Source: Lenzites betulinus (lineage: Eukaryota > Basidiomycota > Agaricomycetes > Polyporales > Polyporaceae). Taken from it: a DNA stretch of 64,000 nt. The notes under the pieces are model-generated. The model did not search any database, was not told where the DNA came from, and saw nothing but the letters and a program-made list of their open reading frames with translations. A program made the translations under genes and the position numbers. The DNA is taken from contig JABYQU010000016.1 in NCBI GenBank assembly GCA_022264855.1, positions 496,001 to 560,000 of the forward strand, in the 5' to 3' direction. How positions within the stretch are numbered: the first letter of the stretch is position 1; every line of letters begins with the position of its first letter. Below, piece after piece: positions 1-64,000 of this stretch.

Positions 1-200
1 GGTCAACCGAAGACCTGTACACCATAACGCATGTCTTTACACCCACCCTCTGAAACCAACAACCCCAGTTGCACTTGTGAAGGCGAAGTACCATACTGTG
101 GCAAGGACTGTGGTATTACAATGGCTGAATAATACAGTGGCGAAGTAGCGTGGGCAGAAAACATCCGGAGAGCATGTGAGAGCCGGGTAGCAGTGGAGAT

Positions 201-677
201 TTAATCCTGCTCTGTGCCGTCTCGTGGACGGTACTTGATGTTCCGGTTCTCGAGTTCGGCCTCGACGTCCTCTGGAATGCGACCCTTTACGCGCACCGCG
301 TACATTCCGCGCACGTATTTTGCTACGAAAGAGATATGCATAAGATAGCCGGGATGAGGAATAACTTTCACTTACACGTCCTCTGCCATCGCGCAACCCA
401 GCTGTCCTCGGGGTTGATGACCGCAATCGCTCCCTCGAAATGAGTAGTTGTGCATGCTTGGATGCGATCGGGGTATCCTTTCATCTGGGTGTGCAATGCA
501 TTAGCGCAACCGACGTATGACCCATAATCCTCGGGAACGTACCTGCATAAGCTCTTCACAGTTTGGGCAGCCATGTTTCCGGAAGTCGGCAGGCGTCTGG
601 ACGATTGAACACAGGAGGCAAGCCCGGAGCTGCTTCGCGCGCGGTTGAGAAGGAATAGAGGCCTGAATCTGGGACAT
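201..677 (-). CDS. spt4: Transcription elongation factor Spt4
   Basis: Spt4 is the small zinc-binding partner of Spt5 in DSIF, which keeps RNA polymerase II processive. Three exons (543-677, 376-484, 201-322) are joined by GT-AG introns of 58 and 53 nt and give about 121 residues, the usual length for the family. Exon 1 carries the first zinc pair, CLLC, and a second pair, CPNC. Exon 2 holds the family signature [11 protein letters not shown], and exon 3 carries [17 protein letters not shown] and YRPRD before a TAA. The start at 677 (MSQIQAS) precedes the first cysteine pair by about 20 residues; a later ATG at 574 lies in another frame. The gene diverges from BIG1 across 194 bp, so the two probably share a promoter region. 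Recognition is by clear family motifs. Confidence 0.95.
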
Positions 678-871
678 GTTGGTGGTTCCGAAGGCTCGAA
701 GGCTGGCAAGGTGTGGATGAAGCGGAGTGAAACGTTAGAGCGGGGTAAGCTTGAAGGAACGCTGGACAGAAGGCAAATAGCGCCCAGTCGGCAACGCCCG
801 CCACGAGCGCTTCACCGCACTTGACGTCGGCACCGCGCGCAACGACGAGCACGACCAGTACTCCGACCACC

Positions 872-1907
872 ATGGCAGGCCGCGCCGTCACCCTCCTCTG
901 CGCTCTCTTGCCAGCAGCCGCATCTGCATACTCTCATACACACCCTGTTCTTGCCTGGTCATCTCACTAGTACGTCGTTATTCCTACAGGCTCATACTGG
1001 CGCATTCAGCTAATAATGTGTACAGCTCGAAGACCTTGTCGTCTCCCAGCATTGCACACGGACAGAAGGCTGATTCGCATGCTATTTCCAGCGCACTCTA
1101 TGCCGGCGACGATATTTGCGACCACGATGCGGTCGTTGTGATTGACCACGCCGGGGTGAGTACATGCTTGTGCATGCCTTATCCCGCCGCGCTGACTTGC
1201 CGCACTCGCCAGATCCACGCCTCGGACCTCCGCGCTCTGGAGCCTTCTTGCCATGTAGCAAAGGCGCTTTCCAGTGCGCCTTCTTCCCTGAAACTGGCCT
1301 ACGTCGAAAGTAGCGACCACCACGCAAACCCGTTCCATGACCTCGCAAATAACGTCGCGAAACGCTGCGGTTCGCGTTCAGTGAGCCATTCACCAGACCT
1401 CGGAGATCTGGACGTCGACTCCGGGAAGGGCAGGCACGTTGTTTCCATCTCCCTCCCTGCCCTCGAGGATGGCGAGGAAGGCGCGTCAAGGAAGAACAGC
1501 ATGGCCGCGCACCGTAGGTGGCCCATGAAACTTTAGCACAGTACCGGAGCTCAGATGTTTCTCCCGCAGAGTCGTGGCTGTCAGAAGAACTTTCCAAAGT
1601 CGAGGCCGCGTTCTCTAACTACCTGGTGATCTACTCCGGCTCGCCCGTTTCGCTCTTGCACAGCCGCCAGTCCACCTCCTCGTCCACCTTCGACGCCGCA
1701 GCGGCACCGGACGACTCCACCGTGTCCGGTGGAATCCTGAAGCGATACCAACTCCTCACCCCCGGCCTCATTCTCGCGCTGCTCGTTGCCCTCTTCGTCC
1801 TCCTGCCGGTCGTTTTCATTGGCGTTCAGGCGCTGGCGAGCATTCAATCACCGCTCACGAATGACATTCCGAAAGGGTTTAACGCGGAGGAGAAGAAGAA
1901 CCAATGA
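872..1907 (+). CDS. big1: BIG1-family ER membrane protein (V-ATPase assembly / cell-wall glucan)
   Basis: Four exons (872-969, 1026-1155, 1213-1513, 1570-1907) give about 288 residues. The start encodes a secretory signal peptide (MAGRAVTLLCALLPAAASA), followed by the mature N-terminus HTHPVLAWSS, which is typical of Big1/Voa1-like proteins. A single C-terminal membrane segment (PGLILALLVALFVLLPVVF) is followed by a short lysine-rich tail ending KKNQ, a dilysine-like cytosolic end that fits ER retention. In yeast, Big1 is an ER type I protein needed for normal beta-1,6-glucan levels and is related to the V-ATPase assembly factor Voa1. For the last intron, the acceptor at 1569 gives a normal 56-nt intron in frame; an acceptor at 1536 would also keep frame but makes an implausible 23-nt intron. 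The 3' part of the last exon is duplicated at 7853-8134. Confidence 0.88.
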
Positions 1908-2750
1908 GTTGGCCTTCGTCGGGGCGCATGTACGAACCCGGACTGTTATTTCATCCTTTTCAGTCGTGACCGAGGCCACCTGCATGATGCAGTGCGGTAT
2001 GCCAGACCGATGTTCGAAAGGATGTGAGTGGCGAATACCTGAAATACACCACGGATCTTGGCGTGCATATTTCATGTTGCTGTCGCTGTTCGTGAAGAGT
2101 TGATTCTAGTTATCCGCGGACGGGCCGATGTGTGGCAACTGTGTTAAGAAAAGTTATCTCGCTGATCTTTTGACAGCATGGAAGCTCTCAGCTGCGTCCA
2201 CCGCGTGTAAGTGGCTTGCCTCGACGAAATCGCGAGGCGCTTGGAGCCCAGGATCAGTTGCCGGTACCCTCGGAACACTCTCGTGGTGAGTACGTTACAT
2301 TCACCGCTAGGTCGTAGCATCCAGCACCAGAAAGGTATGATGCCTGCTCGAAGAGCTTTTTGCAGTACCACCAGTCGATCGGAGCGACCTACCACGCCAG
2401 CTGAAGACCCGACGGCGATAATAAGGGCCCAATTCGACAGTGCAAGCAGGTATGTCTTATAGCGCACCCATAACACCCGTTTCCTCACCTTTCTCTCGGC
2501 TCGATCCGGCTATCAGCTTCCATGCTTTGTTGAAAGGGGGCATGCATGTCGCACATCGTCCTATACCATGACTGCGGAGCCGCAGCCCGTGTGCCGCCGT
2601 TGCGCTCCCAGTGATACATTCGACTCGGGGCGAAGTGCGTTCGCAGTTGTGTTCGTTTCCGAATCCGACGAGATTCGACAGAACACCTGTGTGAAGGAGT
2701 TGGCGAGCTAGACAACAACGCGGACTAGGTGAGGGAGGTACCGAGGCCTG
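1908..2750 (+). other. Intergenic segment, duplicated downstream
   Basis: No gene was recognised between BIG1 and EF-hand copy A. The segment is a diverged copy of 8135-8868: the two share short blocks such as CACCTGCATGAT just after the BIG1 stop, CATGTCGCACAT near 2546 and 8683, and the leader block CACACAAGGTCT. It therefore belongs to the tandem duplication and probably contains the copy A promoter. Confidence 0.6.
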
Positions 2751-2756
2751 TATATA
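2751..2756 (+). promoter_or_regulatory. TATA-like box of EF-hand copy A
   Basis: TATATA lies 87 bp upstream of the ATG at 2838, matching the position of the TATAAA in front of copy B. The common leader word CACACAAGGTCT follows both boxes. This is inferred from position and from conservation between the copies. Confidence 0.5.
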
Positions 2757-2837
2757 GCTCTGAGGGGTAGGATATACTATGAGAACAAGATACGAGCAGG
2801 CATCCCCTACACTCACACAAGGTCTTACTTTCGCGAT

Positions 2838-5800
2838 ATGTTAGCGACTTCCCGTCCACTACCAATGCCTCCTTCACCCAGCACGTCAGACCGGACATTG
2901 CAGGAACCACAGATCACTATGGCTGAAATGACTGACGACACCATCGAGCAACCGCACGAATCCCTTGGTGAGTCGTTGAGGTGCTATTGCAGACTTATTC
3001 TGAGCAAATTCGTAGAACGGCTGGAGCCAAAGGCTGAGAACGAGATCGAGGAAGTTGGCGAACTGCTGAAAGAACTGACATGTATGCACTTCGCACACCA
3101 CGAAGTCTTGGAGATATTAAATTTACTGACCGCCTCTGGTAGCGCTACATGGCGCAGCCGAGCTCGAAGAGGTGGCGAAGAAGCTTGTCGAAGGCGTAAG
3201 CAACGTCTTGGAATATCTCGGAGCAGTGTCGGAGATCCATCCTATCGCAGCAGTAGGTTATACATTAACTCCTGTCGGTGCCGTCGCTCACGCATCTGCA
3301 GATCGTGGTCGGCGCCCTTACTGTATGTCAAACATTCACATAAGCCACATCCTTGTACCTCGGATACTGATACAGCTGCCATTGTTGCAGGCGGTGGTCA
3401 ACCTGGAACTGCAGCGGCATGAGAACGATGCACACATTGTTGTCGTGCATGCCACCATGGTGGGTAATGACATCGGGATTCTCAATACGCACTACCTGAC
3501 AAGGCGTTGTCGTACTAGGTCAAGACTGTCTACCACATTCGGTTTCTCACTCGCATTCAGACCAAGTTCGAGGAAGAGCTTGAAGAGCGACTGAATGTCA
3601 TTTTTAATCACATGGTTAACACAATTCGCGAGTTCGGCAAGTATCATCTTTCCCAACGCCACGATGGCTTTCTAACAGCGGTGATCCTGCAGGAGGGTTT
3701 GTCGAGTATGTGTGCGTTACGGGGTCATTGTACTGGGGCTAACTCGGACCTGTCTGTCTAGCGCATACCATGCCTGTTGGCAGAAGACGTGTACGTCGAT
3801 CTTACTCGGTGGTGAGAATAAAGCACAACTAACCCTTCCACAGACAAGGTCCTATTCTCACACGCACACAAGAAGAAGCTAGAACACTTCAGCAACCGCT
3901 TTCAGCAGCACAGGGAAGACCTTGACGAGATGAGGAAGACCATGACTCAGGTACAGCTAGCATCGGTGTTCGACAACACCGAGGAGATCCTGCGAAGACT
4001 TCGCGTCGTCGATCCGGATGTCGAGAAGGCCGAGGCGTTCCTACGTGAGAACGGTGGCGCAGACATGGTTCGGATGGTATGTGTATACCGAGATGCTATA
4101 TGATGCTATATTGCCCGGTATGCTGACGTCGGTACGGCGATGCAGAACCCTGCACTGGTGGAACAAGTGGCCGCTATACTACATGAGAAAGCAACTGCGG
4201 GGATGAAGGAAACCCTACGTCAAGGCTTTGACGATCTCCTTGAGAAGCACACGTATGTATCTTTCGCTGATCGCTGTTTGAGCTTAGCTTACGCGGCAAC
4301 TCGTGCTGTAGCGCGCGCTACCTTAAGAAGCTGGAAAGTGTCCAAGACGCCGTTATCACCTCCGTGAAAGCTGCACAGTCAGCAATTATTGAACGCGTAC
4401 GCACTACATGGATTATCTCACCGGTTGACTGCTCATGCAACGATCCGGCGCAGCTGAACGAAGGCCCTCATGAGCTCATTGAAGACGAGGAAATCAGGAC
4501 AATCTGGGAACGTGAGTGTCCGACGTTGAAATGCATGTATTAGGGCTAATAGTCACCACAGAAAACGTACGTTGGTTCTGGTCGTATACATTCGTTCATT
4601 CACTTATTCTGCCGCCGAACGTCGCTCAGCGATGGAAGTCAAGTGTCAAGTGCAGGATATTCGTGGAAGGTGGGATTTGAACCCGAATACCTCAATTCCA
4701 CCTCTGACGTACGGATGGTGTAGGTTTACATGAGCACTACCAACGGGAGTTCCTCAAGCAGCGCTCCCCGGTGCCACATAAAGATGCCTGGACGTTAGCC
4801 TTCTTCTCCAGGGTCATGTGTAAGATAACAGGGCTCATTCCGCTGAACTAGTATATCTTACCGTTCATAGATCATTCGGCTATTGGGGATGTTGTCGACG
4901 ATGACGGCAGTGGGTACATATCGGCTTCGGAAGTGAACGACTTCATCTCCGAGCAGAGAAGCCTGGCGTATTGGACAAAGCCCGAGTGGTTCGCATTGTG
5001 AGATTTCTCATTTTGCCGACCCTTCTATCGCTGATCGAGATCGTAAGTTGGGCCTGCGGGTGGTACAACAACAACGCATGGTAATTGCTGTCATAAAGCG
5101 GCAGGAATATGGCCATCATTGATACTCCCGACTGCAGGTACTACCGTCGGATCAAGCATATCGTTCAAGAGACAGAGAAGTCTATCTACGCTGTCCGTCC
5201 AGAGGAGCGCCACGGCTCCTGGCACACACTCCAAGTCATCATCAACTCATTGAAGCCACTCGTGCTCGTCGCGGACGTCGAGGACTTCTCTGGTACTGTC
5301 AAGGTGCCTCATCAGCTCCGTCGCCTACAGGTTGAATACAGAGCGTACGAGGAGAAAAAGATCGAAGGAAATTTGGCCCATTTCAAACATCATCTCAATG
5401 ATAGGCCCTCTCTCAATGCTGCCGTGGGCGATAGTCGTGTCGAACTGGTGAGGGTGTATAAGTCCAGTGCCGCCGTATAAAGCTCATGTCGGCATTTGCA
5501 GCACATGATGCCTCTTCTCTATATCCTCATGATCAACCTTCAAGAGACGGTCGGCAATATCACGAAAGCGCAAAAGATCGAGGACTCGGATCTGATTACG
5601 ATCGAGGAACTAGCTACTTCGTGCATCGCCGTCTTTGTGGCATTCGAGGACCGCATGCGGGATTTGGTTCGAGGCTGGCGGTTCGAGGGCAAAGACATCG
5701 ACATGCAAGTTGATCGCTATGCGGACGGCCTGTTCAGAAAGTTCTATCGCGAGGTAGGTCGTTGAGTCGTTAACACAAAAAGGTGGCTTCTGACCGTCGA

Positions 5801-6271
5801 CACATGACAGACACATGTATACCAGCAAGCGTACGACGCTCTCCGCGGCTGCATTTTCGGCAGTACACATACTCTTCCTCGCCCTCTGAGGCCGTTCGAA
5901 GCGTCGACGTACCGCAGGCATGCCTTTGAGGTTTGTACTTCATGTTCACGTAAGCGATGCGGGAGAACCTGCTGAATACATGCTTGAAGGGCGAACATCT
6001 GGTCCGCGAGGTCGCAGCGCTATCGGAGAGAGTGAAGGCGCTCGAGACTCGCCTTGCTGCACCTGCGACCGGGCAACCCTCCGAGTCAAACTCAAGAGCT
6101 TCGACGCCATCAGGCCTGGACGAAAACACCGCTCACTCTGCACCGGCCCTCCATCCCGACAAAGAATGCAAGGATCAGGCCCCATCTCCTGCAGGCTCGA
6201 AGACGCATACCAGAGAGAATGTCTTCCGGCGGCTGAAGCGGCGGTTGGCCCACTGGTTTTCGTCTACTTGA
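2838..6271 (+). CDS. EF-hand domain protein, tandem copy A
   Basis: A multi-exon gene (about 17-18 exons) encoding roughly 750 residues, which splices into one open frame. From the N-terminus it has a helical region with LEEVAKKLVEGVSNVLEY and EIHPIAA, then VVNLELQRHEND, then CWQ, then a coiled region around NTEEILRRLR. One canonical EF-hand loop (DDDGSGYISASE, near residue 400) has ligands at positions 1, 3, 5, 7, 9 and 12. A conserved helical C-terminal half (YNNNAWYYRRIKHIV, YADGLFRKFY) ends in a polar tail with a coiled segment. The intron after EFG (donor at 3637) is GC-AG. A 5-nt microexon lies at 4562-4566, and an extra 57-nt intron (5081-5137) is absent from copy B. The ATG at 2919 is an alternative start. 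Such proteins are found in Agaricomycetes; their function is unknown to me. Calcium binding is predicted from the loop. Confidence 0.82.
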
Positions 6272-6956
6272 CCGCCCTCGTAGCATGTGAGATCTATGTA
6301 CTTTGCAAGGAACGTGCCAGACCTAACCGCTATCATATTCTCCTAGCGCATTGTCCTTCTCACGTATACGACAACGCTCCCACAGCATTCCATCACCTGA
6401 CACTCCGATATAGTATATGACCATCCCCACCGAGTATAAGGCTCTGTCCATGGGCATGGCGGCAAGCCAGCTGCCACCGTTGGTAACTTGCCGGCACCTC
6501 GCGGATATGAAAGATCGGGAGTTAACCCGTGCCGCAAGATCCCAGGATACTGTTTGTTTTCGTGTATGGCTGTCAATGATGCAGGCGTGCACCGAGTACA
6601 CGATGTTGGTCCACACAACGCGGATCTAGGGCCCGCCTCGCGCCTTCCGCCATGTCCCCGGCATGCGGCCAGGAGCGGCTTCCTTGACGGTCTACCACAT
6701 ACGTTTTGCTGTACTTCTACCTGTACATCAGGCGAGGTTCTTACCCTTTCCTTTGACGGTGGACGCGCAGCCTCTCAGCTGCATAGTGTCGGCGTGTGTC
6801 TACGCATCTCCGCCAGCAATGCTCGCAGGTCGGCGGGCGAACACGCCCATCGACTACGGTCCTGAGAGCACTGCTCTTTGAACGCCGCGAACATACAAAG
6901 GCCGCCTTGCATCAGGAACCCTAGCAGCGGTCTTCCCCACTTCCTCCGCTGCTATC
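6272..6956 (+). other. Intergenic, no gene recognised
   Basis: This is the 3' flank of EF-hand copy A. Just after the stop, the word GCATGTGAGATCT recurs after copy B (near 12276), so homology between the two units extends about 30-40 bp past the stop codons. The remainder, up to the third paralog fragment, shows no convincing exons on either strand. Confidence 0.5.
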
Positions 6957-7371
6957 ATGGCTGTCGGCGGCACAACGACGTTGCTGAACACGATCTCTTC
7001 TTATATTCCCGGCTCGTACCCTGATGGTGGGTCTGCGCAGCAGACGATGGTCAACAAGATCAAGGACACAATACGTGCGTATTGCATATGTCCCTTGACG
7101 CGAATATGAGCACTAACGCAATTATCATGATGCTGAACAGACCGACTCAAACCAATCGCCGAGCGCGATCTAGAGGAGGTCACTCGCCTGCTCCATGACA
7201 TATCTTGTGGGCTGCATCAATATCCAACGACATACCTTTTCTGAACCGCCAATTTCTAGATAACCACATCAAGGAGGAAGTCAATGAGATGGCAGGCCGT
7301 ATCATGCGAGGCGCGATTTTTTTTTTTCGATTTCGTCAAGAATGTCGCGCAACTACATCCCGCTGCTCAGG
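6957..7371 (+). pseudogene. Truncated third paralog of the EF-hand gene family
   Basis: Exon 1 starts at ATG 6957 (MAVGGTTTLLNTISSY) and ends in a phase-1 GT donor at 7075. Exon 2 begins after ACAG at 7140 and encodes RLKPIAERDLEEVTRLLHDIS, the counterpart of RLEPKAENEIEEVGELLKEL in copy A and of RLERDAETDIAQVDQML in copy B. Exon 3 encodes HIKEEVNEMAGRIMRGA and then, in another frame, DFVKNVAQLHPAAQ, the counterpart of the EIHPIAA segment. The frame break falls at a run of 11 T (7317-7327) where 10 would keep frame. No later exons follow, so everything after exon 3, including the EF-hand, is missing. It is most likely a relic of a third tandem copy. A transcribed short peptide cannot be excluded. 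Confidence 0.75.
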
Positions 7372-7852
7372 TACCGGGTAGATTGATGCTTCCTACCCGC
7401 CATATTGAATAGTATTGCTTCAATATGTTTCAGTAGCAAGCTCAGCAGTATATAGCGTGTATCACCGCATGTACGGCCCGATAGATTCGAAAGTTGTGCG
7501 TATGTGACCGTGCTATAAATCGACTCAGGAGGGTATATGGTGAATTGGCAAAGGTGGGTGCAACACTATCATCGATGATCCAGGGCTCGTGCATGATCGA
7601 TGATCCATGAGAGCTAACCATCGAGATGTGGCAGGCAAAAGAGACACGGAGATGAGAAAGTGTACTGGCATGATGCGCGGCACAAGTCGGGTTCTTCGAC
7701 TTATTAGTATAAGCGCTGTAGTGCGCTTGTGTGGCAACGATCGGCATACGGTTCGAGTGAGTGAGTGCGTGAATATTCGTCCAAGTGCCAGCGTACAAAC
7801 TCCGAGCTTGTTCCCTCCGACCATGACTCAGTCACTCCGACTCGGAGTCTAG
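7372..7852 (+). other. Intergenic, no gene recognised
   Basis: A stretch between the truncated paralog and the BIG1 fragment. It contains a short direct repeat, ATCGATGATCCA, twice within about 40 bp (near 7571 and 7596), and no exon I can support. It spans a junction of the rearranged region. Confidence 0.45.
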
Positions 7853-8134
7853 GTTGCGTCCTCCAACTACCTGGTGATCTGCTCCGGCTTCCCCGCGTCG
7901 CTCTTGCATTGCCGCCAGTCCACCATCTCGTCCACCTTTGACAGTGCAGCAGCGCACCAGAAAATTTCACCAACTCCTCGGCCCCGGCCTTATTCTCGCG
8001 CTCCTCGTTGCTTGCTTCGTCCCGCTTCTCGTCGTTCTGGTAGGCGCCCAGGCGTTAGCCAGCGTTCAATCGCCGTGCGGCGCTCACGAATATTTGGCGT
8101 CCCGAAGGGCTTTAGCGTGGAGAAGAACCAATGA
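7853..8134 (+). pseudogene. Broken copy of the 3' end of BIG1
   Basis: The nucleotide sequence closely follows the last exon of BIG1 (about 1610-1907), beginning near AACTACCTGGTGATCTGCTC and ending in the same AAGAACCAATGA. The membrane segment is still readable (PGLILALLVACFVPLLVVL), but it lies in a different frame from the upstream part (YLVICSGFPASLLHCRQS). A deletion near 7954 removes most of the DDSTVSGG region, and an insertion follows QSP. There is no signal peptide and no upstream exon. It is the upstream edge of the tandem duplication that carries EF-hand copy B. Confidence 0.88.
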
Positions 8135-8868
8135 TTCGGCCTCCTGTATGTACGCCGTACGAAATCAGGTGGTTATCTCATTCTCTACGTCGAGGCCCAG
8201 GCCACCTGCATGATCATGACCGGGTGCAACGGTTGCCCAAAGGGGGCTAACACGGTGGGGGTGGCCGCACATTCCACCGAGTTGTTGCAGCCCCGGGCCG
8301 TGAACAGTCCTTTCCAATTATCCGTAGCGACTGTTTTCTCGCTGCTCTGTCAACACCTTAGTTCTTTTCGGGTTTGTTTGCCATGTGTACAGGCCTCGCA
8401 TCCACCACCCAGCTCGCAATGTTCCGCGCGCAGAATCGGAAGCACACCTTTGGTAAGCACAATAAAGCTGCAGCTAGAATGTCCCTAATCTCGTAATCCC
8501 TTGCGCAATTCTACGTGTTGGCTAGACCATATCATGCGTTTCCGACTGAAGATTGGTGCTGATAATTCAGGTCATGACAGCGCGAGCAGGTGCGTTATGT
8601 TACACAGTCATTGCACTGATGGATCCTCGTTTCGGTCCACTTATCAGCGCTGCAGCTTCCAGGTTGATGAAGGGCGACATTCATGTCGCACATAGTTCAA
8701 TTCTCGTGGCGTTATCCGAAACCACAACGCAACTGAGCGTCAGACGGCGCCATTGTGCACTTCAAGCTATACATTTGCACAGAGCCACTTGTGCTCGCAC
8801 TTGTGGACGTTGCTAAATTTGGCGGCAGTCCACCACACACAGATGTAAAGGAGGTTCCGCAGACTGCA
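8135..8868 (+). other. Intergenic segment homologous to 1908-2750
   Basis: A diverged copy of the BIG1-to-EF-hand spacer, with no gene recognised. Conserved short words appear in the same order as in the first unit, so this is probably the copy B promoter region. Confidence 0.55.
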
Positions 8869-8874
8869 TATAAA
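8869..8874 (+). promoter_or_regulatory. TATA box of EF-hand copy B
   Basis: TATAAA lies 60 bp upstream of the ATG at 8929, at the place that corresponds to the TATATA of copy A. The leader word CACACAAGGTCT follows. Confidence 0.55.
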
Positions 8875-8928
8875 GCCGCACAGTGTAAAGACGAATCCCA
8901 CATCCACACAAGGTCTCGCCTCCGTGCA

Positions 8929-11900
8929 ATGCACAGTATCTCGCAAACACCCCCGACTTTTCTTTCACCACAGACAGCACAGATAACCATGACCGCCGAA
9001 ACTGCACACCAATCCCTTAGTCAGTCACAAACACATCACACATAACTTATGCTGAACAGCCCTGCAGACCGACTAGAGCGCGACGCTGAGACTGATATCG
9101 CCCAAGTCGATCAAATGCTGGAGGCCCTTAAATGTACGTGTCGTGGAGGCCCTCTTGATAGCAGTGGTGGTGATTCTTCCATTAACCACCATCAGCAGCA
9201 CAACATCATGCTGCGCAGGTCGCAGAGATCGCTCGAAAGCTCGTCGGGGGTGTCAGCCACGTCCTGGAGTATCTCCAAATAGTGGCTCAGATACATCCCA
9301 TCGCAGGAGTAGGTTACATATCCGTGTCTCGTGTTAATCCCTCCGCTTATGTATCTACAGATCGTCGTCGCCGCCCTCAAGGTATATCCAGGTACTGGGC
9401 CCAATTGCCTTTTGAATGTTAACACGCATACCACATGACATGCAGAAAGTAGTCAGCTTGGAAATCCAGCGACACGAAAATAAAGCGCAGATCGCCGTAG
9501 TGCATGCCACAATGGTGAAAGCACGGTTTACAACAAATAATACATACCGACTGACGAGTTGCTCTTGCAGGTGAAGACTGTCTTCCAAGTCCGTTTTCTC
9601 GCTCGTTTTCAGAACAAGTTCGAGGACGACCTTGATAAAGAACTCAAGACCATTTTCACCAGTATGGGCAATACTATGTCTGATTTCGGTACGGTCCATT
9701 CATAACAGCGTTGTGACCAGATGTTTTTGACACTTGATACATTACAGGTCACTTCGTCGAGTAAATCTACTTATCATGTCTGCATTTCGCCGCTGCTGAC
9801 GCGCGCCCATCATTCAGGACATACAATACCTGTTGGCAGAGGACCTGTGCGTCTATCCACACTCTGATTTACTTCTAGACTCACACTTTCGCAGATAAAC
9901 TTCTTTTCTCTGATACTCACAAGAAGGAGCTGGACTTCTTCAGCAAGCGCTTCCATCAGCAGCGAGAAGAACTCGATGAAATAAGCAAGACCATAATGGA
10001 AGTGCAACTGGCATCGGTGCTCGAGAACACCGAGGAGATCCTCCAGAAACTCCGAGTCAACACCGTCGATCCCGACGTCGAGAAGGCCGAAGCGTTCGTG
10101 CGCAAAAATGGCGGCGCCGACGTTGTTCGAATGGTACGTATGACGCCCTGAAATACGCGTATGTTGTCGAGGACGCTAACGTATATACACTACAGAACTC
10201 CAACCTGGTGGATCAAGTAGCAGCCATGCTACACGAGAAGGCAACCGCCAGCATGAAGGAAACTCTGCGTCTGGGTTTCGACGACCTTCTCGAGAAGCAC
10301 AGGTACGTAGCATTCGTTAATCCATGACTTCAGCTTTGGCTCATACCTGATTCAGCGCCCGCTACCTCAAGAAGCTGGAGAGCGTCCAGGACGGTGTCAT
10401 CGCGTCTGTCAAGGTTGCAGAGTTGGCGATTATTGAACGTGTACGCACTACACGATTCATCTCACCGGATGGCCACTCACGCACTGGGGTCTCGTGCAGC
10501 TGAACGATGGTCCTCATGAGCTGATTGAAGACAGCGAAATTCGCGCAATCTGGGAACGTGAGTGCTCGACCACTACGACATGTCTATCAAGGCTAACATC
10601 CACTACAGGAAACGTGGGTTGATTTTGATCGAATTCGTTCTTTCCATTCACTCATACTATGCCGTCGAACGTCACTCAGCGGTGGAAGTCCAGCGTCAAG
10701 TGCAGGATTTTTGTGGAAGGTGAGTCTTGAACCTGGCGAGTCGCCCTCGAATTAGACCTTAAATTCTTGGATTGCGCAGGACTACACGAACACTACCAAC
10801 GAGAGTTCCTGAAGCAGCGTTCTCTGTTGCCACACAAAGACGCCTGGACGTTAGCGTTCTTCTCTCGGGTCATGTGTAAGACAGCAGCGCCCATTTTGCT
10901 GGACTGCCAAGAGCCTGATTATCCGCAGATCACTCGGCTATCGGGGACGTCGTCGACGATGACGGAAGTGGGTACATATCTGCCTCGGAGGTGAATGACT
11001 TCATCTCAGAGCACCGAAGCGTGGCGCAATGGACAAAACCTGAGTGGTTTGCATTGTGCGTCTTCTCCGTCGAGTAAGATGTTCCATCGCTGACCGACAT
11101 CGTAGTTGGGCCTGCGGCTGGTACAACAACAATGCATGGTACTATGGTCGGATCAAGCACATCATTGAAGAAGCGGAGGAGTCCATCGTCGGAATTCAAG
11201 CAGGGGAGAGCGAGGGCTCTGGCGACCTACTCCGAGTCATCCTCAGCTCTCTGAAGCCGCTTGTGCTCGTTGCGGACGTCGAGGATTTCTCCGGTACGCT
11301 CAAGGCTCCCCACCAGCTACGTCGCCTGCAGGAAAAGTACAGAGCGTACGAAGAGAAGAAGATCGAAGACAACCTCATCCACTTCGAAGATCACCTCAAC
11401 GACAGAGCCTCTCTCAACGCTGCTGTAGGTGATAGTCGCGTCGAACTCGTGAGCATTTTTGCGACTGGCTACCGATATGTAGAGTTCACCTATACATTTT
11501 TAGCACATGATGCCACTTCTCTATATCCTCATGAAGAGACTGCAAAAGACCGTCGGCAATATCACGAAGACGAAGTTCATCTCGGGGTCAGATCTGATCA
11601 AGATCGAGGAACTGGCTACCTCGTGCATCGCTGTCTTCGTAGCATTCGGGGACCGCATGCAAGACTTGGTTCGAGGGTGGCGATTCCAAGGCAAGGACAT
11701 CAATAAGCAAGTCGATCGCTATGCGGACGGGTTGTTCAGAAAATGCTACGGCGAGGTGAGTGGCTAGGTATCCGACATATGTATTACTCTGACTTTCTAC
11801 GCGCGACAGACATATGTGTACCAACAAGCATACGACGCCCTATGCAAGTGCATTTTCGGCAGCAACCCTACTATTCCCCGCCATCTGAGGCCATTCCAAG

Positions 11901-12196
11901 CATCGATGCACCGCAGACGTGCCTCGGTTCGTACATCCAGCTTAGCTGTCCGATCCACGCGAATCTGACCAATACATGCTTGACAGAGCGGATATCTTGC
12001 CCGCGAGGTCGCAGGGCTATTGGAGAGAGTGAAGGCACTCGAGGCACAGCTTGCTGCCGTGCAACCTTGCGAGCCAACCTCGAGGTCTCCGTCGGTGGCG
12101 AGCGACAAGGCATCTACGCATCATGGAGCTCATCCGCATATCGGGAAGATGTTGGACGGATTTCACTCCTTGCTGGGCCCCTTCGACCACAAGTAG
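8929..12196 (+). CDS. EF-hand domain protein, tandem copy B
   Basis: Paralog of copy A with the same order of exons and intron phases, giving about 733 residues in one open frame. Conserved blocks are RLERDAETDI, VSHVLEYLQIV, IHPIAG, LEIQRHENKAQI, CWQRTYKLLFSD, VEKAEAFVRKNGGAD, the EF-hand loop DDDGSGYISASE (about residues 391-402), WACGWYNNNAWYYGRIK, VADVEDFSG and YADGLFRKCY, with a C-terminal coiled segment (LLERVKALEAQLAAV). The 5-nt microexon GAAAC at 10609-10613 is needed to hold frame and has introns of 51 and 66 nt around it. The intron found at 5081-5137 in copy A is absent here. The start at 8929 was chosen because it follows the TATA box; ATG 8989 is in frame and possible. Single predicted calcium site; function unknown. 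Confidence 0.84.
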
Positions 12197-12789
12197 CGCA
12201 ACCTGAATGAGGCCTTCCATGGGCACAAGGGGCAGTTTGTCCCATAATTTCCGTCCGCTTGACTGAAGTCGTGGCATGTGAGATCTTCGTATTGACCCAG
12301 AAACCCGTCAAATTCGAATGACATTGATGTATTAGCCTCAGATTCTGATTCTACATCTTGTATACAGACACACTTCACTTCAATCTATCGGTACATCGGC
12401 ATGTTCGTGGGAATCGCCGACTGGCGCTGTGGCATAGCTCAACACTCAGAGGGACTCGGATCGGCCTGATCGTCTCGATAGATGTCATACTAAGGCTTCA
12501 GCTTCAAGCTTCAAACTCCGAACGTTGGGACCAGAAAACCATTACAATGATACCAGCAAGTGGTATGGTATCACAGCGCGAAGACATAACTATCGTTGTG
12601 ATCATAAGGTACGTAACATGTAGCCCGATGCGTGAAAGTCCAAGTTGATCAATGTCCTATATCAGTCCATGTGCCCCAAATCCAAGTCCGTGAACGAGTA
12701 AACGCAGTCGCTCAAAGCGTTCCAACACTACTGTGTCACAGGGTGTAATCAGTCCCATACCGCCACGACCAGCAACATCAACACCTACC
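12197..12789. other. Intergenic, no gene recognised
   Basis: Convergent gap between EF-hand copy B (+) and the first cerato-platanin gene (-). It presumably holds both 3' UTRs. No supported exon or repeat was seen. Confidence 0.5.
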
Positions 12790-13212
12790 TCAGAGCCCGC
12801 ACTGGGACGCAGCGACCTGGGTCGCCTGGACGTCCACGCTCCCCAAGAAAGTCGCCTGGTTGTTCGTCAAGGTGTTCATCGCCTCCAACGACAGGTTGAA
12901 CCCGTCGTCCGCATGGTCGATCGCGAGCACGTTGATGCTCCGCCCATTGTACGTGAGCTGCCAGCAGGAGCCGCACGCGGGGGAGTTCCACCCGCCCACC
13001 GCGGCCGCGCCGCCGACGTTCGGGAAGCTGGGGAGCGAGCCTGCGGTGGTGAAGCCCTTCGTCTGCAGCCCGTTCGCGCCGTCGGAGCATGCGGTCGCGC
13101 CGAGGTCGAGTGCGGCGTTGTCGTACGTCATGTCGTACGAAACCCGGACAGCGAGGGCGGCGGGGGCGAGGGCGAGGGCAAGCACGGAGAGGGCGAAGGT
13201 CTTGAACTGCAT
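12790..13212 (-). CDS. Cerato-platanin family secreted protein 1
   Basis: A single-exon gene of 140 residues. The signal peptide (MQFKTFALSVLALALAPAALA) is followed by the mature start VRVSYDMTYDN. The family motifs CSDGANGL, CGSCWQLTYNGRSI, NVLAIDHADDGFN, LSLEAMNTLT and the terminal QVAASQCGL are all present, with the four conserved cysteines that form two disulfides. Cerato-platanins are small secreted double-psi beta-barrel proteins that bind chitin oligomers and act at the fungal surface or as elicitors in plants. A TATA box sits 104 bp upstream of the ATG. A second gene of very similar sequence lies at 16605-17021 on the same strand, with an acyl-CoA dehydrogenase gene between them. Confidence 0.96.
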   Translation of the reverse strand: MQFKTFALSVLALALAPAALAVRVSYDMTYDNAALDLGATACSDGANGLQTKGFTTAGSLPSFPNVGGAAAVGGWNSPACGSCWQLTYNGRSINVLAIDHADDGFNLSLEAMNTLTNNQATFLGSVDVQATQVAASQCGL

Positions 13213-14416
13213 GGTGGTGGTGGGGAACGGTTGAAGACGTGGAAGGTCGTAAGAGGAGTGAGGTTGGTGTGGAAGTGCGAGTGTTCACTGCTGTCTGCTC
13301 GGGGCATATTGACCTCTTTTATATCTGCAGGATGCACGGGCAACACATCCCTGTCCGCGCACAACGAGCGGTGTGGACGGCCACGGGGAGAACAGCACCC
13401 GGCTAACGCGTAGCGGCACGGACCGCGCAGGATCGCGCAGGTTGGCTATGTCGCGCTCCGTCTCATCGGTCTGCGAGGCCGATTCGCTTTTATTATTGGT
13501 AGTTCCCCGCCTTTTCTCCGCCCTGTGTGCTGAGTGGAATACTGCATTGCCTAGCTTTAAATCAGTACGAAGTACCCTGTGACTAAAAGTTGTAGTTATC
13601 CTGCTGACCTTAGTTCGTTGTCATGTCAGGGTCTTGACAATCGAAAACCCTCGACCTCCACGTACCATCATAGGACATATCATGGCCTTCTGTATGCATC
13701 TCGTGTATAGCGGCCTGTCGCCACCGGTCCAACTCACACAACCGGCGAACCGCCGGTCTTTACTGGATGTACGTAAAGTACGCCGCTCAAGTACTAACCT
13801 GTCTTCTCGCCGTAGAAATCCCTGGACAGCCGTATGATTAACGTAAGCTTGCCACGCACGCTAGACCTTGCTGGCGTTTTACCAGAGAGCTCACGCGTCA
13901 CTTGCAGCTCACTGTCACCAACGACGCTGTTGCTTGCCTCCGCGACGGTCAGCGCGAGCAAAGGCACAAATAAGCCTTCGAGCGAGTTTGACTGCGGTGG
14001 CTTCTGAGTCCGTAGCAACGGCCATGCCTCCCAAGTGCATCACGTCCCACTGTCTCTCTTCTTCCGCGGCGCGGGTCCTTTACGGCGAAACGGACTCTCT
14101 CGGACGGATGCGACCCCGGAGCGCGTTGTTGTATTCATGTGTCTCAAGTTTCAAGTTCAAGTCAGCGAGACCACGCGAAGGGCAGGTGTATGTGTGACGA
14201 GCGCATGCGAGGCTCGAGCGGTGAGTCGAACGCAGTGGCCGGTCTGGTCATCGCTTAAGATGCCTCCTTTTCCTATAAAGACAACTTGAATCGCCGGTCG
14301 GGTCTGTTTGCAGTGTAATCCAAAAGCTAGCGATGTTGAGATCCGGGTAACGGCTGTCGTTCTACATGTCGTTGTAATACTATGCAAAGTACCACTCAGC
14401 GACATTATATGAGCAT
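13213..14416. other. Intergenic, cerato-platanin 1 promoter and ACAD 3' flank
   Basis: About 1.2 kb without a supported gene. The first 110 bp hold the cerato-platanin 1 leader and TATA box. The rest shows only short unconserved open frames on both strands. Confidence 0.5.
13316..13323 (-). promoter_or_regulatory. TATA box of cerato-platanin 1
   Basis: TATAAAAG on the minus strand, 104 bp upstream of the ATG at 13212. The second cerato-platanin gene has a TATAAATA at nearly the same distance (110 bp). Confidence 0.65.
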
Positions 14417-16108
14417 TCACGAATACTGCTTCTGGATGAACTTCGCAATGGTTTGCAACTGAATGTTCGACGTCCCTTCATAGATCGCGCCCTGCATCAT
14501 CACGAGCATCAGCACCCCGACACACCGAGCCGACCGTGACACAATGACACTCACAATCTTTGAGTCGCGCCAATACTTCTCAATCCCAGTCTCTCTCGTG
14601 AACCCGACGCCGCCCGCCCACTCGATCGCGGCGCCCGAGACCCGCTGCGCGACCTGGCTCGCAGCATACTTTGCGATTGCCGCCTCCCGCGCGAACTCGC
14701 GGCCCTCTTCCTTGCGCCGCGCCGCGTTGTACGTCAACAGGCGCGCGGCCTCGAGCTCGACTGCCGCCTGCGCCTGCTGGAACGCCATGCCCTGGAACGT
14801 GCCGACAGCCTGGCCGAACTGCTTGCGCTCGAACGTATATGGCACCGCCTTGTCGAAGGCGCCCTGCGCGAGGCCGAGCATCTGGGCGGCGATACCGATG
14901 CGACCTAGTGCAGCGTGTCAGCGCGTGTATTGTAATACTGAAGTGACCCGTAGGGAGGGGGGTAAGTTACGTACCCTCATTCAAGATCTCGATGGCAATC
15001 TTGTAGCCCTTACCCTCTCCGCCGAGGACGTTCTCCGCCGGTATGCGGAGGTCGTCGAACGCGAGCGAGCAGGTAGAGGAGGCGCGGATCCCGAGCTTCT
15101 GTTCCTTCTTAGCGATCTTGATACCCATGTCCTTCGTCGCGATAAAGCAGGTAATACCCTTATATCCCTTGCTGGGGTCGATCTGCAATGTCAAGGTTCA
15201 GAGACGGGAAATTGGCTCGCAACCCTTGTGTTTGGACGTACGTTCGCGAAGATGAGGAAGAAGTCCGCCTCGTACGAGTTGGTGATCCACATCTTGGTTC
15301 CGTTTATTATCCAGTGGTCACCATCCTTCTTCGCCCGTGTCTGCAACGCAAACGCGTCCGAACCGGAGGCAGGTTCTGATAGACAGAACGAACCGAGCTA
15401 TAGACAGGGTTTAATACCAGGAAGTAGGCGTGATGCTCTGCACGGACCGTAGACTCAGCCAGCTTGGGAAGCCACTTGTCCTGTTGCTCTTTAGAACCGT
15501 ACTTCCGGACGACGGTGTTAACGAGGGTATTATGGACGTCGCATAACACGGACACGGAGGGGTCGACGCGGGCAAGCTCCTCAATGGTGATGATGGCGGA
15601 GGTAAAGGACGACTCTGCGCCCCCATGGTCCGCGCTCGTCTCAATGCCCATGAGCTAGAAAGAGATGAGATGCATGTCCAATGGAGCGAACACGAGCAGC
15701 AAAGAGCGCACCCCTTGTTCGAAGAGCGCCTTGATGACTGCTGGGTCCATCATCTCGTTCTCGTCCATCTCGCGAACTTTAGGCCCTACGACATCCTCTG
15801 CGAACCTCCTCACTGTGCCGCCACGAAAACATGAGCGTTCACACCATGCGCGCACGTATGAGACCACCCACCGGCCTCCCGGAGCATTTGCTCCTCCTCC
15901 GTGAAGGTATCGAGTGACGTCGGAAGCGCATCCGACGCAGTCACAGCCGTGCGAGAGAACCTCCTGTAGATTCCCTCTACTTAGTCCTCCCGTTACAGGT
16001 GATAAACCCCTGGTCATCATACCGAGCTGCAATACTTGGTGTCAATGACACTCTCTTGCATAGCCCTGACGTTGTCGGTTTGGCAGCGCGCACAGCAGAG
16101 CGAAGCAT
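14417..16108 (-). CDS. Short/branched-chain acyl-CoA dehydrogenase, mitochondrial
   Basis: A flavoprotein that oxidises short/branched acyl-CoAs in the mitochondrial matrix, passing electrons to ETF. The start at 16108 encodes an arginine-rich presequence ([16 protein letters not shown], then RRFSRTAV after an intron). Following segments match the ACADSB/isovaleryl-CoA group: [48 protein letters not shown], and the C-terminal [16 protein letters not shown]. The last exon holds [16 protein letters not shown], where the glutamate of YEGT is the usual catalytic base, and ends at a TGA at 14417. About eight exons are joined by short introns. It lies between two cerato-platanin genes, with no sign that they work together. 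I judge ACADSB-type from the N-terminal half, but isobutyryl- or other branched-chain preference is possible. Confidence 0.9.
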
Positions 16109-16604
16109 GGTGATATAAACAGGTAGGTGGTGGTCCGATGTGGTTGTTGGTCAAGAGGAAAGCTGTCGGGAGGCGGGGGACGATGAGCCGACCCCGGATC
16201 CTCTCCTCGACATCGGGCGCTTCCTCTGTCGCGGGGCGCGGGGTAATCACATGTCCACAAACCAGTATGCCGGACTTCGGCCCGAAGCCAATCCTGAGTT
16301 CGACGACTCGGACACACTCAGCCACTGCTTTGTGCCAACATACGACATACAAATTGCAAGAGTCCATCGAAGATACAGCACGCTACATGGCCTATCGAGG
16401 AATTACTACAGAGAGCGGTACAAGTCCGTGGTGATGCGACGAATCCACAAGCGTCCGAAATCATCATAAGAGTCCGTCACGAGCCTTTCCGACTGTCCGT
16501 AAACTGGGTGCGCTGCAATAATCCAGCGGCACGAGGCAGCACCATTGTCAGCGTTTGTATTCCACCAGATATCCGTAACACTTCCGACTCACCCTGTCGC
16601 GAAA
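16109..16604. other. Intergenic, ACAD promoter and cerato-platanin 2 3' flank
   Basis: No supported gene. It should contain the upstream region of the acyl-CoA dehydrogenase gene (a TTTATAT stretch lies just before its ATG on the minus strand) and the 3' UTR of cerato-platanin 2. Confidence 0.45.
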
Positions 16605-17021
16605 TTACAGTCCACACTGGGACGCAGCGACCTGTTTCGCCGTGGCGTCGATCCTGCCGAGGAACACGCCCTGGTTGTTCGTGAGCGTGTTCATCGCCTC
16701 GAGGGCGATGTTGAACCCGGCGTCGGTGTGGTCGACGGCGAGGACGTTGATGCTCTTGCCGTTGTACGTCAGCTGCCAGCACGACCCGCAGTTGGGCGAG
16801 TTCCACCCGGCGACGGCTGCAGCGCCACCGATGTTCGGGAAGTGCGGGAGCGATCCAAACGTGGAGAAGCCCTTAGTGAGCAGTCCGTTCGGGCCGTCCG
16901 AGCACGCGACCGTGTGCAGGTCGCCGCTCTTGTTGTCGTACGTCTGGTCGTATGATACGGTCACGGCGAGCGCGCTCGAGACGAGGGTGGTGAGGGCGAG
17001 GATGAAGGTGGTGAACTGCAT
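16605..17021 (-). CDS. Cerato-platanin family secreted protein 2
   Basis: A single-exon gene of 138 residues, clearly paralogous to the gene at 12790-13212. The signal peptide (MQFTTFILALTTLVSSALA) is followed by VTVSYDQTYDN. The motifs CSDGPNGLLTKGFSTFG, CGSCWQLTYNGKSI, NVLAVDHTDAGFN, EAMNTLTNNQ and QVAASQCGL are conserved, with four cysteines at the same positions. Differences from copy 1 are concentrated in the signal peptide and in surface stretches such as DNKSGDLHTVA. A TATA box lies 110 bp upstream. The arrangement suggests a local duplication that either spanned the acyl-CoA dehydrogenase gene or was later separated by it. Confidence 0.96.
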   Translation of the reverse strand: MQFTTFILALTTLVSSALAVTVSYDQTYDNKSGDLHTVACSDGPNGLLTKGFSTFGSLPHFPNIGGAAAVAGWNSPNCGSCWQLTYNGKSINVLAVDHTDAGFNIALEAMNTLTNNQGVFLGRIDATAKQVAASQCGL

Positions 17022-18184
17022 GGCGAGGAGGTTGGGTAGGAGAACGCGGGGAAGGTGCGTATGCGAGTGAAGCTGATGTGTTTGCTAGACCTGTGGGTCA
17101 CTGCTGGTCTTACATCGTCTTCGTCCCTCGTATTTATACCTCAACAGTCCGTGGGGCGGGGCAACGGCGTCCGTCGTCCATAACGGTCCAAGACCTGTCC
17201 AGAGGTCACAAGAACGTCTGCCATAGGTCGAGCCATGTGCGCCGAGACCATGTAAGGATGTAGAATGTCCGTGCCCTCCAGAACGAAAGCCCGAGCAGAG
17301 CGTTGGGGTCTTCCGAGGCCTCATGGGACCGACTTGCGGCCATGTCAACTCCGTCTGGGCGCACAGCAAACGTCGCGGATCAGAACGCGACGTCATGTAG
17401 AGTCGGCCGAGCGTCCGCTCCTGCATGAACGAATAGCTCAGCCATGCGTACAGCTTCGATAAAACTGGATGTGTAACCTCACTTACCAAACTCTGGAGCA
17501 CTGTCAAGATCCTAGGCTTCAAAGGAAGCCTTACAACTCTCTACAGTCTTCAGCAAAGTATGCGATAGGTACTCAATCCTCGGCCTCCAACGCCTGGAAC
17601 GTTCTCGTCGAGAGGGCCTCATTGGCCTGACGTGAGAACCGGCATCAGCAGACCGACCCCCCGTGGACGGCCACAACGAGAAATCCTCTGACTGATTGCG
17701 GATCTCAAGGGCGAGCGGCGGCGGTCCTGTGAGAGAGGCACAATACGCCGGGAACCAGGCCCGAACGGCTGTACTGCTCCAGTGTAAGCAATTACCATTC
17801 AATACGTACCTGCTCCATCTCCGGAAACCCAAAGCCGTTGAGCTCGGGGAAGTGAGCGGGAGGCCTGCAGAGGCCGTGGGCGCGGCCAGTCTGGCAAACC
17901 TCCCGCCGGCGAGCTAGAACGTGATGCATGGGCCGGCAACAGTACAGGTAATTACATGCGGCATCGAGGCCGTACGACTACGTACATTAGATGCAGTGTG
18001 AGATCTTCAGATGTTACATGAGACGAGAGAGCATGCACGACGATGAGACAGGGAGGGAATATGCTGAGACGTCCGTGACTAATAATATACACACTACATG
18101 GTAACGGGCCAAGTTCAAATACAAAAAGCAAGTAAAAACCAGAGGGAGATGTAGAAACGGGATTCAGGCGCGAGGCGAAGCCTC
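17022..18184. other. Intergenic, cerato-platanin 2 promoter and MED13 3' flank
   Basis: About 1.16 kb with no supported gene. It contains the cerato-platanin 2 TATA box and leader, then unconserved open frames, then the region just after the MED13 stop codon. Confidence 0.5.
17131..17138 (-). promoter_or_regulatory. TATA box of cerato-platanin 2
   Basis: TATAAATA on the minus strand, 110 bp upstream of the ATG at 17021, matching the layout of the first cerato-platanin gene. Confidence 0.65.
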
Positions 18185-21100
18185 CTATGAGTCGCTCGTC
18201 CCCCCATTGAGGGCAGCGCGCATGACTTCCAGCGCGGCGAGGTGGAACGGCAGAGCGGGGTCCGCTCCCAGCTTCCATCTTGTCCGCGCAAGGACGGCCA
18301 GGTCGTGAAAGTTGCGAACGATGTCATCCATATGGTCCGCGTGTATCTGCGCGGGCGTCACAGCCACGTTCTTCTTCGAGATCTCGTATGTTGACCGCAG
18401 GGAGCGCGTGACGTGCAGCTGGTAGACCTGGACGGTAGAGACCGCAGTGTGGTCGGTCGCGGAAGGGGCGCATACGACGGTACTCCAGCCAGGTACCCGC
18501 AGTGCGTCCGTCGCGAGAGATTGGTGTGAGGGGGTGTCCGTATCGTCATCGAGGTCGGGAATGTAGGGCAAGTCGCAAGAGCCGGGAGTGTGTCCAGGTG
18601 AGGAGAATTTCGCAGATCGATCAATAATATAGCTTGGGTACATAGCAAGGTCCTGCGAAGATTGGATAGAATAGGTGGAATAAGAGGCATCCGAAAAGAT
18701 AGCATGAGAGGTGCGGGATGGTGATCTTGGTAGGGCGGCAGGGGCTGAGTTGCGTCTGATGATGTCGACAGGACGTCTATCCGGAGAGGCCAGGAAAGTC
18801 CAAGAGCTCTCGTTGTCCACAGCAAGGAGGGTGACGTGCATCGGTGGAACCTCAGAAGACATAGAAACGGCTGAATCCAGATGAGAGGCCCAAGCTGCGA
18901 CAAGATGTGGTCAACATTCGAACAAGAATCACGATGATAGATGTGACACTCACCGTCAATCTCTGAATGAGTCATGATGCCCAACTTGGAGACTACGATT
19001 CTCCACTCGATATTTGCACGCCTTGCAAACTCTCGTGCGAAGCTCCAGACCTGGCTGACCACGAAAGCTTCGACGTTGTCGTCAGGCGTCAAGAACGCTT
19101 TGATCTCGTGCGCTTCCCCCGCGGCGTCGACGCACGCAGCAAGAATCCATCTACCGCAGCTCGAGACCTGATAGCCCACATGCAGCAGCATATGTCGGTT
19201 CATCACGTCCAGTGAAGACACAGATGACTCCAGCGCGAACGATACCTGAGGCAGGACAGACTCCGAACGTGTCTTGCCGCTCGCTGAGCCTACTAGAGCA
19301 TACGCCGGAGCCTCGAAGAACCCAGTCAGAACGGCGCTCTGCACGAAGAACTCGCGAGACATGGCGCGGGTGACCGGTACTAGGATGCGGTCGTAGACGC
19401 TGCATACGAAGTCGTCCAAGCCGCCGAGGTTGGACGCAGGATGAGTGTGTATACCCTCGATAAGCGACTCGGGCACGAAGTGGACAAGAACGTCGCCTCC
19501 TGACTGCGCTCTGAAGCGACGAACAGCTGAAAGGATCTGGCGGAGAACAGTTGAAGAGGGCGATATGATGTTTGAGGGCGTGGCGACGTAGAAGACCAGG
19601 TATGGATTGTGGGTGGGTATCGTCGAAACGAAACTGACTGGAAGAGATATCTCAGCTAAAGCAAAGAGAAACAATTGAACTGGACGAACTGAGTGTCTTG
19701 CGAAGTGTCTCAAACCGGGTAGGTACCAAGCCCGGCTTCGTACAGTGGCTTGAGATGCCCGGATCATGCGAGCCAAAATTCTTCGTCTGCGACTCACTCA
19801 GCACCACCTTCCACAGAACGACCCACAGTAACAACTCACGGAATATGCGGCAGACACTTTCATCAGCCATGCCTCGATCTCAGTCTCGTGCTCCTCGTCT
19901 GCGCCCTCGTAGAATACGAATGCCGTGACGTTCTTTGGGCCAGCACGCGGGGTCAATCCCAGCTTCTCCCAGAACCGTAGCGACGTTGATGCGATTTGAA
20001 TGATGGCTTCGTCCTTGCCCACGGCAAGCATGGGGGGCTCGAGGGATCGTAGAGTGATCGTGGACTCTTGACCCGACGGTTCTGTCATGCACCGCTGTCA
20101 GCCAGTGGTCACATATAGCGAAACAGTCATCATCTTACGTCCAAAGACATCCCGCACCGTAGACGGAGAGTGCATATCCGCGCCACCACCCAACAGCCTT
20201 CCAATGTATCTCGCATCTGCCTGCCACAGCTTCGTCGTCCGCACCGGCGGAGACAGTGACAGCGACGCGTTCGCGCGCCACGCCTCCGCCCATACCGGGT
20301 TCTCCACAATCTCCTTCACCAAGATCTGTGCTGCCGCCTCCAAAGACTTGGACTTCTCCGACGCCGCTCCCAGAATCGCAGCAGGCGACACCGGAGTGGG
20401 CACCGACATCAGCGGCGCACTCCCTGGCGGACTCGCCGCAGTGGCACCAGGAGGGCGCAGGTTCGTGCAAAGCGGCAGCAGATGCGCGTGGTGGAAGTGC
20501 GTCTGGAGCAGCGTCGGCCCGAGCGGGAGGTACGACGGCGGGGGCGTCGACGGGCGCGGGGCTGACGCGGACACCATCTCCTCATCTTCCGCCCATGGCT
20601 CGTTGTCTTCCTCCTCGTCCGACTCATCCGACTCGACGGCCATCCCAACCTCAGGCGGGGAGCTGCTCTGCCACTCCTCCGGCTCCCGGTAGTAGTCCCA
20701 TGCTGAAGACCGCCGCTGCTCGCGCACACCTTGATCAACGCCCTTGCGCTTTACCCCGATAAGCTTCCGAACGACGCCAATTCGGGGATCTGTCACTGCA
20801 CTATATCGGCGTTTCCAGCCGTACAGCGATGGGGGGCCTGAGACGTTGAAAACCGCTACCTCGGCGCGGTCCTGGTCGGCTGGCGGCGAGGGCAGCGCGA
20901 ACTTCCCGACCGCATACTTTCCATCTGCGAGTCGGTGGCTGGAGGCGAATGGTATAGGGTCGAAGGTCCCTGATCCCACGGACGAGACACTTGACTTGCG
21001 CCCTTCGTGTGTCCGATATGGCTCCGAGAGCTGCACTGAAGGTGTCGCGGGGGCAGAATGGGAGGATGGCGTCCGCGTTGGCGAGGGCGGAAGCAGCTCG

Positions 21101-23573
21101 GGCGGCATGGAACTGTCTATCATGCCGTGTATGTCGCCGACATTCCGAGGGGTGAAGGGGTCACCAAGATGGCTCACCCATGGGGACGAGTGGTTGGCGT
21201 TCGCGGATGGAGGGCCAGGACCAGACAAGGGGCCGTCTACGCCGACTAGCGGAGTCAAGCGCAGAGGTGGTGGGCCAGCAGCGGGAGTCAAACCCGAGCC
21301 AGTTTCTCCTGGGATAGCGGGAGCGGGAGCAGTCCCCCGCTGAGTACTTGGGGCGTCGAAAAAGTCGAAGTCGTCCTCGGTGAACACTCCGAAGCCATCG
21401 TCCATGTCGAAACTGCCACCTGCACCCGCGCCGCCGGTCCTACCACCGCCAAGCGTGTCCATGTTCATGTTGAAGTCCATGTCGTACATATTCGAATCCA
21501 GGTACCCACTAGGTTGTTGTCCCCAGGAGTTGTCGAAGCCGCTGAAGGGATCGAATGTCATCGAGGATGGGTCGGCTTCTGCTTTCTGGGTAGGCGGGAC
21601 AGGAGCAGTACGGCTCGTGGAAGATTCAGGTTGCTCCGTTGGAGTCGCTTCAACAACTGCTGAGCTTTCCTCCTCCGTCGAAGGAAGGTCGATATTTGCA
21701 TCGGGTGGGGAAAACAGTGAGTCCCCGTCGCCTGAGTCATCGGAGTCCGCACTTGTCTGAGGTTCTGGTTCAGCAATTTCTAATGGGGGTGCAGGGTCCG
21801 CCGTGACCATACTGACGGCCGGGTCCAGTTGGAAAGGTTCGGCCGGCTCCGGCAGTGTAGGTGCGGACGGACGCGCTTCTGTTGCTGGTTGCGGTTGCGT
21901 GTTAGTGAACTTCGCCCGTTGGTTCGCCTGATCTTGCTCCTGGCGTTCGCGTCGAAGACGCTCCCTCTCGCGCTCACGATCCTTGACAACCGACTCGACA
22001 TACCCGCTGACCTCTGAAGCCACTGTCTTCATTTGGCGACCATAGGGCTTACGTGCGAGCGTAAGGGTACGGAATGCACGTAAGGAGTCACTGGTGGGCG
22101 AAGAACGTAGGAGACTTGGCCTGCGTTGGAAAGCCGAGGATAACCGATCTCTTTCTACAGTTGCCGGGAACCCTTGAGATTGGGGTGTAGACGCCCTAGC
22201 CGGTATGTCTATCGCAGACGATCCAGCTGTGGCAAAAGAAAATGTCGATGGGATAGCCGACATGGGAGGCGGGGGAGATGACTGTAATTGGGACGGGAGT
22301 TCGGGGATATAGGGAAGGGGCGTGCGTGCATGCGGTGAGGGAGAGCTAGCATGGTAAGACACACAGAGCGATGCTGGCCAAACGATGGGCATCCCCTTAT
22401 CTTCGCCTTGCTTATTCTGTACAGCAAGCCAGGCAATAACGAAGTGGGGAGCCTCCTGGGATGAAGAGTTGCGATTTGGTCGAGCGTCGGCCTCTTCGCT
22501 TGTACCGCCACTGGTAGAGGTCTTCCACTTCCCTACCCCCATACCAAGAAGCACATCTTCGAATTGTGCTGCAAGTGCAGTTGCAGGGCCGCTGTAGGCG
22601 TTCAGATAATACGCCGGGATGCCGTGAGGAAGCAACACGATAGGAGTGCCGGCAGGAAGCGGAAGCACAGAACGCAGAGGGAGATAGTATGTCGCTCTCA
22701 TGATTGGATGAATGACCAGCCTAGACGACGAAGGTGTCGAACCCGCAGAGGCGATGTGTATTTGCAGGTCACAGGCTATCAAAGGGCGACTCATCGCGTG
22801 GCCTTCCCAACCAGAGCCCCATTCCGACGGGGAAGGAAGTGAGCCCAGGAGGAAGCCGCCCTTGAGCCGAGTGACAGACCGCCCGTGAGAATGCAGTTTC
22901 GACGCTTCAGCCACATCGTCAATGAGGCGGTCACGCGTAGCTCGCAGAAATAACGCAAGTGGGAGACGCAGGGAAACCCGAGGGAGAAGTTGGGATGGAG
23001 ATGCAGATGGCGGGGGAAGTACTTGCTCCAGACAATGACTACACGGAGTGTCTTGAACGGAACAAGCAGGAGAGCAAGGATAGATCGCAGTGGGAGGGAA
23101 TGAACCAGACCCCGTCACTGGAAAGGGCACGCAGTAAGTAAATAGCAACGACTAACGTTCCGCTATTCGCCAAGAACGTCATTAACAATCAAAAATAAGG
23201 TGCACTCACATGCAAGGTTGTCAAACACTACTTTGGCGAGGGCGTCTTGGGCGCTGCAAAGATGTCCGGAGGATGCAAGAGCGAATACGTACAAGGCGCA
23301 TACGTCTTTGGTTATATGCACAATCGGATGGAGGGAGTCAAGGAACGCCTTCCCCTCGTTCGAGTAAAGTACTCTGCGGCGGGCGGACTCAAGGTGGTCA
23401 AGCGAATCGGTGGTGGCGGGAGGGCATGCGAAGACGTGGTAGACGATGAGTGTGTTCTCCGGAAGAGATATGGAGGATGCAAGAACATTAGAGGCGAGAG
23501 ATATGGATGGTGGCATCTGAGAGAGCACAGAGGACCCTGTGTTGTCCTGCGGAGGTTGTACTTTGGCAGACAT
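18185..23573 (-). CDS. med13: Mediator complex subunit 13 (CDK8 kinase module)
   Basis: MED13 (Ssn2/Srb9) joins the CDK8 kinase module to core Mediator. Six exons give about 1,690 residues. Exon 1 (MSAKVQPPQD...) encodes the N-terminal domain with ASSISLPENTLIVYHVFA. The large exon 2 (about 23.1-20.1 kb) holds a low-complexity middle with a charged RERERERLRRER segment, FTEDDFDFFD, and the MID-like region ending in KLWQADARYIGRLL. The C-terminal Argonaute-like part carries FVFYEGADEE, RFETLRKTL, NPYLVFYVATPS and HVTLLAVDNESSWTF, and ends at TGA 18185. The intron at 19638-19689 (52 nt) is needed to connect RKTL to SFVSTIP. Start 23573 was chosen because it precedes the conserved N-terminal block; an upstream open frame to 23808 lies in another frame. 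It diverges from the DUF2433 gene. Confidence 0.9.
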
Positions 23574-24542
23574 AGTGGACCGTGGTCATGAGAACGCGGC
23601 GTTGAGCTCGAGTGGCCCGTTCGAGGCGGCCTGCGACAACGCCGAGCCAGTGAGTAGATAAGACAGGAGGTTGTGCTGAGCTCAAGGTGCCAGTAGGAAG
23701 AGGTAGCGTGTTCAGCGCATCGTGGATGGAGGATACAAGTTCAGAGGGACGCCGAACCGGGCGAGCATACGCAGGCCGGATGATCCCGCCGCATGACCAT
23801 GCGCGCAAAACAAATTCGAAGCAAGCTTGACACGGCCATTAATCCCATGTCTTTGCGTCACATCCAATCATACCTTAATTACGTGGCGATAGCACTCAGT
23901 ACAGGCTTTGTTTTTCGTCCACCCCGGAGGCGCATGTCGCACTCACTCAAGCTACCGGTGCTGCGGTGCACCTCATCGCACTGCAGTCCCATGTGAATGT
24001 ATGTAGTTGAAATAAAATATTATGGTGAGCCATTTGTGACCACGGAACCTGTATGGATTTTCCCGCAGAACTGTAAGACTGATTTCGGTTTATTCAAGAT
24101 TTTCCCGCATGAACAGCACGTCGTTTGTCGTCTCATTTACCGATGTCCTTGGACGAGCCTGAGCCTGAGGCGAGCTCAATGAGCTCATACTGCCTATGCC
24201 AGCTTTTGCCGAGCGCTACTACCGAGCCACTAGTACGGCGGTCACCACGTCTCCTATTCTTCTCTAGACTCTCAAATACTTGTATATACTTTCCCTCCTT
24301 CCGTCACCGCAATTTTGCGTCTTGAATGTGTGCTAACGGTCTTCAAGCTCATTGCATTCCACGCGGGCCGCACAGCCACCCGGGCGAGCGTACTAAGCGT
24401 CTAACGGCGAGTAGATGTGACCCGTTTTTGATGTCACGTCAGTCACGGGCGATTGGACTTGCGGTCACAGTCGAGCGAGGACGGTCGCGTCCGTGAGTCC
24501 TCCTCCCGCCGTTTGTACGTTTGTACTTTGTCTTCTTCCAAA
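23574..24542. other. Divergent intergenic region MED13 / DUF2433
   Basis: About 970 bp between two divergent starts, with no supported gene. A pyrimidine-rich stretch lies close to the DUF2433 ATG. An open frame of about 106 codons at 23488-23808 (-) looks like chance coding in the MED13 leader. Confidence 0.45.
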
Positions 24543-26939
24543 ATGCAGTCCCTCTCTCGCCCGGCATCTACCTCCACTCGTCCTGCCTCCTCTCCCAACC
24601 CCCGGCCGCAATACCAAGTGAATACCCAGACGAAAGTCTTCGATACCGCCCAGGGCAGGATCCTCTGCATAGCTGACATCCGTGGCCGCCTTTCTGCACT
24701 CAATGACCTCGCGAGAGAAGCGAATGCATCTGCGATTATTCATACTGGTGACTTTGGCTTCTTCGGTACGTCCACACCTCGTTCTTGAGCATGTTCAATA
24801 CGCTGACGCTACGGTAGAGGCCTCAAGTCTCGACAGGATAAATGACCGGACCCTCCGCCATCTGACCATGTACTCGCCTCTTATCCCTACCGCGCAGAGA
24901 AACCATCTTCTTTCTCCGGAGAACCCCCCTTCAGCCATTCGGTCTACTGTCTCCATCAACCTTTTGTCCGAATTCCCGCTGCTTCTTTCCGGCCAAATCA
25001 AACTCCAGATCCCGGTCTACACCGTCTGGGGTGCGTGCGAGGACGTGATTGTATTGGAGAAGTTTCGCACGGGACAGTACGACATCGAGAACCTGCACAT
25101 CATTGACGAGGCGACGACGCGCTGTCTCGACATCGGCGGTGTCAAGCTACGTCTGCTTGGCCTAGGTGGCGCGCTTGTGCCACACAAGATGTTCGACAAC
25201 GGGGACGGGAACGCAACCATTGCCGGTGGTCAGGGCACGATGTGGACGACAGCGCTGCAAATAGGTGAGCTCGTCGACACCGCGCAACGCGTGTTCGACC
25301 CCACCGAGACGCGTCTCCTCGTCACGCACGCAAGTCCCGGTCGAGAGGGCATCATCAATCAGCTTGGCCTCGTCCTCAAGGCTGATCTGTCGGTGTCCGC
25401 GGGACTGCACTTCCGATATGCCTCATCATACAACGAGTTCAGCGTCCAGGCAGACTTCGAGGGACTGCGGCACAAGCTCGTTGTCGGCAAGGAGTCGTTC
25501 GACAAAGTGTGGGAGAGCGTGAAGACACAGGTTGATGCGGTCATTGACGAACACCAGCGCGTCCTCCTTGACAAGGCACTCTCTGTCGTCGAGCGGATAC
25601 CGGTACCGCCCAACCAGCCAAATCCCACTGGCCAGCCGTTCGCCGAGGAGCCCGCCTGGAAAAACTGCTGGAACTGGAATCTTTGTGATGCAGCATATGG
25701 TTCGCTCGTGTTGGACATCAAGGATGGCCGTGTCAGCGCAGAGTTGAAGAGTCAAGGTACGTCATTACGAGCCTATACACACCAACTGAATACTCAAAAC
25801 ACTTATCAGGTTTCAACTACGCGTACCGCCGCACGGTCACGCCGTCTACGGTCACTGCGACGCCCAACTCTGCGACGTCCTCGCTGCCCCCACAAGTCAG
25901 CGCGATGGGCACGGGCGGGGCGGCGACGCCCAAGAACTTCAGCGTGACGCCCGCCGCTCCCGAGAAGCCGCTTCCCCCGCACTTGTTGACTGGTTCCAAG
26001 TCATTGTCAAAACCTGCGACGCCACCACCCGCCGCGTCCGCCGGCTCGGGCCGGGAGACGCCCAAGCTCAACGGCGCCCAAGACCCACAGTCGGCGCAGG
26101 CTGTAGCAGAAAAGGCCGAGCGTGAGCGGGCGAAGAAGGAGCGCAAGAAGGAGAAGAAGCGTGAGGCCGCTGCCGCAGCGAAGGAGGGCAGGGAGGGTGG
26201 CACGGCTAGCGGGGCCGCCTCTCCCTCTCCCGGCCAGGCGGAGGGTGATCTTAACAGCCCTCCCCCGCAGGCACCCAAGTCTGGCAAGGCGACGCCTGAG
26301 GTGTCGACGACGGCTCCTAGGGGTCCGGATATAGATGAAGGGCTGATGTCGCCTGCGACCGAGAGCACGGGGGCGAGGACACCGACGAGCAGAAGGCCAG
26401 CGCGCAACCCCTGGACGATCTTCATGCGCATGGCCAATCCCGCGAACGAGACCGAAGTCAGGGATTTCTTCGGCCCAGTAGGCTCGGGGGTGAGTACTGT
26501 ACCGCCCAGTATACATACACTTCACTAACTGGCCATGACTCGCTGCAGATCATCCGCGTCACGTATCCCCAAAACTTCGCCGGGCGCAACCAGAAAATGT
26601 GCTACGTCGAGTTTGGCGACGAGGATTCCATGAAGACCGGTCTGGCCAAGCAAGGCGAAGTAAGATTGACCATATGAATCATGCATTCACGATGCTGACC
26701 GGCCTACTTCTGTGCAGAAACTCGGCGAATTCGTTCCCGAGCTGAAGCAGGCCACCGACAAAGAGTCGCGTTCCGGTGACGCCGGACGAGGCGGTCCATT
26801 CCCAGGTCGTGGCCGTGGCAGGGGCGGGTTCGCTGCTCGCGGATTCGCGTCCGCTGGCCTGACGCGCGGCGGCCCTCCCGGACGCGCGAATGGCGACGCG
26901 CCCCCGTCAGAAGCGCCCAGACCCTCCGAGGGTTCTTGA
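24543..26939 (+). CDS. DUF2433 metallophosphatase-like protein with RRM and RGG tail
   Basis: A fungal protein of about 740 residues. Its N-terminal DUF2433 region belongs to the calcineurin-like phosphoesterase superfamily: ILCIADIRGRLSAL, then IIHTGDFGFF across the first intron, TVWGACEDV, and LLVTHASPGREG, which carry the expected D, GD and TH metal-site residues; the usual GNHE is replaced by WGACED. A proline/alanine-rich linker with a lysine- and arginine-rich helix (ERERAKKERKKEKKREA) follows. Next is an RRM-like fold (PWTIFMRMANPANETEVRDFF, then RNQKMCYVEFGD) and a C-terminal RGG/GRG tail (GRGRGRGGFAARGF). Introns after GDFGFF, ELKSQ, VGSG and KQGE are short and in frame. The start at 24543 (MQSLSRPAST) follows a long CT-rich leader. 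A role in RNA metabolism is inferred from the RRM and RGG only. Confidence 0.85.
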
Positions 26940-27787
26940 GCGGGAACATGGGGATCTGCGCGGTGAAGGCTGAAGAGGTTAAGGGAGAGGCGGGTGTCGG
27001 GGATATGTCGCGTCGTCGTGCTTTGTCGATTGGTTGTCGCGCTGCTGCCTGCGGGTTCGTCGTCGTCACCTCTGTCGGGTCGTTCTGTTTCGCTTCGCTT
27101 GCATTGTGTTCGTCCGTACCTATCCTACGTAGTTGTAGTCGCGCTCGCGCTCGCACACTCGGCGGTGTCACTCACCCTCCACCTTCTCTCTGCATCCTCT
27201 TGTCCCCTCCCGCCTCACATCTTTTACCTTCCTCTTCATCCGTCACCCTCTGCGCGTCAGGATTCAGCTTTGCCTGCCTCCCCCTTCCTCATGCCCGGGG
27301 GTGTGACGTCTGTATGCCCGCTTATCTTCGAACACTACCGGGTTGCTTGCGTCGTGCGGTATGCATGTCCTTGCCAGTGGCGACGAGTGTTGCTTCCATT
27401 ATGACCCTTATGTTACAATTCACATTGGTGTATGGTCATGGTAATGTCAGACTGCGCTTGTACATGCAATCTCATGCGTGTGTAAGTTCGCGATACCCCC
27501 AGTATTCCAGTGTGCGCACATTGGCATATACCTAGCCTAGCGACGCTGACAGCCAGCGCAAATCTCAGCCCGTTATCATCTCGCGCGACATGATGCAAAC
27601 GCGCTAGACAAGTTGATACTACTTTATGCGGTACGCTCCGCCTTCGAAGTATGCATAACCTCCGTCCGCCGAACCTGGTGTAGCAAGTGTATTCATGCAC
27701 GAGAGCAGGGTTGAAGGGGATAGTATCGCAGTGTTATACCGGTCACTAACAGGAGAAGCTCTCCGCTACGACATTCGTCAAGGTCAA
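26940..27787. other. Intergenic between convergent genes
   Basis: The 3' flank of the DUF2433 gene, rich in TC tracts, and of the ICP55 gene. The open frames here (up to about 199 codons) show no family resemblance and overlap on several frames, so I treat them as chance. Confidence 0.5.
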
Positions 27788-30062
27788 TTAGAACGGTGTC
27801 AGGCCGAGAAGACCCTGGCACGATCCTTCAATGTCGGCGATCTGCGTGCGGCAGTCAGCAACTGTACACATAGTCAAGACTGGCTTCGCATGTGCTCACC
27901 TCCTTCGGTGCATTCGCACTCAGAATAACTGGATGATCCTTCCCGACCAGAACTTCATCCTGTAACCCAAGGCTGGATCAGTACAGGGCTTGAGGAAAAT
28001 GCCTAAAAGCCTCGCAATAAACGTACCTCTATCCGGATGCCAATGTTGTGGAATGCCTTCGGGAATTCTGAGTAAGGGGGGACGTAGACGCCTGAACATT
28101 CCGGGAGGTCGGGATCCAAGCTCGAGCTCGAGGCAAGTCAATGTGACGTACCAGGTTCAATGGTAACGACCATCCCCGCTTTCAGCCTAAAGTGATTCAG
28201 TTACGATGTACGATGGGATAGATGTTCAATAGACTCACGGTGCATCTCGCTCTGTATGGCTCGATTCGTGCAAGTCTGCAATGGTTCGATAGCCGGTCAG
28301 AAAGGGTCCCTCAGCACAACACGGCTGACTCACCAATTCCGACCGGATGTCCGACCAGATGAGGATACAAAGTATCCAAGGTACCCGCTCCTAATGGGAA
28401 ACTGAACCCTATACGCTCGAGCTCCTTTCGTAGCATGGTGCATGATTCGCGATGAATCTGCAGGACCGACATCCCAGAAGATTCCGTACAGAGCGTAATG
28501 AGGTGCTTCTGCACTGTAAGCAGAGCGTTGTACAGGGTAGCCTGTTCGGGCGTGAAAGACCCATTCGCTGGGTAGGTTCGAGCTACGCGAGTTTGTTCAG
28601 CACGCGAAGACAATATCCTTGACACAGAACATACTGATATCTGATGCATAGCCGCTGCAGATAACATAAGATGAGTTCGAGTACAAGTGACGCAACAGAA
28701 GGGTGCGATTTTCCTCACTTATATTCGCAACCTGCGTCGAGCAGTACCATCTCGCCATCCGCTATTAGTTGGTTGTTAGATGTGTAGTGGATTATAAGGG
28801 AGTTAGGGCTACAGTGCGGGGTCAGATTTCATACATAGCATGGTTCAAAACGCCAACGCGTACCCTGAAGCTACAACGGGAACATAAGCGGGGCGCTGTG
28901 AACCTTCGCGGGCGCAGAGGTACTCAAAATGAGCCGCGACAGCGTGTTCGGACACACCCGGATCTGTGAAGCGCATAGTCTGCACGGTCTGGATATCAGC
29001 ACACACAAATATACGGCTACGCAAATGTGGCTCGACCTTATTATGCGCTCGAGCACTAATATCAGCCGCTTGCCGCATGACAGCTTGTTCAGCCTTGCTC
29101 TTGATAGAGCGCAAGCGGCCAATTTCGGGGGACAAAGGCCTCCGCTTGGAGCTGCTTAGAGAGTCGACCAGACTATCGTATTCTCCGCGTGACTCGCCTC
29201 CAGACGGGGCTAAGCACTGCATGGATACGAACCATTTCAGAACTGGTGAGGCGTACACGAATTGTCATTTGAGTACACACCTTCAAGAGGGACCTTGGTG
29301 AGTATGCGCGTGCACGCTTATAAGTCGTTGGTATGTCGAGGTATATTTTCGAAGCGAGCGGAGCGAGGCTCTTCAGCGCCGTCGGGAAGGCTAATAGCGG
29401 CTCCGCTTCGTCTGCGCCGAAGTGCTTCACGACATGCTCAGGAGATGTGCGCGCGCCGTCCCATTTTGCCTTCGCAGAATCCGTTCCAGAACTGAAGATC
29501 GTCATGCGGTAACCCCGCGGAGTGGAGGGCTTCTTCTCTATGATGACCGCCGCGCCAGGTTCTTCAAACCCGGTAAGATACCAGAAGTCAGACGACTGTC
29601 GAAACTTGTAGCTGTGACGAAGATGGTGAGACGGCAATCGTCACCCATCCTGCACATAAGACGTACAATATTTCTGCGCGACTGTGAGCAAGGAAAGCGT
29701 TCCACAAGGCGAACAACGTGGAACTACTCACGACCGCTCATGTACTTCACTTGCCCGGCAACGCATACTACAATGCTATCATCTGGTAGACGTTCTACAA
29801 GCTCTCTCCTCCTTCTGTCATACTCCTTCTGCGGGATTCCTGGAGTGGTCTCTTGAGGGTTGACTATATGAGAGTGCGACGGAGCAAGAGGTTGGCCATA
29901 GATAGTGGGTTTCAGTTGCCTGAAGCCATTGACAGACACCGGTGTAGCATAGCCCCTAGCATGGAGAGCATGTGCACACGAAGAAGAGGTCGAAGCAAAA
30001 TTAGAAGCAGAGGTTGCGGCTGCGGCTGCTCGTCGACAACGGGACAGCGAGCGGAAAGACAT
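27788..30062 (-). CDS. icp55: Intermediate cleaving peptidase 55 (mitochondrial Xaa-Pro aminopeptidase)
   Basis: An M24B metallopeptidase that removes one residue from mitochondrial proteins after presequence cleavage. The start at 30062 encodes an arginine-rich presequence ([16 protein letters not shown]); an ATG at 30080 is in frame. The N-terminal domain has [15 protein letters not shown] and [15 protein letters not shown]. The catalytic domain shows LLDAGCEY and YASDI for the two aspartates, HLVGHPVGI followed across an intron by DLHES for the histidine, TIEPG and GIRIEDEVLV for the two glutamates. The C-terminus reads [16 protein letters not shown] and stops at 27788. About eleven exons, several very short. 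All five metal ligands are present, so the enzyme should be active. Confidence 0.9.
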
Positions 30063-30352
30063 GAGTCTACGGTTACACATCCCGTTAGGGTTAAGACGTC
30101 AAAATGTTCTGACGTAATCCCCGCAGAAGGTAAGTCCGTTCTACTCCCGAGCTCATTAATGCTGTGCAGTACGTACGTCCGACTCGTGGACACACGAACT
30201 GAATGAGGACGAAGCTACAAACAAGCGGACATGACATTTGAGCAGGCTATATAGATGACATCGAGATCTCTAAGTATGCGAGGTTCCAAGGAGGCATAAA
30301 CATCCAGAGAAGCTCGCGGAGCCGGGGTCCAGGATTGACGGATTGAGGGCAA

Positions 30353-32878
30353 CTAGTCGATACGCTTGGCAGCAGCAATAGCTGCGGGGTCGTATGAAGT
30401 AGACGGGCGCGATCCCTCCGCTTCAAGGGGCTCCTCTGTGGCACGAAGCTGCTGCTCAACCTGTTCGCGGCGCAGCCACTTGTCCTCCGGGACAATGTAC
30501 CAGCTCAGGATTCCGAAGACGGTAGCCGCGCCGAGGATTACGCATGACTGGAAGATATGTGAGACAAGAAATACAACAACGGCGAGATAACTTACGAAGT
30601 TGAACGTTTCCGCATCGGTGGGGAAGAAGAAGGGCGAAATTTGAACCTGGTGGAGCGGTAAGATTAAATGTCACAACGTAGGCGTAACGATCGACTCACA
30701 GCGAAGACGATCGCGTTGAAGAGGACGGCAGCCACATAGAAAGGTTTCCGCCAGCGACCAAGGTAAAAGTGAGACCCCTTGAACTCGTTCGGCGTCATCG
30801 TCAAACGCAGCAGGGCAATCAGCCCGTAGGCAGCAGTCGTCGGAATCCCACCCGCAGACACCAAGGAGGTGAATGCAACTTGACTGGGAAGGATAGTGCA
30901 CAGTATGAGGGCGCCGAACCCGAACATGATCGTGACAGCGTTGCGTGGCTGGCGCTGCGAATCGACTTTGCCAATCCATCCGGACAGCGGTAGAACACCA
31001 TCACGCGCGACGGCGAAGATGAGACGGGAGGCCGCTACGATCGCCACACTGGTGCTCTGCATCCACACTGAGTCAGCGCACACTCGAAAGTCGCAAAAGC
31101 GATACACACCAAAATGAGACCGACGGTTGCGATGACAGTCATGAAGATGCTGGGTCCTTTTCCGAGTGCCAATGCGTAGATTTGCACAAACGGCTGCGGA
31201 GCTTCCAGGGCGAAGAGTGTATCCAAATCCGGTGTGCAGAATAGGAAGAGGATGGTGGTAGCGAAGCCCAAAACACCCGTTGCGACGACACTAGAAATGA
31301 TGCCACGCCCGGCAACGACACTAACAAAGAATATTAGAACCGCCTCGCTGAGCGGTAGTATGTAAAACTTACCTTGCGTTCTTGGTCTCCTCAGCGATGT
31401 GTCCAGAAGCATCGAAACCGATCATTGTTCCGGCTGTGAATAGGCTGAACCGGAGTCAATAGCGTTAATCGAGATGGCATTGCGCGGGTACGTACAAGGA
31501 AAGTATCCAGTTCCACCCGGCGGGAGCACCAGTGCCGTTATCTAGATACAGTCAGCCTACGTGTTCATCAGCAGCTGCACGAAGCAATACTCACAGGTCA
31601 TAGTGAATACATCCTTCGCCGAACGGAAGCCATAGGTCCGGTGAACACCGATGGGAAGCCAAATGACGCAGAGCAAAAAGTCGAGCCCGTAGAGAGCAAC
31701 GGAAAACTTGAAGACAAACGAGTACCAACGCGGGGGGAGATAGTTGATAGCGACGGAGACGAGGAGTACACCCTCTGAGATAGCCCAGATAAGTGCGCGC
31801 CATTTCACGTTATCGTTGCCTATGCCGCCGGGGAAGTCAATCTCCCATACGGCTAATTGCGACACGATATAGTTCGCTGTGGTCTGCAGGAGCCTTAGTT
31901 AATTACTCGGTGCATGGCGTGATCAGGTGTGCTTACCTGACAGTTTCCAGCGGCAAACGTCATCCATGCGGTTGTGGACCACCAAGCCACAATGAAACCG
32001 AAAAACCTGGCGTACTTGGGGCCCGCACTCTCCGCCGACCAGATATAGATGGAACCGCTCAAGGGGAGTGCTGAGCATATCTCCGCCAAAACGGCCGCTG
32101 TGATGAACATGAAGAACATCGATATGAGGTACGAAGACCTATCAGACCGCGTTAGCACCGGGGAGGATATATTCGGCGTAACTCGGCGTACCAGATTGCG
32201 GCAGGACCACCCGCGAGGAGACCCAAGAAAAATCCGGACCTAAGTGATGCGTTAGACGCCGCTCGCACCAATGGAGATGCCTTGGGAGAGTTACCGGACG
32301 CCGCCGATAAAGTTCATCGCGACAAAGCTTGCCGCAAAGCTTTCGATAAAGTGCCAACTACGATGGAGGGACTAAAAAATACGGTATGTTAGCATGCATA
32401 TACCCTTCACGATCTCTCGATCCTACCTGCTTGTACCCAAGCTTGCGCTACGACATGCAAAAAATCAAACGGTCAGTAACACTGTCTGGGCCCTCCGGAT
32501 ATCCGGAGGGCAAATGAGAGGCGACACTGTGGGCTTCCCTACGCAGGTCTGAGCGCTGTTCAGGTTCGAACGGTGTAATCTCAACCTTCGCCGCCTCTGC
32601 TGCCCTTGCACCGGCGGCCCATCACGGCCAACCAGCGGTCCGATGGGCAGAGAGTCGCAAACGAAGATACCCGTAGCCACACCAGTCCACAACTAGAAGA
32701 CGACGTTACCGAAGGTAAGTCTCAGCAAGACCCATCCCTGCACAGTTCATCCGTTCGTGCCTCCTCGTGTTTGAAGAATCACCAGCTTGAGCTCGTCTTC
32801 ATCGACCACGCTGACCGAGGAGTTTTCGGCGTCGGCATATTTAGTCGAGAGGTTGCTAGCCTCGTGTTCGGCAGACAT
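30353..32878 (-). CDS. APC-superfamily amino acid / GABA-type permease
   Basis: A plasma- or organelle-membrane permease of about 530 residues and roughly 12 membrane segments. Exon 1 (MSAEHEASNLSTKYADAENS) is hydrophilic and ends at KL. After a long 335-nt intron the protein continues LGYKQSLHRSWHFIESFAAS, the usual cytosolic lead into helix 1 of fungal amino acid/choline transporters. Other family marks are LAEICSALPLSGSIYIW, AWWSTTAWMTF, GTMIGFDASGHIAEETKNAS, FAVARDGVLPLSGW and SQRQPRNAVT. The C-terminal tail (EQQLRATEEPLEAEG) ends at TAG 30353. It fits the GABA/polyamine/choline permease branch (Uga4/Hnm1-like); the substrate cannot be told. The ATG lies only 138 bp from the eIF5B stop codon, so its promoter overlaps the eIF5B 3' region. 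Confidence 0.88.
32490..32511. repeat. Perfect 22-bp palindrome in the permease intron
   Basis: The arm GCCCTCCGGAT is followed directly by its exact reverse complement with no spacer, inside the first intron of the permease gene. The centre contains CGG-N4-CCG and CCG-N6-CGG, arrangements used by fungal Zn2Cys6 activators. A regulatory role is inference. Confidence 0.6.
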
Positions 32879-32949
32879 GTTTTGCAGGGTAAGAAGCAGG
32901 ACCAACGAAGAGAGTCGGAACAGAGCGAGAGAATACAATTGCACCCAGG

Positions 32950-32957
32950 TATAAATA
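32950..32957 (-). promoter_or_regulatory. Possible TATA element of the permease gene
   Basis: TATTTATA on the minus strand, 72 bp upstream of the permease ATG and within the short gap after eIF5B. Position and AT-richness are the only evidence. Confidence 0.35.
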
Positions 32958-33015
32958 CAGCGTGTTTATGTAACGCCTTCCCACAGCAGAGCGCTTGCAA
33001 TTTGCCATCGATACG

Positions 33016-36000
33016 TCAGATCTCGGTACAGAATCCACCCATGTCGCATGCCCAGCCCGCGTTCATTGGACGTTCAGTCGCTGGGCGCCGCGTCAGACAA
33101 GGTCCAGAGAGGTCCAGAACAACATGGGCACTTACAGGCTTCAAGGCCTTGATCAGTAGCCACTCCTCGTTCGTGACGTCGGTCTTGAATGACGACTGAA
33201 AGCGGCGGCATTCAGCCAGACCTCTAGGAGAATTAAATGAACATTGCATACCTTGAGCACGTCAATACTCTGCCGTGTGATATGCGAGTAGAGCTCGTCC
33301 TTCTCGTCGAAATGACGTCCGAACATCTTCGCAGACTGATACACTGCGTGTTCGATCTTCACAGCGACACCTGCTCCGGCCTGGGATTTCTTGACAATCT
33401 AATGAAATATGTCAGAAAAAGAGCACACCATGCGTGTTCTGCAAAGCCTCACCTCGTAAGCCTTGTGGTTGATCTCCAACGACGTGCTGCGGTATGTCGT
33501 CAGTCTACATATGACTATAGAATATAAGACGGAACTCACATCCTGCCAAGGTCGATGATTTCCTTCTTCTGCGTCTCGGGGTCGACCTTGACCACACAGA
33601 TGGGTGTGCCGACGCGCAGAGTACCATCGAGGATATCAACTCCGAGGATGATAGGGTCACGTTTACAGAAGGCGGCGATGATTTTGAGACGGCACGGCCA
33701 GACTGCCTGAGGCGCCGCGTCTTTCCGTTTCGCCTCCATGATCTCCTGGTTGTACGCGGTAAACGCATCGAACAAGTGGTAGATGATGTCGGCTGTAGAA
33801 CATGTCAATGCCAGCACGAGCAACTCCAAATCAGGCGGACGTACCCTTGAAGAGACGGATCCCCATCTCCTCCGCAAGCTTCTCGGCTTCCTTATCGACC
33901 GTGACATCGAAGCAAAGGATACATGCCAACTCCTTGGCCTTCTCCAACATCGTCGCCGCGCGCATGATATCCTTCTTATGAACGGGACCGATGTTGATAC
34001 CGGACACGGGGATCTTGCTCGTCCTCAGGAACTCCAGAAGCGCCTCAAGCGACCCGAGCGTACTTGCTTGCACGCACACACCGCGGCCAGACTTGTCGAT
34101 GGAGTTGAGCAGCGTCGTGAGGTCAGACATGACCTCGTCCATGAGGTCGTCTTCGTCGTCGTCCGGACCACATACAAGCAACCTCGAACCGGCGATGGCC
34201 TTCTCAAGGTCAGGAGCAACAATCTTCACACCGAGGGCGGCCTTGACCTCCTTGTGATGCACATATTGTGACTAAGAGCCACACGTTAGGGCGTATATAG
34301 TAGACCATATGCATGGGATACATACCTTGATGCGAAGTTCACGGAGAGGTTGAGGAGTGAGAAGCGCACGAATTTGCGTCACGATGGGACCATTGAGACC
34401 GCAAACTACAATCTTGTCACCCTCGTGGAGGATACCGTTGGACAAGACAACGTCGATGGTGGTACCGAGGCCTTCTATGACCTTAACTTCCAGCACCGTA
34501 CACTCCAGCTCGGAGAGGTACATGAGCCGGTCGCTCATGCGCTGCTGCGTGAGATTGACAAGGAGCATGATCATGTCGGGCACACCCTCTCCGGTGACTG
34601 CGGAAGTCGGAACGATGGACACGTTGCGCGCAAAGTTCTTGTTGTCGTAGTATAGCACCGCGTTGAGACCTTGTTCCGCAAACGCGACCGTGATCTTCTG
34701 CGTCATGTCTTCGAATTGGCGTTGGACTGGCCGCTTCTGTGCGGCGAGAGAGCTACGGAAGTCGTTGTCCGGTATGGGCTCCCAGCCGTAGATACGGTCG
34801 ATTTTGTTGAGGGCGACGATGAAAGGGGATTTCCTATCCCTCAGCAAACGCAACGATTCCAGGGTCTGAGGTTCAAGACCGTGCTAGAGACAGGCGTGAG
34901 CGACTGGATACTGATTTGGAGGCATCTCTACTCACCATGATGTCGACGACGAGAATGGCAATGTTACAGAGCGAGCTACCGCGAGAGCGCAAGTTGGTGA
35001 AGGACTCGTGACCAGGCGTGTCGATAACGAGGAGACCGGGAATCTTGTATTCCTGGCTGCCATCCTTGTTCATGACTGCGGTCTTGGTCTTGATCGCGTC
35101 CACCGGGAAGTACGTAGCACCAATTTGCTGGGTGATACCTCCAGCTTCGCCTTCCTGCACGTTCGTTTGACGAATCTATACGGAGCCCTATAAGTCCCGT
35201 TTCCCGCCGAGGTCGTATATAGCTTACCTTATCGAGGAGCTTGGTCTTTCCGGTATCGACGTGCCCGAGAATACAGCAAATGGGACTACGAAGGTTGTCT
35301 TTGCTGCGAGCTGCGAGAGCATCTTCATGCGCCTTCTGACGACGCGCAGCCGCCTCTGCCTTCCGCTGTGCGGCCATGCGTTGCGTCTGGGTCATTTCAG
35401 CGTCGGAGTCGTCAGATGAATCCTCCTCGGACGAAGTCTCCTCCTCGGATGACTCTTCTTCAGACGATTCTTCTTCTTCGGAAGACGAGTCTTCTTCCTT
35501 GGGATTTGCCTTGGCCCCGCCGTTGGCTGGCGCACCAGCAGCCTTCGTGGGAGGAACTGGAGGCTTCGGTGAATCCGCCTTCGCGGGGATCGCTTTAGCA
35601 CCACCAGCGGCCTTAGCAGGGGCGGCCTGTGGTTTGGCCTTCGCGTCGGCGGATTCCTTCGCTGCCGCTTTGGCGGATCCGTTCGATGCTGGGGTCTTCG
35701 AAGTGGATTTTGTGGCCTCTTGCTCGTCGTCACTGCTTGCGTCCCAGGAGTCCTTGACACCGTCATCCTTGCCCTCTTCGTCACTGCTCGCGTCCCAGGA
35801 GTCCTTGATGTCGTCCTTCTCCGCCGGGCTCTCAGGCTGAGGTTCGGGAGCGGCAGGAACAGGGGCAGGGGCAGAGGTCGGCTTAGGCGCGGCCTTCTCC
35901 CGGACAGGCGATGGGTCGCGAGTACCGGGATGACTGCCACTGGCGGCACTGGCGGGCCCCTTTTTCTTCTTGCGGCTGTCGTACACAACTCGCTTGGAAC

Positions 36001-37553
36001 GATCCCCACCCCCCTGTTGCAATCCCTCGATCTGTACACCGGATGCGAGCAGAGCCTGTTTGCGCAACTCGGCCGCCCGTTGGTCCTCCTTCTGCTTCTT
36101 GGTGAGAAGCTTGCCCTCTTTCTTAAGCTGCTCGCGCTTGGCCTATGATGATTGCATGAGTGTACTAGCGAATGGCGAATGATGGAGTGTGAGAGATACA
36201 CGTACCTTCTCCTTCTCCTTCCTCCGTTGCTTCTCCTCCTCTTTCCGCTTTTCCTCCTCTTCTATCCTCCGCTCCTCTTCCTCAATCCTCCTCTGCTCCT
36301 CTTCTATCTTTTTGCGAGTCTCCTCCTCCAACCGCTTCTTCTCCTCCATCAAAGCCTTGAGCGCGCTGATGCCTGTAGGCCCCTTCTTCTTCGCGGCCGG
36401 TGCGGGGGCGGCAGGTTCCTCGTCCTTCTTTGCTTTCTTCTTTTTCTTCTTCTTCTTGGACTCACCATCACCCCCACCCTCGCCATCATCATCATCCTCA
36501 GCCTCGGCTGGTGCAGGGGCAGGAGCAGTTGGCGCTGGTGTAGGTTCTGCGGGTGCTGCGTCATCGCCACCAGCTTTCTTCGCAGCAGCCTGAGCCTTCT
36601 TCTTCGCCTGTGTGGTAGGGACGGTCAGAAAGATCATCAAATTGAACATTAGACAAATGAAATGGGCACCTTTTCACGCTCCTTCTTCAGCTTCTCCTTC
36701 TCCTTTTTGGAGAGGATCTTCGGCCCACCATCTTCGGCGCCCTCCTCGTCCTCGTCCGCCTTGCTCTGGGGTGCAGGAGATGGTGATGCCTCCACACGAG
36801 CAGCCGAGGGAGCATCCGCTTAAAGTGCCGTGAGCATTTTCGTCAGCCACCACGAACCGGCAACAACATACCAGGCTTCTCCGCCTCATCCTCGTCGTCC
36901 TGGGCCTTGCCCTTCTTCTTGCCCTTCTTCGCCTTTTTGCCCTTCTCCTTCACGGGGCCCCACTCCTCGTCGGCAAGCTCCTCCGCGGTCATCTGCACCG
37001 CCTTCTGAGGTGCACTTATGTCGCCCTTCGCTGCTGCCTCTTCACCTTCTGAACCTTCGCCGGGGCCGGCACCATCTGCGAACGAAACGGATCCGTTGCC
37101 GTCTCCCGCACCACCCTTCTTCTTCTCCTTCTTCTTGTCGGCCTTGTCCTTCTTGCCCTTCTTGCTAGTAGCTTTGATCACGGACTGTGTGTGAGAGCGC
37201 TACGATGAATTCCGGCCGTATGAAGGTGGTAGATAAACGTACCATGAGGCCACCAAAGTCCTCATCCGCCTCTTCTGCAGGAGGCTCTTCTAGGCCGAGC
37301 GCCGCGAAGGCGGAAAGCGTCGACTTGCCCTTGCCCTTCGGCTGGAAGTCATCATCCGATGCCGCACCAGCATCTATCGGACTTTGCACGTTGTTTCCAG
37401 CGACAGACGTGCCGGCTTCTTCCCTAGATCCATGAAGACACAAGACGAGGTGTGGGGATCAGTACATCGCTCAGCGGGGTGTATACTGAGCAGTGCATAC
37501 CAGAAGTCATCATCCTGCTTCTTGCCCTTCTTTCCCTTGTTTTTCGGTGCCAT
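33016..37553 (-). CDS. fun12: Translation initiation factor eIF5B
   Basis: The GTPase that joins ribosomal subunits at the end of initiation. Starts [18 protein letters not shown] at 37553 (an ATG two codons upstream is possible). The N-terminal third is low complexity: K-rich blocks, an EE(R/K)-rich coiled segment near 36.2-36.4 kb and acidic serine repeats near 35.4-35.5 kb. The G domain has [14 protein letters not shown] (P-loop), [12 protein letters not shown] (switch 1), IDTPGHESF (switch 2) and NKIDRIYGW (NKxD). Domain II and III signatures follow, such as [20 protein letters not shown] and [12 protein letters not shown]. Domain IV ends with [13 protein letters not shown] and [12 protein letters not shown] final 114-nt in-frame GT-AG intron (33022-33135) may or may not be removed; both forms end at the TGA at 33016. 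Confidence 0.95.
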
Positions 37554-38102
37554 GATCAACTACAAGGCTTCCCAGGTAGGAGGGTCAGACGTTGGGTGGT
37601 CGAAAGATGTAACGGCCGACCGGTGGGTTATATATACTACGGCGGACCTGAGAGAGTGACCTCAGCTAAGTTCCGGGAAATTGCACCGACGCCCGTCCGG
37701 CGCAGAATTGATCAAGTCTCGCGTGGCGTACGGGCGCTTACAGCATAGTCTTGTGCGGACCGCTCGACCCGGCCCGTCCCACTCGGACTGTTCAAACTCT
37801 TTCACCCTCAACGTTTCCGAGAATGTGCCCACCGTAATTCGAGATGATCACCTAGCGGTACCATCTCTAGTTCAGCGTGTCACGTAGCCGCATCAAAAGT
37901 GCCGCACTGTAAATGTCCGGCCACCAACGACTTGAAGCAACCTGACTGAGTCGGGAGTGGGGGTATAGGCGCGCGACTTGCGCATACCCCTTACGCAAGT
38001 ACTCCCATCTCATCGAGCCACCAACCCACGCCCTAAAGCTGATAGCACATACTGTGTAACGCGCATCGCAAGCAGTGCAAAGTTGACTCACTCACTTAAG
38101 AT
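37554..38102. other. Divergent intergenic region eIF5B / ARL2
   Basis: About 550 bp between two divergent starts. A TATATAT run lies near 37629. No supported gene. Confidence 0.5.
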
Positions 38103-39009
38103 ATGGGCCTTCTCACTATCATTCGTAAGAACCGCCAGAAGGAGAAGGAGATGCGTATCCTCTTTCTGTACTCACCTCTGCTCCCCACGCACCGACTTGT
38201 TTCTGAAGTGTGCTTTGCAGAGGGCTGGATAACGCCGGAAAGACCACGATTCTCAAGAAGCTCAATGGAGAGGACATCATGGGCATCAGCCCAACCCTTG
38301 GCTTCAACATCAAAACCTTCGTGCACGGCAAGTGAGCCGAACGTCACTCTCATGCGACCCCAATACCAACTACAGCACCTGCAGATATACGCTGAATATC
38401 TGTAAGGCTCGACGTTCATCTTTTCTATTGACCATGGAAAAGTAAACCGACCAACAGGGGACGTCGGCGGTCAACGCACACTACGCCCATATTGGCGAAA
38501 CTACTTCGAGCAAACAGACGCCCTCGTATGGGTTGTGGACTCTGGCGACCGCATGCGTATGCAAGACTGCAAAGAGGAGCTCCATAGCTTGCTGCTAGAA
38601 GATGTGCGCCCATATACATAGTGCCCCCCGCTCATCTCTAACAATGCACTGTCGCTCTGCAGCGGCTGGCAGGCGCATCCCTCCTGATATTCGCAAACAA
38701 GCAAGATATCCAAGGCTCCCTTTCCAGCACGGAGATACGCGATGTCAGTGATGTTCCAGAGGCTGATCCGTGTGAAGGCCCATCGCTGAGCTTTGTGGCA
38801 TCTTGCAGGCTCTTGATCTGGAATCTATCAAGTCGCACCACTGGCGCATACTGCCATGCAGCGCAGTCACTGGCCTGAATCTCGTTCAGGGCCTCGACTG
38901 GATCGTCGACGATGTCGCCAACAGGCTGTACTACTCGACAACAGCATCCGCAACGGGTCGCTGGCAGTCAGAGCCCGGCGCCCAAGGCACTGTTGTCACT
39001 GTATCTTAG
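38103..39009 (+). CDS. arl2: ADP-ribosylation factor-like GTPase ARL2
   Basis: A small GTPase that works with tubulin cofactors (Cin4 in yeast). Starts [20 protein letters not shown], with the ARL2 N-terminal helix and the glycine at position 2. Across the first intron it continues [18 protein letters not shown] (P-loop), then [12 protein letters not shown] (switch 1), [18 protein letters not shown] (switch 2, with the usual glutamine), [10 protein letters not shown], and [12 protein letters not shown] (NKxD), then CSAVTG. The [10 protein letters not shown] and LGFNIKT wording is diagnostic for ARL2 rather than ARF or ARL3. About seven exons, all with short GT-AG introns. The C-terminus is a short polar tail ([12 protein letters not shown]) longer than usual by some residues. 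It is tail-to-tail with the desaturase gene, with 150 bp between the stops. Confidence 0.95.
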
Positions 39010-39159
39010 CTGCGTATCGACGTGGTTGTAACAGTATGAGGCAGGCTTGTATACTATATGAATGGCATATTAAACTCGTAACAGCAGACGTGCATACTGA
39101 AAGGTAAGCTGGGGTACAACAGACAAGCTGATTTACAACAGGCAAGGTCGAAACTCAGA

Positions 39160-41307
39160 TCACTCAAATCTTCGCTCCACGATTCGCAATCGCTCGCCGG
39201 GAGCGACGGTATTAACGTGTTCCACACCACCGAGAAGAATTCCAACCCTCATCATCGACAACAGCTGGGGAAAGAGGTGAGCCGGCGACGACCAACAGAC
39301 AAAATACTCTTACATTATGTGCAGCATTCGAATGGTCGTACACTCCCCCACAGAATGCCGCGGTAGCATCCTTGCCTATTTTGCTCAACACTAGCTTCTC
39401 CCCACCGGGATGCTGCTCGACGAAATCAGCAACGTCGTGTATAAATCCAGAGACAACCATCAGTCGGCGTTTTTTGGCCTGTTGCTGGACTAGAGGGAAA
39501 GTCAGCCAACCATACCTAAAGGCGTTCATTCGTGACCATACGCACAGGTTTCCCAGTCAACGACCGGCAGATCATCTGCCTTTGGGGGCCACTGAATCCG
39601 ATCTTGGGTCCCTTTGAGACGCTTGAGCTCCATCATCAGTTCGCTCTTGCTGATCTCGTTCTCTGGAAACATCCGCAGGTTCGACGCTAGACCCAACGCA
39701 GCGCACACCGCGATGAACCACTTCGTCGGGTCGTATTGGTACCATCTCCTCGCATTCCGGTAGTCCACTGGAAACTGGTGGTGGAAGTTATGGTACCCCT
39801 CCCCCATCGTGAGGAGCGCTAGAACCAGCGTCGGTCAGGAGATAGTGCGGACCAGGCACGGCACGTCAATCCAGAGACGTACCGGAGAGGAAGTGGTCCC
39901 GAGCAGTCTTCCGATCGTCGAAGGGGCTCTCGCCGAGGTGGTGTGCGACCGAGTTAATACAGAAGGTGGACTGCATCGGCACCGAGCGTCAGGCCGCTTC
40001 TTCAGTGCGTGTTCTCCTGCGTACAAGAATGCGAATCGCTTACATGGTGCGCGAAGGTTATCCTCATCATACCGGCGTAGTACCACCCTCCCCACCAGTC
40101 ACCCCAACCGAAGCCAGCGACGGCCGCAGGGAGTGCGTACCCCACTACGGCGATGATAAGAAAGTACCACTTGTGTTGCCACCGCACGATGTCGTTCTTC
40201 TGCAAGTCGCTGATGTCCGCCGGGCCTGGCTTCACAGAGGGCTTCACGAGCATCCATCCAATGTGGCTGTACATGAATCCCCTGTTCGCGTTATACGGGT
40301 CGAGCGGGGTATCGGTGTACCGGTGGTGCGAGCGGTGGCCTCGCGCCCACCAGTACACCGACCCCTGTACGGCGCTTGCACCCATAAGGATGAGCAGGTA
40401 CTGGAGCGGCCGCGACGCGTTGTACGATCGGTGAGACCATAGCCGGTGGTAGCCTTCGATCAGCGTGAGTGGCATTGGCCTTGTCGGGAATCTGCTCGCA
40501 CAAACCTGCCGTAATGCCTGGGAACGCTAGCATCAGGACTGAATGCCCAGCACACGGTGTCTTGCTCGACTGCTTGTATACAGGGACGCACCTATCATGG
40601 TGATAACATAGTACGCCAGCGACCAGAGCAGGGTCTCCCTCCGTAGGGGCGTCGTGCGCGTGCCGTACAGCCATATGGCCGGCGTGGCGGTCAACACAGC
40701 GACGTTGAACCACCGAACGCGGCCCAGGAAGCTCGTCGTCTGTCGCCAGGAATACATGGCGAGGAAAAACCAAATCAAAGCGAGCAGCACGGAGAAAACG
40801 AAAGGGGCGTGCGAGACGGAGTGCAGCGTGCGCGCGTTTCCGCCGAGGCGCAGAAGATATACTCAAGTCCGCAGCCTGTACCCGAGCATTCGCGCATCAT
40901 GATATGTGAAGTTCGAACGTTCCACGCCTCCTGCCCAGCATCACAGCGCCATCACCGACATCGCAGCGATCCCAGGCACGCACGGTTCGGCGGCAGCGGT
41001 AGAACATTTGATAACGATGCAAACGGCAATAATTATACAGGGGCTGGAGCGCACATCCTGTCCGCGATGGTTCACGGGCGCAGGTGGCGCGTCTGCAGGG
41101 AATTCGGCGGACATGTTCTTGTGGGAGCAGGAGCTTCAAAGCAAGAAGTGGACAGGGTGCTGGGACAACCGGGCCCAATTGACGGCAAGAGAGGCAACGC
41201 AGCGCCCAGAGGCCTTCCGCTTCGACCGGCAAGTGTCGTCCGCAATAACACGTTCTCTTCGTCGAGGTCGAGACGTCGAAGGCGGCCGGAGCGGCGACTT
41301 CCGCCAT
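39160..41307 (-). CDS. ole1: Delta-9 fatty acid (stearoyl-CoA) desaturase with cytochrome b5 domain
   Basis: An ER membrane enzyme that puts the first double bond into C16/C18 acyl-CoA. The three histidine boxes are clear: [15 protein letters not shown], and NFHHQFP. Membrane and loop blocks include [46 protein letters not shown], and [11 protein letters not shown]. The C-terminal cytochrome b5 domain has [16 protein letters not shown] and [14 protein letters not shown] and ends [12 protein letters not shown] at 39160. A 12-nt exon between ITMI and GYHRLW is needed for frame (GITAGYHRLW). The 5' end is not settled: ATGs at 41307 ([11 protein letters not shown]) and 41114 ([11 protein letters not shown]) are both possible, and the exons before NARTLHS are uncertain. 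Confidence 0.92.
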
Positions 41308-41879
41308 CTTTTAAGCCCGTGGCAGAGTGAGGCCAGGCTGCATCACGATTAGTTAGCCTTGGTCAGCCGGGCCCGATACTGATGACACGTACGGCATATG
41401 ATGATGACGATCCTCGACCGATTGGCCCGCCGGGAGACGGAGAGCAACGAATCGGCCTATATAATATGAATCATAGTCTTATTATGATCTGCAGCAATTT
41501 AAAACTGATGTCGTGGCTATAGCGCACGCGGGTGCACGCGGACGGGGCGGTCTGGTATCAAGAACACTTCCCACTCATTCCAGCGTAGAATAGCACGGAA
41601 TACGGGATTTTCGCCACCGGCTGCAATTGCGCACGTTTTGACACTGGTGTTCTTGAAGCCACAACGTGTCGTTGCTGTGAAGCGCAGCACCGCCGCACCT
41701 CGCACATGAGAATTGGAAGCCTCAACGGTGTCTTTGTATCGGCCCCGGCGTGGACACAGGGAAACCTATCAACGATCACATGCTATGATGAGCAAATCAT
41801 ACAATCAGGCGGTTCGCAGCACTTATCCAGACGAGCTAAGCCTGGTGGGAGCACAGGAACGCCTACCATCGCGACGGAT
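41308..41879. other. Intergenic, desaturase promoter
   Basis: About 570 bp between the desaturase 5' end and the stop of the glycosyltransferase-like gene, both on the minus strand. A TATATAA-type AT-rich block lies near 41458-41466, about 150 bp from the 41307 ATG. No supported gene. Confidence 0.45.
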
Positions 41880-43657
41880 TTAGGGCATGTCTCGTAGGAT
41901 CTTTTCTGCAACCACCCTGTTCTGTTGCCACACGCCCGTCTTCCAGTCATTCCACCCATTTTGGTCTCTTATCCATCCTTCGCGCATCATGGACTCCACC
42001 GCGCAGCGCACGGGCTCCAAGTCTCCGACAGGATGTCCTATGTCGGCCGGGTCTGACGATAGGAATGCAGAAGCATCCCCGGTGCGGAGGGCCTTCAACG
42101 CCTGCACCTCCGGCATCGCTGCAGGCCGGGTGATGACCGCGCGGGTGTCATCGATGTACCCATAGGTGCGGCGAGTACGGTTCGTAACAAGGATCGGGAC
42201 CTGTGCATTCACAGTCATGAGTTCTCTCGATCCGACAGATCCCCGATCCAGACACTTACGTTCAGCTCGGTAGCTAACGCCATAGTCGAGCTCGCCTGCA
42301 CGGTGAAGTCTGCAGGTCCGACTGCGTCAGCAGGTTATCAACATGTCTAGACCCGACTCACAGGTATTGTCTGCAAATGCGGGCACTACGATGTCGCTAT
42401 CCGAGATAAGCTTATAGAAATCGTTGTATGGCAGATCTGTGTGCATGGTCACGATGTACGCAAGCTCCTCCGGAATCTCCAACCAGCCGGATCCAACAAG
42501 GAGGAGCTGGAGTGGCGGCGCGCGAGAGTCGGGGTCCGGCACGAAGGACTTGCGCCCGTCGAGCGGGTGGTATCCCCATGCGGAAGGGTCCTCTGCAATG
42601 GCGAAGATAGGTAAAAACGCAAAAGCATGTTCGAACGCTCTTCCACTCACCGTGGAGGGAGGCGATTAGGTCCCTGAAAATGCCCGGGTAGTTTCGGCGC
42701 CCCACGGAAAATGTGCCCTGTATGACCGCCTTAGAGAGATACCGAGGAAGCGGTTTCGCCGGAAGGTTTGGGATGTCTAGCACCGGGACGTGCACGTCTA
42801 TTGGGATATAATCGTATCCCGCCGTATACAGCAGCGGCTCAGCTTCCTCTGCCTTTGTAGCGAACCTGTCTCGGAAGGTCTTGGCGACGCTGTGCGACAC
42901 AAGTTAACACCGTGATCCGAACACACCGAACAACCCCAGCTTACTGGTCGGCGATGGGGAGAAGTCGGAGGGCATTTCGCCGAGCCCAGTAGGGTATATG
43001 CCGCTGCCAGTTCACGTCGTCGACGTTGTGCACTCCGCATACGATCTTGAACTTGTCATCGGCAGCACGAAGGTTCCACGCAATGGCAAGATCGCTGTGC
43101 CAGACGTTCATGCTACCCGAAGCTCCGAGGTCAGAAGCGCCGAGCATAGGTCGAAAAGTGATGGTTACTGACTCGAATTCACATGTGCCAAAAACAATTA
43201 AGTCGACACCGCCTTCCGCTGAGCTCTTGTTTACGTGTTCTATCAGCTGCTCGTATCCCCCGCGAACTCCGCGGTGCGTCCAGAGATTCCGCTCGTCGAT
43301 GACGTCCTGGAAGCCGAACGAAAACTCGGGTGCGAACAGGTGGATGTACTGGCCGTCGCCGCCCTCGGCGTCCATCGCCTGACCTACGGTCTTCGCAAAC
43401 GACATATATACATCTCCGTGCATAACAAAGGATGTGGCGAACGCGACATTGCGTCTTCGCCGAGGCGGAAGCTCGGCAGTTGCGGCTTCCGAGTCAGACG
43501 CCGGGTTGCTGGGATATCGCCCGACAGTCCATTCCCATGCGGTTGTGTCGCGCCCGGAAGATAATGAATGAGAAAGAAGCCAAAAAGAGACAATGACGCA
43601 GGCAACGAGGAGACCGAGAGAAATGAGACGTTGGGAGGGCATGGCAGAGAGAAACAT
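41880..43657 (-). CDS. Type II membrane glycosyltransferase-like protein
   Basis: About 500 residues in five exons. A short cytosolic N-terminus (MFLSAMPSQRL) is followed by one membrane anchor (LISLGLLVACVIVSFWLLSH) and a lumenal domain, the typical layout of Golgi enzymes. The body has RRNVAFATSFVMHGDVY, ending in a C-terminal half with LQLLLVGSGWLEIP, DLPYNDFYKLISDSDIVVPAF and SSTMALATELNVPILVTNR. This last part reads like the donor-binding side of a GT-B glycosyltransferase: a VGSG segment, then a position where the sugar-nucleotide is usually held. I do not recognise a named family and see no DxD motif I would call. The start at 43657 was chosen as the first ATG of the anchor frame; MPSQRL at 43642 is in frame. 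It diverges from IMP3 with 297 bp between the starts. Confidence 0.7.
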
Positions 43658-43954
43658 GGTAAGCCAGGTAAGGAGTGGACGGGCAAGCGGTCGCCCTGAG
43701 AGATGCGCAAGTACTAGTATTATGACATGGGGTTTGAGCGGTTATCAAGCTGTCAGAGGAGAAACTGTGCTCATTCGTGACGCCTCGAAACACCGATTCC
43801 ATCTTGCAGTATCTTTCCAAATGCGGACAATTGAAAGAAGCGCCTCGCTCGCGAAGCGGGCCGGGCCGAGCGGGGAGCACCAGTTTTTGGTAGACGCCCG
43901 TTCATTGCAGCTTGCGCTCAACCACGACCACCTTGTCTTTGCACCTTCGCGATC

Positions 43955-44800
43955 ATGGTTCGCCAGCTCAAACATCACGAGCAGAAGCTGCTTAAGAAAG
44001 TAGACTTTCTCAACGTACGTCGCAGCTCTCTCGAGTAGGACAATGGGCTACGCTAACTCCCTGAGCAGTGGAAGCAGGATGCGAACCTCAGAGAGATCAG
44101 GGTCATGCGCCGCTATCATATCCAGGACAGAGAAGATTACCATAAGTACGCACAACCGCCGTAGTCGCTTCTATCGTCCGCGCGGCGCGCACTAAACGTC
44201 ATTAGGTACAACAAACTGTGCGGTTCCCTCCGCTCTTACGCCCACCGCCTATCCCTCCTCCCCGCACAAGACCCGTTCCGCGCGAAGATGGAGGGCCAGC
44301 TCTTGAACAAGCTCTACGATATGGGTGTGCTCAACAACACCGCCAAGCTGAGCGATATCGAGAACAAGCTCACGGTGGCTGCGTTTTGCCGGCGGCGCCT
44401 GGCGGTCGTATTGTGCATGTCGAAGATGGCCGAGACTGTCAGCGCCGTAAGTTCCACCGCAGTAGTCGGCTGCGTAGATTAAACCTTCTGACCTCGGGCG
44501 CGATGCGTTGCTTTCTCCCAGGCCGTAAAGTTCATCGAGCAGGGGCATGTCCGCGTAGGACCGGATACGATTACGGACCCTGCGTATCTCGTCACTCGGT
44601 ATGCCCGCTCTATTGGTACCCTGCGCGATGACGCTCTGACATCCTTACAGGCACATGGAAGACTTCGTCACCTGGGTCGATACGTCAAAACTCAAGCGCA
44701 CCATCATGCGGTACAACGACGAGGTCGGTGACGTTCTCGCCCACGTTTCTAGCCTCCTGGCTCACCGTCTTTGCAGCTCGACGACTTCGATCTGTTGTAA
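43955..44800 (+). CDS. imp3: U3 small nucleolar ribonucleoprotein IMP3
   Basis: IMP3 belongs to the MPP10-IMP3-IMP4 complex of the small-subunit processome and binds U3 snoRNA and pre-rRNA. Starts [20 protein letters not shown], the canonical IMP3 N-terminus, then [44 protein letters not shown], and the S4-like RNA-binding part [17 protein letters not shown] and [12 protein letters not shown]. It ends [16 protein letters not shown], then YNDELDDFDLL with TAA at 44800. About 183 residues, the usual length. Six exons with short introns; the last intron removes GTCGGTG...TTGCAG after NDE. Divergent from the glycosyltransferase-like gene. Confidence 0.96.
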
Positions 44801-45647
44801 CCTGGTTCTGCCGAGCACGCCCCGACACACTCCAGTGTCGCGCGCGCCGCTCTTCGCTTTCTTCGTTGTCTTCACATGCTATCGATACGCTATCCCGCTT
44901 TCGCCCCAACACTTCCCGCACTATCGTCTTGGCAGTGCACCTGCAGCCTCGCATATGACGCCCGCCACAACACATCGAGCGAATAAGTTTCAGCGTCCCG
45001 CCGAAGCATGTTAGAAACAGCGCCCAGCGGGCTGAACGTTTGAACGTTGAAGCTTGAAGACATATATGCGCGCCGTGTCAATATGACGGCTGCGTACAAG
45101 CGATACAACCGCCCATGGTTTGCTCACCGCCGTGCATTGATGTGTTCCGGTCAGCACAACCACCGTTCCGCAGAGGAATCAAGCCTCAAACCATTCGGCT
45201 CAGTCCCGGCCCCGGACTACTAATATACGGTTACAGCTCGGAGAGTGGTATGCAAAGACTAGGGATATCAGATCTAGAAGTATATGGGGCCGGCCGAGCG
45301 TACGTGCGATGTAGATGTGTGTGGTATGCCTAGATAGGGTAGCGGGTAGATGCATATGCGACGAGACTTGACCAAGACGACTGCGAACGATCCCTCCAGA
45401 GGCCAGCGAAAGACGGGAAAGAGTACAGGTGAGCGATCAGCACGACGAGCGATGGGGACGGCCGCGGGGCGGCGGGATTAGGATAGAGCGCAGCGGGCAG
45501 AACGGGCAATAAGAAGAGAAGATAGGAATAATAGAGGGTTCCGGAACAGACGTCGTCGTAGTTGCCCGCGAAACAATGTTGACCGTTGCTGCAGAACGCG
45601 CAGGTCGATACTGTTTAGCAAACAACTGTAGGTTCGTTCGTGTCGCG
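44801..45647. other. Intergenic between convergent IMP3 and kinesin-3
   Basis: About 850 bp holding both 3' flanks. I saw no supported exon, tRNA or repeat. Confidence 0.5.
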
Positions 45648-48600
45648 TCATGAAGGAAGCCGGGTTGGGTCTAGTTTCGTGGTCCATGCTTGGAGCTCCT
45701 TCTGGCTTGGGGCAGCCAGTGCGTATGAGTTCGACGATGTGAAGAGCGTGAACGTGAACTTTTTCTAGACGTCGGGAAGAGAAGTCAGCGCGTGCCAGCC
45801 ATTCAAACACCGGCACACGTACCCCCAGAAGAGCCTCCATCTCCGGATTGCTCTCGATGTTCACACCGTTGAGGCTGATCACGCCGGTCTCCTCCACCTC
45901 GTTCGACGATGCGTACACATGGAGATACGGTCTGCGAGGCCGTGTGTTAGTGGGCAGCGCTCGGGCAGCGCTCGAAGAAGCACGTACCTTCGGAGAACGA
46001 ACCATCTCCGTTCCCAGATGTTCTCGTTAGCATTGGTCATGACCATCAAGTGCCCCTTCTTCGTCGGGCCGTCACTGATTTCGAGAACACAAAGCTGTCA
46101 GCACAACCGCTCATGACATGTCCAATATTATCAGACGCACTTTCTCGACACAAGCTTCGTGCTCGAATTCAGCTTGAGCGATTCGTCCGACAGCGCGCTA
46201 TCAGAAGCTTTCCCCGAGGTCACGCTCAACACGTCGGGTTCCATCGGTTCTTGGCTAATGACGATCTGCATTACATCCACGTTTAGCGTCGCGATTCCCG
46301 CTTGCGGAGGGAGATCGACACCCACCTCGCCACGGTGGCCGAACCGCTTCTGCCACAGCGCAAGCGCCTTCTGCAGACGCTCCTCCGACGCCTCCGATGC
46401 CCAGACCTCCGCGTCCTGCTGCCGCACCTTGCTGCTCGGCGAGCTCGCGAGGATGACCCTGATGGCCTGGACGTCCGCCGCGCGCCGCTCCATCGTCACC
46501 AGCCTCGAATAGTCCTCGACGACCGAGACACCGCGCGGGCGCCAGATGCCGAGCGCCTCCTCCCCGCGTACATACTTCTCCGCCGTGTCGAGCCGCCAGA
46601 GGTCCTTCGGCGAGCGCGTCAGCGGCGGCGTGAGCTTCACCGAGAACAGCGTGCTCGTCTTCGGGAGCACCTTCGTCGAGCCAAAGAGCGCGGTGAGGCG
46701 CGACGGCGGGCGCGCGTCGCGCGTCTGGATCGTCACCGCGGTGTCCATCGCGAACTGCACCGGCTCCGCGCACGTCTCGACCGCGACGGACCACGTCGCC
46801 TGCAGGAACACGCGCTGCCCGGACGCCGTCACGCGGTTCAGCAGCACCGAGTTGTGCACGCTCGAGTCCCAGAGCGCCTCCGCGGTGATCGTGCCCGTGC
46901 CGTCCGGCCTGTACTCGACCTTCTGCTCCTGCAGGAGCGGGAGCGTCACGAGCGCCTTCGACGGCGACTCGTGCAGCATGCCCTTCGCGTCCAGATGCCG
47001 TACGTTGCCAAGCCGTATCTTGGTGACCTCCGTCCAGGGGAGCTGACGACCGGAGTGCGACGACAGTGTGAGCACGACTCTGCGTTGCAGGCCCTGGTGC
47101 AGCTGGAAGGAGCCTGGGTCGTGGTAGCCCTGGGAAACGACGGGGACGGGCTTGTACGTTCCATCCGGCGCGAGCTCGCATACTTGTAGCCAGGCCGTAA
47201 CGTCGTGCAGCTGCTCCACAACGAAGTCGTTCTCCGAGCGCCGCATCGGGGGCAATACGGAGGGCTGGCTCTTTGGAGAACTTGACGACGAGGAGCCGTT
47301 GGTGGTCGGAATGCGGACTTCGCGCATCTCGTCCCAGCGCTCCATCCGTTCCAGGTATGTAGGCTTGAGGCGCGCGAAGAATTCGATTGGTGCATAGCCC
47401 TGGCGGAGATACGCCAGAACCCTTGTGGATGCCACCATCGAAAAGCTCCGCCGAAACTTGAGGTCAGAGAGCGAGGCCGAGTCCAAGTCAACAGCAGTAG
47501 AGGGGTACACTTCTTCCGAGGTCAGGGAAGGCCCAAGGAACGAAGATAGTCTAACTTGTAGATGAACGAAAGAAAAGTCGTGGTGTGAAAGTCCTTTTAC
47601 TTGATCGACAATAACATAGAATGTGAGCTTGCTGCCGGGAGGTACGGTTCCGGGCACGGGGGAAGATGAACGAGTAGATGTTGCAGACGCGTTAGCGTGT
47701 TTGGGGGAGAGGACAACATTGGCAATCTTGATCTCGATACGACAAGAGCCGATCGCTTCCGAGGTATATCTGCAAAATATTGGGACCGTGGATGATGAAG
47801 AGAGCCGTCTAGAGAGCGGAGCTAGTGATAGGAGCGCATTGCCGATGAAGGAGTAGTCTGGTGGAGGGTTATCGTAAAAAGGCTCTTCTGATGAGAAATG
47901 TTGGGAGTAGGAGGGGCGGTCGATGAAGGTTGTGAGGTTGCGCATGCGCTGGAGCTGCTGCTGCAGACGATCGAGGGACCAGACATAGATAGCGTTATGT
48001 CGTCTGTCGAGAATCTTCACCGCAACGGATGGCTGTGTCGCAGAGGCAAGGACTGGGTCCGAGACGTCGCCGAACTGGTCGAGGCCGGCGATAGAGTCAA
48101 TGGCCGACGAAGGAGCTGCGAGGGTACCACCGGCGGCGACGGTGAAGTTGTACAGGACATCCTTCTTTAGCTCTTTGCTGCAGGTCGTCGTCAATATCAT
48201 TACCCGAATTCCGTTGTTTAGGTCGGGCGTACCTAATGACGTTGGCCTCTTTGATCAAGACCGCATTGGACAAGACCACCTCAGCCATGGAGAAGGCCCG
48301 GTGCGCGCGCCACTTGTCCAGCACCCGACGGATGAGCCGCAGCTGCTTCGCCGTGTAGATGACAGGCTCGAACTGGAGGTCCTCCACGTCCTCGCCACGC
48401 GCGCGCGCGTCGTACAACCGCTTCATGTGTATCTGCACCATCTTCAGCTGGCGCTCCATCTGCTCCTTCTCCACCTTCAGGTCCTCCGCCTCCGAAGACT
48501 CCGCGATCGCCTGCAGCCGCGTCTCGAACTCCGCGCGCTGGCTCTCGAGCTGGTTCTGCACGTCCTTCATGGACTCGCCGAGCTCGGGGCTGTCGTGGTT

Positions 48601-51473
48601 CGTCATAGCGTCGACGCTTGTGTCGTCAGTCAGAGCATCGCTCGGTCGCCCGGACTCGCTCCAGATATCGTCTGCGTGGCTCAAGCTGCTTTCCGGGCGC
48701 TTTGCGTTGTGGTCGCGCATTGTCTTGACCTTCGTGATCTTCTCGTACAGCTTGTTCAGATCCTCGTCCGGAAGGTTGTCAAGGGTCGGATCCAGGCCCA
48801 AGCGCGCCAACGCGGCTTCGCGCTTGGCGAAGGTCCAGTCGACGTCGCCGACGTCCACGTTCGACTCGGTCGGGGAGCTTGGTCGTGTTGCCTCTGCAAG
48901 GTCGCCGGCCGCCAGGTCCGCGGCGGTGACGCTGATGCTCATGGCTGACTTGGCACGGACACGCTCTCGCAGTTTCCGCACTTCCTCCGGGTTGTTGAAC
49001 CGGAAGACGTGATGCTCACCTATAGTAACGTTCGACTCACCGTTGATTATCACTCGAACGAAATGCACTCACCCAGAATGATACGGAAGCCCGACCGCAG
49101 CTTGTATGCCTATAATGCGAGGTTAGAGATAGCCTCCAAGAAGTACGACTCATGTGACCGGGGTGTGAGGAGCGTACCTGACCGGGGGTGATCTGACGAC
49201 CATTCAAGAACTGAAAGGAGAGATTAGCTGTTTGCAACGAGATATAAACAATTAAGCATACAGTGACGGAACCGGGCATTGCGTGCAGAGTGACTTTGCC
49301 ATCGTTGTTGTCAAAGTAACAATGCTCTTCGGTGATACTCTCCCCGCTGAGTTTGATGGTAGCTGGCTTGTCGCTGTCTAACCGACCGACGTCCGTACGG
49401 CCACTCTTGAGTTGGTAGATGAGACACTCGCTCATGAGAGGATCTGCAAACGTGCGTTTAGTCAATCGAACGTGTGCCACACACACTTCCGCGCGACCAA
49501 CCTTCGTTCTGTTGACGATATTAGCATCGGAAACGCGATACACGAAGTGAAACGCACCAAGTTGACAAGATGGGGCATACGCTTGGGCGTATGCACACCA
49601 ATATTGTTCTTTTCGACCGTGATGCCCAACTCCTCGAGCGCCTTCTCGCGCTCCTGCTGAATCTCCTGCGTGCGCTGCATCTTCTGCTCCCAGGTCTCGT
49701 TTAAGCTCTCCATCAGCTTCTCGCTCGTCTCGAGCTGCTCTTGCAGTTCCGCCTTCGTGACCGTCTTGATCGTCCCGTCCTTCGCTTGGTACGTGACTTT
49801 CTGTTGCGCTGCCGGAATGCTCGGGTCAAAGACAGCCTCACTGCTTGCCCCAGAGACACGCGCGCGGAGCATCTCGAGCTCCTCCTTGAGTTCGCGCACG
49901 AGTTTCGCATTCGGGTCCTCGTTGATGATGGCCTTGTTCTTGATCTTCTTGGCCTGATCAGCATAACGCAGCGTACTGAGTGTCTCCTCGTATTGAACGT
50001 CAGCGGGAGAGATGGCTGCAATCATCGCCGTCTTGGAGTTTCCACCCAGACTGTCCTTCAACAGCCATGTCAAGACCTGTTACGCCGGTGCGATTAGTGT
50101 ATATGTTGCTGCATATAGGCGGATACCCACTGAATCACGGTAAGGAATGAACTCCTCCGCTTTCCCCTTCTTTCCCTTCTTGCCTTCCGCTTGACTGGCT
50201 GTGGCGAGGGCGGAAATGACCTTACCAAGGGTGGTGAGCGACTTGTTGATATTTGCACCTTCCTTTAGACGTTGACCCGTCGCGCCTGTCGAATTCGCAC
50301 GTTCGGACCCTGCAAGATCGACAAGGTTGATGCGGGAGACTTTCTCCGTGTCCAAGTTGGTGTCAACGTCGTGCCGCTTCATCGTGAGCAGCAGCGTGAA
50401 TACCGCATGTGAACGCGACGACCTGGTTATATGCATGAGTTATGGGACCATAGCCACACATAACGACCCTACGTACGTCTCGTTCATGTTTGTCGCCGCA
50501 ACCGTACGCGCCTTATTACCCTCGTCCATGAGCGTCATCATTTCATCATAGTTATTCACCACGAGCTTCGACAAGTCCTCCACGTACGGTCCCAGGCTAG
50601 GATGTTCACGGACCCTCAGGTTGCCCGTGTTCTTCGGGTTGAGCAAGTCGCGGACTTTCTCGTTGTAGATTTCAATGTAGGATACTTCAACTGTGAAGTT
50701 GATGTGTGGATCCTGTGTCTTCTTCTGTTCCACGCGCAGGAACAGTTCGGAACACGTGAGAGGGATGATACCCTTGTCGGGACCGTCTGGGGGGAGCGTT
50801 ACTTGGAGTTTGCGAAATGCAAAAACAATAGCACGTACAGCCCATCATACTATGAAAAGCGGACGTTAATTGGGAGAGGTTCTTGTGGATACTGATCAAG
50901 AACGTACCTGTAAGACTTCCCAGAGCCTACGCGTCTCCTGCATCAGTTCCATTTCACGCATACTCTTTCATATTGGAACACACCTGTTTGCCCATCTGAG
51001 TGCGTGTTAGTCAACAAGACCACGAGGCAATGTTACAGCCACTCACAAGCTAAGATACACGCGTTGAACCCAGAAAAACTATGGTCTAGCAGCTCCTTTC
51101 CAAGATCGTCGTACAGAGTCTGTTGCGAGCAGTACTGCGGCTCGTCCCTAGGCCCCGCAGACCAGTAACTCTTGTCGAAGGCGAAGTTCATCGGTTTGCG
51201 CTCTGCTGCGCGTCCCGACGTAGCCTGTGCCCCTGCAGAACCCGCCTCTGGAGGATCCAGGATGGTTTGGTTGCCCTCCATGCGCACGAGACATTTCGCG
51301 CCACGCGCAATTTCTGTTCGTCACATTGCATGGTGCGGAAATGACATATAGCAAGGCAGAGCGGGAATAGTCAATACCAGGGACGCGAGGACGCGACTAG
51401 AATACGAACCGCGCGAGTTGAGGGGGCGACATCGCACTACGACCTTGATGTTTCCATCGCCATGCTCAGCCAT
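45648..51473 (-). CDS. Kinesin-3 (Unc104/KIF1-type) motor protein
   Basis: A plus-end microtubule motor that carries vesicles and early endosomes. The start at 51473 gives [20 protein letters not shown]. Motor motifs split by short introns are YGQTGSGKSYS (P-loop), [12 protein letters not shown] (switch 1) and [11 protein letters not shown] (switch 2). The stretch [16 protein letters not shown] before IPYRDSV is the lysine-rich K-loop of kinesin-3. After the neck come an FHA domain ([32 protein letters not shown]), coiled coil ([18 protein letters not shown]), KIF1B/DUF3694-type regions, and a C-terminal PH domain ([38 protein letters not shown]) ending LDPTRLPS at TGA 45648. Roughly 1,600 residues, normal for fungal Unc104. 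The PH domain is expected to bind phosphoinositides on cargo. Confidence 0.94.
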
Positions 51474-53120
51474 GGCACCGTCTACAATTCGCAAGCAGTT
51501 TCTGAGGGTTCAACCACAAGCACAGTCTAGAGCCGAAACAGAACGAGTGGAGATGGAGGGAGGTAGCCAAAGAGCAAAACAAGAGAGGAGCAACAGAAAG
51601 CGCCCGAAAGGGTTGCAGCCTCGTGCGTTGCCACGCCCATCAGCCGAGCGCGATTCACTCACTCACTCACCACCACCACCACCACCACCACCACCACCAC
51701 CACCTCTGGCCCTGGATGTGCATGTTTTTTTGGATGTGTCATTGCTGTCCTCCTCAGATATCGCTGCTTCATCTCAACTTGCTTGCATATTCTATTGAAT
51801 GTCCTGAACTAGACTACTAGCGTGACAATACCGGCATTCCTCAACTCCGTCACTCATCCTCTCACTGGACCGGTAGCTGCGCCATCGCCAACGCTGTGTA
51901 AAGACTTTGGGTTATCAAACTGTATCTGGACGATTGACCTATGTTCGATTGTGTGGCGTGTGTCTCTACCGGTGTTGCAGGATTCTATCTCCGAGAGCTC
52001 AAAGAGGAGTCTTGAATGCGATTTCTTCGGAGTGGGCCGTGCGCGTGAAGCTTTGAAGCTCTAAAGTCCAAGTTACACACGACCTATTCAGAGTCCTAGC
52101 AGACATATGGACGCGAGGTGGGTTTTGGCAAAAGCTTAGTGGATATTTGAGGCTACGTCCAAGATCCCAAAGGTTGCTCCCTTTTCACGCTGTGGACTTC
52201 CGGGACGTCTGCTCTTTATCTCGTCCAAGCGAATAAGACTGTCGAGTGGATGAGCTTCGACCATGTATTACGCACGATCTGAGTGCTGTAGCACTAGCCG
52301 AGAGGATTACAAGTTGGGAAGAAGTCGGTGGAGAAGCTGATTGGATGGCCCTTCGCCCCATTTACGTATCATGTTGGCTTGGAGGCCAAGGGCCCTGAAG
52401 GTGTCCAACGCTGAAGCCAGTGAAAATTGACTAGAACGTGAGAAGAGGGCCGCCCATGAGGCGATAAGTGGTGCACAGACAATGCAGCCCGCCGTCGGTC
52501 GCGCTCTGTCGCGTTGTCGCTGCATTATGCTGCGTAGCTTGTCGGTTCGAGTGACAAAGCGGTGATTGGCAATGAAAGCATTTCGACAGATAGTCGGAGC
52601 CGTGGTCGATTGAGATGACGATGGGGGAGCGCCCGCGCGCGTATCTGCCGCTCTCGAGATCCGGCGTCTGCCCCGGCCCCGCCCCTGCGGAGAGCAGCTC
52701 GTGCAGGTCGAGCAGTACGAGAGCGCAGGCGTCGAGGCGGCGCAGCGCAGGGCACACGAATAAAGAGAGCGGAGAGCGGGAGGGACAATAGGAGGAGACG
52801 CGGGGAAGGAGGAGGGCGACGGACTCGTGGCGTGGAAGAAGCAGTGCCGTCGAGCGTGTGAGAGCTGCCACAACGCGACTCTTTCCCTCACCGTCGTCCT
52901 CGACGCCCTGCTCGAGCTCTCCCTCGGCCCCATTCCTCCCCCCGACGTCGCTCCCCTCGTCCGCCGAGCCCCCGAGCTCGTCGCGCTCTATCTCCCCCGC
53001 GCGCGGCCTTCCGATCGTCCGCTTGCAGCTTGCCTTTTCCGTCCTGCATGCGACAACACGTCCTTGCCTTCGCGTCCGTGAAGCACTCCTCCTCCCTCTC
53101 CTCGCCCTCTCTCCTCTCCG
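51474..53120. other. Divergent intergenic region kinesin-3 / LDB-type gene
   Basis: About 1.65 kb between divergent starts. It holds the CAC microsatellite near the kinesin start and a long CT-rich leader in front of the LDB-type ATG. Open frames between 52.3 and 53.1 kb lie on several frames at once and look like chance coding in GC-rich leader sequence. Confidence 0.5.
51668..51703. repeat. (CAC)12 trinucleotide microsatellite
   Basis: Twelve uninterrupted CAC units, about 195 bp upstream of the kinesin-3 ATG; on the transcribed strand of kinesin it reads as GTG repeats. A short ACTC repeat precedes it. Confidence 0.9.
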
Positions 53121-56100
53121 ATGAACGTGCAGCACCCAGACATGCTTCGCCAGGGCGTTCCCACCATGCACCAGAACCTCATCAACCAGCCCTTCTTCCC
53201 CCAGCAGCAACAGGGCCAGCCGTCGTCCGCCCACAACATGGGCCCCTTCCAAAACGCTCAGGGCAATAATCCCGGACTCGGACTCATGGGTGGCCAACCC
53301 GGCGCATCCAACGCCGGATATCCACTCAATATGCCTCCGGGCCCACCAAGTCGACGTCCTGCGAATATGTTCATGGGTCCCCACCCCGGCGCCCCCGCGC
53401 CCTCGAGCCTCAACCCTGCTGGCGGCGGAGGGCCGTCACACATGTCTGGCCTCGGTCCTGCTCAGCTTCAGAACATGTCTGGATTCCCTGCTGGTATGAT
53501 GGCTGGCCAACCCACGATCCGACGCGTCCAGTCCCAGCCGATGAACCCTAACGGAGCGCACATGTCTGGAATGCAACCCGGGATGATGGCTGGTGGGATG
53601 AACCTCAATGGGCCACCAAGCATGGCTGCATCGCGAGCCTCCATGTCCGCCGCTCAGCAGCAGCAACAGCAGATGCAGCTCCATCTACGACAGCAGCAGG
53701 CCCAACTTCAGGCTCAAGGTGGCGCGATGTCGCCCGAGATGGGTCTCCCGATGAGCAGACCTGCACACATGCAAGGAGGGGGGCCGATGCCACCACATGC
53801 ACGAAACGCGTCGGGGCAACCGCTCATGCCGACGTCGATGCCCCAGCACGGGATGCAACAACAGATGGCACACAACGGGTACTCAAATGCGATGTCGCTC
53901 CAACATCAGCACCAGCACCAGCAGTCTCAACTCGGCACCTCACCACACTCGATGGGAGGCAACCAACTCTCTCCGCAAGCCACCGGCAATCGCGCGCAGA
54001 TGACGCCAGACAACTCGATGTTCATGGGCTTCCCAAACCAGCCTATCCAACCACCTATCCTCCACGGCGTCCCCCGTCCACCTATGGGAGGCTCCCAGTT
54101 CAACGTGACCTTCAACCCATCGCCAACGCCGCCCAATCAAGGCGTGGACATGTCGCAGAGGGGGAACGCCGCCATGAACCCTGGAGGGCCTGCCACGCAG
54201 AGTCTCATCACGCCAGCCCAGGCTCTCGACAAGATGAATGCTGGAGCGGAGAATTTCCCTGCCGGTTCGTACGGAATGGGCCAGCCCCAGATGAACGTAC
54301 CTGCGCGTCCACCGTCCCAACACAGCCCTCACAACCACAACCCTTTCCCCATTCCCCAGTCTCAACAACCCCATCCCTCCCAACAATCCCCGCGCCAGGC
54401 TGACCGCCTTACTGGGCAAATGCCGCCGCCTGGGGGCATGTTGCAGCGACCACAATCGCAACCCCAGGTAGCGCATCGCCAGTCTCCGATACCCCCCGGT
54501 CCTTCGCGAACACCGCATGTATCCCAAACGCCTCTCCCGATGAATGCCCAGGGTGGCATTCCCCAGGGGCGTATACCCGGACCAGGGCAAAGCCCCCAGG
54601 GCCCAGCGCACCAGCAGGTGCAGCAGCCTGGAGTCGCACCTCCCTCCGCGCATCCCACTCAGATCGCACCGAGACCTCCTTCGGCGGCGGCGGCTGCCTC
54701 CGCTCGCGCGGGCCCTCCGCAGTCGGCGCATCCTGCACCAGCAAATCAGCCGGGACCGGAGAACGGCCAGACATCTCAGGCTGCGTCTTCTACTTCGGCT
54801 CCGCCCCCGGCCCCTGCGCCCGTACCCGCAACAGCGCAAGCGCCTGCCGCGGCTGCGCGTGCACCGTAAGTTCCGTAATCTTAGGAATATCGGCCCGCTG
54901 CTCACACGCTCGGACCCAAGTAGCATATACCCCGTTGGATTTGGACAAGCAGTATGTCGAATATTGCAACTAAGTGGTAGTCTAGGAGTGGATCATAAGG
55001 ATGTGAGTATCTACGACACCTGACGTATCATTCCGATAGGCGTCGAGCTAATACCTCCGCCTCCACAGAGGCTGAAGCAGTCGTACTGGGATCAGATCGT
55101 CGCCGGCTTTTTTACGGAGAAGGCGACGATGAAGCTCACGCTATGGAAAGACAACCAGCAGATCGAAGCCAAACCTTTCGGTATGGGAGCAACTGGTTTC
55201 GCGCGGCAGAAAGACTCACCAGAGAGTACAGAAATCGGTTTCCCCATCCTTCCCCGCTTCTTCCTCGTGACCAGCCAATCAGGGGTCAAATCCATGACGA
55301 TCAATATCGACGGCGCGCGGGAGCGACTTGCGTCGCCTTCCCATGCCCTCGTCGAGTGCGCAAACGCCTCCTGGACGTTCCGGTACCAGAACGGCTACCA
55401 CATCACGCTCCGCGGGCCTCTCACCGCCGACGTCATCGTCCAGCCACACACCCCTCCCGGCCACCCCTCAAACACCAGCCCTGGCGTCGCCCCGTACACG
55501 CTGAAGCTCGACCGGCTTCAGTTCGACGCGTTCTGGCACGACAAGTATGTCGCGCTCGACTCGATCGTGGGCGAGCGAATACCGGAGTCGCCGAGAGGGC
55601 TTCCCCCGTCTCCGGGTATGTTGGGCGCGCAGAACGACGATCCGAACCGGTTCGATGAGGCGAAGTACATCATCGAGCACGCTATCGTCCCCGCCGAGCC
55701 GATCAACGCGTTCGGGATCCCTCAGGCTACGATGCGATGTTTAGAGGTGAGCGAGCCTCCTGATCATATCCAAGAGCGCGCCGCTGACTGAAGCACTGGT
55801 CATCGTAGCTTGCGGAGAGCGTAGCACAGATGTCGGAGCTCATCCAATTCTCAAAAGACGCCGACTTGGGGCCAGTTGGTACGTGCTGACACAAGGCCCG
55901 GCGACGCGTGCACGACGCTGACCAACCTTTGCAGACGCACTCGCGAAGTTTGCGGAGAAGCTGCGAGCGGCACGTATGATGAGTCGCGCAGTTCCCATGA
56001 CGGGGCTGGGTGGTCCGGTGCCCCCCTACCACGTTGAGTCATCCTCGGCCTTCGAGGGACACGGCATGAACGGCATAAACGGAGCGGTGAGCAACGCTAG

Positions 56101-56431
56101 CAACGCCATCGCTGGCCCTTCAAGCGGCCCCGCGGGCGGCGACCCGTCTCAGCGCCCCGCCCAGCCGGATGCGATGGACGTGAAGCAGGGCAAAGGGACC
56201 CCACAGGCCTCGCAAGCGTCGGGCTCGACACCCGCCGCATCGGCGTCGACGCCAGCCTCCGCGCCCACGCCGGGCGGCCCGACGACGCCCTCGATGGCGA
56301 ACGCGACGCTGAAGCGGAAGGCGCCCCAGGGCGGGCGCGCCGGAGACGACTCGCCGACGACGGCGAACGCGGAGCAGGCGCCGCCGGCGAAGCGGGTGGC
56401 ACGAAAACGCGGGCGGACACAGGGCTCGTGA
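53121..56431 (+). CDS. LIM-domain-binding (LDB/SEUSS-type) transcription cofactor
   Basis: Five exons (53121-54865, 54921-55002, 55069-55746, 55809-55878, 55935-56431) sum to 3,072 nt, 1,023 residues in a single frame. The N-terminal 580 residues are low complexity, rich in P, Q, M, N and G. The conserved LDB domain follows: IYPVGFGQAVCRILQLSGSL, LKQSYWDQIVAGFFTEKATM, LTLWKDNQ, PILPRFFLVTSQSGVKSMT, and WTFRYQNGYHITLRGPL. The C-terminus has a basic nuclear-type segment (KRKAPQGGR, KRVARKRGRTQ). In ascomycetes the relatives Adn1, PtaB and Mfg1 act with Flo8-type factors in adhesion and filamentation. The intron at 54866-54920 (55 nt) is chosen over a shorter one that would be 19 nt. Confidence 0.88.
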
Positions 56432-57153
56432 GCCGGGCGGCTGCCGCGCGCACTGACGCTTTCCCGCTGGCTCTCGTTCGTTGATTGCTTTATGCGCTCC
56501 GCCCGGCTCTTCTTCTGCTCTTTGCTGTTATTCCCCCCGTCCAGTCCTGCGGCCCGCCCCGCGCCCGTCCTGCGTCTGTGTGTGCGTGCAGCCGTGCCCC
56601 CGTGTCCATTCCCATCTGTTATCTGTTCTGAGGATCTCGCTGCAATCATCGCTCAATCGATATTTTACCAGCATAGCATATACGTAGATTTGTATCTTAG
56701 TACTACTGTCGGGTCTGCGGAGGACGACCGCGCGCTTTCGCGGGACCGGGCTGACGGGTACCTGTTGTCTTATCACCTTCTATTTATCCATCGCTGTTCT
56801 GTAGTGTATACTAATCGCATCTCTCGTCCCCGGCGCTGCCGTGATGCTGCGTTCGCGAGTCTGTTCCTCGGGCCTTGCGGGTGGCCATGCTGGGATGCCT
56901 GGATCGCCCAGATGGAGATTGCGGGTCCGAAAGAATGGACGGTGGCCAATCGACACGCTCCTACCTCTTGATTACGTCTTTATCTAGTGGATGGTGTGCC
57001 ACGCCGACACCGCGTTGTGCGGATCCATACGCAGATGTCAAGAACATACGGCACACGTGCCATAAGATGCATAACGGCGCTATGCGACAAGCAGTATTAG
57101 GTAGAGTATACAAGCAACCTCTCCAACGCGCAGCGGGGGCGGCGCGGGGCTCG
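56432..57153. other. Intergenic between convergent genes
   Basis: About 720 bp with the 3' flanks of the LDB-type and PNUTS-like genes. CT-rich and T-rich tracts occur after the LDB stop; no supported gene. Confidence 0.5.
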
Positions 57154-60100
57154 CTAGTTGTAGTTGAGCGGCTCGTGGCTGTAGTCGCATTGATCGCCAT
57201 ACTTGCATCTGTGGGCAGAGAAGCGGAGAGGGGTGTGTGATCAGCTTTCCGCTTTTGGACAGCCCGTGCGGGCGGAACTGCAAATGCTCGCCTTCCTGCC
57301 TGAAAGAAACTGCATGGTTTTCGCTTTGTATTTCTTATAAACCCCTCGCCCCGGCCCCGCCCCCGCAGCGACCCCCGGCCGCGGCCGCGTGGCCCGCCGC
57401 TGCCGCCGCCACGCTCGCCCCAGCCGTCCTCTCCCCACCGCCGGCCGGGCTCCGCGCCCCGGCCGGCGCCGTTCGGCACGCTCGGCTCGTGATATCCGCG
57501 GTCGAATTCTGTGTACGGTCCCCCCCATCCCTGCGCATGCTGCTCCGCCGCGGTCGGCGGCGGCGGCGGCGGGTGCTGCGCGCCCCCGAGCCCGCCGAAG
57601 AGCGCGTTTTGCGAGAGCGCCTGCGCCTGCTGCATGAGCTGCTGCAGCTGCTCGGTGTTGATGTTCGCGAGCCCGGGCAGCAGCATGCCCGTCGCGTCGC
57701 CCATCGTCACGTCCATCGCGGGCGCGGGCGCCGCCGCCGCGAGCTGCCCCACGAGGTCCGCCACGGACGACGCCGTGTGCGCGCCGTCCGCGAGCGTGGG
57801 CGCGGGCGCGCCGCCCTCCCAGAAGAGGCCTTCGACGTCCTCGCCGGCGAGCATGACCCGCACATCCGCGTCCACCTGCTCGTCGGGGATCTGCGTGGGC
57901 GGTTCGGCGGGGCTGTCGGGTATCTGCGCGGCGGAGGCGTACGACGCGACGAGCGCGGTCTGCTCGCGCTCCTCCTGAGCCGCCCGTTCTTGGCTCTCCC
58001 CGCCTCGTGGCGGTATTTCAAGCTCCGGGGGCATCTCGAGGGCTGGGGAAGCAGTGTCAGCCACGGCGCAGAGCCCAGAGAAGCAGGTCGCGTGCTCACG
58101 CTGCGGCTCCGTCCACTCCATCTGCTCTTCGAACAGGTGGTTGTGCAGCGCGGCACCCTCGTCTCGATCCAGGTCGCGCAGGCTATGTGTCGGTAGCGAT
58201 CCCTGTGTAGCGGCGCGCAGCATAGCGCGATCAATATACAGTACATGCGGCGATGCGGATGGGAAACGCTAACAGATGCGCCGTCGTCGTCGTACACCGC
58301 ACGCTCGATGAGCTTGATCTGCTCAAGCCTGCCTTCCGGTGCCCATGTTACCGACTTCTTCCGCTTGCCGAGGCCAGGTCCTCCAGGTGGCGCCCCTGAC
58401 GGCCCGGCGGCGGGCCCTGTCGAAGGCCCAGGCGCCGAGGACGGCGGTGGTGTCGATGTCGACGGGCCCGCCCACGATCTCAGGATCTCCTGAAAACCGT
58501 TCACCGACGATGGCTGGGCGACGTTCGCGTCGGGCTTCTTGCCAGGGGCCGTCGAGCCCGACGCGGCTGGTGCAGCGGGCGGCGTCTTCTTGAAACTGGG
58601 GAGCTCCTTCTTCGTCGGCTTCGGCTTGGAGAAAAAGGACGAGTCCGACTTCGCGTCCTTCACCACGGGCTTTGTCTCCTTCTTGACCGGGACGGCCTTT
58701 GGCGTGGACGAGCCAGCGAGCGGGATGGCGGCCTTCTTGACGGGTGGTGCAGATTTGGACGACGATGGCTCCGCTCTCCGCTTCTTGCCTTTCGGGTCTG
58801 CGCAAACATGCCTCGCGTCAACTGCTGTGTGCGTCGCGGCGCGGACTGACATGGCTCACCCTCTGTTTCTTCGGTTTCGGCTTTATCCGGCACCTCCTGC
58901 TGGGAGAGCATCTTTCGCCACTTGATTTCCAGGTTCGCTGCCATGTCCTTGATCGCTGATTTTGTTTTCGACGGATATGGGATGGGGGGACAGTAGTTAG
59001 ATACATGTATTTAATGACGACGACGGGGCCGGGCTCGGACGTAGCAGCTGTTCTACGGAGTCGATGCGATATCGGTTCACTCGCGACGCAACTTCCTTTT
59101 GGGTCATACTTACGATACCCGAGGACGGGAGACATTGTATGTCGTGATAATGAAGGTCTCAACTCACCCGGAGTGGGGGGCTCTTTAATCAGCTTCATGA
59201 TCAGCCTTCCCAGCTTGGATTGTTTCAGCTTCTCCAACGTCAATGGTAGGCGATCGATGATCTGTTAAGCATACAATGAGTACTTGGTCTACCCGGTCTC
59301 GATTTGGTTCATTGTACTCACTTGTAGGAGAGGCATGATTGTCTCAACCATTTGTTGGTCGTCGCGCCCAACGAAAGCCAACTTCAACCACTCTCGCGCA
59401 ACCTCCATAGCAGTACTGTTGTCGACCCATGCACGGAAGTAATGATTGCCGGCGTTGTCTCTAATCTTGGTCAGTATTTCGAGACGAATCTGCGCGTCGA
59501 CGTCCGCAATGCCGTAATCGTCTATGATGTTCACAAGCTGCGCGACTGCACCCCCGCCAGTGAACGAGTTCGGCTGGATGAAAGGTTTGACATCAGTGAC
59601 AAGGTTGGCCCTTTGTTGTTCAGTCGTGGGCTTGCTCGCAAGCGCGGGAGGTGGTGGCGGTATAGGCGCGACAGACTGTGGTGTCGGTTGCGATGCAGGA
59701 GATGCAGAAGTAGAAGGGCCGGCGATGGGCTGGGCCGACTGGCCGTAAAACTGGGAGGGAGCGATGCTGGCATAGTAATTAGTGGTGGGCGAGTGGAGGG
59801 CGTAGGGTGACAAGGTGGCCTGCTGCTGCTGCTGTGGGGGAGAATGCGAGTGGCGGACAAGCTGGGCGGGATGTTGCTGTTGTGATGGCGGCGACTGCTG
59901 GTATTGTGAGGGTCCGGAATGTACGAATGCAGGGTTGATGGATAACATGGGTTGATGCATTTGTTGGGAGTACGGATACTGCATGCGTTGTTGGACCTGT
60001 TGGGACAGATACGGGGATTGTTGATATTGCTGTGGAGGGCTAGACGACGAGCCATTCATGGTTGTGAGAGCAGGGCTAAAGCGACGGTGAGGATGTGCAA

Positions 60101-60653
60101 CTAAAAGAAGGCACAGGACGCACTCTATAACCATCGGCGAATGCCCCTGCGACTGCCCTTGGCTCTGTCCCTGCCCCTGCGCGTGTGTTTGGGAATGGGA
60201 GGAGGAACTGTTCGCGCCATCGAGCGTAGAGTAGTTGGATATGTGGACATGGCTGCTGGCGGGGATCCACTGCTGGTACGAACCCGCGGGAATGGAGCCG
60301 TAGGCTGGGGCGGCGGACAGGAGGAGGGCGTATGGATTCGAGGTCGGGTTGAGCGGCGGGGTGGGCGAGTGGTGGGCTGCGGCGACGGAGGGATGAGCAA
60401 CGGACGGGGTGCGGTCGAGAGGGCCTCCGCTGGCCCGCAACGCGTCGCTGTGGCCGGCGCCTAGCCAAAAGTGCTCGTGCTCACCCTGCAAGTCGCCGAG
60501 AAAGTCGTTCAAGCTGGCCCCCTGCACGCTCGCCGCGACCTCCTTCCAGTCATTCGACACCGAGCCCACCGCCGACCGCTCGTCGTGGACGGCGGCGTGC
60601 TGGAGCTCGGGAATTTGTTGGGACTGCAGCCACGGTGCACTGTTATAGTCCAT
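57154..60653 (-). CDS. PNUTS-like PP1 regulatory subunit (TFIIS-N domain, RVxF, CCCH finger)
   Basis: Likely homolog of PNUTS/PPP1R10 (Ppn1 in fission yeast), a PP1 regulator in the cleavage-and-polyadenylation machinery. The start at 60653 (MDYNSAPWLQSQQIPEL) leads into a long Q/P/S-rich region. Next is a TFIIS N-terminal-type (LW) domain: VNIIDDYGIADVDAQIRLEI, NHYFRAWVDNSTAMEVA, then across introns RLPLTLEKLKQSKLGRLI and MAANLEIKWRKML. A basic linker carries KKSVTWAPEGRLEQIKLIE, whose KSVTW fits the RVxF docking motif for PP1. An acidic/alanine-rich part and an RGRGRG segment follow. The C-terminal CCCH finger (C-x7-C-x5-C-x3-H, ending KYGDQCDYSHEPLNYN) is completed across a GC-AG intron (57209-57291). 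The combination of the three elements in this order is the reason for the call. Confidence 0.87.
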
Positions 60654-61297
60654 CTGCCAGAAACGCGACGATTCTTTTTGCAAAGCGGGCTCTTAGGCAA
60701 TTACTGCACGTCCGCCAACCGTCAGATGTCACCTTGCCAGGCCTTAGCTGCAGCTCGCCGTTCGTTCAGCTCGCCGTTCGTGATGGTGGTCAGAGGGTTG
60801 GCCGACTGTCCCTTTCAGTCTCCGCTTTCTACTCCCCTCCCAGCCAAATACGGCCACTATTCTCACGCTACTGCGCCCCCTAGGACACCGCCTGGCGCCC
60901 ACCCCCGTCCCCCATTATTCACCGGGGCATCGCATGCGGCAGACATGCCGGGGTGCTGGGCACTGGTGTCATCTGTGATCCTTGGCGAGACCAGGAGAGG
61001 GCACAATCAGCCGTGGGGCATGCGGCCGGACGGGGAACAATAGGCGCGCAGTTGAAACCATTCCATAATAGTTGAAATTTGAAACCTAGGACTAATCGAG
61101 TTTGTAACGAGACAAGGTGCCAATTCAGCCAAACAAGTACAACGCGTCCCGTATCACCTCTTCATCTACAACGACAACAAAGTTTTCAACCTCCCCTTAC
61201 CCCCCTTTCAGCCCTTCTTACACGCCCTCTAACCGGACGCGTCGCGTCGCGTCTACACACAACAAATCCAACAACAATCTCCCGCCGCCGAAACAAA
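60654..61297. other. Divergent intergenic region PNUTS-like / HMG-box
   Basis: About 640 bp between divergent starts; CT-rich towards the HMG-box gene. No supported gene. Confidence 0.45.
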
Positions 61298-62202
61298 ATG
61301 GCCATGGCGCCCGACAATACCGCACAGCTCGAGATCCACAAGATGCAGGTTCGTCGCTGCTCGCCGTCGCCGTCCCGCGCTCACCATGCCCCCAGCAGCT
61401 CGTGAACAACCTCCACCAGCTCGCCCACACCATGCGCGAGTGCGCGGCCGTCGCGGATTCCTTCGTCCAGACGCTTACCTACGGCCCCAATGCCCCGCCC
61501 CTGAACGCGATGGGTCCCAACGGGCACTTCCCCATGACCATGGTCCCTATGCAAGTGGCTCAGGAGGAGGGCAAGAAGCGCAAAGGACGCGCAGACGACG
61601 GCGATGTCAAGAAGCGGGCCAAGAAACTCAAAGACCCCAATGCACCGAAGCGGCCCGCGTCGTCGTATATCCTCTTCCAGAATGACGTGCGCAGCGAGCT
61701 GAGGAAGAAGAACCCTGAAATGCGCAACAACGAGTTGCTCAGTCACATCTCGAAGTTGTGGCAGGAGATGCCGCAGGAGCAGAAAGAGGTGCGTTGCCGA
61801 TCGTATGGCCTGTGAAACATGCCTGACTGTCTGCAGGCGTACGAGGCTCGCAACAGGGCGGATAAGGACAAGTGGCTGGCGCAGAAGGCCATCTACGAGT
61901 CGGGCGGCAAGCCCGGGGAGGCCTCCGCCATTCCAGTCAGCTCTTCCCTCAATCCCGCATGAGATGGTACGCTCACCTAAGAGAAGATGCAGGTCGCCCC
62001 TGTCGTTGTCGCCGCCATCCCCAAAGGGACGCCGTCGACTTCGGAGGAAATGTCGCCGGAGGAGGACCTTGACAGTTCCGACGACTCCTCTGAGGACGAC
62101 GATGCAGCCAGCCCCCCGCCTCCCAAAAAGACGAAGCGGGACAGTGCGAAGGAGGATGCGTCGTCGAAGAAGGAGAAGAAGCATAAGAAATCGAAGGCTT
62201 GA
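61298..62202 (+). CDS. HMG-box chromatin protein
   Basis: About 245 residues. Exon 1 (MAMAPDNTAQLEIHKMQ) is short. Exon 2 begins QLVNNLHQLAHTMRECAAVA, then a basic stretch KKRKGRADDGDVKKRAKKLK leads into the HMG box: PNAPKRPASSYILFQND, RSELRKKNPEMRNNELLSHI, KLWQEMPQEQKE and, after an intron, AYEARNRADKDKWLAQKAIY. The C-terminal third has acidic serine runs (SPEEDLDSSDDSSEDDD) and a lysine-rich end (SKKEKKHKKSKA), as in HMGB-like or Hmo1-type proteins. The box is of the sequence-tolerant type, with proline and basic residues before helix 1. It probably bends or packs DNA; a named ortholog cannot be fixed from this alone. TGA at 62202. Confidence 0.9.
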
Positions 62203-62982
62203 AGGGGTGGCTGCTGCTTGTATGTTTGCTTATGCGATATGTGCCGTGATCTTGATGCTTCTTGTGCAGCTTCCACACTCCTTTCGAACTTCAGTATACA
62301 GTAGGATAGTAGTGTTGCTTGTCCATAATCTCGCGAGTATGGTACCGAGACGTGATTGATAGTGTTACTCTTTACCAGAGCGATTGATGTGTATTGGAAT
62401 CCGTCGTGGTCGTGTGCTTGGCTGGATGGATGGTGAGAGCATGGTGGTGGTGGCGAGAGACGGAGTCGGATGGTTGTCGGAGAGAGAGGACGCCTGTCGC
62501 GCGTCTGCCGTGCGCACGGCTGTGGGTCACGGTGCCTGGCAATCGCGCTCGTCGCTTGCCCAGCTTCTCTCCGGGCAGTGCTGCTCGTCGGACCACCGTG
62601 CCCTCCCGGCAGCCATAGAGATGCCCCGAGATATGGACTCGGAGCCCCGGTCGACGCTCTCCTTCGAAGGCTCCAGATACTGCACGATGCATCGCCCCGC
62701 GTGGAGAGGCCTGCTGCGCACCGTTCTACAAGGCGGTGAAGGTGTCCGCTCTACAATCGCTGTCGCTATAGCATGTCTCTCGTAGTCGTTTGACATCTAT
62801 CGCCCACATAAGCAGAGCGCCGCGCCGCAGCCCATGGGCTAATACTAAGAGCGAATATGGCGATTGCTTACACTTCCGGACTCGCTCCGGAGCCCACGGC
62901 CAGCTTTCTGCCGAAAGCTATATAACCTCTCGCGCGCCCACCCGCTCGTCCTCTTCGCCCAACTTATCACTTCCCTCCATCG
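62203..62982. other. Intergenic HMG-box / WW-domain genes
   Basis: About 780 bp between two genes on the plus strand. It contains a TATA box near its end and otherwise no supported gene. Confidence 0.45.
62919..62925 (+). promoter_or_regulatory. TATA box of the WW-domain gene
   Basis: TATATAA lies 64 bp upstream of the ATG at 62983, followed by a CT-rich leader. Confidence 0.6.
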
Positions 62983-63850
62983 ATGTCCCAGCCGCCGCCC
63001 TACGCATCCAACGGTCCCCCCATCAACCCCGACAGGCGGCCTCTGCCTCCGGGCTGGATCGAGCAGTGGGACTCAAGGTGCGCTCCCAGATCGCTCTGAC
63101 TGTGACTTTCAAGCTGACATGATGTGCTCATTCACAGCTACAAGACCTGGTGTGTAGCCCGGGACTCTGGCTAACATCGATCTGTTAATCTCATATGTCG
63201 CTGTTCTTTAGGTTCTACGTAAACACATCGGAGAACCCGCCCCGTTCGTCGTGGGTGCACCCACTGGGTCCTGCACCCCCCACGCCGCAGCCAGGCTACG
63301 CGCCTCCCGCAGGGCCACCGCCTCCAGAGAACCGTGGTTACAGCCCGTACCCCCCTCAGGGCGGTGGATACAACCCCGGCTACGGCCAACCTGCCCAGCA
63401 GTGGGCTCAATCCCCTCCTCCTGGTGGCTACTATGCCGGCAGTCCTCAGCCGCAAGGCGCCTACTCGCCATATGGCGGCGCTCCTCCGCAGGAGAGCAGG
63501 GGTGCGTGCATCTGCTTCTGTGGATGTGTGAATGACGCTGCTGATATCCATCTGTCAGGCTGGTTCGGATCGAATAGTGCTCAGCCTACCGTTGTCCAGC
63601 AGGCGCCGCCGAAGAAGTCCGGTCCGGGGGTGGGAACTGCTCTGTTGGCGGGTGCGCATGATAAACAAGATATATCGAAGGACTTCGCTGATCGCTTGTT
63701 TTAGGTGGTGCGGGTCTTGTCGGTGGTGCGCTTCTCATGGATGCCTTCGAGGACCACGAGGACCACGAACGCGAGCAGGCTTACGACCAGGGCTACGATC
63801 AGGGCTACGACCAAGGCTTCGATAACGGGGATGGGGGTGGTGACTGGTGA
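62983..63850 (+). CDS. WW-domain protein with proline-rich middle and YDQG repeats
   Basis: Five or six exons. An N-terminal WW domain is pieced together over two short introns: LPPGWIEQWDSSYKTWFYVN, then NPPRSSWVHPLG, with both signature tryptophans and the final proline. A proline/glycine/tyrosine-rich middle (YSPYPPQGGGYNPGYGQPAQ, SPPPGGYYAG) follows. After two further introns the C-terminal part has PKKSGPGVGTALLAG and GAGLVGGALLMDAF, a glycine-rich hydrophobic stretch of the kind seen at the end of small fungal membrane-associated WW proteins, then acidic EDHEDHEREQAYDQGYDQGY and FDNGDGGGDW. The start at 62983 follows a TATA box at 62919. WW domains bind proline-rich partners; its own target is unknown. 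TGA at 63848-63850. Confidence 0.85.
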
Positions 63851-64000
63851 TGACTCACCGCGCAGCCTTCTTCCGAGTAGCCTTGCAATGTTTTCGACTC
63901 TCCCAGTGCACGCCATCGATGCCGGTGCCACGCTGTACATTAGCTTTTCTTTGGATGATACCATGGCGTCCCTAGCATAACAACCATTGCCCAATGCCCG

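What the first reader, a model, noticed from the sequence alone, without database searches (positions are those of the whole stretch)
1610..12300. Tandem array of an EF-hand gene family built by duplication that captured part of BIG1
Two full genes (2838-6271, 8929-12196) and their upstream spacers are homologous unit by unit. The second unit begins inside a copy of the last BIG1 exon (7853-8134 matches about 1610-1907). Homology stops 30-40 bp past both gene ends. A 4.4-4.7 kb segment running from the BIG1 3' end to just past the EF-hand gene was therefore duplicated in direct orientation. The broken BIG1 end dates and marks the junction. This is the accessory part of an otherwise conserved window.
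Basis: partly seen in the sequence, partly recalled or inferred. Interest (0 to 1): 0.75.

Follow-up and report, generated by a model that had tools for sequence, protein, structure and literature searches.

The report
Duplicated fungal EF-hand gene beside BIG1
A wood-decay fungus carries two diverged, apparently working copies of a calcium-binding-type gene, the second with a broken tail of the neighbouring gene BIG1 in front of it, in a small gene cluster that also holds the stump of a third relative; this is ordinary gene birth and death.

Summary
Window 1598-6313 matches 7846-12304 in one continuous direct diagonal (65%, 4829 columns), from inside the last BIG1 exon to just past the EF-hand gene. 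Both genes have open spliced frames (767 and 732 aa), dN/dS is about 0.17, and the BIG1 copy is a frameshifted fragment. The contig matches Lenzites betulinus. At 35% divergence an assembly artefact is very unlikely.

The interpretation needs three corrections. (a) The gene-1 position is not accessory: a family member and BIG1 sit on contigs of equal length in 14 of 22 other assemblies with a hit. (b) The 'spacer' holds the 5' stump of a third, older family member, close to a Trametes gibbosa protein (52 of 56 compared residues). (c) The duplication probably predates the L. betulinus/T. gibbosa split (99/93 support; AU p 0.033), with gene 2 fast-evolving.

Best reading: an ordinary DNA-level segmental duplication in a small BIG1-linked birth-and-death array. 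What the family does is untested. Low interest.

The parts
872..1907 (+). BIG1 gene (288 aa, exons 872-969, 1026-1155, 1213-1513, 1570-1907), intact
   Evidence: spliced frame; best database hit T. gibbosa P0029, 88% over 100%; Ac45-VOA1 TM domain 23.6 bits, below its cut-off of 25, in the last exon
1598..1907 (+). end of the last BIG1 exon: start of the duplicated segment (source copy)
   Evidence: start of continuous diagonal
1908..2837 (+). BIG1-gene 1 spacer with presumed promoter (TATATA at about 2751, CATGTCGCACAT at 2545-2556)
   Evidence: aligned to 8135-8930, score 983 vs shuffles 547 sd 31; 12-mer found twice in the window, expected 0.01; TATA read
2838..6271 (+). gene 1: EF-hand family, non-B type ('A'), 767 aa; 5-nt exon 4562-4566, GC-AG intron 3637-3692, extra intron 5081-5137
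   Evidence: spliced model without stops; 87% to T. gibbosa P0001 over residues 330-620
6272..6313 (+). 3' flank of gene 1: end of homology with unit 2
   Evidence: 42 columns, 69%
6957..7370 (+). relic of a third family member, subfamily B: exons 2-3 (7141-7206, 7260-7370) and a presumed exon 1 (6957-7074, frame and splice site only); frameshift around T tract 7317-7327; later exons not found
   Evidence: tblastn with T. gibbosa P0017 E 1.1e-12; genome search 91% over residues 2-24; exons read
7755..7811 (-). short end of a dispersed repeat family, perhaps a 5'-truncated retroelement with a short tandem-repeat tail
   Evidence: 13 further places in the genome at 86-94%; copies share this end and differ in length
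7846..8134 (+). BIG1 tail fragment (pseudogene): pieces in two different frames, no start
   Evidence: genome search with BIG1 protein finds residues 187-224 (71%) and 225-272 (63%) here; frames
8135..8928 (+). copied spacer and presumed promoter of gene 2 (CATGTCGCACAT at 8682-8693, TATAAA at about 8869)
   Evidence: TATA placement read
8929..12196 (+). gene 2: second A-type gene, 732 aa, matches database protein P0002 (C2E23DRAFT_121211)
   Evidence: zero distance to P0002 in the quick tree
12197..12304 (+). 3' flank of gene 2 up to the end of the duplicated segment
   Evidence: exon alignment

Best explanation
The locus is a small BIG1-linked birth-and-death array of a polypore gene family with one canonical EF-hand loop. 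An ancestral order BIG1 - gene A - gene B existed. A DNA segment from inside the last BIG1 exon to about 40 bp past gene A was copied in direct orientation to the far side of gene B, probably before L. betulinus and T. gibbosa separated. The copied BIG1 tail had no start and decayed; the copied gene A (gene 2) took its own promoter copy, kept its reading frame under purifying selection, and changed faster than gene 1. Later, in the L. betulinus lineage, gene B was cut to its first exons and a frameshift arose. Shown: the duplicated segment and its bounds, open genes, dead BIG1 tail, B relic, linkage by equal contig length. Inferred: order of events, ancestral gene order, copying mechanism (unequal exchange or break repair). 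Biochemistry, most likely: a helical protein with a pair of EF-hand-like elements, one of them canonical, that binds calcium; inferred from motif and model only.
For: Continuous diagonal. All 19 introns of gene 2 have a counterpart in gene 1, which has one more, so DNA-level copying, not retroposition. dN 0.19, dS 1.09, ratio 0.17, at most 0.36 in any of 7 parts. In a substitutions-only simulation of gene 1, the frame stayed open in 19, 2, 0 and 0 of 1000 runs at 0.05, 0.1, 0.2 and 0.3 changes per site. BIG1 tail distance 0.25 is a little under half of the intron and spacer distance 0.60, roughly as expected if mainly the fragment evolved freely. Gene 1 pairs with T. gibbosa P0001 (99/93), gene 2 outside with a 0.45 end branch against 0.084 (0.13 to the same fork) for gene 1; joining gene 1 and gene 2 costs 8.8 log units, AU p 0.033. 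B relic: 52 of 56 compared residues identical to T. gibbosa P0017 (52 of 59 if the 3 at the T tract count as mismatches), and P0017, P0001 and a BIG1 lie on contigs of the same length. EF loop pattern in 28 of 30 rows. Helix-strand-helix pair at P0002 residues 308-342 and 366-389.
Against: The AU result is marginal, gene 2 is a long branch, and I had seen a quick tree before the test. In the BIG1 fragment one residue is shared with T. gibbosa and another with L. betulinus, so the short fragment does not settle the date. No gene 2 ortholog was seen for T. gibbosa (search with gene 1, length-limited), which requires a loss, a missing annotation or a later duplication. No DNA of relatives could be read, so ancestral order is inferred. 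dS near 1 is close to saturation. Gene 1 and P0002 stay below the Pfam EF-hand cut-off (12.8 and 12.6 against 25.9 bits), and Foldseek found no reliable fold match.
Confidence: 0.78

Rival explanations
1. A larger unit, BIG1 tail - gene A - gene B, was duplicated by unequal crossing-over; the second B was then deleted completely and the first B partly.
For: Puts the BIG1 tail directly after a B gene in one step; A and B types lie on contigs of equal length in T. gibbosa, T. polyzona and Cubamyces lactineus.
Against: Only weak, scattered matches to family proteins between 12197 and 12790 (best E 0.029 for a 594-base target) and no spacer homology beyond about 12304, so a deletion starting at the end of the gene A homology is needed.
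Confidence: 0.3
2. The duplication is recent and specific to L. betulinus; gene 2 only looks old because it evolved fast.
For: No gene 2 ortholog seen for T. gibbosa; gene 2 is a long branch; one residue shared between the BIG1 fragment and L. betulinus BIG1.
Against: Introns and spacer are only about 58-59% identical and 4-fold sites differ at 125 of 239; gene 1 pairs with T. gibbosa at 99/93, AU p 0.033.
Confidence: 0.2
3. Assembly artefact (haplotypes or collapsed repeats).
For: Nothing beyond the general risk in repeats.
Against: Copies are 35% different, with different flanks and one different intron; the protein collection holds gene 2 as an L. betulinus record.
Confidence: 0.01
4. A transposable element carried the segment to its new place; the repeat end at 7755-7811 is its border.
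For: A dispersed repeat end lies 35 bp before the BIG1 tail.
Against: The 13 other places look like one shared end with variable length, as in truncated retroelements; whether any carries host sequence was not tested. The 12190-12795 stretch matches nothing else in the genome. A later independent insertion is simpler.
Confidence: 0.04

Closest known systems
Tandem or segmental duplicates that hitch-hike a truncated neighbouring gene
   Same: Direct orientation, partial neighbour at the unit start, working copied gene, dead partial copy (general knowledge, not from a call)
   Different: An older family relic and a short repeat end lie between the units, so it is no longer strictly head to tail
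Uncharacterised EF-hand domain-containing proteins of Polyporales (for example Trametes cinnabarina P0012, so named by UniRef)
   Different: Two A-type copies at the L. betulinus locus
Independent family duplicates in Trametes elegans (P0006, P0015) and T. polyzona (P0021, P0028)
   Same: Extra copies on contigs of the same length as that of BIG1
   Different: Different duplication events in the tree; whether a BIG1 tail is there is unknown

Membership tests
Segmental direct duplication | Continuous homology over genes, introns and spacer in one orientation | tested here: met
Segmental direct duplication | Introns kept at matching positions (not retroposed) | tested here: met
   19 of 19 introns of gene 2 match; one more in gene 1
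Segmental direct duplication | Units directly adjacent (strict tandem) | tested here: not met
   1532 bp between the units, with a B relic and repeat end
EF-hand proteins | Canonical 12-residue loop pattern (pattern recalled) | tested here: met
   28 of 30 rows, misses P0015 and P0028
EF-hand proteins | Pfam curated cut-off | tested here: not met
   EF-hand_5 12.8 and 12.6 bits against 25.9 for gene 1 and P0002; 12 of 28 members match EF-hand_5 at E 0.1 or better, best 0.00061
EF-hand proteins | Paired helix-loop-helix fold | tested here: inconclusive
   Two helix-strand-helix elements in the model (mean pLDDT 77); no reliable fold match
EF-hand proteins | Calcium binding | not testable with these tools
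   needs protein
BIG1 / V0 accessory subunit Ac45-VOA1 family | Gene 872-1907 matches family proteins | tested here: met
   166 homologs, many of the 120 listed named Protein BIG1; the fragment at 7846 lacks start and single frame

The most novel reading that the evidence does not exclude
A polypore-restricted calcium-binding-type family has stayed beside BIG1 while copies were repeatedly born and lost there, which would make the BIG1 flank a lasting duplication hot spot, or the linkage itself functional; in L. betulinus gene 2 has taken a new role.
Probability: 0.12. Interest if true: 0.4.

Novelty: new member of a known kind. Interest (0 to 1): 0.2.

Why it matters
It is a clean example of gene birth and death: a conserved neighbour gene, a hitch-hiked neighbour tail that serves as a near-neutral clock, an asymmetric surviving duplicate, and a recently broken older relative at the same spot. 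It overturns no known principle.

Tried and rejected
Searching for a subfamily B remnant downstream of gene 2 (12197-12790), which would show that unit 2 landed inside gene B: only weak scattered matches, best E 0.029; among them a 13-residue match of the gene 1 C-terminus at about 12406-12444 (69%, E 0.11), taken as chance. Homology between 6272-6900 and 12196-12790: 416 against a shuffle mean of 383 (sd 29, largest 443), so nothing clear beyond the shared 36 bp. Plain DNA alignment of the B relic to the genes: 532 against 435 (sd 27, largest 503) for gene 1, and 447 against 409 (sd 31, largest 487) for gene 2, so weak or absent at DNA level; the case rests on the protein matches. A genome search with gene 1 did not report the relic. 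Treating 10609-10719 as one exon gave two stops in gene 2; rejected in favour of a 5-nt exon because P0002 and 11 other of 28 proteins have the same compact junction. Retroposition: rejected by shared introns. A Helitron-like end at the junction: considered from a near-palindrome next to 7846 (by eye), not supported by the repeat copies. Looking for truncated family proteins (about 193-615 aa): only P0016 and P0021, both already known. Fold search gave nothing usable. Five paper searches: I saw listings and starts of abstracts only, 20 of 165 papers; none of the listed rows describes this locus or family, and searches returned 0 papers. The first own-genome pattern search was poorly chosen and told only the window's place.

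Full report
What is there. The window is C17:496001-560000 of a 37.4 Mb, 108-contig genome. Contig C17 has 603,630 bases, the length given for the contig of database protein P0002, Lenzites betulinus C2E23DRAFT_121211, and P0002 has zero distance to gene 2 of the window in a quick tree. L. betulinus is a polypore (Polyporaceae).

The duplication. A loose self-comparison of the first 24 kb shows one direct, continuous match, 1598-6313 against 7846-12304, 65% over 4829 columns. With stricter scoring three pieces of it remain. The spacer between BIG1 and the gene alone scores 983 against 547 (sd 31, largest 636) for 100 base shuffles. Aligned columns are 79% identical in the BIG1 part, 75% in exons, 58.5% in introns and 58.6% in the spacer. 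A 12-mer, CATGTCGCACAT, occurs exactly twice in the 64 kb, at 2545 and 8682, expected 0.01. The duplicated segment is 4716 bp in unit 1 and 4459 bp in unit 2.

The genes. Gene 1 (2838-6271) encodes 767 aa in 21 exons and gene 2 (8929-12196) 732 aa in 20 exons. All 19 introns of gene 2 have a counterpart in gene 1, which has one more at 5081-5137. Both models contain a 5-nt exon (4562-4566, 10609-10613). Reading through instead gives two stops in gene 2. The same compact junction is in 12 of 28 database proteins, P0002 included. dS is 1.09, dN 0.19, ratio 0.17 over 724 codons, and none of 7 parts exceeds 0.36. If gene 1 is mutated at random (substitutions only), 19, 2, 0 and 0 of 1000 copies stay open at 0.05, 0.1, 0.2 and 0.3 changes per site; the copies' intron distance is about 0.60, so the open frame of gene 2 is evidence of selection. 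Gene 2 stops earlier than gene 1, and its 3' flank aligns to the last codons of gene 1.

The BIG1 tail. BIG1 itself is intact at 872-1907. The copy at 7846-8134 has residues 187-224 in one frame and 225-272 in another. Its distance from BIG1, 0.25, is a little under half of the intron and spacer distance, 0.60, roughly as expected if mainly the fragment evolved freely and BIG1 was held back. The genome search with BIG1 reported six matches, all at this locus.

The missed part. Between the units, 6957-7370 holds the start of a third family member. T. gibbosa protein P0017 matches it with E 1.1e-12 in a 2.7 kb target, and a whole-genome search with P0017 finds 91% over its residues 2-24 (E 3.3e-4); a genome search with gene 1 did not report it, and at DNA level it barely exceeds shuffles for gene 1 and not for gene 2. 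Exon 2 is 66 nt long as in genes 1 and 2. Exon 1 rests on an open frame and a splice site only, since P0017 is a partial record. The frame breaks in exon 3 around an 11-T tract. After splicing, 52 of 56 compared residues equal P0017; three residues at the T tract were left out, and 52 of 59 is the figure if they count as mismatches (first residue counted as a mismatch). Later exons are not found in the spacer. P0017 belongs to subfamily B, a fully supported clade of 6 proteins that excludes genes 1 and 2. Further right, 7755-7811 is the end of a dispersed repeat with 13 other places in the genome; copies share this end and differ in length, which looks like a 5'-truncated retroelement. It may have come later.

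History. In a careful tree of 28 rows (P0002 and P0013 dropped as near copies), gene 1 pairs with T. gibbosa P0001 (99/93), gene 2 is the next branch (100/99) and T. polyzona the next (97/93). Forcing gene 1 with gene 2 loses 8.8 log units, AU p 0.033. The duplication thus probably predates the split from T. gibbosa and follows that from T. polyzona. This is not strong: gene 2 is a long branch, no T. gibbosa ortholog of gene 2 was seen, and the BIG1 tail shares one residue with T. gibbosa and one with L. betulinus where the two differ. The B relic is close to T. gibbosa B, so it probably broke after the split.

Linkage. Of 22 other assemblies with a family hit, 14 have a BIG1 on a contig of exactly the same length among the 120 listed of 166 BIG1 hits: T. 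gibbosa, T. maxima, T. sanguinea FKP32, T. polyzona, T. elegans, T. cingulata, T. punicea, T. meyenii, T. cinnabarina, Pilatotrama ljubarskyi and Cubamyces sp. BRFM 1775, each with a non-B protein; T. cubensis and T. pubescens, with a B type only; and Grifola frondosa, with an outer type. For the other 8 no BIG1 on such a contig was listed; for Dichomitus squalens the listed BIG1 bears another assembly's name prefix. Gene numbers are consecutive in T. cinnabarina (g261, g262) and nearly so in T. pubescens (13819, 13821) and T. cubensis (g172, g175); in G. frondosa they are 22 apart. Equal length is a proxy for the same contig, not a reading of it. A family gene is therefore a conserved neighbour of BIG1, and unit 2 is the accessory part. 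T. elegans has two A-type and T. polyzona two B-type proteins that are each other's nearest, so copies arose more than once.

What the protein may do. Each gene has one canonical EF loop; the recalled pattern is met by 28 of 30 rows. Gene 1 and P0002 stay below the Pfam EF-hand cut-off. An AlphaFold model of P0002 (mean pLDDT 77) is nearly all helical, with two helix-strand-helix elements at 308-342 and 366-389, the second holding the loop. Solved structures offer no convincing relative by sequence (best E 0.07) or fold (best E 0.29). Calcium binding is the likeliest activity and is unproven.

Verdict.

Noticed in passing
4562-4566 and 10609-10613: A 5-nt exon between two short introns, in both gene models and, judged by the compact junction, in 12 of 28 database proteins; several other annotations differ at this spot. 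In gene 1 the following 63-nt intron is open in frame, in gene 2 the 66-nt one has two stops.
   Followed up: partly
7755-7811: End of a dispersed repeat family with a short tandem-repeat tail, 13 further places in the genome, some copies over 99% identical across about 890 bp.
   Followed up: partly
12790-13284 and 16605-17084, minus strand: Two cerato-platanin genes (73% DNA identity over 485 bp) flank what looks by eye like an acyl-CoA dehydrogenase gene: another local duplication beside the array (the dehydrogenase name was not tested).
   Followed up: no
5081-5137: Intron in gene 1 absent from gene 2; gain or loss not decided.
   Followed up: no
L029, L030, L031: Distant partial relatives of the family at C91, C1 and C76: matches to about the first third of the profile in C91, and to about the EF loop in the other two.
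   Followed up: partly
2838-6271 and 872-1907: Neither gene 1 nor BIG1 of L. betulinus appeared as a record among the listed hits of the protein searches, although gene 2 did.
   Followed up: no
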